A DNA stretch of 64,000 nt from Clitopilus passeckerianus. Lineage: Eukaryota > Basidiomycota > Agaricomycetes > Agaricales > Entolomataceae. This document shows, piece after piece, positions 1 through 64,000 of this stretch. The notes under the pieces were generated by a model, which saw only the letters and a list, made by a program, of their open reading frames with translations, was not told the DNA's origin and ran no database searches. The DNA lies in NCBI GenBank assembly GCA_944990035.1, contig CALYLX010000141.1:678589-742588 (forward strand). The letters are read 5' to 3'. Both the position numbers and the translations under genes were made by a program. Position 1 is the stretch's first letter; every line of letters starts with the position of its first letter.

Positions 1-1092
1 ACCCTGTCGAAGTGAACGTCTGCAATCCAATGTCGGTGAAGCTGCTGTTCGGGGACGAATTCTGGCTAGGGCCATTGGTCAAAGGCGGGCATGATGCTAG
101 AGTTCCTTGATATGTTGCAAGCACCGTGACCTGCTCAAATCGCGAGAGGAAAACTAGGAGATCCGCGGCAATGTTTCGATAGCTTTCATCGTCCCAGAGC
201 TCATGGAATCCATCGAACATTATTAAAATCTTCCCTCCTCCCCCAGACGAGATAGAGGACTCGGAATTTGCCCGAATGTACAGGGAAATTCGTCTTTTCA
301 TGTCGTCCACGCTCATATCCAAAGTCTCGAGCCCAAGAGTGAGTCCCAAATCTGTATCGCCCCAATGGGATGCAGATTCATCATGCTCAAGGGCTTCCAT
401 AACCCACGAATAGACACGTCTTCCGCTGTACTCTGCATGCTCCAGCCTCTCCTTTTGAAGACAGTCCACCCTTGACCCCTTTCCCTGAGGCATGAAGAAC
501 GATGGCCATAGCCGAAATCGCAATCCGAAGTCAACCCAGAACATTCGATGGCCAAATTGAGTTTCTGCACGAAGCAGAGGGTTGTGTAGCAATTGGAGGG
601 CCAGCGACGTTCTCCCTATACCTACAATGTTCACCGGAAGTTGGCGTCGTGAATAACTGAATTCGGGTGTAGATCTGTGAAGGGATGTGTAGGGACCATT
701 AGGACTGAAGGGGAGAGGTGCATATGGCGTAGATTGACGCTCGGGAGATGTCATTTGAGTGACGAGAGAAGAGATCTGAGAAGAACGATCTAGGAGGTGG
801 CGGCCGATCGGGGGCGGAATATAGGGGTGAAGGAGTAAAGTGTCGAGCTCATACCCTGGCGCTGCGAGCAACTGAGTTGTAAGGGCCTGTTTTCGTTCAT
901 AGTAAATACATGCATTCTCACGTGAAAGAGGCACTCACTGAGGTTTGCTGTTTGATATTTATGCCAATGTTCCAACACAGGAACCGAATGTGGATCCGCC
1001 CCTTCAGGTTCGAGATTTTCGCCAGCGGCGAATGTGAGGGTCCATCGATGTCCATCCATCGAACGAGCTCGGAGAAGCGTGGTGACCTTCAA
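1..1092 (-). CDS. NLR-like P-loop NTPase, 5' part (runs off the left edge)
   Basis: The minus strand is open from about 754 to base 1 in one frame. It reads a Walker A-like motif near 600-625 (VNIVGIGRTSLALQLL) and, about 110 residues on, a Walker B-like stretch at about 190-230 (KILIMFDGFHELWD). This order and spacing resemble the nucleotide-binding domain of agaricomycete NLR (NACHT/NB-ARC type) proteins, which act as STAND switches in the cytosol. Two upstream exons are supported: an intron from about 936 to 881 (GTGAGT...AACAG) and one from about 847 to 777 (GTATGA...TTCTCAG), which join in frame. The first ATG is not resolved; an ATG at 754 would give a shorter protein. The usual Walker A lysine is arginine here (AGA). 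The sensor and repeat domains lie outside the window, so the class is inferred from the NTPase core only. Confidence 0.6.
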
Positions 1093-2286
1093 TAGTAAGC
1101 TATGAATTCATGGTTGAGACTCCATCCCATGATCATCTGGCAAAAGATGAGGGTACTCAAGAGCCGACGTACTCAATTAAGGACGAAATTAGAGACTTCT
1201 GGCAAAGGCCGGCGTGGTTGCCTTGAATTTCGTCGTAACACCAGAGTAGATAAACAAGTGAAGTCAAACGAGCGTAGGTACCTCGAAGAAGGTTTCTCAG
1301 GCATTTTTGCTGTTCATCTAGGCATGCAGAATCCTATTTCACGGTTGTAGAGCGAAGACCCCGTACAAGATTGGTGACTTACCAATTGGGCACCCACAAG
1401 ACAAGAAATACACTCTGCGAGTCTACCAACGCTTTTGCTATTCATCGTGCGTTCGGTAAACTTTAGAAGTTCGCGGGCCATTGACATTGTGGTGTGATCT
1501 TCGGCTCTAGCTGACCATTGAACTTGGCCTTCTCACACCCATTTCGGCAAGTGGAGTTGGCTGGAACTATGTTCAAGGTGTTTGAGGGGAGGATTCCGAG
1601 TGGTTTGCCTTTGACTGACATTGATGAGGCAAGGGTTTCTTCACCAAACGATCAACTATTCCAAGGCTCTGAAATATTGAAGGGCTTGAGATTTACGCTT
1701 TCTGACTTGTTGATTTAAGGTGATGGTTTATTGAAATCTGATGTGTGTGCGTGGGCGTACATAGGCGATGCAAGCATCTTAGACACGGCAAGGGACTGTC
1801 ATTAGGAGGTTTCGGAGGGCGCTTATGTCAGCGCGTACCTGACGATATACCCCCTTGTATACCTCGTTAGGCAGGATAAAGTGATGGACAAGTGGTAACA
1901 AGAAACTTCGGGAGTCCTAAATTATGCCCAACACGAAGCCTCGCACGCTCGTTCCAACAGGAGAAGTTGGGTGGGAGCTGAATACGCCTTGTCCTCAAAC
2001 ACGAAATCGTTCTATCGGGAAGGATCCTATGAACCTTCTGGAAGACCAATAACGATTGATAACTAACTTCTATTATTCATTAGTTAGGCTTGTCGCGTTA
2101 ATTCTAGAACTCTACTCTAATTCATACCGATTCCTGACTACACCATCATTACCGAGAAAGGGAAGTTCCGTAACAATTCGTGGTTTTCTCATATATTGGA
2201 TGTCTCTATGGACGTGCTGGTTGATTAAGTTGAATGGAAGGAGTAGAATGGCGAATTACCATTCATTTCACACCTCGTTTCATAGT
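1093..2286. other. Intergenic, no supported gene
   Basis: Only short unrelated reading frames occur here. The first exon of the leftward NLR-like gene may lie near 1090-1260, but no convincing start was found. No RNA gene or repeat was recognised. Confidence 0.5.
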
Positions 2287-3467
2287 TCACACCTCGCCGG
2301 TGCCCCGATGATCGACCTTCAGATCGTACAGTTGAGAGCGAACCATCTGGCGAACTGCCATGGAGGCATCCTTCTCTGGTCCCTCGCTGGCCTGAAGAAG
2401 CTCGCTGAGAACCTGATGCTGACGCAGTAAGACGGAACGTTCAACATCAGACGGGGGCCGGGACAGGAAGAGGCGTGCCCAGCAGAATAATATCTTGGGG
2501 CAGTTTTTTGCACAACCTTGTGCGATTAGATCGTTGAACGGCAGGCGGGCGGACTCGCGCAGAATCGACCAGAAACGAGCGCGTGTATCCACCTTTGGAG
2601 TATCGGGATGAAGAAGAGCGTAGACGAGGTGGTCGTATTCTCCAGAGACGCGCTCTTCCGTGACGTTAAGAAGCGTTTCGGTGACGTTCAGGAGACTCTC
2701 GATGGAATTGAAGCTGTTGACGCAATGTATGAGACGTTTTGACTCCAGATATCGCACTATTGCTGACCAAGCCAAGGACGAGAGGACCGCCAAGAGCTCG
2801 AGCGCCGTACGAGCCACAAGCATACGTTTTGACTATGCAGAACCAGAGTTTCCGGGGTACCGAACGCCATGTGGAAGAGAATGTAGAGGAATAAGGTGAC
2901 GTAAAAGTAAACGTTCAACATCCAAGCCCCCACCGCTCCTATACCCGTTATTTGGATGAAACTGCTTAACCCAGCCATAAAGAACAGCAGGGATACACAT
3001 ATAAGCTCTTGAGTTGCAGCAATTGTGAAGGAGATATAGCAGATGCTGATCCATTGAGCATAACTTTGGTACAGGGAGAGCGGAGGAATCAGAGGTGGAA
3101 GTTGGGATTCAAGAACGCAAGGAAGTTGAAGAGTAAAGCAAAGGAACAGAAGAATAAAATTATATCCCCACAGAAATGACAGTTGAATAGCTCGAGGGCA
3201 AGAGCTCTGCAGGTCGTTTATCCAGGAGCTTCAGAAGCTGAGAAGCCCCTATGAAATACACAACTATGCCCACATACGTCAAAAGCTGCGGCGTCATGTT
3301 CACATCAGATTCGAATGGGCGTGTAGCGAAGCTCTTACCGTTGACGACTGCAGGGGATTTTGAGCTTTCCATGTTGCGACCACCGCATTGCGTTGTTGAA
3401 TCTCCTCCTTTGAACAGATAAGCCACAATCGCCGAATCGCATCGTTCTCGCTTGCGGTATCAGACAT
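2287..3467 (-). CDS. Multi-pass membrane protein, unknown function
   Basis: The likely start is the ATG at 3467 (MSDTASENDA), followed by a donor near 3342 (GTAAGAG). From about 3200 down to 2287 there is a frame with at least three strongly hydrophobic stretches: about 3165-3120 (FILLFLCF), 3060-2960 (SICYISFTIA, VSLLFFMAGL) and 2920-2860 (YFYVTLFLYILFHM). A predicted cytosolic tail of about 180 residues follows. The tail holds a small tandem repeat (LLNVTE twice, near 2650-2690) and ends at the stop at 2287. The join between the first exon and the membrane part (3200-3300) is ambiguous because both GTAAGAG and GTATGT donors are present. I do not recognise the family. It is likely an integral membrane protein restricted to fungi. 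Confidence 0.5.
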
Positions 3468-3688
3468 GCCGCGTTTTGAATGAGGTCGCGAAGAATGGGA
3501 GTTCGTCAAATACGGGGATGATGGCAGGAACAAAGAAAGCTCCTGGCTTGACGTCTGACTGTGACCATATTGTTTGGCACTACCAGCCAGAGCAAATACG
3601 TCACTCCATCAAATTAGAATTAGAATTCTCGAGAAGCGAACTTTTTATTATTATTGAATGGACTCCTACGTTCGGGTGTAATATTCAT

Positions 3689-5122
3689 TCATGGTTTCCT
3701 AGCAGCCATCCTTGCTGTTTCGCTGTCCTCAGACTGCGGGATCTGCTTCCGTTCCACGACTTGCCATCCATGTTTCCGGACCCTGTTATTCAATTCAAGA
3801 TGGATTAGGCTCGTCTTCCACTGAACGAAACGTAGCACACCCACCTTTCTGTTACTCATGCGTTGATACTTAATCCTGCGGGAGAACCATTCCTCAGCCG
3901 TAGAGCCCGTCTCGAAGTTCTGTTCAGGTTTACTCTTGACAGCCTCAGAAATCACAGAGCTATCCTCGACGAGAGCCCGAAGCACGGCGTCGTTGTTGGG
4001 ACGTGTGAAAAAGACAAGGGACCAGCGCTCGAATGCCGACTGGGATCCGGGAGGCGCACTGATTGAGGGTAGAGTAGTGAATCAGTCAGTCGTATCAGCG
4101 TAGGAACACGAAAAGCTTACATGACGCGGTGCAGGTTGGATCGGAGAAGACCACCACTGAATATAGATAGCGCATCGCCGACGTTGCAAATAGCGTGGCC
4201 GGGGAGCGGCTGGAAGGGATGTTAACGGGAGGAGTATCACATCGAACAGTAAGGAGCCAGCCCACCTTGATATACTGCCATGATTCAGAACCCGGAACGA
4301 GAACTTGAAGACCTCCGAGTTTGTTATGGAGGAATGACTGAACCAACGCTCTAGCAGTCAGTTTCATGTACAGATAATAATCGATGGTACTCACCAAAGT
4401 GCCGAAGTCGGTGTGGCTGCCAATGAGCTGCCCCTTCGTCTGCATATTGGCTGGGTTCTTGATCACTCGAGTTTCGCTTCCGCTGAACACCTTCTCTTCG
4501 TGAAACTTTCTGAGACCACCAATGGGGAGTTCGAGCTTGTCGTTGAAGATGTCCAGCAGGGTGTAATTGACGTCAAGAGACTTTCGGATGAAAGGTCTGA
4601 TGGTATTCTCCATTCGTGCGTTGACTGTAGAAGGGTAGGCTCGTCGCGCAACCTCCGGAAAAGCTAGCGCATCGTCTTTTGAGACGTTGATGAACTCGAC
4701 CCAGTCTGGGTTCCCACTGGAGTCGACAGCGTTCGCGCCTGCTGCTTTATAGCTACGGATCCATTAGCATTGCTCTCTAGTCAGAGAACGGACGTGCCCG
4801 TACCCAAACGACATCCCGCCATCTCCTTGCTCGAACTTCATCTTCTCGTCCATAGCCAACGCCATTGTCTCCGCTCCCATCTCAAACATGCCTTCCGCTT
4901 CTTCATCAGCGCCGTGATTCTTGAGACTATGTCTGCATTAGCATCTGAGCTGAAGGATCTGGGCGAATCGACTTACTACCAGAACCCGAGCTTGGTCGCT
5001 GCTTCCCAGAGACGGCTGATTTCTGAGGGATCGCGGGCTTTAAGGAGCTCGTAGTCGATGATCAGGAGCGGATGGGTAGGAATGTCACTTGGAAATGGGG
5101 GTAGAGTTACAGCAGGCATCAT
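3689..5122 (-). CDS. 2-oxoglutarate/Fe(II)-dependent oxygenase (isopenicillin N synthase-like)
   Basis: A soluble oxygenase of the IPNS/DIOX_N-2OG-FeII type, which couples oxidation of an unknown small molecule to 2-oxoglutarate decarboxylation. The start is ATG 5122 (a second ATG follows directly). Exon ends that I can place are 5122-4977, 4926-4804 and 4752-4395, with later exons down to 3689. The N-terminal part has the usual LWEAATKLGFWYLKNHG region. The metal site is visible: HTD in GSHTDFGTL (about 4420) and the distal histidine in LLRSNLHRV (about 4140). The hydrophobic core LGGLQVLVPGSESW lies between them. The C-terminal exon reads SAFERWSLVFFTRPNN. All iron ligands are present, so it should be active; the substrate cannot be deduced. 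It is divergent from the APN2 gene across about 750 bases. Confidence 0.85.
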
Positions 5123-5870
5123 GTACGAAGGCTGGGGTGTTCAGGAGTGGAATGGGATTAGACAAGTGGATGGGCAATCGAGGCGGAGATGCGCAGTCGA
5201 GAAAGTGGAGTCCGGAGACAAGATGTGATAGAAGCAGGGTACCCGTGTCTATCGCACCCGAGAAGCGTTGGAATCGCGATTCTGGATGCATTCCATGGAT
5301 TTCCAGAGTTGGGGCGAAACGAACAGTTACAAAAGGAGTCTGAACCGACGTCACGAGTACTCATAAACGCCTCGTGGTGATTTCTGACAAACCCACGGAA
5401 GCAAATTTAACCATCCTCCGTTTATTTGCCCTACGATGTGTACTGGGCCTACGGGTAGACAGGAGCGTTTGCCAAGTATATTTCAGCTCGGAAGCTGAGC
5501 ACTGAGCAATGTAGCATCTTAAAGTACCCCCAGAATTCAACGTTGTCGGATTCAAAATTGATTCAAAAGAGAAATTATATGGCAGAGATAGCCAGGCGGA
5601 GCAGCTCGAAAGGTAGATACGCTGGTCAACCGGTCATGAATTTTGAAGGCCGTGGCTAGCAGGAAATCAGGCAAAGGTGACTCGGAAGTCTGAGGACTCG
5701 GAGGTCTTCCTTGAGTGCGGTTGTTGATGACACGAAGAGGCTGAGTCAGCTAATTGCCTTCCAAACATGGTCACACCATCACGTCTTGGCTTTACTCAAC
5801 CAGCACTGTCGCGAGCAGTGTTAGGCTCGAGCTGAATCCTACGTTGCCAGATGTCTCTTCGAAGAAGGAA
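5123..5870. other. Intergenic region between divergent genes
   Basis: This is presumably the shared promoter region of the leftward oxygenase and the rightward AP endonuclease. I saw no clear TATA box, repeat or further gene. Confidence 0.4.
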
Positions 5871-8146
5871 ATGAGAATATTGACGTGGAACATTGTAAGT
5901 AATACCTTATTCATAAAACGTTCGCAGTCTGACGCGTTTGTCTGGCTAGAATGGAGTTCGAACTCTACCTCAGTACCATCCGTACGTGTTTTCTTGCATA
6001 CGGGATGCATGATATACTCAAAAACCTGCACCTCATAGATGGAATACCCTAGCCTCATTTGATGATATTCTCAACGAACTAAAAGCTGATGTTATCTGCT
6101 TTCAAGGTGCGCCCGGCTTCTGCCCGTGGCGTGAACTGCTGCTGACTGAGGTACCCTGTAGAGATGAAAACTTCGAGAGCCCAGCTGACGAAGCAAGTCG
6201 CTACACCTCCGTCATTCAATGGCTTCTTCTCTTTCCCTGTCAAGAAGACTGGCTATTCTGGCGTCGCTACATACACCCGCACGTCATTGGTCGTTCCTGC
6301 CAGAGCCGAGGAGGGGCTATGTGGTCTTCTCCATCCCAAACCACCATTGTCAGCGGAAGAGCGTGTATCCCCGAACTTGGGCGCGTACCCCCAGCAAGTC
6401 ATAGCTGACGAAGCAGACCATGGCGGAGACCCTTGGGCTGCCGATGAAACTGAAGCAGAGGAGTTAGATTTCAAGTCGCTGGATGCGGAAGGGCGCGCTA
6501 TCGTGGTGGATCTCGGGCTTTTTGTTCTTATCAACGTGTACTGCCCCAACAACGGCACGGACACGCATGAACGTGACAAGTACAAGATGGATTTCCATCA
6601 CGTACTCGAAGCACGCGTCAAGGGCCTTATCGAACTTGAGAAAAGAGAGGTCATCGTTGTAGGGGACCTCAACGCGTGTACCTCAGTCATGGATCACTGC
6701 GAAGGCCATCTTATGGTGAAGAAGGGACTGGCGGAAGGCCTGCAGGGCGAAGAGGGCTTTTGGGGTCCTGCTTATCGGAGGCGCATGAAGGACTGGCTGG
6801 TGAAGGAAGACGAGAGCGGGAATGTGATCGAGGGCACTATGGTCGACGTCGTCCGAAGGCTGTGGCCCGATCGGAAGGGAATGTATACCTGTAGGTGGCT
6901 GCTATCCGCTCCGCTCTCACCCGTGACTCATACATTTCATAGGTTGGAATACGAAGATTTCTGGACGGGAGAGCAACTACGGAACGCGTATTGACTACAT
7001 CCTGATTACGCCAGGCTTATTACCTTGGGTCAAATCAGGTGACATTCAGCCACACGTCAAAGGCAGTGATCATTGCCCAGTCTATATCGATCTACACGAG
7101 GAGATCACGGCCTCCGATGGCACGGTAACTAAACTCAGTGACGTCTTGGACGCTCGTCCCGGCGGGACTGGGTCCAAGGTTCTCGAACCTCCTCGCATCT
7201 CTGCAAAATTCTGGGACGAGTTCTCCGGAAAGCAGATGATGCTCGATAAGTTTTTCGGTAACAAGAATAGCGTCAAGCCTCCCGCAGCCGCTCTGGAAGC
7301 TGATTCGCTCGCTTCCCATACACCAACGGCACCTTCGTCCACTCCGTCTATACCCTATGAGCCAAGCCCTTCAATGTCCGTGGACGTCCCCGACCCGCGA
7401 CCTTCCCCATCCCCAACACCAGTGCAGCCTTCTCCTTCTGAACCCTCCGACTCGCAGGCTCAGCCTTCGGCACCGACCACCTCTGTCAAGAGAAAAATTA
7501 CTGTCGATTCACTGTCACAAGGCTCATCGACGAAGAAAAAGCTGAAACATAAGCAAGATCCCAAAGCAGATAAGCCTCTGAAGGGCCAAGCGAAGCTTTC
7601 AACATTTTTTGCTAAGCCGAAACCAGCCACCACGAAGACGTCTCAAGATACCCAGTCAGCCTTATCCCCTTCTGGAAGTCAGCCTGATGGAATTGACGTC
7701 GACCCCGTAGAAGTGGATGAAGATGCAGACCACCAGTTCGCACTCATGCTGGCGTCGCAGGAAGAAGCTCAATTGACATCGTCGCCTCCAAAATCCTCTC
7801 CGTCTTCCCAGGGAACGAAACATGCCTGGTCTAGCCTCCTGGCGCCGACACAGACGCCGAGATGTTATATTCATGGCGAACCTGCGAAGGAATACACCGT
7901 CAACAAACAAGGCCCCAACAAAGGGAAGAGGTTCTTCATCTGTTCTCGGTAAGTCATTGTACCCACGATTGGCTATTCCTCGGCCTGTTATCTGACTCAG
8001 TTCTTCCTGTCAGGCCTGTGGGTCCTGGGTATGACAAGGGACGGGGAGAGCGGCTAAGAGAACACGTCGATCCTCAGTGGCGGTGTGATTTCTTCAAGTG
8101 GTCGAGCGACGTTAGAAAGGAGATGAAGAAAACTTTACCGCAGTAG
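5871..8146 (+). CDS. APN2: AP endonuclease 2 (class II apurinic/apyrimidinic endonuclease)
   Basis: Base-excision repair nuclease of the exonuclease III / EEP family, about 663 aa in six exons: 5871-5894, 5950-5981, 6039-6106, 6162-6890, 6943-7948 and 8014-8146. The total is in frame. The N-terminus MRILTWNI-NGVRTL is the standard start of the family. Catalytic motifs follow in order: a glutamate in FQEMKTSRAQL, NVYCPNNG, VVGDLNAC, DYILITPGL and GSDHCPV. Beyond the nuclease domain there are two PCNA-binding (PIP) look-alikes, QMMLDKFF at about 7230 and QAKLSTFF at about 7590, within a Ser/Pro-rich linker. A C-terminal GRF zinc finger follows (CYIHGEP, GKRFFIC, WRCDFFKW; about 7860-8105). This architecture (EEP-PIP-GRF) is that of nuclear APE2/Apn2, which works with PCNA on single-strand breaks. 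Confidence 0.95.
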
Positions 8147-9783
8147 TACTACAATACCTGGAGTTGTACGTGTAATGGACGGAGGCAAATAAGTCCCGTG
8201 GCGCATCGCACCGAGAATCAAAACATACGACTTTGTTGAACGTAGTGCATGATCTCGATGAGCAAGGCCGAAAATGAAAGTACACGTATGCTCACTCCAC
8301 TCCATACACCTACGGCCGAATGTCGGTGCTTGAAGGCACCGCAGGATATGTCTGGCACCAGCTTGTGTCAACGTCCTTTACACGCTGGGCCTGAATCCAT
8401 TCTTGTATTCAGTATGCATTTTTCCGAAGTCAGTATCCTTAAGCTGGACTGAGTGACGACCTCGCCGGTAAACCTATGAGGGAGAGAGCCCGGAATCTGT
8501 CAAGAGTAACATTGGCGTTTGGGCCTGGCGCCGTCGAGGACTCGTTGTTCATTCAGGCGCTTATTCCGGCTCGCATGTGATTCTTCCTCAAGCGGGCCAC
8601 TGCAGATCTTGTGAGTCGCCCAATTCTGTACCTCGACGATGGGTTATCATCTCAGTTGCCAGTCCTGGCTAACTTTTGCTCAGGTGTCGCGTTCATGCTG
8701 ACATGGCCAGGTTTCAAATCATTCACGGAGGATTGTCATCGAGTAGCACCGATACTATCCAACCGCACTTGTTGCATTGGTTTTTCGGCGGATTCGTAGT
8801 TGGCGAGAGGCAACCCCCCTTTCTGGGGCTTTGAAAATACGCACCTCAGACGATTCTCTATTTCGAGGCTGAAGATCACTGCCTTCGGCGGGAACGTTAC
8901 GATCATGATTGTGATCACCATACTGTACCTGGCCACCTCCATCACCGACCCTGCTTGATCCTCATCCACGTTGACTGTGCTCTCGCAGAGGCTCGCCTGT
9001 AGACGGTGTCCGTCGGATTCAATTCAATTCATACATCTCGGTGGCCGATTTCTTCGCGGAGATCCTTAGTTTTCATTTTACTGCGAACGTCACTTCTCCT
9101 TTGACAAGTTATCCAGCTATCCCCGAGTGAACAAGCGCCCGAGCTCTCAACAAGATAGTTAGCTTTTCGCTCACTGTAGTGGCCTCTCGAGAGCGTCTCA
9201 GATAGCTATTACATCCCCGAGTCTGGTTTGTCAGATAATCAAATATCTACCTATTTTTTGGTCAAACGCCCGAGGATACGATAAGCTCACTAAAGGTGTA
9301 CAAATCATTCACTTCGTCTCGTGACCTCAAATGGGGTTACTTACGCCCACGGCTGACTAAAATTGAGGCTATTGAGCACTAACCTCCTTTACTGCCCCGC
9401 AGATTGCTATTGTCGAGTCATGCCAGATCGAAGTGAACTCAATCTAGATATCCGAGATGTGATACCATGAACTCAACGCGTCCATAAAATTTCGTATGTT
9501 TCAATTACGACACAGAGCAAACGCAGACTTTCCGGGCAACCGCCGGTTGAGTCTCATCCCGGTACATGGCGGCAGCACCTCATTTGCCTTTGGTCTTGTT
9601 TTCCTTGCCAGGGCTCGTTCCAAAGGCTTCAATTTGCTGACTACGCGTACTGGGCGAAAGGATGACGGAGTTGCCAGAAGGTTCGTAGCCTATCATCGGC
9701 TCGGCAAAGGTGAAGTATAAGTATGACAATGGAACTCTCAAGCCATTCAACCCAACACTCGGACTCACATAGATCATCCGATA
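8147..9783. other. Intergenic, no supported gene
   Basis: About 1.6 kb with short unrelated frames only. The last 100 bases (TATAAGTATG near 9716) probably belong to the promoter of the Zn2Cys6 gene. Confidence 0.5.
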
Positions 9784-11815
9784 ATGTCATCCTACTCTTC
9801 ATCTCCTGAGCCTTCGCATTCGGGCCCTATTCCTAGAGGTCGCCGCGGGAATACGTGCTTTAACTGCAGGTATGTTCAGTCGGTTTACTGGTATCAAACC
9901 ATTTACTGACACGGCATTAGGCGTCGCAAGATTGTAAGTATATATTTCCTATGTACCTTTGGCCCCGCTAACGTTAAAATAGAAATGCGACGGTGCAAAA
10001 CCTCAGTGTACAAATTGCTCCCGGGGTGGAGCATCATTTGAGGACTGCGAATACCCTGCTAAAGGCGGACCGTCACAGGTGGCCATGCTCGAAGAACGCA
10101 TAGAATCTATCAAGAACAGGATCCGATTGTTCGAAGCACCAGAAGACTCGCAGGAAATCTCTCTCCATCAGCCATATTACTCTGGTAGCAGTGGTAAGCC
10201 ACCGCCACACAGCCGCCTGACGCCAGGCACTTGCTGAATTTCAATTTACTAGGAACCTCTGACAGCCCGGCATCGACGAACTCACCTCGGCCAACTGTGA
10301 AACCCCTCCTCGAGATGTCTCAACAGGAAAGACACCATCAGTACGTCTGAAAATCTGTGTCTTCATATGCCACCTAACGGCCGTCATTGCAGTGTGCAAG
10401 TCTTTCTGGCTCAAGGGTCGCAGGTTGGCTTTTTCACGTCACCTGATCAACTTTGGGCAGGCCTATTGTCTCTATCTACGCCGCCTGAATCCAGCATACC
10501 GCCCGCTCTCATCGATGCTATTCTTCTCTGGAGTAGCTACTGGTCGTCTAGCTTCCACGACGCAAGGGAATATCTGACTTGGGCGGTAGATCACCTCTCC
10601 GAAGGTGGCGATCTGTCAAGCTCCCGCCCTCAGGCCATCATGCATTCCATTCAGGCTGAAGTACTCGTATCCTACTACTTCCTTACCATTGGAAAGACGT
10701 TGGAAGGGGTCCATCATGCGAACTCCGCTCTTTCTTTGGTTCTGGCGTCTGGTCTACATCGCATCAATTCATCAGCTGGCCGATCGTCGTCTACCTACTT
10801 GCCACAATGCACATCATACCAGGAGAGAAACGAGCGCATCAATGCATTTTGGGCGGTCATAACCTTGACCACCCATTGGTCCACTGTGAAGCACTCGGAT
10901 GGGATGTTGACCAGCCTTGACTTCGGCTCAGTCACCACACCCTGGCCAGTGGATACGGAGGAACAAATCGTACAAGAGGTACGCAGTACATTCATTCTTA
11001 TAGAACCTTCAACTGATATTTGATCAGTATTCTCCTGAACACACATTGACTTCATTCCTTCGCGGAATCAGTACTTCAGGATACTCAGTTTCAGCCCTAT
11101 ACGTAAAGGCCTGTCTGCTGCTTGAGCAGGCTATTTCCTTCCATACGAACTCAGGTAAGTAACAAGCCTTCCCAGTTTCACCGACGAGGAGCCTGATTCA
11201 CCGGGTACAGGTGCCATCTCAGGTCAATTCGGCCATCTCGACAATATCATCGAAAGCTTCAAACGCACACTTCCCGACGTAAATGCTAGGAATGCAACTT
11301 CCCTTGGCGGCGACAAGGCATTGGTCACCCATTTATTGACCTCGGCAGCGACAATTCGGCTTCATCTCCCTTACGTGAACACCATCGCTGAATCCAAACG
11401 AAAGGCTCTCCTCGCTGCCCACTCAATTGCATTCATCACGAACAGCTATGTCGTCAACGACATCGACCGACAGTTCCTGGATCCGATCATTGGGGTTAGC
11501 CGCGACCTCATATTGTCCTTCTAGTCGCGTGCTAACCGGTGTCCTCTTTACTAGGCCGTCTGGATGTCTGCCTCAGAAGTCCTCATGCCCAACGTGATAT
11601 CTGGGTCCCTAATTGCTGAAGAGCATGCTAATGCGGTCGCTTCGCTTGAAGCCATTTTCGGGGCATGGAATAGGGCTGCCGAGTCCGTGGATTTGTTCGG
11701 TAAGTTTTCTCTGATTATGGACGGTTGAACATAGTCTAATATTCTAAACCATTCAGCCTCGCTCATGGTTCAATTTGAGAAGGAGTGTGCTTCCTCATTC
11801 AAGAATTTCAACTAA
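9784..11815 (+). CDS. Zn2Cys6 binuclear-cluster transcription factor
   Basis: Fungal-specific regulator of about 532 aa. Nine exons fit: 9784-9869, 9921-9933, 9983-10193, 10253-10340, 10393-10978, 11028-11154, 11211-11494, 11555-11699 and 11757-11815; the summed length is in frame. The zinc cluster lies at about residues 24-55 and is split by introns. It reads CFNC, RRRKIK, C, then QCTNC and EDC, giving a C-x2-C-x6-C-x6-C-x2-C-x9-C layout. Exon 2 is only 13 bases and falls inside the cluster, as in many members of this family. A short linker (LEERIESIKNRI, possible dimerisation helix) and a long helical region resembling the middle homology domain follow. It should bind CGG-type sites in the nucleus. 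The target genes are unknown; the adjacent glucanase 315 bases downstream is one candidate by position only. Confidence 0.9.
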
Positions 11816-12130
11816 TCATTTAGATTTTACATCATGATTTATTCGCCTTCCTGTTCAATACTTACAAGAGCTTTTCTTCATGTATTTATTATATGTCTTC
11901 GTTCTTCACCACTGTAGCTATTATTCTTGCGTTACCTACGCTGTAGCACTATGCCCTCCCTGCTCAAATAATCATATCCGCTTGTTAGCTTTGGCCAGAT
12001 GGAGCAGCCGGTTGTTTCTCTAGCGATCTCGGGATACCCCGGATCTGAGGTTTGCTTAGTTGTCGGTTCGCCATCTTTCTCCTGACTTCAATGTTCACAA
12101 ACATATCGGTCAATTCTAGTCCTTTTCCCT
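11816..12130. other. Short intergenic region
   Basis: AT-rich 3' end of the Zn2Cys6 gene and promoter of the glucanase gene. Nothing else was seen. Confidence 0.4.
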
Positions 12131-14121
12131 ATGGCTTCCGAAATTCTGTCCTTGGCAGCTGCGGAAGCCGAACCGGCACGTTCGTTTGTGATGGACCATG
12201 ACGTCGACATCCAGATCACTTTCTATTTCAACTTGTTATTCCAGGAAATCGTTTCTTGAAACCCAACCACGCCGTACAAACCTCCATGCATAAAATCACT
12301 GGTAAATTCAAGGAAGCTTTCCTAGGGCAGTTACCTTTGGCTGGGTCTCCTGGTACGCAGATCGCCTCTGTGGGCGACAAGCAATACTATTATTTCAGAA
12401 AGCATCGAGGCGTCAACCTTGGTGAGTAGCCGACTTAAGTATTGGGCAAAACTTCGACGGGTGTAATCTAACTCGCCGTTGTACAGGGTCCTGGTTTGTC
12501 TTAGAGAAGTGGATCACCGACCATCCATACCGTTCTGCCCATGAGCCGGCTAGAAGCGATCTTGACGTCGCCAAAGGAGCTCAAGCTCACGAGATTCTTG
12601 AAGACCATTGGGACAAATGGATTCAAGACGAGGACTGGGACTGGATGTCCAACGTCGGCATCAATGCTGTTCGCATTCCGGTAAGTTTCTCTACCCCGTC
12701 TATCTTCGTTCCTGAGCTAACATACGCACCACGCCAGATCGGATACTACCACATCTGCGGAGCAGATCCCTCTGTTCTTCCTGGAACCGACTTTCAAGAC
12801 TTTCACAACGTCTTCTCTGGAGCTTGGGCTAGAATTACTCGAGGAATAGAGAACGCCGCCAAGCGTGATATTGGCGTGTTGATCGGTACGTTGACCTCAC
12901 TCGCCTATATCACGAATTCCGCACGCTCATGCTGTTCGTTCAGATCTTCACGCCGCTCCAGGTAAACAGAATCAAGATGACCACTCCGGTACCTCCAACC
13001 CCTCTCACTTCTTTGACTCAAAACATCACCGCACGCATACTATCCATGTCCTCACCACGCTGCTCCGGCAGCTCCAGGCTCATGCAGCTACTCATAATCC
13101 ACCCCTCTGCAACATCATCGGCATCGAGCTCATAAATGAGCCCAGACCTCCCAACGACGAGGTGCTCAAGTCATTCTACACCTCTGCTATCAAGGAACTT
13201 CGCGATGTCGACCCCGCTATTCCTCTATACATCGGAGAAGTATGGCAACCCGACAAGTACGCTGGCTATGTGGATAGCGTGGCGGGTGCTGGCCCCATCG
13301 TCCTCGACCACCACCTTTACCGATGCTTCACCCCATCCGATATTCATACTGCAGCATCCGCTCATACACAAGCTCTCCTCAATCCGCAGGGAGACACGCC
13401 GCTCACTTTCGCTCGTGTCTGCGAGAGGCTTGGTAAAGCTGGAGGTGGTATGATAGTGGGCGAATGGTCTGGAGCGTTGAACCCCGGCTCTTTGAGGGGA
13501 GAACCGAACGAGGTCAAGAATTTCGTTCAGGCGCAACTGGATCTGTATGAGAAGCATTGCGCTGGATGGTTCTGGTGGACGTTCAAGAAGCAGTGGGGAG
13601 GTGATTCTGGGTGGGGATTTAGAGATGCTGTTGCGACAGGAACGTTCCCTCCTTCGGTTGGCATGAAGCTTAGGGACGATGCACGGAGGAACCACGACGA
13701 TGAAGAGAGAAGGAAGGTAGAATGCCAGTCTAAAGCTTATAGTATGTCCTACTCTCTCGCCTTCACTCTGACGCTACTAATTCGGGTGCCATAGATGATC
13801 ATGTCGGGTTTTGGTCGCAGTATCCCGGAAACTACGACCACGAACGTTTTAAGGATGGTTTCTCGAAGGGATGGGATACCGCGTTCAAATTCTTCGATTC
13901 TGGAGTCGCGAATCACTCTAGTCGTGTTCCAGAACTAGGCTTTACGGGTGCTTATGCTCGACAGACTACGCCTGATCACGGTCGTAGTTTCTGGGAATTC
14001 GGTGAGTTTGGTCATTCATCCGCTATTGGGATTTCATACTCATTTTGCTCGTCTAGAACATGGGTACACTCAAGCCGTTGATTTTGCCAAAAGGGAATTT
14101 GGCTCAATGTACTGCGTCTGA
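12131..14121 (+). CDS. GH5 family glucan 1,3-beta-glucosidase (exo-beta-1,3-glucanase)
   Basis: About 545 aa from seven exons: 12131-12179, 12245-12421, 12487-12680, 12738-12885, 12944-13741, 13795-14001 and 14057-14121, in frame. Family signatures are clear: HRGVNLGSWFVLEKWI near the start of the domain, NAVRIPIGYY, DLHAAPGKQN, and the acid/base glutamate in LINEPRPPN (about 13130). The nucleophile glutamate is in IVGEWSGAL (about 13465), followed by WFWWTFKKQ. It has the fold of Exg1-type enzymes that trim beta-1,3-glucan. The N-terminus (MASEILSLAAAEAEP) has no signal peptide, so it may be cytosolic or leave by another route. A C-terminal stretch (FWSQYPGNYDHERF, then DHGRSFWEFEHGYTQA) is extra to the catalytic barrel. 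Confidence 0.92.
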
Positions 14122-14549
14122 TTCTGTTGGTTCACTTCTCCATTCGTTCGTTATAAACGTCTGCGACCCTTCTGCATAGATTGTAATAAGTAATAAATAA
14201 ATAGTCATTCTATACCATACAGTCGGAATCGTATCCTCTCAATACTATCCAGCGTTCTCTTTCAGCCAAGGTTGCTTCAGTTTTCATTGCTAAGCTTATA
14301 AAATCTCTTACAACTCTCCTCCGAAGGAGTATGTATATCAACCCCTGACGGTACTTCATTACAGTGATCAACGATAGTCCATATTTACCACCTTCTAATA
14401 CTGTACAGTCCTAACCAGCGTTCAATGTGGTCGCCTCTAAATTCCAAAATGCCTACAAAGATGGTACTTGCGACGAAGATTATGAGCAACGGGAGTGCTG
14501 TGCAAATAGAAGACGATGAGAAAACGGAGGATGTGACTTAGAGACGGTA
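14122..14549. other. Intergenic region between convergent genes
   Basis: 3' ends of the rightward glucanase gene and the leftward membrane-protein gene. No further feature was seen. Confidence 0.4.
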
Positions 14550-15671
14550 TCACTTACTGTAGCTGGCCTGTTCACCGTCTATGAACTGGTACGTTGCGAC
14601 CCAAACTAGAGGAGCACGTCTACGACGGATCCAACCCAAAGGCGTCTGCATAATCACGAAGAAAGCTCCTGCCACCAGCAAGCTGGATATAGAGGTTGTT
14701 ATAGTCGCCGTTGCATCCGTCAGGGCTCGAGATATGATAGACCATGTGTCCAATGAGTGGGTGAGTAGCCATTGCGTAACACCCGCAGAACCTAGAGGTG
14801 AAACTAGTGTCAGTACGAGCTGCCTGAAGCAAAAAACGTTGGTATAGGGTTACCTATAATTAGGAACATGGCGGTCGAGAAAATGAGGTCAGGGGCGTAA
14901 TCTATATTGAAGAACCAGTTTAGCTTGGAAATCGTGAACTATAGGCTTTTAGTCGGTTGAGAGTGATCAGGCTATCCCGTATGGCGGTTATTACTAGTAT
15001 CAGAAGGAAGTGCATGAAGGACTACGCACCCAAGTAATACAACGACAGCTGAGTAGATATCAAGCCGGGTCAGCTTCGCGTCTGAGGGACGGGCTGTAAC
15101 TAGCACGATCTTAATCCAGAACAAGATCCAAGGAAGGAGAAGCATCGCATTCAAGACGAAGAATCCAGTAATTTTGACGAAGAGGAGGGGCTTTTCTTCC
15201 CAAGGCATAGAACCTGTATCTGCATTAGAGCTAGCGAAGAAGTTAGACGAATGCAACATTTTATGAAAGGTCGCTGACCTTTGTAAGGGTAGTACATCGG
15301 AGCCTTCTTCTACCTCAGGGAGTGAAATTGCCTCCTTTGGTGTCTTCCCAGCTTCTGTATAGGTGATAGCACCTTCATCTCCTTTGCTGACTACGTCGGT
15401 ACCGGCGCCCTCTGGTGAACTCGGCTTGCTCCTTGCATAATCAATCAGTGCGACAACCTAGTCCTGCAGGTTGAACGGGCCTTACATCGACGGTCCTTCT
15501 TCCACCAGCGCCTTGAGAGAGAACGAAACGGAGAAAGTTTTGCTTAGCGGAACCGTAGGATGCGTGACTATTATGGATTACTCCGTCATCGTCGTACCTC
15601 GCGTCCAACAACACAGCGACCGCACCGGATACCAACCCCTGGATCGTGATTGCTTGGCAACAACGAATCAA
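14550..15671 (-). CDS. Multi-pass membrane protein, unknown function (5' end approximate)
   Basis: The 3' part is firm. Exons read ITGFFVLNAMLLLPWILFWI (about 15175-15110), DIYSAVVVLLG (about 15060-15025), a stretch with NWFFNIDYAPDLIFSTAMFL (about 14935-14860), then GSAGVTQWLLTHS and an exon ending SLLVAGAFFVIMQTPLG...YSK at the stop at 14550. Short introns separate them. That gives at least four transmembrane segments and a short basic loop (WIRRRRAP). Upstream, about 15440-15290 encodes a polar acidic stretch (TEAGKTPKEAISLPEVEEGS), a probable cytosolic N-terminal part. A further exon may lie at 15671-15480. No start codon was fixed and I do not recognise the family. Confidence 0.5.
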
Positions 15672-18600
15672 GCCAACGCTTCAGTTGACTACCTTTATCT
15701 GTGACAATCCACAGGTATCCTCACCGAGTGAAGGGTATCCAAAATGACCAACCAATAATCATGAGACAGAATGTCACACTACGTACGCGTCTGCTTACTA
15801 GGAGACTAGAATTTTCGCAATCGCTTGTCAGTCCGGTGAGCCGAGCGTTTACGAACCAGAGTGTCTCGACTCTTCAACCAAGTCAAGCATGTTTCACTAT
15901 TTACGCTTGCTAGGATCCAAGGGCCTAGGCCGTTCCTATTGCACTCGCCTGGGTACATCATGATCTCGCCTTCGGGAACATATTCAATAGAACGGCTGAT
16001 GGTTCAATTCGCGTCGAAAGCTGAACAGGCTTCGAGGGACTGGTATTGTAAAGTATCCTATGTGATCCACCATTACTGCCAGTGAGCACATAAGCAGGCT
16101 GGATATTCCCGCTGCAGTGGCGAAGGATATCAATTACAACCACCGCTGAGCTTGCTAGCGTCCTCCCATCGACGTTCAAATCTCACGTTGGGGACTGAGG
16201 CACCTACCAAGTAGGTCCCTATTTGGCGATGGCCCCTGATACAACCATCGGATTTTGAGCCGCCTTGTTAGTAGTAGAAAAAATTAGGGCAATGGTGCTC
16301 GAAAAAGGGGAAGTAATTCTTGGATAATGGTAATTGTGCCTAGTCTCGTCTTCCATGCCTTCTCCTCTAGCCAGGCCGTTGAAGGGGTAATAATTGCGCA
16401 ATCACCTGGCGTCCGAGTCGACTATTCACCAAGGGCCTATTTTTGAACATCGGTACCGATGACTTTCCAAGTGCTTGAGTACCCTGTGTGTCTTAAGATG
16501 ATGCCGCAAGGCCGTACCTACCCAACAGAGAGTTTCGGGAATGCTGGAATCCTGGGCTCTTGCTTCTGTGGCCGTTCGGCGTACTTGGTTTCTGGTTTGG
16601 GCAGTGTGTTTTCTTGAACGTGATTCTCTTCCTACGGGTACTCTAGAAATACACCCTTAAGTTTAGACGGATCCAATTACCATTGGGCTTATCCAACCAA
16701 TTTAGTGGTTGTTTTATAGGGCCCGCATGACTGGATACTCCGAGTCTGTATAAAGCATATGTGTTGTCCACTCCTCTGGACCTGTTTCATGGGTGTGGTG
16801 TCACTCCCACGTGGATGACTATTCAGTCTAGTCTATGAGAACTCTTACGAATGTTATAGCTAGTACTCTGGTTTACTTCGTCGTATTCTAACACCTTGAT
16901 CCGTTGGCCTACACATCATCCCGTAGAATTACCTGGCAGAAGGATCAGTTATCTCATACATTACGGCGGGGGGCGGCAAGGAGAAAGTGTTGGGGCAACC
17001 TCGGGCTTCGGCCGCCGCATATCAACGCATATTCTATTTACCATGCTATCACAGTTTATTTTGTCAGACCGGCGCGGAAACTGTGCTTCTTGGTACCTTC
17101 TGGCGCCATTCTGAATCCGCATTACGGGGTTATCAGCGGATCTGTCGTCCAATCATGTTCATCTGATAATTCTGATTGGAAGGACTGTGTGCTGGGCGCT
17201 GCGGCAGTGTCCATGGATTCAGGGCATCCGTGGGGAACTGGTCAGATGGACTCATTGTTCCACGCGGTAAAGCCGAGGTTGTCTATATACAACGTCACTC
17301 AGGGGCAGCTTCGCCTGACAGACTGAGACGAATCCTTTCCCAGTCGGGGTGATATGTCCGACACGCTGCATCTGAACCAGTTTCGCTACTGCGCTTGTAG
17401 GCCAACCTGTTAACTGGTTTTCGGTTTTCATCGTGTACACAGTAGGGAATATGTTGGCTTAAAATATGTCTCTGCTATGAGTATCCCACCTTCAAGAACA
17501 TATATTCTCCTCGAAATGATAAAGAGCAAGGAATTCACTATACTCTCTACTCGCTTGCAGCAAGCCCAGTTCACCACTCAAAAGTCGAGTGAATCGATTA
17601 CTCTCCGAAGTTCGGTGGATTCGAGGGTGTGTTTGAAGACGAGTTCCTGGTCCCATCGTTAACAGCCGTTTAAAATTTATTTTCCCTTGAGGGATGGTTA
17701 CTGGTGCTTCCAGCTCAGTTCACGGAGGGAACACGTTCATCTCACGTCTCCACCGGTGGGGTCGGACTGCGCTACAAACAACTATTATTACTAGGTGTCG
17801 TAGCGTGCACCAATATCCTGGCGCAGTTGAACATAATACCTACAATAGACATACGAAGAAAGAGTTTACGGAACTCGGAGAGAACCAACCGTATTCTGTG
17901 AAGAACGAGCTCTAATAACACTCGTTGATGGGGTGGACCGATCAATATTCCTCCTAGGCTATATCTACCTCGACAAGTACAGTACTAACCAATTTACATC
18001 GTGCTTTCTTGCGAATCATCTGCCTGATGGCGAGACGATCCCCGCGGCACGCCTGAAATCCTGTTCTTCTCCGGGAGCTGTGCCTCCACGACCACACCTT
18101 TACCCATCCTATCATCTACCCCGCCTCTGACTCCCCTACTCCTAATCCGCGATAATGCGCCGCCTCGCTGGAGCTAGCGTACCAAAAACAGCACCCGCTC
18201 GAGAAATCCGGGAACGAATAGATGGGTATCGCCACTGATACCAGCTGATCATGCCCAACTCACCACCACAGCGAGTTGCACCTAAAATTACTCGTAACTC
18301 GTAGATCATATGTTCATCGTACGACAGATACCTGCTCAGACCCTAGCATAGCTTCGATCATCCTCATCAGTTCATGTAGCGTCAAGGAGTCATTTGATGA
18401 TGGTGTGTTCTTCGCCAAGAACATCGGGAAGGTCATGGGTTCTATCCGGTATGACAGGCGTAATGAGGCTCACGTTTTCACATTTCTTTGGCCAAAAGTC
18501 GGCGAAAACGAAGTTATTCTATTTCAATTCAGAAAAATGCTACATATAACAGAGACAGTAATCACATGAAACAATCGAAAGGTCGGGCGGGAACAACTAG
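15672..18600. other. Gene-poor stretch
   Basis: About 3 kb with many short frames on both strands but none with a family motif, sensible splice sites or codon pattern. No repeat, RNA gene or transposon was recognised. This is the longest gene-free stretch in the left half. Confidence 0.5.
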
Positions 18601-19251
18601 TAGAGTAAGAAAACAGCGATAATTCTTATCAATTTCGAAAAATATAACGAACTGTATGTACGTATGCATAATGGTTGGAGGAACAATATCTTTCAATTTC
18701 ACAGCACGAAGTGGGTTTTCCGACGGGGTGGAAAGGAGAGGGAGAATAGATACAGGCGTAAATAGCACGAGAATTTCCAGGTAGCGACGAGCGAACGGGC
18801 GAGCGAGAAGAAACACAAAAGACACGATGAAGGGTGCCGAGCCCAGAAGGAAGATCAACTGCCCAACTCGGGTGGCTCAGCAGTGGCAGTGGCAGTGCGA
18901 GGGATAGCAGGGTTTCAGATATCAAATGTGGGCAAGGGATTGGGGGTGAAAAGGTGATGGCAGAAGGTCGATGAAGAAATCCTGATACCCGGTGATCGGA
19001 GGTATGCCATATAGGTAGTAGGTACGAGGGAGGTCAACGGCGGTGAAGGTAGTAGTAGAGAAGAATGAAACGATATAAGCATGTAAGGTTCAAAGTAGAA
19101 TTGAACAGCGATGAAGAAGAGACGACAAGTATAAAGGATAAACATATAAGCGAAGAAAAAAACCATTCAGCACGTTGTTCGACCTGATACCCCATGTCGA
19201 CACCGATTAAGCCACATGCACCATGCACCATTTTGCGAAAGCTGGCGATGC
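18601..19251 (-). other. Probable 3' untranslated / downstream region of the GATA-finger gene
   Basis: Lies directly after the stop codon of the leftward GATA-finger gene. It is pyrimidine-rich on the minus strand and holds only short frames. Its role as 3' UTR is inferred from position. Confidence 0.3.
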
Positions 19252-21095
19252 TTAGGACGCAGCAGCTGTAGCCTCTTGAGGGCGAGCAGAGGGCGGCCTC
19301 GTTGAAGGCGGTGTTGGCACCTTGGCATCGCCATTCTGGTCCAGCGACGCCTTCCTCATGCCAGGCGAATTCCCATTGGAAGTCCTGCCGTTCCCTGATG
19401 GACCCTGAGGTACAGGGAGAGGAGGAAGGATGTGACCTGCCCTTGGCGACGCCGACTGAGCTGCCAACGAAGGCTCAATAGCCGGTGGAGGAGGAAGTGT
19501 CGGTGTCTGCTGGTGATGCCATGGTTGACTGGGTGGACCACCATTGGGTGTGGTATGACCAGAGGCAGATTGTGGGTCGTTGGGCCCACCAACGGATGAC
19601 GAGCTGTACTCGCGACGGTCCATGCCTGGAGGCGGTGGTGGTGGGTGGGTGTATGGGTAGTTGGGAGGACCACCTGGACCACCAGGTGCGGACATTGGGG
19701 GCAGTTGGGGTTGAACGTGCGGGGCCTGTGCCTGGGAGCCCTGCGGTGGTGACCGAGCTCGAAGCGTCGACGATGCCAACGGTCCTCTTTTGTGCGGGAA
19801 TTGTTCTGGACGAGGTCGAGAGTGGGTGCGTTCAAAGAGACCACATTTGTTGCAGAGCTAGAACAGAAACGTCAGATATGGAATAGGCGACGTGAAGAAT
19901 GATGACTGACCACTTTGCCTGGGCTCAAGTTCGAACGACGCCAAGTGGAGGTATCGGTGGTGCAGCAGTTGAAGCAGCGCCTGCGTACACGGTCACTGAG
20001 CTTGGTTGCTGCATCGTCGGTGAGGACGGTCGCAACGTTGGTCTGACTTGGGTGGGGATATTGGCCATATGGATCCCTGACTGGCTGTTGAGGCATATGA
20101 TGAGGTTGATGATGGGGTTGGTGATGCATCGGTGGGGGCGGATGCATTGGGCCTTGCAGATGAGGGGGCATGGAATTGTAATGAGGATCATGCGAGTGCT
20201 GTGGGTGGTGGTCGTAATGGGGAGGTGGTGGGTGGTACATGTAACCACCGTGGGCCATATCACGTGGCGGTGGAGGAGGAATGTAGTGATACGGGCGGGA
20301 CAGTTGAGGATCCATGGGAGGATAGCCTGGTTGGTAGTGTGGGGGCACGCCTACGGACTGTGGAGGTGTCCGGCGAATGGGCGGCGTAGCGGAAGATACC
20401 GAGGGAGAAGGCGAGTGTGGGATTTGTGCCACGGGCGGTGGAGAACCCCAACGTCTGTTTGGGTCGACAGGATCGTAGCGTGTTCTGCTAGGAGAAGAAA
20501 GAAGTTAACTACAAAAGATTTTTGGTTTATATGAAAAATGTATTGCTTACGAAGACGACATGGGTGGATACGGCTCTATTCTTCCGGGCATAACAAAGTG
20601 AGGTGGCGGAGGTGGTACAGCGAAAGCCTGCAAAGGATGTTGCTGAGGCTGATGTTGCTCTTTCTTGTCAGAATCGTAATGTGATGGAAACTGGAGAAGG
20701 GGATTGTCGATCAGGGTCAATTGATGCGCAAAATATGGCAAAATGAGCAGAAATGATGACTGACGTTGATGCGGGTTGGGTCAAACGACAACTTTGGAGG
20801 TTCTGGAGGCGCTTTGCTCTCAGAAGACTCCTGTTTTGGCGTCAGTTTATCGTTCGACGCGTCGACGTTCGCTTGTTGAAGTTCTCGCTGAGCGTCGTGC
20901 TTGGCTTTGTCTTCGTCGACAGCCGGTGCTTGCTGCGTTGCCTTTGCAGACTCTTCAGACTCTATATCCTTTGGTTTGTCGTCTGCAGAACGGTCTTGTT
21001 CACTGTTTGAACAAAGATGGGGGTAGAAGGATATCAGTACATTGCGAAGTTGAAGGAAGGTCTTTATAAACGACTGACCATCCAATCGCGGGCAT
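19252..21095 (-). CDS. GATA-type zinc-finger transcription regulator
   Basis: About 525 aa in five exons that sum in frame: 21095-21079, 21002-20765, 20690-20551, 20487-19911 and 19857-19252. A first exon of only 17 bases encodes MPAIG. The N-terminal half is acidic then Pro/His/Gln-rich (runs such as MHHQPHHQPHHMPQQP). One GATA finger crosses the last intron: CFNCCTTDTSTWRRSN...GKV then LCNKCGLFERTH, i.e. C-x2-C-x18-C-x2-C. The tail after the finger (SRPRPEQFPHKRG) is basic. The last exon is Pro/Ser-rich and disordered. It should act in the nucleus on GATA sites; low-complexity flanks are typical activation or recruitment regions. CNKCGLFE in place of the common CNACGLYY places it outside the NIT2/AreA class. 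The regulated process is unknown. Confidence 0.85.
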
Positions 21096-22327
21096 GTTGA
21101 GGGGGAGCTGTGCAGGTCGAACTGATGATGTTGATGGCAGAGCCTGAAAAAGAGAATTCAACAAACACACCCATCGTGGGAACTTTGTGAAAAATTGTCA
21201 ATAAATTTCAAACCAAACCAGCTCAACACTTTTTAAAGCTCCGCTATCGCCGGTTCTGTTTATCAAGACGCCGATATCATGATGGATTTTCATTTCGGCT
21301 TGCCGGCCATCACCGTTTTCTCCCACACACCTGCCTCAACGCCCTCTCCTCCTTGTCCCCGTTTAGTGGATGAGCATATGTGTCCTCCCACAATCGGTCG
21401 CCAGGTGGATAGAAATTTCCGGTCTCGTCGCAGAATGACTGAGCCTCCAGGACCCTGAGATAAACGTTCCTTGCGCCCCTTATCGGCGGTCGGGGGTACC
21501 CTACGCAGTCTTTGTAGAAAGATAACGACGATAGATGTTGTGTCTGCTACACCTCCAAATCGTCATGATTTCATCGAGAGGAAGGATCAGTATTTTGTTC
21601 ACCTTATCACTCTGACCCTGCACATCATCAGTGCAGCCTCGAACAGTTCCTTTCATCTCGATCGTCCCCTGTCCACTTCTTCATTAACAGCTCTTGATGT
21701 ATACCGTTGATCAAATGATATCTCCTCTCTTCCCGCCAACTATGCATGTCCCGTATACCTCGCCCGTCATCAGATGTCAACGTCTGATCATCATCAATTC
21801 GCTGCAAGAAAACACGATAATCCGTCAGATGAACCACCACTTGGTGCATCAAAATCGCCGAAATCGTTGGTTGAGTACCCCGATATTCTGACGAGTGCAT
21901 GAAGGCTTCCAAGCTTTCGTTGAGTGAGCGCTGGCTGCTCTGGCACACCCCCATGAACCCTGTCCCGAATCCCATCAAACGTTTCCATTTTTCCTGCCAC
22001 GAGGTGCCTCTCTGGCATGTGTCTGCTGTGGGTGTACGTGCTCAGGTCTCCGAAGGCGCAAACTTTAATCTGCTGGGAATGAACTTTCTGTGCTTCTTGC
22101 GGCATAGCTTCAAGCGAGCTCTTTCTGCCGATTGGCATGGTTCAAAGTGCGAACCAATCCGAGTTCTACCACATTATGCACACCCTCCAAAAATTCTCTG
22201 CATCCGTTCTTTAGGCGAATCTGTGCTTCCGAATGTTCCGGTATCATAGATACGCCGGATTCCCATCGAGAGCTTAACTTCGGCGTCACGACTTTTTTGT
22301 ATTCTACTTCTTGTCTTCACAATTACA
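21096..22327. other. Intergenic, no supported gene
   Basis: Promoter side of the GATA-finger gene followed by about 1 kb of short frames. Nothing recognised. Confidence 0.4.
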
Positions 22328-24508
22328 ATGGTGCCACAAGACCCACATCATCATGTGAATAGCCCACCGATGAGGTACAACTTCCCGGCAGCCGTAGCCC
22401 TTTTTGACATTCTTCAGACGTTGAGCGTGAATCTATCCTACTCCATTGACCAGTACAGAACTCATCAAATTTCCAGGTACGTCTCACCTCGCTATGCTCG
22501 AGACGTTGGATTGATAGTACGGTCTGGACTCTCAATCATCTTCTATCACACGGGCATCATCACAACAGACGCGTAGATCTGCTTCTGTGTCACCCCACTC
22601 GTTTCTCCCCAGGCGCTCATGGACGGGTAAACAGATTTGCTGTGACGAATGCTGTGATTTTGACTGAACTCTCTTTCGTATCTGACACTTTCTATACAAT
22701 GTCATCCAAGGCACTTACGCTATTATTTTTCCAATCCTCCAGTCAGGTGTTACACCCTATTACACCATCTTCCTTTTCGTTCGCAAAAAAGAGCGTATCT
22801 GGCTCGTGAGATTATCGGCGCAAATTTTGCGCGAATGGTGACCTCCCGACTGCGTAATGTGATTTTCATCTGTACTGTTCTGATCACAGATCCCTTCATC
22901 GCCCCCCAGCGGATGTCTTATCTTCCTACTGATATGACGCGATCATTTCAAAGAAAAGCCGGGGAGTGCCCAAACTTTGTACCATATGACTCGAACCAGT
23001 GGACAGCAGATCCTCGGGGATTACCCTGTTCAGGATCCGTTGGAAATATCGGGAGTGGAGCTGCTGTGAAGAGACGAGTATTGAAACGGTTTGCCAAAAC
23101 GAGATAAAGAGCTCAGGTTGAACCACTGCAGGTCGGGGAAATCCTGCCGACGATTCCCTGTATTTGCCTTTGTGCCACAGAGCGATTACGCCTACTCAGG
23201 TCAGCTTTGCTGAAACAAACCTATAGGGAGGCATTATTTTCGCCTACAGGATATGCACTTTCTAGATATAGGATTAATTTCGGTCCCAATTTTCTTAATT
23301 GCGATTTTGAGTTATATTGCACCTCGTATGCGGCCGCATCCTTTGGAAATACCGCGAAGGTACTGTAGGAAAGCTTAAGGTCACAAGATCCAACGGCCCG
23401 TGTCCCCTCGACGATACGGGACCGGGAACGCTTCTCCCCTGCTGGCCACAACCGACAAACCGCTATAAATCAGTGGGGTTTTCTGGACCCCCGGAACTTC
23501 ATCATGGAATGACATTCCCATCTGATATGACCATTGCTGAGTTGAATCACTTAGACCCTCGGTTCGATGATGGAGGCACTCATCAGGTGGTGGCGATGAA
23601 TATGATCGAAATACGCATCTTGTTCCTGCTCAATGATGAGTCGGGTAGAATACTGATCATTATCGCCTCTGCCTGTGCAATGAGTGAGTTTCTTGGAATA
23701 AGCGATGAGTGCTATCCAAAAGATACAGAATAATTAGTTTTATAAATATTTTGTACAGGAAGAATCGGCTTTCTCAAGTGGGTCGCCGCAAGTAATGGTC
23801 ATTTGAGAAAGCCTCAACGAACGACTGTGAGGTGGTTCTTGGTCAAAGGATACGCAGAAGGTATTCAAAAATGTCATCCTGATCCTCCAGTGACAAATCC
23901 AGTACGTTTTCTGATAGTTTTGGACACGATTACGAAGGTCCGGAATGTCTGTTCGAAGCACAGACTTTCTATTTGAATATACGAACTGTGTATATTCTGT
24001 GTCCATCTTCGAGTGTCTGCTGTGCGGCGACCAGCTGCCCGAAATTCTCAATCAGATAACCTGTCTGATGCTGCTGCCCAGCTGCGGACGCCCAAGCCAT
24101 CTCATGATGAACGCCCAGTCAACGCATCTGACAGATGTAATAGCATTGGTTTGGTGAACACTCAAGTTCGAGGATTGAAGAGAATAGATATCATACCCCG
24201 CGCGATCATTTACTCTCGACTTGTATAGAAGATACCAGCCCAGGTACACGGTAATCGCAAAAATAGCTCAAGGTCAATCACGGTCGAGGAATGATCTGGG
24301 TTCAAATGGATCCCATTTGCTGATGACCCAAGGGGTGGAGTTCTGTTATCAGCCACCTTCCGTGAGACTCGTAAGAGAGGGCAGTGTCCAGAGGGAGAAC
24401 ACATTTGGTGGAGTTGTTGTTGTTGAGAGTGCTTTCGAGGAGTTGATTCACAGACTCTGCCACCTTGGGCCGCAATCAATGGACGCTTGGAGTCGGACGC
24501 CAGCGTGA
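22328..24508 (+). pseudogene. Possible decayed membrane-protein gene
   Basis: Several protein-like pieces follow each other on the plus strand without a continuous gene model. The first (22328-22480) starts at an ATG and reads MRYNFPAAVALFDILQ; it ends at a donor-like GTACGT. The second (about 22705-22840) reads IIFPILQSGVTPYYTIFLFV then KKERIWLVRL, a membrane segment followed by a basic stretch, and stops at a TGA. The third (22892-23100) reads APQRMSYLPTDMTR and NFVPYDSNQW. The fourth (about 24320-24508) reads GVEFCYQPPSVRLVREGS to a stop. The pieces lie in different frames and some boundaries need a stop codon to be skipped. I read this as a broken gene, though an intact multi-exon gene cannot be excluded. 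Confidence 0.3.
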
Positions 24509-24628
24509 TAATTGCGACAAATCAGCCCGTTTTGCCACGTCTACCGCAACATCAAGCGCCTTCAATGAAGAACACAGGACAATCATTAGGTTGATTCGAA
24601 ATAATCTATCATAACATCATAATGTAAT

Positions 24629-26081
24629 TCATAGCCCTCTCAGACCAGCCAGCCCATCAGGCAGCTTTCCGACAACCTCCAATCCTCTAGCTCTCCTCTC
24701 TTCCGTCGCAGCTCTCTCGTCCCTCTCGCCAACACCAACACCCATAGCATGCTCCCACCACCGCTCCGCCTCTGGTACTTCTTTCCACCCTCCACTCAAG
24801 AACTTCTGTAACTTCTCCTTCGAGCCTCCATGTAGAGGTGACATCAGAGGCTTAACATGCTCTGTCCAATGAGGCGGTGGATTTGATCCCGAGAAGCTCG
24901 TCCCAGAAAGGGACGGAGCAGAGAACCCGTTGATAGCGAAGACAATAGACGGTGGGACGGTTATTCGTCCGAGCTTGAAACAGCATTGGGAGACGGCGAC
25001 GGTGTGCACGATTGCGCCGTCCGGCTCTGTCCATGGCCCAGATGGTGGCGCTTGAGCACGGAGAGAAGATGTAACGCCTTCGAGAGTGGGCTGGATAGTG
25101 TTCTGAGATAGAGGGGTGGCAGAGCCTGAAATCGAGATAGGCGTAGGAGGGAAGGTGATGGACGTGTGTGGAGGTTTGCTTTCGGACTTGACATCCTTCT
25201 GTGAAGTTCGAGTTGGCCCTGTGCTCTTCTTTGGATTTGTGACAAATTTGGCGACGACGTATATCTGTTATAGATGAATGAATGAGCTGGAACGGGCGAA
25301 AGAAGGATGTTTTTAACCCACCCATTTACGGTCCCAAGCAGCGAAGCTAACTCGAACATCGTACGAAGCAAGAATTGGGATCTCGCGCACGAAACTGAAG
25401 TGGGTTGCTAGTATTGACTTCAGCCCCTAACGCTTGCATCTTAAAAGTGAAAAACGAACCTGCAAGTGCCATTTTTCCGCCTGCCCGATAGAACATCATG
25501 AAAGCTGGTCTGGTCGCATTGGCTCTTGCAGCATCCATGACCTGCATCCAGTATTAGCACCCGCAGCGCTAGAGAATACCAGCATACGAACCTTTGGGTA
25601 ACTAGAGTTACTGAGGTGCCAGTTCCAATCACTTTCGTCGAGACCTGTGATTTCATGTGAGTTGGGGTACCACAACTGGTTCACGTCAACGTACTAGCCC
25701 AGGTGCTGTAAGACCTCATATATCCAAAGGGTTCAGACCCAACAGGCGCTACAGTATCTATGAGTTCATCCTCCGCCTCCAATTTTCCCTGGGCAGATCG
25801 GAATATTGACTGAATCTGAACCCATTTGTACTGCCGCCAGAGAATGAAAGATGGTCGGAAAACGCGCACTGAAAATTCCAGTCCAAGTAAGCATATGAGT
25901 CGAAAGTAGCTAATTTGAGCTTACTATGCCATGCAAATGGAAATGACCTGATATTCGCCAAAAGAAGGACACCAAGCAAGGCTTTTAGGACGCCCGTTCC
26001 TGTGGGTAGGATGCCTCGCAGGAAGTTAAAGATTTGTATGGAGGCTGGGCCTATCGAGGCCAGTATTCTTTGCGTGTCCAT
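24629..26081 (-). CDS. THEM6-like acyl-thioesterase-family protein (hotdog fold)
   Basis: Starts at ATG 26081. The first exon encodes a hydrophobic anchor (TGVLKALLGVLLLANIRSFPF) up to a GTAAGC donor near 25922. The next reads VFRPSFILWRQYKW. The central exons read GLDESDWNWHLSNSSYPK (about 25650-25595) and RPAFMMFYRAGGKMALAGS (about 25530-25470). The 3' part reads VVAKFVTNPKK, then DGAIVHTVAVSQCCFKLGR and TVPPSIVFAINGFS, ending at the stop at 24629. This set (a D-x-x-x-H-x-SNSSYPK block, then FRAGG, then a VHTVAVS-CFK-GR block) is that of the PF13279 / THEM6-like family common in agaricomycetes. Such proteins are membrane-anchored, of uncertain substrate. The exact residues of the hydrolase site are not established for this subgroup. 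The C-terminal tail (AERWWEHAMG) is also typical. Confidence 0.75.
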
Positions 26082-27453
26082 GTTCGCAGTCCTTGGAGGG
26101 GTCGAGGATGTGGGTCGAGTCTAAGTATCGTTGGCGCCATTGTCCATTCTGCGAAATGGGAGTTGCGCGTGGGTCTGGGCCAATGCTGCTCGCTTATGTC
26201 ATCTGTCCCTTACAGCTTGTCGGGCCGGATATTACCCGGACCGGTATTGTACCTTTCTCCTGAGTCAACCTTGAAGCAATCGTCAACTAGGCTTGCAAAC
26301 AGGCGTCAATGTAGTCGACTTCAAATGCAGTACATCTGATAATTTATACCATTTTAAAATTACACCCTGTCAGAAACCTTTTAGGAACAAGGCTATAACC
26401 CTGGAAGACGATGGACTGTCGAGGCTCGAAACACGGTTCACATCTGTAAGCTTTACCCCCGAATGGGACGAGGAACACCGTTCAAACTGCTTTTCAGTCT
26501 TGTACAGTAATGGATGGAGCTAAAACGTCCGTGAAACCTGCGCGCATGCACACCTTAGTCTCAACCATCTTCTTCGCGCCGCCTAAAAGAAAGCCCTCCC
26601 GAATGTCGGATATGAAATGTGCTCTGCACGTTAACTCCACGTTCAGCACGTCGATAAACATTTGTGGTTCTGAAACGGCGTCACGCATTGAATATCTATG
26701 GGCTGAACTTGGGCGTCAATTTTGAATTTTTTTGATTTCTCACTGCTTTTGACGATCAGTTATTGGATTATACAACACTTCCTCTTGCTGGTGCCATACA
26801 ATGAACACGATGGCCTCTTGATGTTTCCTTTACCACTCTTACCTGTATGGGAAGCCCCACACTATGGCTTCTTCTTGACGCTTATGAACCCTCGTTGCAG
26901 ATTTTCTACCCTACGGGCCATATGGCTTTCGTCGAGCTAGCTAAACGCTACCTTATGAGGCAAAGGTGGCAAGAGTGCTTGAAACGCTCCACGGACTCTT
27001 CTGATATGTTGTGAAACGAGCCTGAGTCCGAGGTGAAGTCGTTTATTTCGAAAATCGATAGTACTCGCTCAGAAGGCTATCTGGTGGTGTTGGAACAATA
27101 GGCGGAATATCGAATTGGACGAATTTGGACCAAGGGAAAGGAGACGGACGGATCAGTGAAACGAGAATCGCTGAGCTCGCTTCGCCTGTCTAAGAGGACC
27201 CTTGCAAGGATTAAAGTGGCGAGTAGAGAGCTATAACTGAAGGTTCGAGCGGCTGTTGTCGGTCATCAATACTGGCTTATGACTCCCGGTCAAAGGAGCA
27301 GCGAACAGGCGTTCTTTGAACTCTACCTCGCAGTAGTATGGAATGTAGCGCGCTACCCTATGTGGGCGTTTCCTATCACGGATGTACGGATTGCGGCGCT
27401 ATCGTCCCATCATTCCCTCACAAGAGCTGTGGGTCCATGTCAACTAGAGAGCC
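26082..27453. other. Intergenic, no supported gene
   Basis: About 1.4 kb with short frames only; one of 72 aa near 26722 is hydrophobic but lacks any supporting splice or family signal. Nothing else was seen. Confidence 0.45.
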
Positions 27454-27460
27454 GTATAAA
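27454..27460 (+). promoter_or_regulatory. TATA-like box of the secreted kinase-like gene
   Basis: GTATAAA lies 74 bases before the ATG at 27528, a usual distance for a highly regulated fungal gene. Confidence 0.45.
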
Positions 27461-27527
27461 GGTCAGCTTCGCAAGAACGAGTATCTCCAGGCTGGCCCTC
27501 ATACCACAAGAACAACTCTGAACCACG

Positions 27528-28308
27528 ATGCATACCCGCTTCACTCTCTATTCGATTCTCCTGCTAATATGCTGCGCATACGCTGCACCTATCTCCGCTT
27601 CTACCAAAAAGGCCGTTGGTAAATCCATGGCAAAGAAATCTGGTCCACCGCCAGGCCCGCTCTTAAAAGCAGGGGCGAATGGAAAGAAGGTAAGGCCTCC
27701 TGTTCAACTACTTGTCCTTCCTGCGATCTTACTGTCTTAGGCACCATCTACCGGCCAGCTTTGCTCAAGGGCCAATGGTCGTATCCAAAACGCGCTGCGA
27801 GGTGGGCTACATACCCGAATTGGGAGTGGTCAAGATGGAGTTGTGTACGCTTTGGACGAAAACACCGTCATGAAGGTACTCGAAAGAAGTTCGCTCCAAA
27901 AGGCCCATGCGGAAGCTTCAAACCTCAATACTGTGGGCCAACTAATTGCCTGGGGGGTAAAGACTGTCGGCAGCCAGCAAACATTCTATCTCATGATGCC
28001 TAACATGGGGGATCCGCTCGAAATTGCTACTACTAAAAAGAGACTCGATCCAAGAGCCGTTCCCGTGCTTAAGAACGAAGCGTTGGGCCGGTACCGGTCT
28101 GTTGGGATGACACATGGGTGATTATACTGTCAGATCCAAGCATACGACCCCAGCTAACATGTTTCGTAGCGATGTGCACGACGACCAGTGGGTCTACAAG
28201 CAACAAAATAGTGGTCGTTGGTCGGCGGCTTTGATTGACTGGGCACGTGCCTCAATAGAGCGAGGCCATCATATAGTGGACGCAGGGCAGCCTGAACATG
28301 TTTGCTAG
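27528..28308 (+). CDS. Secreted minimal protein-kinase-like (aminoglycoside phosphotransferase-like) protein
   Basis: Three exons (27528-27689, 27741-28117, 28170-28308) join in frame to 225 aa. Residues 1-20 form a signal peptide (LYSILLLICCAYAAP). After a short Lys/Pro/Gly-rich linker there is a glycine-rich loop (RIGSGQDGVVYAL) and a beta-3-like lysine (VMKVL). The catalytic loop reads THGDVHDDQWVY, created exactly by the last splice. A metal-binding aspartate follows in ALIDWARAS. These are the order and spacing of a very small kinase/APH fold. Most of the C-lobe after the IDW motif is missing, so it ends about 20 residues later. Entry to the secretory pathway is predicted, where kinase-like proteins are rare. 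Whether it transfers phosphate is unknown. The family name is not one I can give. Confidence 0.7.
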
Positions 28309-29045
28309 GATTCGTCAAATAGCATTTTACTGGTATGGCTGGCGATTGGATTGTTGTAGGGATGGTACCATCTAAATGTCACTTGAATATGTCTGTGGTT
28401 ATACCAGCAGTTTTTATCAATTATCGATATGCATCTCAAATAACTAGCGGTGCTGTTCCGAAAAGCTTCACGCCGAAGTCTACTTCATTCAACATGATTT
28501 GAATTACCTCCAGTCAAATCAAGTTTTCGAGACTGGTCCGATTCCGGACTGGCTTTCTTGCCACACCGTGTATCAAAGAACAAATAACACAAAGGTAAGC
28601 CTTGAATGATATCCTCGAACGGGTTTCTTTATGATGATTTCCCCCAGGGTCCCCTGATGTCGATCCTGCCAATTGACATGTACTAAAGTCGTTTGTGGCA
28701 AACCGGCTCGTTGCTGTTTATACCGAGCGACGAAATCCATGAAGCATAGATTCCACCAATTAGATCTTTTAAGGAATGGAGACGTATGGTTTATGAGCAC
28801 TTTGGGCAAGTTGATTGTGTCGCTCGTCTTTCCTACTATGATGATGATCGCCTCGTGGCCTGGATTTAAACTGAGGGCTTCATGGAAATGGATCTAAACG
28901 AATGGAGGTACTATTGAACATGCAAAAAACAAAGCAAAGAGCGTGTATGTATATGACAATCTAGAAGTGTTGGTAGGGGTATCAGGGGGGGCGCGACAGG
29001 TATTAGAAATTACATTATATGGGGTACGTAAGGGTAAGTACGTGG
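28309..29045. other. Intergenic region between convergent genes
   Basis: No gene, repeat or RNA recognised. The right end is presumably the 3' end of the long leftward gene. Confidence 0.4.
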
Positions 29046-32000
29046 CTAGTCTTGGTTGTTGTCGTCAATCGTAAGTTGCGAGAATCGTAACTGGTCACTA
29101 CTGAGTCCGGTTTCGCCACCGAGAACTTCTAGGTGCAGCGTCCCGCCTGCCCTGTCGCTGCGCAGCAGCAAGTCCTCCCATCTATCATCCTTCTCTTTCT
29201 CCGAGAGCTGCTTGCCCGTACTCCGTCCCAACGACCTGAAGAAGCTTGTTTTGTTATGCTCTCCGGGCTGTAGCTTGTCAGAGCTGGATGCTGCCTTCTG
29301 GGAGGATGTTGGCGAAGATGACATCCGGGAACGAGTATGACCTGATGAAGGTGTCGAATTTCCGGAGGACCCGGATAATGATGCTGAGAACCTGAACATC
29401 GACAGAGAACCTGAACGATGTCGACTATGTCCAGTATCGGTTTGTCTCGCTGTTGCCGTGGACTTGGTGCTTTGAGCGCTTGTCGATCTTCGTTTAAGGT
29501 CTGGAGCAGTGGCTAGCATCTCGGGTGACGCAGCCAAGGCAGCTGCATTTGAGGTTGGCGGGCTCCCGTCGGGTGGCGACGGCGTTGGTCGCATTCGACT
29601 CCTGGTTGGCCGGGGTGGAGGGGAAAGTGCTCCAGACGAGCTACTGGCTGGAGAGGTGCCCGATTGCTGGGTCTCAGACCCTGAAACAAGACCAGCCATT
29701 GCGGGAGATGGACGAGACCTCGCCGTACTGCTTGACAATCTCTTCGACTTGAATGCGTTGATGGGAGCAGCAGTCGAGAAAGTTGGGATGTCAGGTGAAG
29801 CCGAGCGATCAGGTTGATCATCCGCGTCATCAACGTTTGAAGGTTCTTTGAAAGAATCTGTTGACGGGGATCTGAAGGCTGAAGATGCGAATTTCAGAGC
29901 CTCTGCGGATGGGGAAGTAGGTGCTGTCCTAGGTCGACGGGGCGGGAGGGGAAGTGAGGCAAGCTGGACGGAAGGCGTCGGGACCATGGTGTAATCGTCA
30001 CCGTGATTATTGAGGCGACTGAAGCTGGAGGGAGATGGGGCAGCCGGCATCGTTAGCCGGAGCTTGTGGCGGCGAGATGGGCTTGAATCCTGATATGCTT
30101 TTTCTTTTGCTGGCCCTGCTGGTGCCTCGTCGTACATCTTCTTCAGTTCACTGGGTGGGACTATCCACTGTGCCAAATTTGGAACAGGAGGGACCTCGTG
30201 GTCCTCGGTGCTATGTCCGTGAGAGGAGCTATTGGGGAGCGAGGATGCACTGGAGAGTGCTGAAGCTTGAAGAGGGGAGGAATACGTGGAGAACATCGCT
30301 GATGATGGCGAAGATGACCTTGTTGTGGTGGAAGGTCTCGTCATATTGCTCGACTGGGCATGGGAATGCGCACTGGAATGACCTGGCGACTGCTGCGTAG
30401 GTGATGCAGGAGATGTGATATGCGACCTCTGAGGGGTGGAGATGGGGGAAGTCGGCTCGGCTAGCTTGGACGAATTGATGTTGGAGGGTTTTCGTTTGGG
30501 CGGAGGGTTCATGCTTTGACGTGGAGTACGATCTTGACGTCCAGGATGGGCACTGGTAACAGGAGATGCGAACGGGGAAGCAGTGTTGGAAGTAAAATGT
30601 GCGGCTGGGAGCGGTGGTACGGGAGGTGCGTCTGCACGATGTTGAGAGTGGCTGTACTTGTCACGAAGCCCGCCAGTGCTGATCTTCTTCATGAGCTTCC
30701 AAATCCTGCTTCCACCACTGCTGCTGCTGGCGCTAGCAGGGTTCGGACTAGAGACCGTGCTGGAAGTAACGTCTGGACTGCTGGTCGCGTTAGAGGGATT
30801 GGGACTAGGGGTTTCCGACTTCCCGAGTTTCTGAGCGACACGAGGGTCCATAGTGGAGGGTGAACCACCAAACGCGGATTTCGTTCTCCTAGGCCTGGAA
30901 GGAGCTTCTCTGGAAGTTCGTGAACCAGACGCCGAGCTGGTGCGCGATAACGCTGCTGGGGGTGGTAACGGCAAATCTTCGTCTGCAAACTTGTCAATGG
31001 AGAGACGAAGAGAGCGTCGGTGTTGTTTCTTCTGGACCTCCAACTCGCGAGTATCAGGAGAGATGGCCCGATGTCGCCGACTTGTTTTCCTGCTCGACTC
31101 TCCAGCGGAGAAGTAGCCAGACCTATCCTCCTGCAGACTAGGCCGTCCCTTAGCCACCTCCTTGTGTTCCTGCTTCCGTTCTGCACCTCTCTCCACGCTG
31201 ACGCCTCGCTTAGATACACTGCGCCTCTTATCATCCTTCTCCCCCTCACCCGCCTCACTGCCACGCCTAAACCTCCCCGACACCTTTCTCGTCAACGTTT
31301 TCACGACTCCCACTGCCCCGCCGGAAGAGGCTGCATTGGTACTGGAAGACGCAGCACCAGCGCCGCCAAGAACAGTCGTAGCCGAAGTACGACCAAGAAG
31401 GTTAGCTGAAAGCTCAGGTGTCCATGACAGGTGATGGTCATCTGGTCCCCCGACAGCTATCAGACGTCCGGTGGTGGAACCGAGAACGGTGTAATAAGGG
31501 CCAGAAGAATTTTCTTCTTCAGCTAAGGGTTTCAGCGAAGAATTCCGCTGCTGCTGCTGAGGAGCGGGCGGCGGTGGGTCTTCTGGTTCGTGTCCTGACG
31601 CTGAGGTGGGTGGGGAGAGGTGTTGACGAGTGATGATGTCGAATGCAGTCCCTTCTTCCCGTTCGGCTGCAGCTCTATCTCGCATACGACTAGCGTATCC
31701 CAACCGCCCGCCACGTTCTTCATCGTCATCAAAGGTCGTATTGCTCAAAAGCCCTAGGCTCAAAGCATCGGTACTTCGATTATCCAGTGGCCTGCCGAAG
31801 GATAAACTCGAATTGGACGAGGCGGTCAGACTGTATGGCGAAGCCCGTTCCGCAGCTTGCGCTGATGCCAGTTGTCGTCTATACGCTTCTGCAACAGCGC
31901 CAGCAGGTGTGAGCGCAGATGAACCCGTGGAATTCGACGACGGTACAGGGGACGGCGAACTTGGCTTTGGTGAGGGCGAAGACGAGGAGGACCCAAATAT

Positions 32001-33182
32001 GGGGAACCTGCGTATCGGAGAGCCGGGTGCTGGGGATAATGTGCCCATATTAGACGAGCTTCTCCGTGATGAACGAGGGTGGTCTAGATCAAAAGAATGC
32101 ATTCCCGTGAGAAGGGGCGATCGAATGCAATGTTTAATGAAAACAGACTTACCAGGGTCAACTGCCGCCTGCTTGTGGTTGTCGTTGGAGGTGCCCCGAG
32201 TACGCTCGGTGGTAGTACGACCAGACACGCGAGGTTTTGGATCAGAAGCGCTGGAGGGTTCTGAGCGTGCAGATTTGGGTAGGTTGGAGTAGTCCACGGG
32301 CTTCCGCTTGACGTTTGGACCAAGGGCTGCGAGAGTTTGGGAGACTGCAGGTGGTGAAGGCCAGACACCAGATGGTGGAGACATGGCCGCAGCAGATGAT
32401 GACCATCCACTCGTGGAAGCACTGGCATTCTTGGGAGACGGGTTTGAAGGACTCCTGCTCCTACTTTTCGGGGAGAAAAGGGGCGAATTAGGAATACGTA
32501 TGTTCGGCAGACGAAGCATACTCGACGAAGAGGTCGATAATGGAGGAACGGGGGAAGAAGGAAGGTGGGGTATTTGAGCAGTAGAACGCCCTCGTTCCCC
32601 TTCCTTGTCCTTCACCACAGAAGGACGCCGCCTAAGAACGTTTCGGACCCGCTTGGTAGGCTTTGTCGGCGAGCTAGGCTCAGAATTTGGCGATAACGCA
32701 TGGCCAGTGTCAGACCTAGAAGCAGAGGCCGTGGTCGTGCGTGAGGTCGTTCGCTCCATTTTGAGCGATGGTCCATCCGAAGGAAAGGAAGTGGCGGTGG
32801 GGGCAAGGTCAAGAGCCAGATCGAGAGGTGGTGATCCATGATCAAACGTCAAATCCTTCATGATTTCTTGCTTCCTCTCGGCCGAAGGGTCTTCTCCTGC
32901 CCTTCTCCATGAACGTGCTCTTTCCCGTTCTCGTCGATCCCGTTCCGACGACCGTCTACCAACTCCTTCTGACTCGCTACCACTCCCATATCCGCTCCCT
33001 CGTGCGTATGGTGGCGCTGGTTTTGCAAGTAGAGTCTTCATGTCGAAAGTACGGGGAGACGATGGGGTCCCAAGTGGCTGATGGTGTGATTGAGGGTATA
33101 TGTCGTGGCCAGCTTTTTGAGAAGCGCCGATAGTAGGGGTATCCATGGCATTAGTACGTTGGGTAGCAGAAGGCGCGGTCAT
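29046..33182 (-). CDS. Very long Ser/Pro-rich intrinsically disordered protein
   Basis: One frame of 1,378 codons from ATG 33182 to a stop at 29046. A 69-base segment at 32152-32084 has a perfect intron form (GTAAGTCTG...TTGATCTAG) and a length divisible by three, so the frame stays open; if it is spliced the protein has 1,355 aa. Composition is dominated by Ser, Pro, Ala and Arg with short basic patches (KRVRNVLRRRPS, RSVSKRGVS). Short conserved-looking segments include VPPVPNLAQWIVPPSELKKM and a C-terminal block GGTLHLEVLGGETGLSSD. Many S-P and R-x-x-S sites would suit phosphorylation. I recognise no catalytic or binding domain. A scaffold or signalling adaptor is possible but not shown. 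Confidence 0.75.
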   Translation of the reverse strand: MTAPSATQRTNAMDTPTIGASQKAGHDIYPQSHHQPLGTPSSPRTFDMKTLLAKPAPPYARGSGYGSGSESEGVGRRSSERDRRERERARSWRRAGEDPSAERKQEIMKDLTFDHGSPPLDLALDLAPTATSFPSDGPSLKMERTTSRTTTASASRSDTGHALSPNSEPSSPTKPTKRVRNVLRRRPSVVKDKEGERGRSTAQIPHLPSSPVPPLSTSSSSMLRLPNIRIPNSPLFSPKSRSRSPSNPSPKNASASTSGWSSSAAAMSPPSGVWPSPPAVSQTLAALGPNVKRKPVDYSNLPKSARSEPSSASDPKPRVSGRTTTERTRGTSNDNHKQAAVDPGKSVFIKHCIRSPLLTGMHSFDLDHPRSSRRSSSNMGTLSPAPGSPIRRFPIFGSSSSSPSPKPSSPSPVPSSNSTGSSALTPAGAVAEAYRRQLASAQAAERASPYSLTASSNSSLSFGRPLDNRSTDALSLGLLSNTTFDDDEERGGRLGYASRMRDRAAAEREEGTAFDIITRQHLSPPTSASGHEPEDPPPPAPQQQQRNSSLKPLAEEENSSGPYYTVLGSTTGRLIAVGGPDDHHLSWTPELSANLLGRTSATTVLGGAGAASSSTNAASSGGAVGVVKTLTRKVSGRFRRGSEAGEGEKDDKRRSVSKRGVSVERGAERKQEHKEVAKGRPSLQEDRSGYFSAGESSRKTSRRHRAISPDTRELEVQKKQHRRSLRLSIDKFADEDLPLPPPAALSRTSSASGSRTSREAPSRPRRTKSAFGGSPSTMDPRVAQKLGKSETPSPNPSNATSSPDVTSSTVSSPNPASASSSSGGSRIWKLMKKISTGGLRDKYSHSQHRADAPPVPPLPAAHFTSNTASPFASPVTSAHPGRQDRTPRQSMNPPPKRKPSNINSSKLAEPTSPISTPQRSHITSPASPTQQSPGHSSAHSHAQSSNMTRPSTTTRSSSPSSAMFSTYSSPLQASALSSASSLPNSSSHGHSTEDHEVPPVPNLAQWIVPPSELKKMYDEAPAGPAKEKAYQDSSPSRRHKLRLTMPAAPSPSSFSRLNNHGDDYTMVPTPSVQLASLPLPPRRPRTAPTSPSAEALKFASSAFRSPSTDSFKEPSNVDDADDQPDRSASPDIPTFSTAAPINAFKSKRLSSSTARSRPSPAMAGLVSGSETQQSGTSPASSSSGALSPPPRPTRSRMRPTPSPPDGSPPTSNAAALAASPEMLATAPDLKRRSTSAQSTKSTATARQTDTGHSRHRSGSLSMFRFSASLSGSSGNSTPSSGHTRSRMSSSPTSSQKAASSSDKLQPGEHNKTSFFRSLGRSTGKQLSEKEKDDRWEDLLLRSDRAGGTLHLEVLGGETGLSSDQLRFSQLTIDDNNQD
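32084..32152 (-). other. In-frame 69-bp intron within the long disordered-protein gene
   Basis: On the minus strand it begins GTAAGT after CCTG and ends CTAG before ACCACC. It has no stop codon and is a multiple of three, so retention would add 23 residues (starting KSVFIKHCIR) of a different, less Ser/Pro-rich character than the flanks. Confidence 0.7.
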
Positions 33183-34600
33183 GGCGAAAATTGGTCGTGG
33201 CCACTAAAAGTGGCCGTGTTCGTGGAGGTAAGAGCAAGAGAGGGGAGCGACGGGTCTGTTACTGAATAGAGCGATGTCATGAGTAAATTTGCTATTGAAG
33301 CGAGCAAACGCTGATAGAGAGGTGCAGGGCAAATACGACATACCTTTGATGTGGAGGTTCCGGCTCCGATTATCCGGACACGACAGAAAGGCAAAGGTTA
33401 GGGTCCTATGTGGCGAGGACGACTAACGGAAGGTATGAATACAGTTAGCGTTAGCTTAACGAAAAGAATGCCGTTAATGAACGAGTACAGAGTGGAGAAA
33501 CGAAATGACCTACATGTTTTCGCAGAAAACGCACCAGGACCACGTGGATGAGGATCAGGGATTCCACACCGGATATGGGTTTATGGAGATGATTGCGTCA
33601 AAAGCCCAGAAAAGAGTGTCGGCTCGTCGAGAAAACGACGAAAATCTACAAGCAGTCTATTGGAAAGAATGTGTCCGCTTTCGTGTGGAGAGCGCCAGCG
33701 AAAGCTAAGTTGAACGAATGTTTTGGAAGCAAGAGGAAAACTTTTGCAAGCGAAAGATGCTGGCGTGTTCCAACTTCGGCTAATGAGCGCACACTGGCAC
33801 GTGTCTTTCTTCTCATGGAAACGGCTTCTCCAGCTCTCTTTACAGAGCGTTACCATGGTAATCCCGACCTCGCGGTTGGCCCAGATCGACCACCCGCCGG
33901 TAAAACGCAAACAGCTTCTTTGTCAGTTGACAGATAATTCAATCGTTTCTTTGAAACCAGCCATTTCTTTCGATTTTCGGGTGGCCCTTGATGACTTCAG
34001 CTGCTGGTTGCTCGGGATGATTTCAACAGGAGGCTACGACTCGGCGTTGATTTGCAGAATGATCTGGATTTGAATGGGTTGCCTTGCGTCATGAAGCTCT
34101 GCCCTTGGAGCATTGGCGAGGCGCATTCACACCGCCTGATACTCTTACATGATCGACTGAGGATTTCCTCCCCCTAACTCGTTTTAATGGCATATATTTC
34201 GACTTCGAGAAACCAAAATTTTCAAACTACTCTGGACCTTTTTGCTCGTGATATTCGGTCTTGAATGGAGAATATTTCGGAAGTTCGATGAACCTTGAGA
34301 GACGTTCTTCTGCTGAGATCCGCCCAGTGCTGGAGGCGCATCTGATTACTCAAGCCTACCCTCAATTTCGAGAAATCCCTATCGGTGCATATCCGCATAC
34401 CCAGTCCGTTACTTCCGCCCCCTGAAAGAACGCTTCTTTAGCTCGTTATCGCCTCACTTCACCCTCGTCAGCTTCGTCCTCTACTTCAGAACTTGATCTC
34501 GAGGTATTTGCGTACAACGTGGCTGCCCAATATAGTCTAGACGCCTTCGAAAAGTGAACTTGGCTTCTTCGGAACTTGGCTTGACAGGTCGAATGAATTG
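33183..34600. other. Intergenic region between divergent genes
   Basis: Includes the 5' region of the leftward long gene. The frames seen on both strands at 33500-34070 overlap each other and show no family motif. Nothing else supported. Confidence 0.4.
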
Positions 34601-34608
34601 TATATAAG
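34601..34608 (+). promoter_or_regulatory. TATA box of the knottin-like gene
   Basis: TATATAAG lies 80 bases before the ATG at 34681, followed by a pyrimidine-rich stretch. Confidence 0.55.
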
Positions 34609-34680
34609 CTCTTCATATCTATAGTCTAGTCCAATATCTTCAATCCTCCCCTTCGCCGCCACGGGAATATTAAGACAAAA

Positions 34681-35109
34681 ATGATCTTCGGACGGATTCT
34701 GATCCCACTATCTCTGGCCCTCTTCAGTCTAGGCGCAGAGGGACCCGTTCGAGAAGGCATCCTTGGCTCCGCTTGTCAGTGGTCTGACATCATGTGGAAC
34801 GTATTCGTGGCTAATGATCGAGTCTAATTTCCTCGGCATGAATATTAGGTCAGGACAATAAAGTAGGTTCTGATATTGAATTGGTGCTTCTTCTCCGTTA
34901 ACGGCGTGTTCTGTATAGGATTGTAAATAAACGATGGCTTCTAGAATATTGATGGTGGGGAAAGACTAATGAAACTATTGTATAGGCCGCTCCGACCTTT
35001 GGTGTTGCGGCTTTACGAATGAATATAAGCAGTAAGTTGCTCTTGGGGTATTCTTGATTCGTCCCTGACATTTTCTGCTAGATGTCAAACCCTCACCACA
35101 GCTTGTTGA
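34681..35109 (+). CDS. Small secreted six-cysteine peptide with a knottin-like pattern
   Basis: Five short exons join in frame to 61 aa: 34681-34774, 34849-34862, 34919-34922, 34986-35031 and 35082-35109. All introns are GT-AG (74, 56, 63 and 50 bases), and three carry CTAAT or CTGAC branch-like sites. Residues 1-19 form a signal peptide (ILIPLSLALFSLGAEG). The remainder has exactly six cysteines: C-x5-C-x5-CC-x8-C-x6-C, the order of an inhibitor cystine knot. Key parts read CQDNKDC, WCCGF and QTLTTAC just before the stop. Exon 3 is only four bases, which is the weak point: skipping it gives another open frame without the cysteines. The regular cysteine pattern and exact stop favour the model. 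The role of the peptide is unknown; I do not assign it toxicity. Confidence 0.55.
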
Positions 35110-35703
35110 GCTTAGAACCGGCGTTTGGATCGCAAAATGGACACGCAAATTTTCATGACATAGACGTTTTGGCTATGACTGGACAATGTAGAAGGGTTAA
35201 TGGGGGCCATCATTATGTAGACGTGAAAATAGAATGTGCTTTCTTCTCCCTTTCGTGATCAAACTTTGGCTGCGACGCTGTCTAAGCTCTGCACGAGGAC
35301 TCTGTCTCCCTTCACGCGTCACGTCTGAACGGCTGATAGCGAATGGCTCCTCCTCTGACTTTATCACTACCCTGACAGACGCCCTCCTCACCGCAGCACG
35401 AATGGATGCCGAAAGGTGGAGACGGATGTAGTTCTTGTATTCCGCTTCGTCAGGCCACGATTCTTTTCTCCGGCCTAGTCTACTTCAACCAAACTCGGTC
35501 GCGCCACACCACATGCTGACTGTGGCTTCTGAGTGCGTCGAACTCTACTTTCTCAGTATCTTTGACTCTTCGATACTTATCGGAAACAGCTCCTGACCAG
35601 CTTATCTCTGTGGCGATCACTCTCCAAGTTCTAGAGTGTCATCGTACTCCAACCCGCTGTTTGGCACTTCCACCTCGTATACATCGCCTTGGCTTGGATT
35701 CAG
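35110..35703. other. Intergenic region
   Basis: Spacer between the two small secreted-protein genes. No further gene seen. Confidence 0.4.
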
Positions 35704-35710
35704 TATAAAT
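35704..35710 (+). promoter_or_regulatory. TATA box of the helical secreted-protein gene
   Basis: TATAAAT lies 64 bases before the ATG at 35768. Confidence 0.5.
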
Positions 35711-35767
35711 GCCTCCCCACCGACGTTGAATCAACCACCAACCAACCCACATATTTCGATTGTGACA

Positions 35768-36578
35768 ATGCTCAGCAAGACTCTTCTCGCTTTCGCTACT
35801 CTCGCCCTCGCTGCCTTCGTCAATGGTGCTCCGTCTCAGGATTGTGGCAAGGGCATTATCGCTGCCAAGCGTCAGGTAAACTGGCCTGAGAATCCTGGTA
35901 ACGGCACTTCCTATATTCCTGGCGTAACTCCCGGAGGAAATGTGCCCTCGCCAGAGCAGGTGAATTCCGCACGCATCCTAAGCTTTGTTCTTTGAGACTG
36001 ACTATCTTTTTATTCGAACAGATGGTTAAACTACTGAATGAAACCGTCAAAGAAGCCATGAAGTTTCTTAATCCGAAGCAGCGAGAATTAGTCACGAAGG
36101 CGCTCAAGAAGGCAGAAGCCGTATGGGCTGAGGTAGGCTCTCCTCGATTCTTCTGTATCCTCGACTTCTTGACAGGACTTACGCTACCCAAAAGATCCAG
36201 AAGAATCCTCAGAAAGTGAGTTCCCCTCTCAAAATTCCTGGAAAATACGGTCGTTGATTTGGTACTCGAAATAGTTCATGGCGTTGGTAGATGAGACATT
36301 CGCCGACCAGTGGAAGCATTTCACTCCTGATCAGAAGGAAATGGTCCGGAGGGCGCTCGCGAAGGCTGGTCATTATTTGTCCCACATCAAGGTAAACGCA
36401 GCAAGCTCCTGTCGTAGACGGATTGCTGACCTCTATCCTCGAATATTAGCCACCGACAAGGGATTCAGCCCACGCACTTCCGAGGGCCAATGTAAGCACT
36501 GACCATCACAGTTCGCCGCATTCCATACTAACATGCTCTTATACTAAGGCGAAGAATGGCATGAACGATATGGATTGA
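35768..36578 (+). CDS. Small secreted protein with two helical repeats and a Kex2 site
   Basis: Six exons (35768-35959, 36022-36132, 36195-36215, 36275-36391, 36450-36491, 36549-36578) join in frame to 170 aa. Exon 3 has 21 bases. A signal peptide spans residues 1-20 (LLAFATLALAAFVNGAP). A dibasic site in IIAAKRQV about 15 residues later suits Kex2 processing, leaving a mature form that starts with glutamine. Two related amphipathic helical units follow: FLNPKQRELVTKALKKAEAV and HFTPDQKEMVRRALAKAGHY. The spacing is about 45 residues. The C-terminus is polar and short. It may be an effector-like or wall-associated protein; no named family is recognised. It lies 660 bases downstream of the knottin-like gene in the same direction. 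Confidence 0.7.
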
Positions 36579-37576
36579 TCGAGCGTCAGTTAGATATCTT
36601 GTACTCGCTGTAGCACGTGAAGCTGTTTGCTGTATGATGTATCCACCAATTTTTTGCTCTTCCAATCGTAGCAAGACTTCGAGGGGGATAAGCCTTCATG
36701 ATTCAATGGCAAAATTAAGAAGTGTCTTGTACGCTATCCACGGTGTATCCCTTTATAGCCATTCCGAAAGTCCATCATATTATTGAAGATCGCTTTAAGG
36801 TGCGTCAATCTCTGCATTCAGAGTTTTCTAGGCAAACGAAGAAGATGTGCGAGTTTTTTTCAGGAGTATAGAGAGCAGTGGTCTCCTTAACTTTTAAGCC
36901 TGATAGCTCTTCGTAAAGAGGTCTTCAACTTGCTTCAGTAGTTTCCCTTCGCGGTCTCGAGAACTGTGACCACAATGCATTCCGATGTCGCCCAACCTCA
37001 CCCAACCTCACAGCCGGCAGTATGAGCGAAAATCCTTTCTGACCGCTTCACGGTCACTCCCCACCTTGCTCCTCTCGCCATCGTTCCATCTTTAGAGCTT
37101 GAGCTTTGAGTTGGAGCTCAAGATCCGATTATGTAATGAACACGCCAGAGGAGACGCGACAGCACGTGATCGCTACGCGTTGAGCTGCTGGTTTGGAGTT
37201 GTTTGTTTCAGCCGACGACGTTCAACTCGACGACCAAGGCGTACTGGGCCATACCTTCAAGGCCGTTCCCGACATCCTCCAAGACAAACTTCAAGCAGCG
37301 GAAGCATACGTGAATAAAGAACGCCTTGGTACAAAAACATCGGCCTGTGCAGCTTCGTGAAATCAACGATTAATTTCCCAGAACCAAGCCTCCTTCAAGA
37401 GGTGCTTGACTCGGTTTTTCTATGTCGCAACATATACTTATAATCTATCAGGAGCAGGAGGAATTTTGCACGACTAGCAGGACTCTGGAGCAGTAGCTTT
37501 CCTGATCGAACTTACTCGGTAAGAACAAGATGTCTTTACCCGCTAAGCCACCGCTAACGTCTTGCATCATCAGGCC
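36579..37576. other. Intergenic, no supported gene
   Basis: About 1 kb. A small direct repeat (CCCAACCTCA twice, near 36989-37008) is the only structure noted. Confidence 0.4.
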
Positions 37577-39942
37577 ATGGCATCTCGACTACCAAGACTC
37601 CACTCATCGCCACCGCAGGGGATAGCGCCCTCATCGAAGAGAAAACGCAAGATCTCGTCGTCTGACTCTGACAACGAGCAAGAAGCTCTCGACCAACCTC
37701 GTAAACTACCTGCAATTGGTGCAGGTACCCGGCCAACTCGCGGAACCCTACAACCATCTCGCTCCGTGCCCAATGGCGCGAAACCTACTCTGAGAGGTGT
37801 TACCTCTGGTCCTGGCCCTTCGCTGCCAAAACCTCTCACTCGACCACAAGCGCCAATCACAAGAACAACCACTCGCTCCGCCAGCGCTGGGGCAGGCGTT
37901 AGAGGCACGAGTGCACCACCAACATCATCTACCAGACCTACTGCTCGTATACCGTCGTCAGGACCTGCTGCTGCTAGGGCACGTAACAATGCTCGTGTTG
38001 CCTCTATTGGCAGTCGTCCCATGGTTCCTGCCTCTGCTCAGGAACGAAAGATGATGGCTCTGCAGTCACAGCTGTCATCTATCGAGGAAGCTCGTGCTGC
38101 AGACCTTGCACAGCTCAATGATGTTATGGAACTCGAACGGACTAAGCTGGCTGAACTACAAGCAAACCACGTTGCGATATCACGGGAGCTTGCTGCTGCA
38201 AAAACGCACGAGATGAACCAGCGACGAGAGCTCATGGTGGCGAGTGAGGAGGTGGATGCGCTGAAGCGGCGGCATGCGAAAGTGCTGGAAGCTTTGGAGG
38301 ACGACCTGAGGAAGAAGGAGAAGGAATGTCGAGGCATGAGGGAGGAGTTGGATGTGACGAAGGAGGATTTGGAGAAGGAGAGGCAGGCCAACGCTCAGCT
38401 GAAGGCTGCTCTTTCGCAGCAGAGTTCAGAGCAGATTACCCTCCAGACGGAGATTGTGACGCTGCAGGGCCAGGTGGAAGCCTACACCAAGATGGTCGCC
38501 AGCTTGAAGAGGACGATTGACGACCAGAACTATGGGGTGGAGGACATGCGGCGACAGGTGTTCGAGGGAGAGTTGACGAGGAGAAAGCTGCACAACATGG
38601 TCCAGGAGCTTAAAGGCAACATTCGTGTTTTTGCCCGAGTTCGACCTATATTATCATCCGATTCGCCGTCAGCCTCTATCGAGGAGATAGAGCCGGCAGA
38701 GATGACATATCCCGACGCCAGGGATACCAAAACCCAAATCGCACTGGCTTCCTCGACAGAGAGTGCAATGGGCCAAGAACGACGGGAAGTTTACAACTTC
38801 AGCTTCGACCGGGTCTTCGCACCTGGTACCTCTCAAAGCGAAGTTTTCGAGGAAATCGCCATGCTCACCCAGAGCTGCATAGACGGATTCAATGTCTGCA
38901 TTTTCGCCTATGGCCAGACTGGCTCGGGGAAGAGTTTTACCATGGAAGGCGAAAGGAGTGAGGAGAACGAAGGGATGATTCCTCGGGCAGTAGAACTGGT
39001 CTTCAAGGTAACCGACGAGATGAAGTCGAGAGGCTGGGAATACTCAATGGAGGGCCAATTCCTGGAAATTGTAAGCATCATTACGTCCTCGCTTACGTTC
39101 GTCCTAACCCAATTCTTGCCAGTACAACGAAACTATCAACGACCTCCTTGGTACCCATGAAATCGACAAGAAGAAGCACGAAATCAAGCACGACCTCAAG
39201 GCTGGTACCACCCGAGTGACCGACGTTACCGTCGTCCCACTCCGTACACCAACGCAAGTCCGAGGACTCCTGAACACTGCTCAGAAGAGGCGAAGCGTGG
39301 CGGCCACTATGATGAACGAACGGTCGTCTCGCTCCCACTCGGTCTTCACTCTCCGAATCAAGGGCGTCAACATCAATGGCGACAAATGCGAGGGATGTCT
39401 AAACCTCGTTGATCTTGCTGGAAGTGAGAGGCTGAATGTCAGTTTCGCTGGGCAAGGTGTACCCGACAAGGAGCGCCTCAAGGAGACGCAGAGCATTAAC
39501 AAGAGTCTGAGTGCCCTTGGCGACGTTATAGCTGCGTTGGGCGAGAAGGGTGCGACTGCTCAGCAGAGCGGAACTGCAGCTGCGGAGGCGAAGCATATTC
39601 CGTATCGAAATTCCAAGGTATGCTCACATCAGTTTCATCTTCTCAGTATGCTCACGTTCTGCCCACAGTTGACGTATCTGCTACAAAACTCGCTGAGTGG
39701 GAATTCTAAAACACTGGTACGCATCCCTAGCCTGGTCGGTACCGGGTACTCAATTCAACATTTGCTCATCAGATGTTCTTGAACCTTTCGCCGCTGGCTG
39801 CGCACCTTAATGAGTCATTGACGTCGCTGAGGTTCGCTACTAAAGTATGTTGTCGTCATCTCCACCTGCCTAATAAGATGCTGATATTCCACAGGTCAAT
39901 AATACGCAGATCAACGTTGGGAAGAAGCAGTCGAAATCGTAA
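37577..39942 (+). CDS. Kinesin-14 (C-terminal motor, Kar3/KlpA type)
   Basis: Minus-end-directed microtubule motor of about 718 aa. Five exons: 37577-39070, 39123-39617, 39669-39716, 39773-39844 and 39895-39942; total in frame. ATG 37577 (MASRLPRL) was chosen because the frame upstream lacks an ATG. Residues 1-150 form a basic Ser/Pro/Arg-rich tail with a nuclear-signal-like KRKRK, likely microtubule-binding. Residues of about 155-340 form a long coiled coil. The motor starts at about 346 with the kinesin-14 neck signature ELKGNIRVFARVRP. The P-loop GQTGSGKSFTM starts at about 446. Switch I NERSSRSHSVF and switch II LVDLAGSER follow, then HIPYRNSKLTYLLQ and SLRFATKVN. The motor at the C-terminus after a coiled coil defines the class. 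It should work in the mitotic spindle and nuclear fusion. Confidence 0.95.
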
Positions 39943-42900
39943 TCGTGTTGTACTTGATCGATGTCTTCATGTTATTGCTCTACCTGTCAAATTGTATATC
40001 ATCCGTATTTTATTCTTATTGTCAATCCGTTGAATCTTAAGCTACGCGTCGCCTACTGAGAGCTAGAACTTTTTAAGTCACGTCGTCGGACAGCGATTTC
40101 ATGAGGTGGACTGTAGAATATCATTTTCCTGAGGTGAGTCGGTAACCCGCATTGGGCTCGCCGTTGTCGAGCTGTGTTCTGCTGTCCCTTGTGTCCCCCT
40201 GTGTCCTACAGAGTTGCAGGATTTGCCCAGGTATAACGTACTTTTTGAGAAGGCTTGGGTATTGTAATGGATAAGAAGATACAACATTGCGATACTGCCA
40301 GTGTCGCCCAGGCTAGCTAGGGTGTGTGCAGAGCGATCTCAATTCGGTTCCGAAGACTCCTAAACGTCAGGACAAAAGCAGTAAGGGCCTACTTGGTGCT
40401 GAGCTGTCGTGCTTCTCGCCAAGAAAGTCAGTATGAGGCAGATCCTGTCTTTCGGATGCATGGCGATTCACCAAGATCATTCTGACCTACCGCGAGTAAG
40501 GCACCGAGGACGATAATGTTTGGCCGAAGAAATATGGCCTCATATCGCCTTTGGTACGAAGTTGGTTCCGTCCGTCCAATCTTCCATTTCATGCCCTGGG
40601 CCAACCAGTGAGTTCGGCCCGTAGGCCCCCTCGCTCCGTGCAGTTTAATCACATGCATTCAACACTCTGGCTTGCAGAAAGCTGCTCGGAGCCGTTCGAC
40701 ATGGGTGTCACTTAAGATAGGAGGGACGCTGGCTATGATCCGTCGCACATCTTTCTTTCCGAGGGATGACGCGATTTTCAGATCCGGGCGGAGAATTCGC
40801 AAGAAATTGCTGTCAAGACCGGGTATAGATTTCGCTCTCGAGGAAAAGAGACTATTAAAGTTCCCAACATCTAACCCTATGGCACTGAAGCCGGGGTTCT
40901 GTGGCCCCATATGAGGATGTCCCGAGTACATGCCATGGTCGTGACATTGTCATCTGGGTAAACCTCAGCGACAGAACGTCGTATGATTGGACAAGCTATG
41001 GGACACGAACAGCAAGTCTCTCTGGAGGGATTGGCGCTGTGAATCTCCCACGGCATGGGCGATTTGCCGTACGAACAATTACGAGGAATCTCTACCTTGA
41101 ATATAGAGTCGACCATCTTCTATGTAATGACGAACTGGAATTCCTACTACTGGGCACCGTCCCTCTTTTCGTCGTTCTCAGCCTCATCATTGGACCTACA
41201 TTAGCAGCCATCGTTGAAGTGAACGCAGCGGATACCCTATTCTCCTTTGCACTGAATGTATTAGCCTGCCTTCCATGCTGAATCTTAACTACAACGCCGA
41301 ACCAGGTTGACCTTGCAAGTTTGACTGATAGTCGTATGAATATTCAATGAACGTGCGTAATTTGGCTTACCCCGCTCAAGGCTGGAATCTAGATCGACGG
41401 GGATGATCTCCAGGGATGGAGCGGGCTTTTCTCCGCGTTGAAAGATAGTTGCAAAGTCGTATTCCCAGACGGGGAATACCAAGAGACTGTGGGGTGAATT
41501 GACCTTCTCTCTGTATAAATATGGAGCGAAACGGTCAGAGTTCACCGACCTGAGAGACAAAGACAAGTTGACCTTTGAGGGAGCGCTAGGCTTCACTGAC
41601 CGTCCGACGTTCTTATTCTCGGTCATTCTTTGAGTGGAATTCGAGCCTTGATTGGATTACCCAACTTTATCGTCATCCAAGTTCGAGGCATTGACCACTG
41701 CCAACCGAACAATGCTAAAAGTTTAAACGATGAACGCTAGACAATGTCAATTTCTCGATCGGATATTGTCTCTGCTGGTCCCGGTGGCGATCACTCCGCA
41801 GGACCTCTTGGACTCAAGAATGAGAGTTCGATTAACGTAGCCTTTGAATTCTCTCAACACGTCCTCTAAACTGTCAAGAAGGTTATTGTGCCTTGAATGA
41901 GCACTCTCTTCCTCGGCGTTTTGACAACTGAGCAAGGATTGTTCGACAAGAATATCAGCGCAGCCATCATGTATCATCAATGCAGCAAGCCTATCCATCT
42001 CACGTCCAAGAGATGTATGATCAATCGAAACGGTGGCACGCTAAAAGCAGCGAAGCAGGTGGATGGGAAAAAAGGGGACAGACCCATGAGTTCAGGGCAA
42101 AGTCGCCACTAAGAACAGAGATAACCTTCTAGAACTTTGTGAAAGCCCTCTAGGTACCAGATGAACATATGTACAGAAATGCGAGGCGAGCTCGTTGAAT
42201 CGATTTAAGGTTGCCTTGAGAAGAAGATGACCTCAATCATCAGCGCATTGCTCTAAAAGGGGAAGACTGATTCATGCCGTTTTGTCGGAGATCAAACATT
42301 TCAGGGAATTGACTCAGCACGTGAATGTCAAACTTCGGCGCGTTTCGCAAATTCCAGCCCAGGCCTCTTCTGGCTTTCGTCCTACCGAAGTGAATTGAAC
42401 CCAATTTCCATCCATTGAGTTTCTCCAATTCATTGCCCAAACCCCGAGATACCTTGGGGAAGCTGTGGAGGCGTTCGGACGAGTATTCCAGGTGGTACCT
42501 GGCGGAAACATTGCACTGTCGGCGTCAGGAACTGGCTAAACAGTGACGAGGACGTCTACGAGGCAATCACGCAGTGCCATTAGGTGCCATCTGCTGCCCA
42601 TCAGCTGTATTATTATTAGGCATTCGCTATACTAGGCAACTCTCCTCTGCCGCGCGGGACCGGTCCATTGGTCCACTCCTTCAGTACCCCCTCAAATCCT
42701 AAGAAGCCGACGCCCTCCGAAGGAAGTCGTCCGAGCGGTTCTCGCCAAAAATTTGTCCACTCTGGGTCTTATTGACAGTACCTCGATCCCTCCTCATATG
42801 TGGAGCCACTCCTCCCCGAACGGAAGCTACTCTGGTTGACCGTGGACGGAACGAGCTTTGTCCTCCCGAAATATTGCCTCTTGTACTGCTCGTTGTCGCG

Positions 42901-43586
42901 CTCCTCTCTCTGTATTTCATTAAAGTAGCCTCACTTGCATCCAAATCAAATTGGATTCGCGTCGGACTGAGCAACCGGTCAACCAGCCTGATGGTTTAAG
43001 AGCTAACGACGCGACGACGGTCCACCTGCCACAGTCACCTCTCCACATGCTCGCTTGTCGTCCCTAGTCATGCATTTTGAAGATGCGTGGCCCAACTCGA
43101 GTATTTGAGCGGAGCACATGGATATGTATTGGAGTCACGAGTTGTCAGGCACGACGATCGGCTGGATGGGTGCACATACAGTAGGCTCTGGGACATTTCT
43201 GTGGATTGGGAACCCGGTTCTGGAAAGATGCTGGCGCGAGCTGCCGGAATATGCAAAGTGGTAGGGTATTGTCGGCTGAAATACCAGCATTTGGATACAT
43301 ACATTCGAGAAATACATTGATCTTCCTGACTGCATTCTTGAGGCGTTGCATCAGATGAGACCGAACTTGGGAGATGGGTATATGTAACCTCACAGGAAGT
43401 TCTCATCGAGGAAGTTCTCATCACTCAATTTTGACTCGTCGCCAAAACGACCGTCTGACGGTAAAATGGGTCAGACGGAGGATCGGGGTTAGTGGGTTAA
43501 GCGGTCAGGCCTGACCTCGCCATCATTGATAGGAACCCTTAAAATGAGCGGGACCATGTGCGCGCGTGATCGTGGTTCGCACGGGA
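39943..43586. other. Gene-poor stretch of about 3.6 kb
   Basis: Many short frames on both strands without motifs, splice support or coding-like composition. A small tandem repeat GGAAGTTCTCATC occurs twice near 43396-43421. No RNA gene or mobile element was recognised. Confidence 0.5.
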
Positions 43587-43618
43587 CCATGGGGTGCAGC
43601 GTTATTCCCACCCCATGG
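43587..43618. promoter_or_regulatory. Inverted repeat upstream of the sugar transporter gene
   Basis: CCATGGGGTG at 43587-43596 and its exact reverse complement CACCCCATGG at 43609-43618, separated by 12 bases. The right arm is part of the palindrome CCCCATGGGG. It lies about 160 bases before the ATG. It could be a hairpin or a paired site for a C2H2 repressor that binds G-rich sequence; this is inference from position and sequence only. Confidence 0.4.
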
Positions 43619-43777
43619 GGCCAAGCCGATTCCGACTACATAAACCTTGGTCTTCGTTGCCTTCTTTGGTTCGCTCCTCTTGCTCGAGTAGTTCACGGTG
43701 AGCTGTCTCAACTTCGTTTTCGTATTTCTTTACTGAAATTAGCCTTCTAGGTCTTCGTCCGACAGTAGCTAACCACC

Positions 43778-45483
43778 ATGTCGACCGAGAAGCATGAAAC
43801 ACCTCCCCCTCAGCATGTCGGCCCTCATGCCACTACCGACATTGAGCGCATTGAAGCCCCTGTCACCGTAAAGGCCTACTTGGCTTGCGCTTTCGCGACA
43901 TTCGGTGGTATCTTCTTCGGTTATGACTCCGGTTACATCAACGGTGTCTCCGGTTCGAACCTCTTCATCGAAGCCGTCGAAGGCCCGGGAAAAACTGCAC
44001 TGGCCAGTTCTCGCCAGTCCCTCATTGTCTCCATCCTTTCGGCTGGAACTTTCTTCGGTACGTTCGCCTGTTCCGTTTCGGGTTCATCCCTCGCTGATAA
44101 AGCGTCCTTTCAGGTGCCCTCATGGCTGGTGACCTTGCCGACTTCTACGGTCGTCGTACTACTATCATCATCGGTTGCTTCGTTTACATTGCCGGAGTCA
44201 TCATTCAAACTGCCACAACCGTCGACAACAAGCACACCGCCCTCGGTCTCATCGTAGCTGGTCGTCTCCTCGCAGGTTTCGGTGTTGGCCATGTCTCGGC
44301 CACCATCATCATGTACATGTCCGAAATTTGCCCCAAGAAGGTTCGCGGCGCCCTCGTCTCAGGCTACCAATTCTGCATTACCATCGGTATTCTCCTCGCC
44401 TCCTGTGTCGTTTACGCCGCCAAGGACCGTAAAGACACCAGCCAGTACCGTATCCCCATCGCCATCCAGTTCGCATGGGGTGTCATTTTGGCCGTTGGTC
44501 TTTTCCTCCTCCCCGAATCCCCCCGTTACTTCGTCAAGCATGGCAAGTACGACCAGGCTCGCAAGGCATTGTCCTCCCTCCGTGGTCAGCCCGGAGATTC
44601 CGACTACATCGAATTCGAGCTCGCTGAAATCATCGCCAACGCCGAGTACGAGAAGAGGGTCATCCCTACTGGCAGTTACTTCGCTTCTTGGGCCAGCTGC
44701 TTCTCCGGCAGCCTTTGGGAGGCAAAGAGTAATCTTCGCCGCACTATCCTCGGTACTTCCCTGCAGATGATGCAACAGTGGACCGGCGTCAACTTCATCT
44801 TCTATTACTCGACTCCTTTCCTCCAGTCCACCGGCGCCATCAAAAATACTTTCCTCATCTCCCTCATCTTCACCCTCATCAACGTCTTGTCCACTCCCAT
44901 CTCCTTCTGGACCATTGAGAGGTTCGGTCGTCGCCCTCTCCTCCTCTGGGGAGCCCTCGGCATGCTTATCTGCCAGTTCCTCGTTGCCATCATCGGTGAC
45001 ACCGTCGGCTTCAACCACACTCACGTCGAGGGTACCGCTTCGATCGCCAACAACATCTCAGCGGTCAACGCCCAGATCGCCTTCATCTGTATCTTCATCT
45101 TCTTCTTCGCCTCCACCTGGGGTCCAGGTGCATGGGTCGTCATTGGCGAGATCTTCCCCATCCCTATCCGTTCCCGTGGTGTCGGCCTCTCAACCGCCTC
45201 CAACTGGCTCTGGAACACCATCATTGCCGTCATCACCCCCTACATGGTCAACCCTGACCAGGGTAACCTTAGGTCCAACGTCTTCTTCGTCTGGGGAGGT
45301 CTCTGCACATGCGCCTTCGTGTACGCCTACTTCCTCATCCCCGAGACCAAGGGTCTCTCTCTTGAGCAAGTCGACCGCATGTTCGAGGAGACTACCCCTC
45401 GTACCTCCGCCAAGTGGAAGCCTACGACAACTTTCGCAGGTCAGATGGGTATCCAGGATGGGCATTTGAAGGCAGAGGTTTGA
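43778..45483 (+). CDS. MFS sugar transporter (sugar porter / HXT family)
   Basis: Proton- or facilitated-diffusion hexose transporter of the plasma membrane, 549 aa, two exons (43778-44057, 44114-45483). Sugar-porter signatures are present in order: FGGIFFGYDSGYINGVSGS in helix 1, DFYGRRTTII after helix 2, AGRLLAGFGVGHVSA in helix 4, YMSEICPKKVRGALVS and LPESPRYFVKHGK in the central loop. QMMQQWTGVNFIFYYSTPF in helix 7, ERFGRRPLLLWG, and PETKGLSLEQVDRMF at the C-terminus follow. Twelve hydrophobic segments fit. Codon use is strongly biased to C-ending codons (TTC, ATC, GTC, CTC), unlike most neighbours, suggesting high expression. A TATA-like ACATAAA near 43638 and an inverted repeat just upstream may govern it. 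It is close to the RCO3/HXT-like transporters of fungi; the preferred sugar cannot be read from sequence. Confidence 0.95.
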
Positions 45484-46307
45484 GTAGGAGCATTGTAGTG
45501 ACTTTTTCCGATTAATTCGACATTTCTTACTAGGGATTCTTTAATGTATTCCGTCATTTCCGACGATCTCGTCAATGAACCTAATGAATTGCATATTTCT
45601 TTTACTCTCAATCAATCTTGTGTCGTCGTTCGATTTGTGAATCCATCCCGCGACCGTTATTTGCGAAGTCAGCGACCGTGCATGCTCGTAACTATTGAAC
45701 ATGATCGACGCACCTGGTCACATGCGAAGAGGGTTCATCCGAACCCGAGGGCAGGGGAGTGGATGTCCTGCTTCTGTGTCGAGTAGGTCCAACGGGATTC
45801 TGAAGTGGTCAGACAGGTATTGGGAGGCTCAAGAGCGTTCTGGGATAGATGCCATCCTATCTTAGCGTAGCGCCGAGACTCAGAAGGCGCAGATATGTGA
45901 TGAATACTTGGCAGGAAGAAATGGGAGAAGAAATGGGAGAAGAAATTGCAAGGCATCCCGAATATGATCGGGATTAGCAGAGCCCGTTCGTTATGTCCCT
46001 GGGCGGGTTTTAAGTTGTTCATTCCTTTCGTCTTTCACTATTCCTCCCCCCACCCTGTCATTGCCTGATCTCATCTACCACTTCCAGAAGCTTGATGTCT
46101 CGACAAACTTTCAGCCTGCCTCGCCAGCGGAATCGACCATTCCGAATTCCAGGACTGAGGTACTCTGGAGAATTTATTCCTTTGAAATCTGAACGACGAA
46201 CTGGGCAATGGGTCGCATAGTGAACGCTATCGATAGGTCCCAATACTGTACATGGAATGAGCGCTATAGAACAGAAACGAATGATCTAGGATGTATTCAA
46301 TACTCCA
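45484..46307. other. Intergenic region between convergent genes
   Basis: Contains a short tandem repeat (GGGAGAAGAAAT units near 45919-45948). No gene recognised. Confidence 0.45.
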
Positions 46308-46999
46308 TCAGGCTTCCTCTGTAGAACCATATCATCAGTATCCACACGTCAGAGCCAATACCGAGTCTAAAGAGGTGCTTACCAGCGGGAGTGATCCTCC
46401 ATAACTTCGGATACGGGTTGCGAAAGTTGGTAGAGGCCAGGACAACCCTTGCGTCGGCGGAGGGCACCTCTAAGGAGTTTGACCCCAGCACTATTCTATT
46501 AACACTATTTCAACGAACTAATCCCACTCAAAGCTATTCGATAGAATTGCTCCGTGTAATGTGATAACTCACTGGTAGGACCCGTCCCATTGGGGATCCC
46601 CTGGCGCGGTAAACCTGGAGAATAGGAAACCAGTGCTCATCGTGGCATCAGCACTCGTGGTGGTGGTTCCCGGTGCTACGTAGACGTATTGCCCGCTGCT
46701 TCTGCTGACGAGTCTGTAACGGCCACCATAGTCTTCAAGTTTCCACTAGTTCAGGTAGAGCAATGTGAAGGTACCCTTAGTTTAACATAGAATGTCGACA
46801 GGATGAAAGTTCCTACCTGTTGGTTGGCGGCGCCATGATACTGGTACCCGATTACTAAAATATTCAAAGGAAGATGAGTTCAAGGATCGTGAGATAAGTC
46901 GATGAACTCACCTTGACCAGCGTTGGTTCCAGACAAGTCTAAGGCCTGGCCGGTGAGGATGTGAATGAGAGCATAGTAACGGTTGGTTTCGAGGGACAT
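46308..46999 (-). CDS. Single-domain beta-trefoil lectin (ricin-B-like fold)
   Basis: Five exons (46999-46912, 46854-46817, 46745-46573, 46495-46383, 46318-46308) sum in frame to 140 aa; the last exon has 11 bases. It starts MSLETNRYYALIHILTGQ and reads ALDLSG, VIGYQYHGAANQQWKLE, then GRYRLVSRSSGQYVYV and PKLWRITPAEEA at the stop. QQWKLE and KLWRI are QxW-type repeats of the trefoil. Three repeats fit the length. Only the sugar-binding type of fold is present, with no catalytic part and no signal peptide, as in many cytosolic mushroom lectins that act in defence or storage. The sugar specificity cannot be told. A TATA box is 86 bases upstream. Confidence 0.8.
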
Positions 47000-47084
47000 G
47001 TTGGGAGAGGTAGATTTATTGATTCGCCGATGCCTTGAATGAGCTCTCGGTGACAACTGGATGAGAAGGGATAACTGCACAGTT

Positions 47085-47091
47085 TATATAC
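47085..47091 (-). promoter_or_regulatory. TATA box of the lectin gene
   Basis: TATATAA on the minus strand, 86 bases before the lectin ATG at 46999. Confidence 0.5.
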
Positions 47092-49880
47092 CTTTCGGAG
47101 CCCTCACGCAAATATTTGGTGTTCCTTCCCCTCGCCCGACATAATTATTAAATTAACAAGATACGGCATTTTACTCAAACTTTCAACCTTCGAAGTCTCT
47201 GGCATCGATCAACTTAACCAAGAACTCGAAATTCAAAACTCAGAATCTGATAGAAGGCGACCTCTTTCCTCGGGCTCAAAGCGTGTAGCACCGGGAGTCA
47301 ACACCAGAATCGGATTATTGACGACGGAAGCAACGCCATGCCTAATCTACCGTGCAGCAGGTTTGTATACCATCCGAGAATGGGTTAAGTTGACGGTGAG
47401 TACAGACAACTTCGTCGTGATGCAAGCCTAGATTAGGCGAGTGCAGAAAGAAACGGTACGAAAGAGAATTTACAAAGGAAAGCTCGGAGGCTACGAAGGA
47501 TAACGATGTTGACCCCCAAGGTTGTTCAAGCACAGTCCAAAAATGCCCCAAATGCTGAGAATTAGCGATTTAAACGGATAAGACGCACTTCCTTCAACTA
47601 AAGGTCTCAGAACCTCGGAGTCAACCACAATCTTTGCAACTTCGGCCATGGAATAGAAGCCCGTGCGAGGGAGTTTCTCGTCCTATAATGGGCCCATACT
47701 TCGTGATGTGGGTCAATTTGCACCCTTCTATTCGGGGAGGTCGTACTTGAATATCTACTATGGTTTGCCTTGGGGTGGCGGGGGTGTGTATGCGACTTCG
47801 TGTGGAACAAGCCCTCCAGTATGGGACACGACAAATATGCATCCGGCGCAGGCTAGGATATCCTAGGATCAAAGAGTTCCCCCTAAGCTCGGAGACGCTC
47901 CTTGGACGTTCCTGGGTAAATAGAACCGAAGCTAGATATTCCTAAATATTACGACAAGCCTTAGAAGATTGCGAAATAGACAGCACGTGGCTTGCTTGAG
48001 CTAGTAACGTAACCTGGTCTATAAAGATGGCAGATAAGCCAGTCTTGACGGCCCAGAGAAGCAGCGCGAGTCGTATGGGTGTATTCCATCAGAAGTGTAT
48101 AGTCATCGAATAATATAAGGTGGTGTATGAGGCTAAGATCGAGTTCTATCACGTACTAGTAATTGATACGTGATCCTTGTCCTTCATTGACTACGCAGAA
48201 ATGACAATACGGTACCCGAATCAAAGTCCAGATTACTCCTCATCCTCCTCCGCCTTACATCCCCGGACTTACATCTCCGCGAGCACCATCGGATCCTTTT
48301 ACAGGTTTTGCGGCGTAGACGGCACCACCATCACATTGCAGAGCATGGTTGCCTTGTCATGAGGAATCTCGGGAACAGGTGGATTCCTAAGGAACGTCCT
48401 ACGATTGTGGCAGTACATGATCAGGAACGCTCTAAGTTACATGGGATCGGGTGTAGGCTGGTGTAGGCGCAGGTTGGGCGCAGGTCCACCATTCATAGGT
48501 ACAAAGGTACGACGCTTAAACACTAAAATTCAATCCGAGCGCCTTACTAGCGAGCGAAAAGGGGAAAGCAAAGCAGCGTTAGGGTGATCGCATGAGCAAT
48601 GAGCAAATTTCTCGCAGCAGAGAGTGTTCCTCTCCACGCGCAACACGTTCTCTTGGCCGTACCTAGCTGCGTTCGATGTTAGCTGGAAATCGCAGAGAGG
48701 AGGATGGCGTACCTGGACCGTATACAAGCCAATATACGTTCCCGCTTATCATGGGGTAGCCCCGTTTGCTACAGCTCGCCAGTTATCTCGGTTCCTTGGG
48801 GCTCCTGCGAGACATATATAAACGAACGTTTACGTTACGCAAATTCATCTGGAAGCCATGGAGCAGCAAGGCATACTCTGCATCAATGCATAGAGAATCA
48901 ACCACAAGAATTGTAGGCCTAGAGTTCTGTAGCATAGTTCTTGAGAGTCGAATAAACGGCATCCTGGGTTCCGGAGTATAACGGCCGTGATAGGCAGGAG
49001 GTCTATAGATCTTTCATGTCTGCGACAAGAAGTGCCTCACCTAACCGATCCAGGGCGTTAGGAACCCCAAAATTTCGGTCTCTTTACCAGACGTATGTCA
49101 GATACCACATGGCGGCGTTTCATCGATATTCTAGCCAAGAGCTGTAATTTGACAATAGTGGATGCACCGCGCACGAGGGTGGAGGCGAGGACTCGGGGGC
49201 GATCCAGCGGAATGTTTGGTCAAATGCTTTGGAACCAAACAAGGGATCATGGTCCTCACCTTTCCCCTTACCATCATCGCCATATCCTCTCGGTCCTCAT
49301 TCTACGTTCTTCGCCTATGCTGGTGTTATCTGGGGCAGAGTATGGCATTATACAGCGCCTTCTTAATACTCACCCGTAAATGCTCGGTAAGTCTTGCATG
49401 TATTCGTTCAAATCTAGTTGGATTTACTGAGGCGACAACATAGGATGTGACGTGGACTAGGACGCTGGCATTTAGATAAAGCAATCGCAACAAACGGGCT
49501 GGGATATGCCTCTGCAACTCATGAAGGCCTGCGATGTAGTGGTCCCCGAAGTCGAAAGGCCCCAAGCCTCCCTCCGAAAGAGCTTGGCCCCTTTGAGGAA
49601 GGCCCATATTGAACATTTATCACGACGGATTACACCCTCAAACTGGGCGAGGAAGGCTGCAGTTTTGCAAGTAAAACTTGTAATTAGTGCATCCAGAACC
49701 ATCTTCAGCGCCATTTCGTCGTCCCAGATGTCACCCACTACCACTGGGTCGAAAACCTCCGGCAACATTAGCAGGCGCAGGCACACGCAAGATCCTGCAG
49801 GACAGGTGGAACGCTGACTTAAACGGCGTCGTTGGTGCGCCACGACCAACAACTGGTCGATCAGGGAGGATGGCGACGAC
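47092..49880. other. Gene-poor stretch
   Basis: About 2.8 kb of short frames on both strands with no motif or splice support. A TATA-like ATATATAAA near 48811 has no convincing gene after it. Confidence 0.45.
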
Positions 49881-51194
49881 TAGGCCGTGGCCATCCTCAA
49901 CCCACCTAGAGGCCTCCCTTCATGCTCCGTCAGGCCAGTCAACGTACCAGCCCCTCCCAAAGGCTCTCTCTCCGCCACCAGCAACACTTTCCCTTACTGC
50001 ACCCCTCCCCTAACCACGTTCCCAATCTCGGGATATCCTCATGTTTCTCACCGACAACATCTCGGTTCTGCTATTACCACCGACCTCACGTTGGTAATGA
50101 TCAGCGATCCTCCGTTGACGCAGCGCCTTCAACTAGCTCGACAGTATCCTCCACCGAGCATTTTCCCCTGGTATTCCGCCTGCCAGATGTTTATCCGGAA
50201 CATGTGCCCCATATTCGTCATGGGGCGTTCCGCGATTTCGGAAGACTTCCAGCAAAGCCAACTCTTGTAAAGCCTCTCCTCCCCGAGCAACTACTGCTGC
50301 TAGTGCTCGTATACCTCAATTTCCGTATACCTGCCCCCTTCTCTTGCTCAACGAATTATCTACCGCCCTTCGTCATCCTCTACATTCCTCAAGACGTCCA
50401 CCCCCTTCCCAATGCTCCGGAACCTTCGTGTGAAGCATACCTACCTTCGCTCGCCAGTCATCTGTACCGGATGAAGGTGGATTCAAGAAGGAAGAATGGT
50501 TGGCGTATACCGTCGCGGAGGATGCGGTGAGGAAGGGGCTCACGAAAGCGGGAGTGGTTGTGGGATGCAATATCCTGGAGTCGACGTTGATGGACCAAGG
50601 ACTTGCAAGCTGCATGTACAATGCCAAGGTTTGTTACTCACAACGCCACCCATTCATTGACACTAACAAAACCCTTACAGGCGCGTTGGCACGGGAATCT
50701 GGATGTCACTGAGCGCCGAGCTGGATGTCACCCGCTCCCGCTGCTACCATCTCTCATCAGGAGCATGAAGGCATCACCAAGACCAAGCTCCTCAGGAAAT
50801 ACACCCAGGCCATGCAAGACTCTTCCCAGTCCCAGCAACCTCGACTTCCACCCTGTCTCCTGTGCCCTGTCCTGCTGGACACTCTCATCCTCCATCCATA
50901 CGTAACTCAGCAAGCTGTCGACCACTTTCGCGAGAACTTGGTTGTACACCCCCTCCAGCAATACCGACAGCAGTACCAGCACGGTAGCAAGCTTGGCCTC
51001 GCAATCGCAGCCTCCCCATCATCTACTACCTATGCAGTCTCCTCGCCGAAACTAGACCTCTGCCGTCTCCAGCACCATGTACACTCCTTCACCGCTAATT
51101 TCACGCCCCGGCAGCGCGGGTCCCCCTCCTGGCCCCGGTGGCGGACAAGATCATAGAGGTGGTTACATGGATGACGGTCCAGGCGTTTTGTAGG
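49881..51194 (+). pseudogene. Frame-broken gene of unknown family
   Basis: Coding-like stretches on the plus strand change frame several times. They read CPLLLLNELSTALRHP near 50330, then GFKKEEWLAYTVAEDAVRKG and VVVGCNILESTLMDQGL (50480-50628), followed by a proper intron (GTTTGTTA...CTTACAG, about 50629-50680). ARWHGNLDVTE then continues and the frame shifts to HQEHEGITKTKLLRKYTQAM, back to NLDFHPVSCALSCWTL, and on to VTQQAVDHFRENLVVHPLQQ. The end is MYTPSPLISRPGSAGPPPGP...GYMDDGPGVL with a stop at 51194. The pieces look like one protein with several small indels. Either a decayed gene or assembly errors can explain this. I do not recognise the family. Confidence 0.45.
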
Positions 51195-52946
51195 ATTTCC
51201 CCGGCAATAAGACCTGTGCTTCTTGTACGCTTGTCTCAGAAGGCACTCACGAATCAGCCACCAACCCAGCCCCGGGTGGCAAATCACCTACGCTGTGAAG
51301 CTTGCGAAGGGTCCAACGATATGGGATCCCCGGATGCGAAGGCGGAGGACAACGAACACATTATCATACGAAAGATTCCAATTATATCACGGACATTTTA
51401 GATTCTAGATCAGCTTCGTACACCTCACCCCGTATATTGCTTTTGTATTTCGTTGCTGTCATATGTACCAATGTGGAAACGATTTCTATGGTCACAGAGA
51501 CTGTGCTAGCGATGGGTCGTGTTGTGATTGGTAGCGTGCTGGTATATAGAATTGCAAAAGAATTGAACGAAGTGAGAGGCAGAATTACGTGCGCAAAACC
51601 GACAGTACCGTTTATCTGTTGCCAAAATCGAAAGGCAAGCCCTCTTGTGCACAATGTACCAATTTCCATGTCATTTTGTAGAGCATTGTATTGCGGGAGT
51701 CCGAAAAATACGAGAGCAAACGACCGAATATAGACACACCTGCAGATTCTGGGGAATTAGGTCAAAGCGATGGGAGGGGCGTAGGCGTGTTGTGGCCTCG
51801 AAAGCACCTTTTACGCACCTTAGAACCCCCCGACGCCTGTCCAGCTTGAGTAGGATGATCACTTTTCCAATAAGCTAGATCGCTAAGTAAAAGCAAGGTT
51901 GTGCGTAGCATTGGTGGAACTGCAGAGCGTTGTGATGTAAGAAAGGGGGATCAACGAGGTTTCCTACATCTCCGTTCCATCGGACAGATATTCGATGCCC
52001 TCAATTGTGGCTAAAGATGCGATAGCTCCAGTTCCTAAGGTACACCCTCCACCTCATTTGCCGACACCTCTTATCAAATACCATTTAGAGAGCAGAAAGC
52101 ATCAATGACGTCCAGTACCAACTGAGGCAGATCGACGGAGACTTACTGATTTGTGGAGAGAGATCATGTTTTATGTCGTGACAACGAGACCACGGCCTAA
52201 GACGCTGACGATCCTTCTGAGCTCGACTCGCATTTGGTGACCGCGTGTTAAGGGGGTTTTTTCAGGCGAAATAGATTTGCTTGTACGCAGGAGTTTCGTT
52301 GCCTGAACAGTACTTGGGTGATTCGGTTTGCACTGTGCCGATCTTTTACAGCTTCATGCACAGTTGCCCGCCAACCGTTTCTTATGGTGACCCAAGCGTA
52401 AGTAGTACGAAGGCTTGACAAATCCCAAAGCTTTCCAGCTATACAATGTGTTCTGAACACACATTAGTCGGGGATGACAGACAGCTAAACTCGATTCAAA
52501 GGAAACTTTGGTCGATGGCCAGGTCTACTGGTCAGCTTAGGGTATTTTTGTAGGAGCTTAGGGTACTTTTGTAGGCGGGACGACATCGACTGATAGTGAC
52601 ACTGCCACCGGCCGCCAATTCCAAGATTTCCATTTTAATCATTTTCTCGCTGACCACGACCTATCATCATCATCAGCTCCGAGTTGACGTCGAGTATCTT
52701 CGCCCGGAAGTTTATTGTGGGGCGACCACGTTCCCTTGCGAACACCATTGACTAGAATCACCTTCATCTTTTCCGGGAGCAACTATGTGGCGTCAGGTAT
52801 GTTCCTGTTTTCGATTCTCAGAGAAATGAGATGATGAACGTAAAACATAGCGAAATGACCATTCATGCCAATCGCGGCTGAAAGTATCTATATAAGCTTA
52901 TATCTTTCCCTCAAAGCTACACCGCCGAACTCCACTTCTTCTCGAG
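51195..52946. other. Intergenic, no supported gene
   Basis: About 1.75 kb. A two-copy tandem repeat (GCTTAGGGTA-TTTTTGTAGG type) lies at 52534-52576. TATATAAG near 52890 is probably the TATA box of the permease gene, 57 bases before its ATG. Confidence 0.45.
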
Positions 52947-55454
52947 ATGGACTCTAAGGAAGCTCGAGAGGACGCCTTTTGCACTGCTGTCAGCTCTCGC
53001 ACCGATGTCACCGATGTCACCGACATCTCTGAGAAACGGCTTCTTCCAACTTTCTCTGTCAAAGACGAACGGCGGCTTGTACGCAAATTCGATCTTTTGA
53101 TAATGCCTCCCTTGATGCTCATGTACGTGAATTAATGGACCTTAATGAGAGTATAATCCTAAAATCGTTCCCAGGTTCCTATTCACCGAATTTGACTTGG
53201 GGAATGTTGGAAACGCAAAAACGGGTGGCTGGGACAAAGACATCGGATTGACAGGAAATCAGGTATGCACATCGTATATCTATGCAGTGTTCGCAAGGAG
53301 TCTAATATTAGAATCATTCGTAGTACTACATTCTCGTGATGGTGTTCTTCGTAAGTTCAACCCTTTTTTTGCATTTTCCCAGCTAAACGGTAGGGCAGGT
53401 TCCGTTCACCGTGTAAGATATCCCTGTAACCTACAGAATCAACGACTTATCCTATTATGCCCAGCTTTGGAACGCCAATCGCTCTTCTCGCAAAGTATTT
53501 CTCAGCTGCTAGAGTGCTCCCGGTCATGATGTTGGGCTTCGTAAGTCTGGCGCGGTTACCTGATTAGCAGTCACTGACCCCTCGTTTACTAGGGTATCTT
53601 GTGAGTATGATCATTAGAGGTGGTGATGCTGGCTTACGCTTCCCGTCAAGATCTATCGCGACGGCTTCTGCGAAAAACTTCTCTCGTAAGCCGGGAATAA
53701 TACACTGCACGATTCAGATCTAAGTTAGTTGCAGAGGTTTTCGCGATTCGCTTCTTCCTTGGAACATTCCAGTCGGCTGTGCTTCCAGGGACGGTGAGCC
53801 TCATAATGGACGCAAAACGAGAACAATTCAGGAGCTGATAGACGGTTAGATTTATTACCTTTCAACATTTTACAGGCGAAACGAGCTTGGTCTTCGTATC
53901 GCCCTTTTCTTTGGTGAGGCTTGGGTCATTTCTTACGAGAGGACGACAGTGTTAAACTTTGAATAGCTGCTGGCGCTCTGGCTCTTGCATTTTCGGGTGA
54001 GCTACTTCCGAGGCGTAATGACAACGGGATTCTGATAAACCACTGTAACCAGGTCTCGTCGCCTTTGGCGTATTCCATATCCAACACTCGAAATACCATG
54101 GATGGCAGTTTCTCTTCTGGATCCAAGGTTCGTATGTTGACTTCGTCTCGTGGTCTGTATCTAATCCGTGCCTAGGCGGCTGCACCTTGCTTGCTGGGGT
54201 CTTTGCCTATCTGATTCTTCCGCGAAGTCCATCAACATGGAGTCGATTGACCGAAGAAGAAAAGGCCATCGCGAAAGCACGTATCTTGGCTGACGCTTCA
54301 AGCTCCGCGGTCGAAAAGCTGAATATCCGAGATGCGTTCCAGCCATTCAAGGAGCCCTTATATTGGTACGTGTGCTCGCTCATTAAAGAGTTCTCGGATG
54401 CTCATTCAATGTTTCCGGTGTAGGGTTTGGGCATTGATATCCCTGTCCCTCGGTGTTCCGCTTTCCAGCGTCGGCGTTTTCCTTCCTCAAATTGTTTTCG
54501 GCCTTGGATACTCACCGATCAAGACGAACCTCTTCGTCGTTGCTCCCAGTCTGGTTGGAATCGTAATCCTTCTTGCGTTCACGCTTTCGTCGGACCGCTT
54601 CCGAGAGCGATCTATTCACACGTATGTTGCTCGCCTCGATGATCACATCCAATATCTAAATCTGCGCCTAGCTGTGGAGGGTTGATCATCGGCTTTATTG
54701 GGTTCATCATCCTTATCTGTATCGATCCGCTTAAAAAGGGAGGCGTTGCTTATTTCGCCTGCTTCCTTCTTACTGCCGGGGTAAGAACACTGCCCTGTCT
54801 CAATTATCAAACCTCTGACGAAGACCTATAGGCTTTTGTTCCTGCCGTATTAGTCAACACATGGTAAGGACTTATCGTTGAACCGTGCGGGCGTTATTCT
54901 GATTATTCACAGGTTTACAAACAACACCCTGGACGAGACTCGGAGAGCCGTCGTGTCTGCGATATTGGGTACGTATTGAGCGTGAATCGCAGTCTTCAGC
55001 ATGCTGACAAGCCCTACTTCTCGTAGTTGGACTTTCTAATTCGGCCGGTTTAATCTCCACCAATATCTTCCGAGCACAAGATGAGCCGAAGTATGTGCCA
55101 GGTGAACTTCAAATCTTCGCTCGATAGCTCTCTCACTGACTGATTCTCATTAGCTCTCGCCACCTGCGGTAAGCGTAGACCGCTCTAATTCGACTCATCT
55201 TGTTGATTGACTCTGCTTATCATTCAGCTGCATTCGAAGGACTTTCCTTGATTCTCGTTGCTGGGTAAGTTTCCTCTCTGGCCACACAGCGTGACGTTCT
55301 GATGCACTTCAATTTCCTCAGCGTCGGGTTGTATATGAGAATGGAGAACCGACGAAGAAATAAAGTACAACAAGTCAACAAAACGGCGGAGGATATACCC
55401 ACGGAAGAGCTTGCCTTGGGACCTCAGTCCCCTTCTTTCCGATACATGACTTAG
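52947..55454 (+). CDS. MFS permease of the allantoate/DAL5 (anion:cation symporter) family
   Basis: A plasma-membrane importer split by more than ten short introns. ATG 52947 starts MDSKEAREDAF, followed by a small DVTDVTDI repeat. KFDLLIMPPLMLM, GNVGNAKTGGWDKDIGLTG, YYILVMVFF (a 27-base exon) and VPFTV-FGTPIALLAKYFSAAR lead into the first half. Later exons read RFFLGTFQSAVLPGT, RRNELGLRIALFF, KYHGWQFLFWIQG and LPRSPSTWSRLTEEEKAIA in the central loop. NIFRAQDEPKYVP, then the C-terminus MENRRRNKVQQVNK and a stop at 55454 follow. The EEKA loop and the FRAQD-P-Y block near the C-terminus are typical of the ACS family (DAL5, TNA1, VHT1), which carries allantoate, vitamins or related anions. The usual DRSN after helix 1 is altered to EFDLGNVG. 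The substrate is unknown. Individual exon ends are approximate. Confidence 0.85.
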
Positions 55455-56519
55455 GTTGTAGTCCTTCCTACTATATAATCGTTTTATAGCACGTAATAGT
55501 ACAGTAAATTATTTTCGATTTCACGAATATCAATGACGAATAGATTACGCTTCAAATCCATGTTCATGTATTCCAAATTCTCGACAAATCACCCTGCCTT
55601 GGTAACTCTGTATCTAGCCTGGTGCCATCCTATCCTTCACATATCATCGCCTTCACTCGTATTGCATTGTATGGTCGACATCGCTGCTTGTTATCAATCT
55701 CGAGACGAAACGGTGAAGTTTTGTCCAAGACGTGTCGGTGCAGCCTAAGCAGCACGAGTAATTACTGGGATAATGCACCACAAACCATTCCACGCAGACG
55801 CACATTCCTTCCTCCAGATGTAAGTGTCGTCTTGGGTGTATTGAGCAGATGCGTACCATGAACGATTCAACAGTGGCGCGCGGTCGTGACGTGAGTAGAG
55901 GTACCTGTAGTTGACGCTGACTATTCACTGTGGGTGAGCAGAACACCGTTCGGTTGAATGAAGAGGGCATCCACCTGTGCCATGCAACAGAGCCAGTAGA
56001 GAGAGGAGCAGCTATGTCCGTCCCAACGAGTATATGTAGGAGAAGGGAGGGGTGTTAATGGCAGAAAATGGCTTTGTTGAATGTTCAACGAAGACAGCAT
56101 GTTAAGCACGACGCAGGCGGCCATGACAGGCACGGAAACGCTGGCAATTGTTTTATGCGCCGTTCCATCATAGTATCCTGATGTTGAGCTTATGGAGTAT
56201 CGAGGTAAGGGATGAAGGTTGCGACATCCTGGTGGTATTCCTATGACGGAAACGGGATCGTAGGGGATTGTCTAGTTTTAGCCGCCGATGAAGTGATATA
56301 CACATACCTTCGAGTCTTTCGCTTTCGAAGCCTCTCCTTTAGGCTTAGTAGCGGCATATCCCATTGATTCCTCCAAAATTGTGTAGACAATTGCTATGAA
56401 TAGCCCAAGACGTGGCTTAGCATGCAACGACGGCGGAAATTCGCCTCTTCTTTGGTACGTTCATGGTTCCAGATCTTACCAAAATGTCCATTGCTACGCC
56501 TTGTCTATCGTAATATATT
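55455..56519. other. Intergenic, no supported gene
   Basis: About 1 kb with short frames only; nothing recognised. Confidence 0.4.
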
Positions 56520-57640
56520 TGGATGGTCGGATATGGTGGAGAAGGTGCCATGATGTCGAATGGCAATGGTAGGAATCGCAAACGCGTCAAAGACAATAAA
56601 CCTGTCCACGCGACGCGCTTGTTTCGTTCAGAGCCACCAGCCAAACAAAACCCATCAGCTCCACGTTTCTACACCGTGTCCTGCCTCTATCCTTTCACCC
56701 AACCCGAGTCAGAGATTGCGGGACAGCGTCAAATTCAACATACGTATTCAACGAAGCCTCAGATCTCGGATCCGGAGAACACCTTCTTCCTAACGACCAG
56801 CTCAACCAAGCAAATATCAACGACGACCCGGCTTTGGCGAACCAAGAGGCACAACAGCAACTCTGATGAATCCAGGTGGTTGCTCGTATTGGAAGCAACC
56901 ACAGCAACATCATACCGTGTATTGTCTGGTGGCGGACCCCCCGCCTGGAATACGACGGCGAACTTATTCACCACCCAACAAGCCACTAGCTCCTGCTCAG
57001 CAACTGACGAAATCGTCCTTCAAATGAAGACTACGCCTTCGGTTGCATTTTTAAACTGCCCAGCCATGTCTTGAACCCACATCACACCCGTAGACGCACG
57101 GTCCCCTTGCCACAAACACCAACCCCGCCTTTCCTCAACAACCGCCTTGACGCCTTCAAGCCATTCGAAGTACCACTCACCATCCCAGTATCAGGGTATC
57201 GCGGGCTAGGGACGTTTCTTAGCCTGCAACCGTCTCGCCATTTTTACAATCACATGCAGCGATCAGCGAGCTGATGGGGGCTCCTTCGATCGCTCCACCT
57301 ACCATGCTCCAGCTGGCATCTGCCCACCATCTCGGTGGAAGCAGTCTATCAGCGTGCAACGTTTGCTACTAGTGGAACCCAACCGGGACATGGTCCACAT
57401 TTAGTCGTGGGCCGAGCCGTGATTTAGAAGCTACCGCAGCGTTCGGGCTCGGGCAAAACGACGGACAGTTTGATGACTTCTTTGACTGAGGTGTCGGATT
57501 TGATATCCAGAGCTTCGTCTACGTAAGTCAAATTTCCTCCGCTCCATTATCTTGACGCTGATGTCGATTCACAGTATCTGGGTACGGCTCGTCTCATTGG
57601 TTATCACGGTCATACGCCACATCCAATCCTTGCAATACAT
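56520..57640 (+). other. Coding-like but interrupted sequence upstream of the HMG-box gene
   Basis: Three frames each hold polar, low-complexity stretches, for example LNQANINDDPALANQEAQQQ near 56800 and TVPLPQTPTPPFLNNRLDAF near 57090, but stops and frame changes separate them. They may be N-terminal exons of the HMG-box gene, damaged like its 5' part, or remains of a separate gene. Confidence 0.3.
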
Positions 57641-60165
57641 CCACTCCATCAGGCATCTGGCATCGCCAGTGCTCCTCTACCTCTACCCGTGTACATTTAC
57701 AAACTTCTCCTGCTCAACAACCCGTTCAGGTGCAACCGGGACCAACCATGCATACGGATTCTGGTCCGGAACAATTCGTTCCAGCCCCGTTCGACCAGGA
57801 AACTTCAACTTACATCCCGCCGCCACGTACTGCATACCATGGAAAATGTCGGCGCGTCGTATCCCCCAAGACTACCCAACGCCTTCATCCTCGTTTCGTT
57901 CGTCCGGTCGCAGCGAGTCACGGGCAAGGTGGAGGGCAACCATTCGAATCTGTCCAAGATTATAGGTATGTCATCCTATCCTTCGAATGGTCTCTAACTC
58001 ACGCAAATGTTTCCAGGACGCATCTGGAAGACCCTCCCAAAATCCGAGCGGGGTCAATGGGAGGACAAGGCGCAGCTCGCGCAGGCGGAACACAGGAAAA
58101 AATACCCAGACTGGCGATTTCGCCCAGGCTCCAATGCACTCGCGAAACTCAAGATACCAGATCCTGGAGGGCCGTCGAAAGCGAAACGCATACGAGGCAC
58201 CAAGGACCCACCTGACGAGGTCGTCAGCTCCCCTGTCAAGTACAAATTTGAGGACTCGGCTCCTGCTGGGAAGTCGAAGGGCAAGGGGAAGGAGAAGGCG
58301 AGCATCAGCAGGAGCCAACCCAAGGCTCGTGGGAGGTCGGAGAGGCGACCTGAAGAGGTTAGGGAGCAGGAGGACCGGGCGGGGGATGTTGACCGCAAGG
58401 AGAGCGAGGAACGGCGTATCGCAAAAATCGCCGATTTCCTCGTGGAGGGGAAGACTGGTGTCGAGCTGGAGGTCGCAGTGCAGGAATGGGAAAGGGGTCG
58501 AAAGCTGCAGATAAAAGCGAGCAGGACCACCCGCCGAAGCGGAAGCCCGACGAACATACTAGCATCCGTCGGACATACGACAGTCATATCATCTGCACCA
58601 TCCTCTACTCCCTCCTCCGCTGGAGTATCCCCTATCACACCGTTTTACAACACAACCCATTCTCCTACGACTGCGGGCTGGGCAGGTTCTGCGCCAACTA
58701 CTCCGTACCTCCCTTCCTCGCCTCATCCTGGGTCAAGACCGACAACGGAGGGCGATTCGTCAAGAGCGTCAATACCGGCTCGTCGAGCTCGCTCTCCCAG
58801 TCCTCCACACCCCCATAGTCACGACACTCCCAGACGAAGACCTTTTATCCCTGGACCTTCGCCTCTGCAAATACAAGTTGGCGGTCACCATACCTCAGCT
58901 ACGGTGTCGAGGCATTCACCTCTGAACCCTAGTGCAGGACCTCCTCCTAGTGCTGATGTTGAACAACATCATCCTGCTTTCGCCATTTCGGCTGTGCCGC
59001 TCGCCCATGCGCCCAAACGGTCATCCTCTGCACCAGCGCCAGACCATCGACCTCCATTGCCACATGCAGCAGCACCCGCTAGCTCGACGTCAGCAATAGC
59101 TGGGCCAGCAGAACATAGTCATGCTGCTCGCCACTTGGACGCCCACCTTCGTCAAGATCCTGGGCAGGCTACTGCCAGCCCTCTTCAAGATCCCACACCC
59201 GCACGTTCAAGTCCCCATCTAGCGCACCTGCGCCCTGCTACTCATGGTCACGGCCACCGAGATACAGTATCTCTCCCTCTATCCCATTGGGGTACCCCGT
59301 CATCCTTCAATGGCGACTTTCACGCAGACCGTAGCCACGAACGTGGTTCACCAACCATCCCGCGACTCCCATGGCAAGAGGTAGAGGACCGCCGAAGACA
59401 CGAGGTCAAATTTGGCCATCCTATCTGGAACTCAAGTCAGGAACCAGAAGGCGATGAAGGTGACGATTTTGAGCCCACCCGTGAGGGCGACTTCAACATG
59501 CTTATCGGTGGAGATGCAGGCGCGAAGGGATCCCCTCGAACAGGAGGCTCAGAGGTATGTTGATCCACACGCCGTCGTTGCCACTCATCTAACATGTTGG
59601 TTCACAGTCGTTTACCATCCATCTGCCTCAACTACCACCGCCTGCCGTGGATGACAAGAACGTCGATTGGGGTACCCAATCCGGTGCATTCGGCCTCTCT
59701 CACACAAACCTCGAAGTGACGTACGACGACTACGGGCCTGTCTCTCCAGTAGAACGACTCGCCTACCCTGTCGAGACTGGCTTCACATATGTCCCTCAAG
59801 GAACGTACTCACCGACGGAGTCCATTTCTCCGACCCATGTCAATTCTCCGGGGCTTCTCGACGACACGCCACCCCACCTCTTCTACCCACAGGCTCCTAG
59901 CCGCCTGTCTCCTCATACGCCGATCTCGACATTTTCTTCGCTCGCTGGATGGGACGGAGAACCTGCTAGGGATTTAGGGGCCCAGAGCCATGCTGATGAT
60001 GGCCCGAAGTTTTCGCCCTGGCATCCACCGACAGATCGTGTAGGCGCGGTGCAGCCTGCAGGACTACACGGAGGCAACCCAGACTGGGTCGTCAACGAAG
60101 GAGACCATTACTTGACCGACGGGACCCCACGGTATTCCGATAATGGGATGTCTCGTGGCCATTGA
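57640..60165 (+). CDS. HMG-box transcription regulator, with two apparent frameshifts near the box
   Basis: The HMG box reads RLPNAFILVSFVRSQRVTGK, EGNHSNLSKIIG, then after an intron (57967-58016) RIWKTLPKSERGQWEDKAQL and AEHRKKYPDWRFRPGSNALA. This is the sequence-specific (MATA/Sox) type found in basidiomycete mating and fruiting regulators such as Pcc1-like proteins. A regulated helical segment (KIADFLVEGKTGVELEVAVQ) and a long Pro/Ser/His-rich disordered part follow to 59555. The final exon starts at about 59608 and ends at 60165 with NGMSRGH. The Gln/Pro-rich sequence before the box (SPAQQPVQVQPGPTM, IPPPRTAYHGK) lies in another frame. Two one-base changes, at an A run near 57843 and a C run near 57868, would join everything. 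The true start is unknown. Confidence 0.65.
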
Positions 60166-61229
60166 TTTACTGGTCTTGATTTCTATTAGACATTTTTCGT
60201 TCTTGCCTTGGAATTGTCCACTGCCATTTGTATTATCTTCACCCCACACACGATGTAGTTCTATCACATATTCCTTTGATGTACAATATTTGAAACTTCG
60301 TTCACTGTATATATGTATCTTAACCATTATATTCGGGCACTGTCCTGTACCTCTCGTGTTCGTACCGTCTGCATCACGACCTAGTTGCCTAATACACGTC
60401 CATTACCCCCTGATGAAGTTCCGGATGAACACGAACCCCTTGACGGCCTGTATATCTGAATATACTCTCGTGCTGTGTGCTACAGTACGCATGTCAAAGT
60501 ATTATGCAGGCTACAATCACCCGATTGGGAGTCGCTTGTCTTTTGGCAGGAACATGATCTCATGCCCTAGACCATAGCTCTTAATATACGCTGTTGCCTC
60601 TGCAGTCGTCAGATTGCCGATTGCAGCTACTGTGGTGAGTGGAGGAGGATTATGCCATTCGAGTTACTGGAGCTTGGTTGATAGTAGAACCCAAATAATG
60701 TAGGAGAGAAGGACGATTTTCAATAGAGGACTAACCCTGCTGCCCCGAAATTTGAATACTGGTGAGCCCAGGAGCCAATACTGTTGCAGAAGTATTCACC
60801 AGAATCGAATACTGCACGCTTAGAAACCAGCCCAGCTGCGGTTTAGGCCAGCAGGACATGTAATCTTTCATACTCATTGTATTATATGTACTTAGAATTA
60901 CTTGAACATGTAATGAACTCGATGCGTACCTTACAAATGTGTGACGTGCACGCTAAGAATAGAAATATCGAAGCCACCACTGCCATGTGACCGGCCCAGA
61001 TCAACAATTCTGACTGAGATTTGCGTTGGTCACCAGCTCGAAGATTGCCGTGGCGCAAATATCTTCTACGCCATGCTGAAGCACTTTACCATTAATCCCA
61101 ACCGTTACCCGCTGATCCGAAGGATACACCGAGATAGAAAATGTCCGGGATTGGTGGGTGCCCGGCTGGGCCGACTATTCTCGATGAAACACAATCATAC
61201 CGCCAAGATGAATCAAGCACACACAGGGT
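60166..61229. other. Subtelomeric intergenic region
   Basis: 3' region of the HMG-box gene and about 900 bases with short frames only. A short telomere-like GGGTTTAGGG sits at the border with the retroelement (61226-61235). Confidence 0.45.
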
Positions 61230-61639
61230 TTAGGGTAGTAGAGTTTCACGACCTTGCTGGAAGGCCGGAGCGAAGCGTAGGTCTGGAAGCTTGGGAGTAG
61301 GCGTGTAAGGCAGATGCGGTGTCTGGAAAGTCCCAGAGGTTGATGAAACCACCTGGCCAGAACTTTCGCTGTTTATATACAGCTCATCAGTCCGTCGACA
61401 TGTGTTTACCTGACACCACACGGTGCGCCGTCGTGCAACCGTGCGGGACTCCTTATCATGTGTTATACTTACTTAGCTTGGCGCGCTATTTTCGTTGTTG
61501 ACTTGCTAAAGTCCGAGACGCGATGGAACGGCGAAACGTTAACATGACGAAATGCGAACATAACGAGATGTAACGAAACAGCTGAACTCGGGTCCTCGTG
61601 AGGCCACGATCGATTCTGCACCTTCTAGACATTTCCCCT
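61230..61639 (-). repeat. Left pseudo-LTR direct repeat of the Penelope-like element
   Basis: 410 bp, nearly identical to 63396-63804. The only differences seen are one inserted base and one substitution around 61311-61319. It starts TTAGGGTAGTAGAG and ends ACATTTCCCCT. It includes a hammerhead motif on the minus strand. Confidence 0.9.
61320..61401 (-). ncRNA. Hammerhead ribozyme motif, left copy
   Basis: Read on the minus strand: stem I 5' strand (AUGUC, GACGGA part), core CUGAUGA, stem II GCUGU/ACAGC with loop AUAUAA, core GAAA, and a long stem III that begins GUUCU and closes with GGGACU. The cleavage triplet is CUU, predicted between 61328 and 61327. The 3' side UCC pairs with GGA, and after a small internal loop GACA pairs with UGUC. 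All conserved core bases are present. This copy lacks one outer stem I pair that the right copy has. Confidence 0.8.
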
Positions 61640-62549
61640 GTGGCACGGAGAAACCAGTGGAGCGGTGAGTTCGATCATCTCGACGAGTGGATGTAGCGGA
61701 ACTGCCCAAGGCGCATTGCATCATCCATACTAACGGCTATCTTGACGATATCCATCAAAACTACTCGTTAGCGATCAAGCGTTGGACTGAAGTAATCAAA
61801 TCCAGTGTTAGTGTTCGGTTGTTACCTAGACGCGTGCGTAAACGGATGTCAACTAGACATCGTCGTGTCATACTCGACGCATTTGTATGGTATGTTGAGG
61901 TCTAAAGCCTGCCGAGTCGTTCCCCTTATGGGGGGATCAGTCCGGAGTTCGCGATAGTCCTTACCGTTTTTAGCCGGTTTAGGTTTAGCTAACGGTGAAC
62001 ACAAGTAAGTAATAGTTCATCTACCAGAGAATCTCGATGAACCACGTACGGTTTAGGGTTTAGGGTAATGCGGGGAGTACTCTCCGTCCCTAAGTTGAAT
62101 CCTGCGATGCCCAATATCGCTTGCAGAGGCGTAGCGACGCTCCCAATAAAGATGTCGTCACAATTTCCTGCATTACCATACGTTGATAAGTTGCCATAGT
62201 CTGCATAAGAGGTATATCCTTTCATACTAACTATTTCTTGTCACCCAGTTAGGCCCTTATATCTGTTGCTACGGGAGGGAATGAGATGTCGACTAAACGT
62301 GCACAGATCTCACCGTAGGAATTAGGGATCTTCGCCCGGGGAACGCCCGAGTACCAGAATCTAAACGCACAGATTTTAAGCGATGCGTCGGGGAACGAGA
62401 TGACGACTTAACGTGAATCAGATCTGCCCGACGATTCTCAGCGAAAACGTTATTAAGCGTGCTGATCGACGTTTACCCGAGACTGTAGCAGTTAACTCGG
62501 TACCTGGCGGGTAACAATAGTCTAATTAGACTACTTAGCGTATCATTGA
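61640..62549 (-). other. Interior 3' region of the Penelope-like element
   Basis: About 900 bases between the left repeat and the stop codon of the enzyme fragment; probably its 3' untranslated region. It holds two TTTAGGG units at 62052-62065 and TTTAGG units at about 61978-61989. No other gene. Confidence 0.5.
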
Positions 62550-63395
62550 TCAAATATTATGATGGACATATTCCAGATCACCTGGCTCTGGACGGTTCCC
62601 TTGTCGGTACTGAGTCGCAGGCTGGGTATTCACCGTTTCAACTTCGGGTTCCTCTGGAACTATCTCGTCAATATGGTTTTCCCGTAATAAATTTTGATCA
62701 ATGCGAGAGATTACTTGTTTTTTCCACGACGAAGATACGTCAAACAAATTTCGTGTTCGTTTTTTCGAAACAAGCACGCGGCGGTCTAGGATATCAAGTT
62801 TCCGGATATCCGGGAGTGACACATAGTGCTTGCTTATGGCAAAGAACTGGTCTCGACATTCGAGGCCAGATTCCCAATCCTCTGGTTCGGGGTACGCGCT
62901 TCCCAGTTTACCTGAGTCGTACGCTTCCATGTACTCTTTCCAGTGACCATACATTAATCTCTCAACTTCTTTAGCGTTAAAGAAATCCCACGCACTGTTG
63001 AATTCGGATTTAAGAACGAGCAGCCCATGTGGTTCCTCTTCGTCTTTCCTCAAGGTGAGACGTTGTTTCCACCGCTCATCGATGTTATTCTTAATCCAGG
63101 CTCTAACGAGTGCTTCCGGATATCCACGACTGATGTACAGCGCTTGCAATTGCGCTATTTGCTCGACGTAATCTGATTTACGAGAACATAGCGTGGCTAT
63201 CCGGGCAACTTCACCATAAACGACGCCTCGTTTGACGATCGTAGGATGAAAACTGATCCAGGGTATTCTTTCTTGGTGGTTTCTAGCCTTCCTATACGGC
63301 TTCCATTGTAAATGATTGAATTCGTCTTTGAATATCAACATGTCTAAGAATGGAGCGCAGTGAAATGAGACTTCCCACACAATCTGGCAGTTGAG
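62550..63395 (-). pseudogene. Reverse transcriptase fragment, Coprina-type Penelope-like element
   Basis: About 280 codons open from the right-repeat border down to the stop at 62550. It reads WEVSFHCAPFLDMLIFKD, then WKPYRKARNHQERIPWISFH and PTIVKRGVVYGEVARIATLC. YISRGYPEALVRAWI follows, then FNSAWDFFNAKEVERLMYGH and KKRTRNLFDVSSSWKKQ. This is the end of the reverse transcriptase core and the thumb/C-terminal part of endonuclease-less Penelope-like proteins of basidiomycetes (Coprina). The catalytic aspartates (YxDD) and all upstream motifs are missing, and no GIY-YIG endonuclease follows. There is no ATG at the beginning; an in-frame TAA sits at the junction with the repeat. It is therefore a 5'-truncated pseudogene. 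Confidence 0.85.
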
Positions 63396-63804
63396 TTAGG
63401 GTAGTAGAGTTTCACGACCTTGCTGGAAGGCCGGAGCGAAGCGTAGGTCTGGAAGCTTGGGAGTAGGCGTGTAAGGCGATGCGATGTCTGGAAAGTCCCA
63501 GAGGTTGATGAAACCACCTGGCCAGAACTTTCGCTGTTTATATACAGCTCATCAGTCCGTCGACATGTGTTTACCTGACACCACACGGTGCGCCGTCGTG
63601 CAACCGTGCGGGACTCCTTATCATGTGTTATACTTACTTAGCTTGGCGCGCTATTTTCGTTGTTGACTTGCTAAAGTCCGAGACGCGATGGAACGGCGAA
63701 ACGTTAACATGACGAAATGCGAACATAACGAGATGTAACGAAACAGCTGAACTCGGGTCCTCGTGAGGCCACGATCGATTCTGCACCTTCTAGACATTTC
63801 CCCT
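63396..63804 (-). repeat. Right pseudo-LTR direct repeat of the Penelope-like element
   Basis: 409 bp copy of 61230-61639. Its right end (ACATTTCCCCT) joins directly to the telomeric array, while the left copy continues into element sequence at the same point. Confidence 0.9.
63484..63566 (-). ncRNA. Hammerhead ribozyme motif, right copy
   Basis: Same core and stems as the left copy. Stem I is slightly better, with GACAU pairing AUGUC. Predicted cleavage is between 63493 and 63492 on the minus strand. Confidence 0.8.
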
Positions 63805-63938
63805 TAGGGTTTAGGGTTTAGGGTTTAGGGTTTAGGGTTTAGGGTTAGGGTTTAGGGTTTAGGGTTTAGGGTTTAGGGTTTAGGGTTTAGGGTTTAGGGT
63901 TTAGGGTTTAGGGTTTAGGGTTTAGGTTTAGGTTTAGG
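63804..63938 (+). repeat. Telomeric-type TTTAGGG array
   Basis: About 19 units of TTTAGGG, with one TTAGGG variant near 63844 and three degenerate TTTAGG units at the right end. The G-rich strand runs rightwards, as at a right chromosome end, but non-telomeric sequence follows, so the array is internal here. Confidence 0.95.
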
Positions 63939-64000
63939 TGCTGATGAGTTCTCGTAACAGGACGCAATTAACCTTAGCAATACGTAACTGAACGAAGTAC
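63939..64000. other. Non-telomeric sequence beyond the array
   Basis: 62 bases that begin TGCTGATGAGTTCTCG. They may be the start of another subtelomeric element. Too short to classify. Confidence 0.3.

Follow-up and report, generated by a model that had tools for sequence, protein, structure and literature searches.

The window, i.e. the whole 64,000-nt stretch of DNA analysed here, runs into a telomere at its right-hand end, just inside of which two copies of a retroelement lie on the minus strand (Table 1). The outermost bases are not genomic but left-over sequencing adapter and barcode, presumably of Oxford Nanopore origin, and the same or nearly the same sequence occurs at 18 element-bearing ends, in contig C97 and at 4 other telomeric ends that were read. 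The telomere array next to them is built of TTTAGGG, now and then TTAGGG; TTTAGGG is an uncommon unit for a basidiomycete. The window also contains a kinesin exon with best named matches (best 120 of 546) in Lyophyllum, Hypsizygus and others, genera which we take to belong to Agaricomycetes.

Table 1. Retroelement copies, hammerhead motifs and terminal sequences at the telomeric end of the window
Feature	Position	Strand	Element position	Remark
Copy B, 5'-truncated element	61225..63395	-	1232-3385	RT C-terminal part, 3'UTR and repeat
Repeat of copy B	61230..61638	-		pLTR-like 3' end
Hammerhead motif of copy B	61319..61401	-		outermost stem I pair changed from A-U to A-C
281-aa ORF	62550..63395	-		RT C-terminal part; begins after the YIDD motif
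Copy A, 5'-truncated 3' piece	63396..63803	-	2987-3385	pLTR-like repeat; 3' end ACTCTACTACCCTAA; telomere-capped
Hammerhead motif of copy A	63484..63566	-		read from the sequence; pairs given in the text
Terminal telomere array	63804..63935	-		(CCCTAAA)n
Adapter and barcode	63936..64000			left over from sequencing, not genome; recurs at telomeric contig ends

The repeat listing for the window holds one family of 300 nt and one of 82 nt, with spacings of 2165 and 2166 nt, and the initial annotation had described the two repeats as direct repeats of a single element. From the sequence, they appear to be better read as two separate 5'-truncated copies joined head-to-tail. The junction of copies A and B at 63405-63396 contains ACTACCCTAA, which, together with the scattered 5' breakpoints of copies elsewhere, suggests that a solo 3' piece (A) was added onto the truncated copy B. 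The 5' start of copy B falls inside the reverse transcriptase (RT), and at its other end the copy finishes with ACTCTACTACCCTAAACCCT, followed by other sequence. One element with two LTRs was also considered, and was rejected on the basis of the 5' breakpoints of the copies. A double CCCTAAA lies within the 3'UTR of the element (window 62065-62052, element position about 2566), and a subtelomeric sequence, GAGTATGAAAGATTACA...CTGGTTTCTAAGC, is common to the window at ~60876-60800 and to C97 (L066) downstream of the element.

Both minus-strand repeats contain a hammerhead motif with the core and all stems, as the initial annotation had stated. Its parts follow each other in the order AUGUC-GAC-GGA-CUGAUGA-GCUGU-AUAUAA-ACAGC-GAAA-stem III-CUU/UCC-A-GACAU, where the slash marks the predicted cut. 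Stem II consists of 5 perfect pairs, stem I of an inner (GGA/UCC) and an outer part (AUGUC/GACAU), and the cleavage triplet in copy A is CUU; the conserved core of CUGAUGA, GAAA and NUH is found together with three stems, of which stem III is long and capped in the fold of the 83 nt. Copy B has GACAC in place of GACAU and loses only the outermost stem I pair, in agreement with the earlier view that most pairs are left intact. Counting of positions returned the same predicted minus-strand cleavage sites as before, 63493/63492 in copy A and 61328/61327 in copy B, and the motif indeed has the sense of the RT fragment, the ORF at 63395-62550 lying on the same strand. A descriptor designed with the motif already known (CUGAUGA, stem II of at least 4 pairs, GAAA, stem III of at least 4 pairs closed by A-U, H17 and stem I of at least 3 pairs) was run over either strand of the window and matched the two motif sites and nothing else. 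On 81 loci (251,719 bases, overlapping) it gave 50 matches, every one of them the element's motif, and there were 0 matches on one strand of 30 Mb of first-order Markov sequence and at four element-free telomeric ends (C13, C16, C40 and C54).

The covariance-model check proposed in the initial annotation came out negative, with no acceptable hammerhead match in Rfam at the gathering score or at E <= 10. When a 97-nt stretch was searched alone, RF00008 (type III hammerhead) was the best of five weak matches, reaching 16.8 of 48.5 bits and aligning mainly the core. As the gathering score is not reached, we speak of a hammerhead motif and make no assignment to a curated Rfam family. For the 83 nt, energy minimisation favours a longer hairpin (-24.8 kcal/mol) over the hammerhead, whose constrained fold has -21.4 kcal/mol. 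Stems II and III are kept in the unconstrained fold, where stem III is extended through the core and a GAAAG/CUUUC pairing spans the cleavage site. Since the folding energy model omits core contacts, the more stable hairpin does not exclude the hammerhead; as modelled, the competing hairpin suggests slow or helper-dependent cutting. In the accessible text of PMC11167929, the hammerhead of a lizard element is described as cleaving only in the presence of protein.

An endonuclease-less, Coprina-type Penelope-like retroelement is the most likely identity of the element. The 281-aa ORF of copy B has 44 homologues; Pfam, searched up to E <= 10, yielded nothing for it. The copy in C97 retains an open 699-aa frame whose 5' end is cut by the telomere; this frame has 405 homologues, with Armillaria ostoyae and Lentinula edodes among the matches listed, and contains YIDD and about 57 residues beyond the last conserved block. 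Pfam RVT_1 matched the RT below cut-off only, and sequence searches against solved structures gave nothing useful. In comparisons with a structure model of the RT (mean pLDDT 63.6), telomerase RT ranks first both times, with viral RNA polymerases within 1 Z; a telomerase-like RT is the expectation for a Penelope-like element. GIY-YIG is absent from the C-terminal position of the RT frame, where there is no space for one, and the N-terminal part of the frame is missing from every mapped copy. No GIY-YIG was found in 7 homologues at E <= 0.1, but in 5 of these 7 the RT, too, escaped Pfam; a genome search with the Pfam model, which detected the control in 12 of 14 cases, found none either. The RT family search scored 150 of 447 candidates, and a search for divergent Penelope-like families with one homologue as query yielded 7 matches, 6 of them in known copies. 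Viral and prokaryote contigs searched for the DNA of relatives gave 136 and 177 pattern stretches, respectively, and 0 relatives. The seventh match of the one-homologue search is a decayed, opposite-orientation piece of a more distant related RT (44-45% identity, 2 stops) at C157:727574-727714, where it overlaps a young copy at its end. For the C97 frame and the Armillaria homologue P0189, the closest profile in NCBIfam and PDB is Drt3a, a bacterial defence RT, with E 3e-8 for P0189, below cut-off.

Coprina elements are said to have been presented by Gladyshev and Arkhipova in 2007 as endonuclease-less Penelope-like elements of basidiomycetes, and the element here resembles them in its basidiomycete host, the GIY-YIG that was not found, its telomeric position and RT homologues in other Agaricomycetes. 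The name Coprina, which probably fits, is listed in the accessible text of PMC6515669. Of the description as a fungal Coprina-type element, made in the initial annotation, the fungal host and a hammerhead in the sense of the RT are supported; Coprina-type is the most likely assignment.

The repeat is present in 24 copies on 22 of the 160 contigs, not counting a mini copy in C146; 20 of the 22 carry a single repeat copy, and head-to-tail copies are found also in C141. The near edge of each of the 24 copies lies no more than 3258 nt from the contig end, and their orientation is identical throughout. All 22 element-bearing contig ends are telomeric (21 by telomere search, C106 by reading its end), out of 39 telomeric ends recognised in the assembly. 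Of 64 places returned by the telomere search, 38 were taken for chromosome ends (36 exact matches and 2 that have one mismatch; C75 and C143 are assumed ends), the remaining 26, with 2-3 mismatches, being left out of the end count. Identity of the copies to the reference copy is 96-100%, and all mapped copies are 5'-truncated, the longest (C97) extending over 3.4 kb up to the telomere. At their truncated 5' ends, the 22 outermost copies adjoin the terminal telomere array, and 5' breakpoints are scattered, 23 being distinct among the 26 listed (mini copy included). At the 3' end the copies terminate in ACTCTA, frequently ACTCTACTA, then telomere-like units, some of them imperfect, beyond which 24 distinct flanks were found for the 24 copies. 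The pattern is one of telomeric insertion in fixed orientation with 5' truncation by telomere repeats, 24 of 24 copies lying near ends.

The hammerhead is separated from the 3' end of the element by 33 nt in a short form (6 of 24; L019-L024) and by 87 nt in a long form (18 of 24; L001-L018), the short form being without 54 nt between two ACTC repeats directly after the hammerhead. This extra stretch of the long form contains a second TTCCAGAC, resembling the one at the cut. Three copies (C36, C146 and C110) have a breakpoint near element position 2566, which lies at the internal telomere-like motif and is ambiguous, and C26 holds a 127-nt internal element piece (L023 800-926) with telomere-like repeats on both sides and without the usual 3' end.

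Hammerheads in Penelope-like elements are already known, and the new point is a copy in C146 that starts at the predicted cleavage nucleotide. Cervera and De la Pena, in the abstract of their 2014 paper, reportedly name fungal Penelope-like elements and are said to describe fungal and protist hammerhead variants as stable monomers. Novelty, which the initial annotation had suggested, cannot be claimed for a hammerhead in such an element, as all available Penelope-like elements display one according to the accessible part of a review (PMC6155905); their in vivo activity and role are still called a mystery in the accessible text of PMC7761336. Among the titles and abstract openings listed in literature searches, none deals with a named Coprina element that carries a hammerhead. 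Five type III hammerheads were found via Rfam in Pleurotus ostreatus (PMC5040776), with no link to retroelements in the accessible text of that paper.

Like the known Penelope-like hammerheads, as far as accessible accounts describe them, the motif lies on the RT sense strand within the terminal repeat, occurs in tandem and has a type I layout with stem I open. Its long, capped stem III sets it apart from the usual ones, which the accessible parts of PMC6155905 and PMC7761336 portray as minimal and helix III-less; it is therefore not a minimal type I hammerhead with helix III short or absent, and the long capped stem may allow it to act as a monomer. With the Terminons/Athena of bdelloid rotifers, the element shares an RT frame in which no endonuclease was found, head-to-tail arrays, C-rich repeats beside the 3' hammerhead for telomere attachment and 5' truncation by telomere repeats (PMC6431247, accessible text). 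A Terminon is a giant unit with accessory ORFs; the longest copy seen here, 5'-truncated like every mapped one, has 3.4 kb and one partial ORF, and the telomere repeat is TTTAGGG. Poseidon PAc of Anolis is likewise a Penelope-like element with a hammerhead, an active one; unlike the element here it possesses an endonuclease, its cutting is protein-dependent, and public RNA-seq is without ends at the cut (PMC11167929, accessible text). A retrozyme, i.e. a small non-coding hammerhead unit, was rejected, as the longest copy encodes an RT.

We consider it likely that this is a telomeric, endonuclease-less Coprina-type Penelope-like element of an agaricomycete, whose own RNA is predicted to be cut by a hammerhead lying 33 or 87 nt from the 3' end. 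In such a mechanism, the 3' end of the element RNA would anneal to the G-rich TTTAGGG overhang, the telomerase-like RT would copy the RNA onto the chromosome end, and telomerase would then cap the added copy. Where copies lie head-to-tail, transcripts would be cut between them by the hammerhead of the outer copy, giving new 5' ends. As the cut removes the telomere-annealing tail, complete cutting would leave the 5' part unable to retrotranspose, and this loss of the tail, together with the more stable predicted hairpin that masks the site, makes partial cutting likely. Cutting would thus have to be partial, timed, or used to trim upstream sequence in arrays. That two cuts set free a defined unit, as envisaged in the initial annotation, fits poorly, for each cut would strip the 33- or 87-nt tail, the presumed annealing part, and complete cutting would spoil the template. 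In C146, a cut-off tail may once have been copied onto a chromosome end.

A search with a 16-base tail pattern, allowing at most 1 mismatch, returned 26 places, namely the 24 copies, the C146 mini copy and C110:1303629; the last (one mismatch, contig interior) was left out, and more decayed tails escape a one-mismatch pattern. Element tails extend through the hammerhead in 24 of 25 cases, the sole exception being the mini copy, which is 42 nt long (L025 1043-1084) and placed just inside a full copy. It reads ...ACTACCCCAAA up to the border and TCCAGACATCGC...CCTACTCTACTACCCT beyond it, then other sequence. Its first element base is 3299, and the predicted cut falls at 3298/3299; the preceding base is A against T in the element, so the border is clear. 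By a test devised post hoc, the chance of an exact hit is 0.7% with the 23 distinct breakpoints uniform on the element, and 3-6% if a start within the tail alone is considered. 3' ends at the cleavage site, with the 5' product as template, occur in 0 of 24 repeat copies. The mini copy is a possible footprint of in vivo cleavage, representing a single event. It may also be uninformative on cleavage and stem from random truncation or from ordinary drop-off of the RT on meeting the base of a strong hairpin, an explanation to which we give appreciable, though less than even, credence. Breakpoints elsewhere are scattered and could meet the cut at the above rates, and the end of the predicted hairpin lies 2 nt from the cut; drop-off, however, would be expected to place the 5' end another 2 nt downstream, at CAGACAU instead of UCCAGACAU. 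Going beyond a footprint, we tentatively, and with more doubt than conviction, picture a fossil of in vivo cleavage in which the ~42-nt cut-off tail, acting as a miniature telomerase RNA, templated extension of the C146 end by the telomerase-like RT. On this view the ribozyme would switch the element between uncut retrotransposition and cut short-tail telomere capping, with the competing hairpin setting the balance.

Alternatively, the hammerhead fold could be a structural signal at the 3' terminus that the RT binds and that exposes the telomere-like tail, with cleavage of little importance, which we regard as rather unlikely. Hammerhead mutants of the lizard Poseidon do not alter insertion in vitro and its RNA-seq is without ends at the site (PMC11167929), and Terminons are thought to attach via an end of hammerhead plus telomere repeats (PMC6431247), both according to the accessible texts. 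The same order of hammerhead and telomere-like tail exists in this element, and its tail would be lost on cutting. Core letters that are intact in 24 of 24 copies, albeit young ones, seemingly exceed the needs of a binding fold, however, and together with the C146 copy starting exactly at the cut they speak against a merely structural role.

Absence from other genomic copies had been named in the initial annotation as evidence against the motif, yet the catalytic core is intact in all 24 and the full descriptor is satisfied in 23. The 83-nt motif is identical in 22 copies; in L008, the inner copy of the window, the outermost stem I pair is broken, and L019 lacks an inner stem I pair and thereby fails the full descriptor, giving 2 stem changes among 24 copies and 0 compensatory ones. 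Within the motif block 2 of 1992 cells differ, against 43 of 5661 in the upstream part of the repeat (p = 0.0003, from copies that are not independent); the neighbouring 83 nt are almost equally conserved, with 4 differences in 1992 cells, and the tail count of 29 in 731 is inflated by a small indel. A non-functional relic carried by young copies is improbable: although the high identity to the reference copy means little time for decay, Rfam is negative and one copy has a broken stem I pair, the motif is the least variable among the eight 83-nt windows compared, and a complete core with three stems exceeds chance. Least credible, and very unlikely, is one element with two terminal repeats whose paired hammerheads release a 2165-nt unit, where the same-sense repeats spaced 2165-2166 nt and the head-to-tail copies in C141 are countered by the single repeat copy on most contigs, by ACTACCCTAA in the A/B junction with copy B beginning within the RT at 1232, and by a released RNA that would have no telomere-annealing 3' tail.

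For a probable telomeric Penelope-like element that is predicted to cut its own RNA, many assembled ends, 24 near-identical copies and one copy at the cut make the role of the hammerhead testable by genomics, and the long stem III may permit cutting by the monomer, which opens the question to simple biochemistry.
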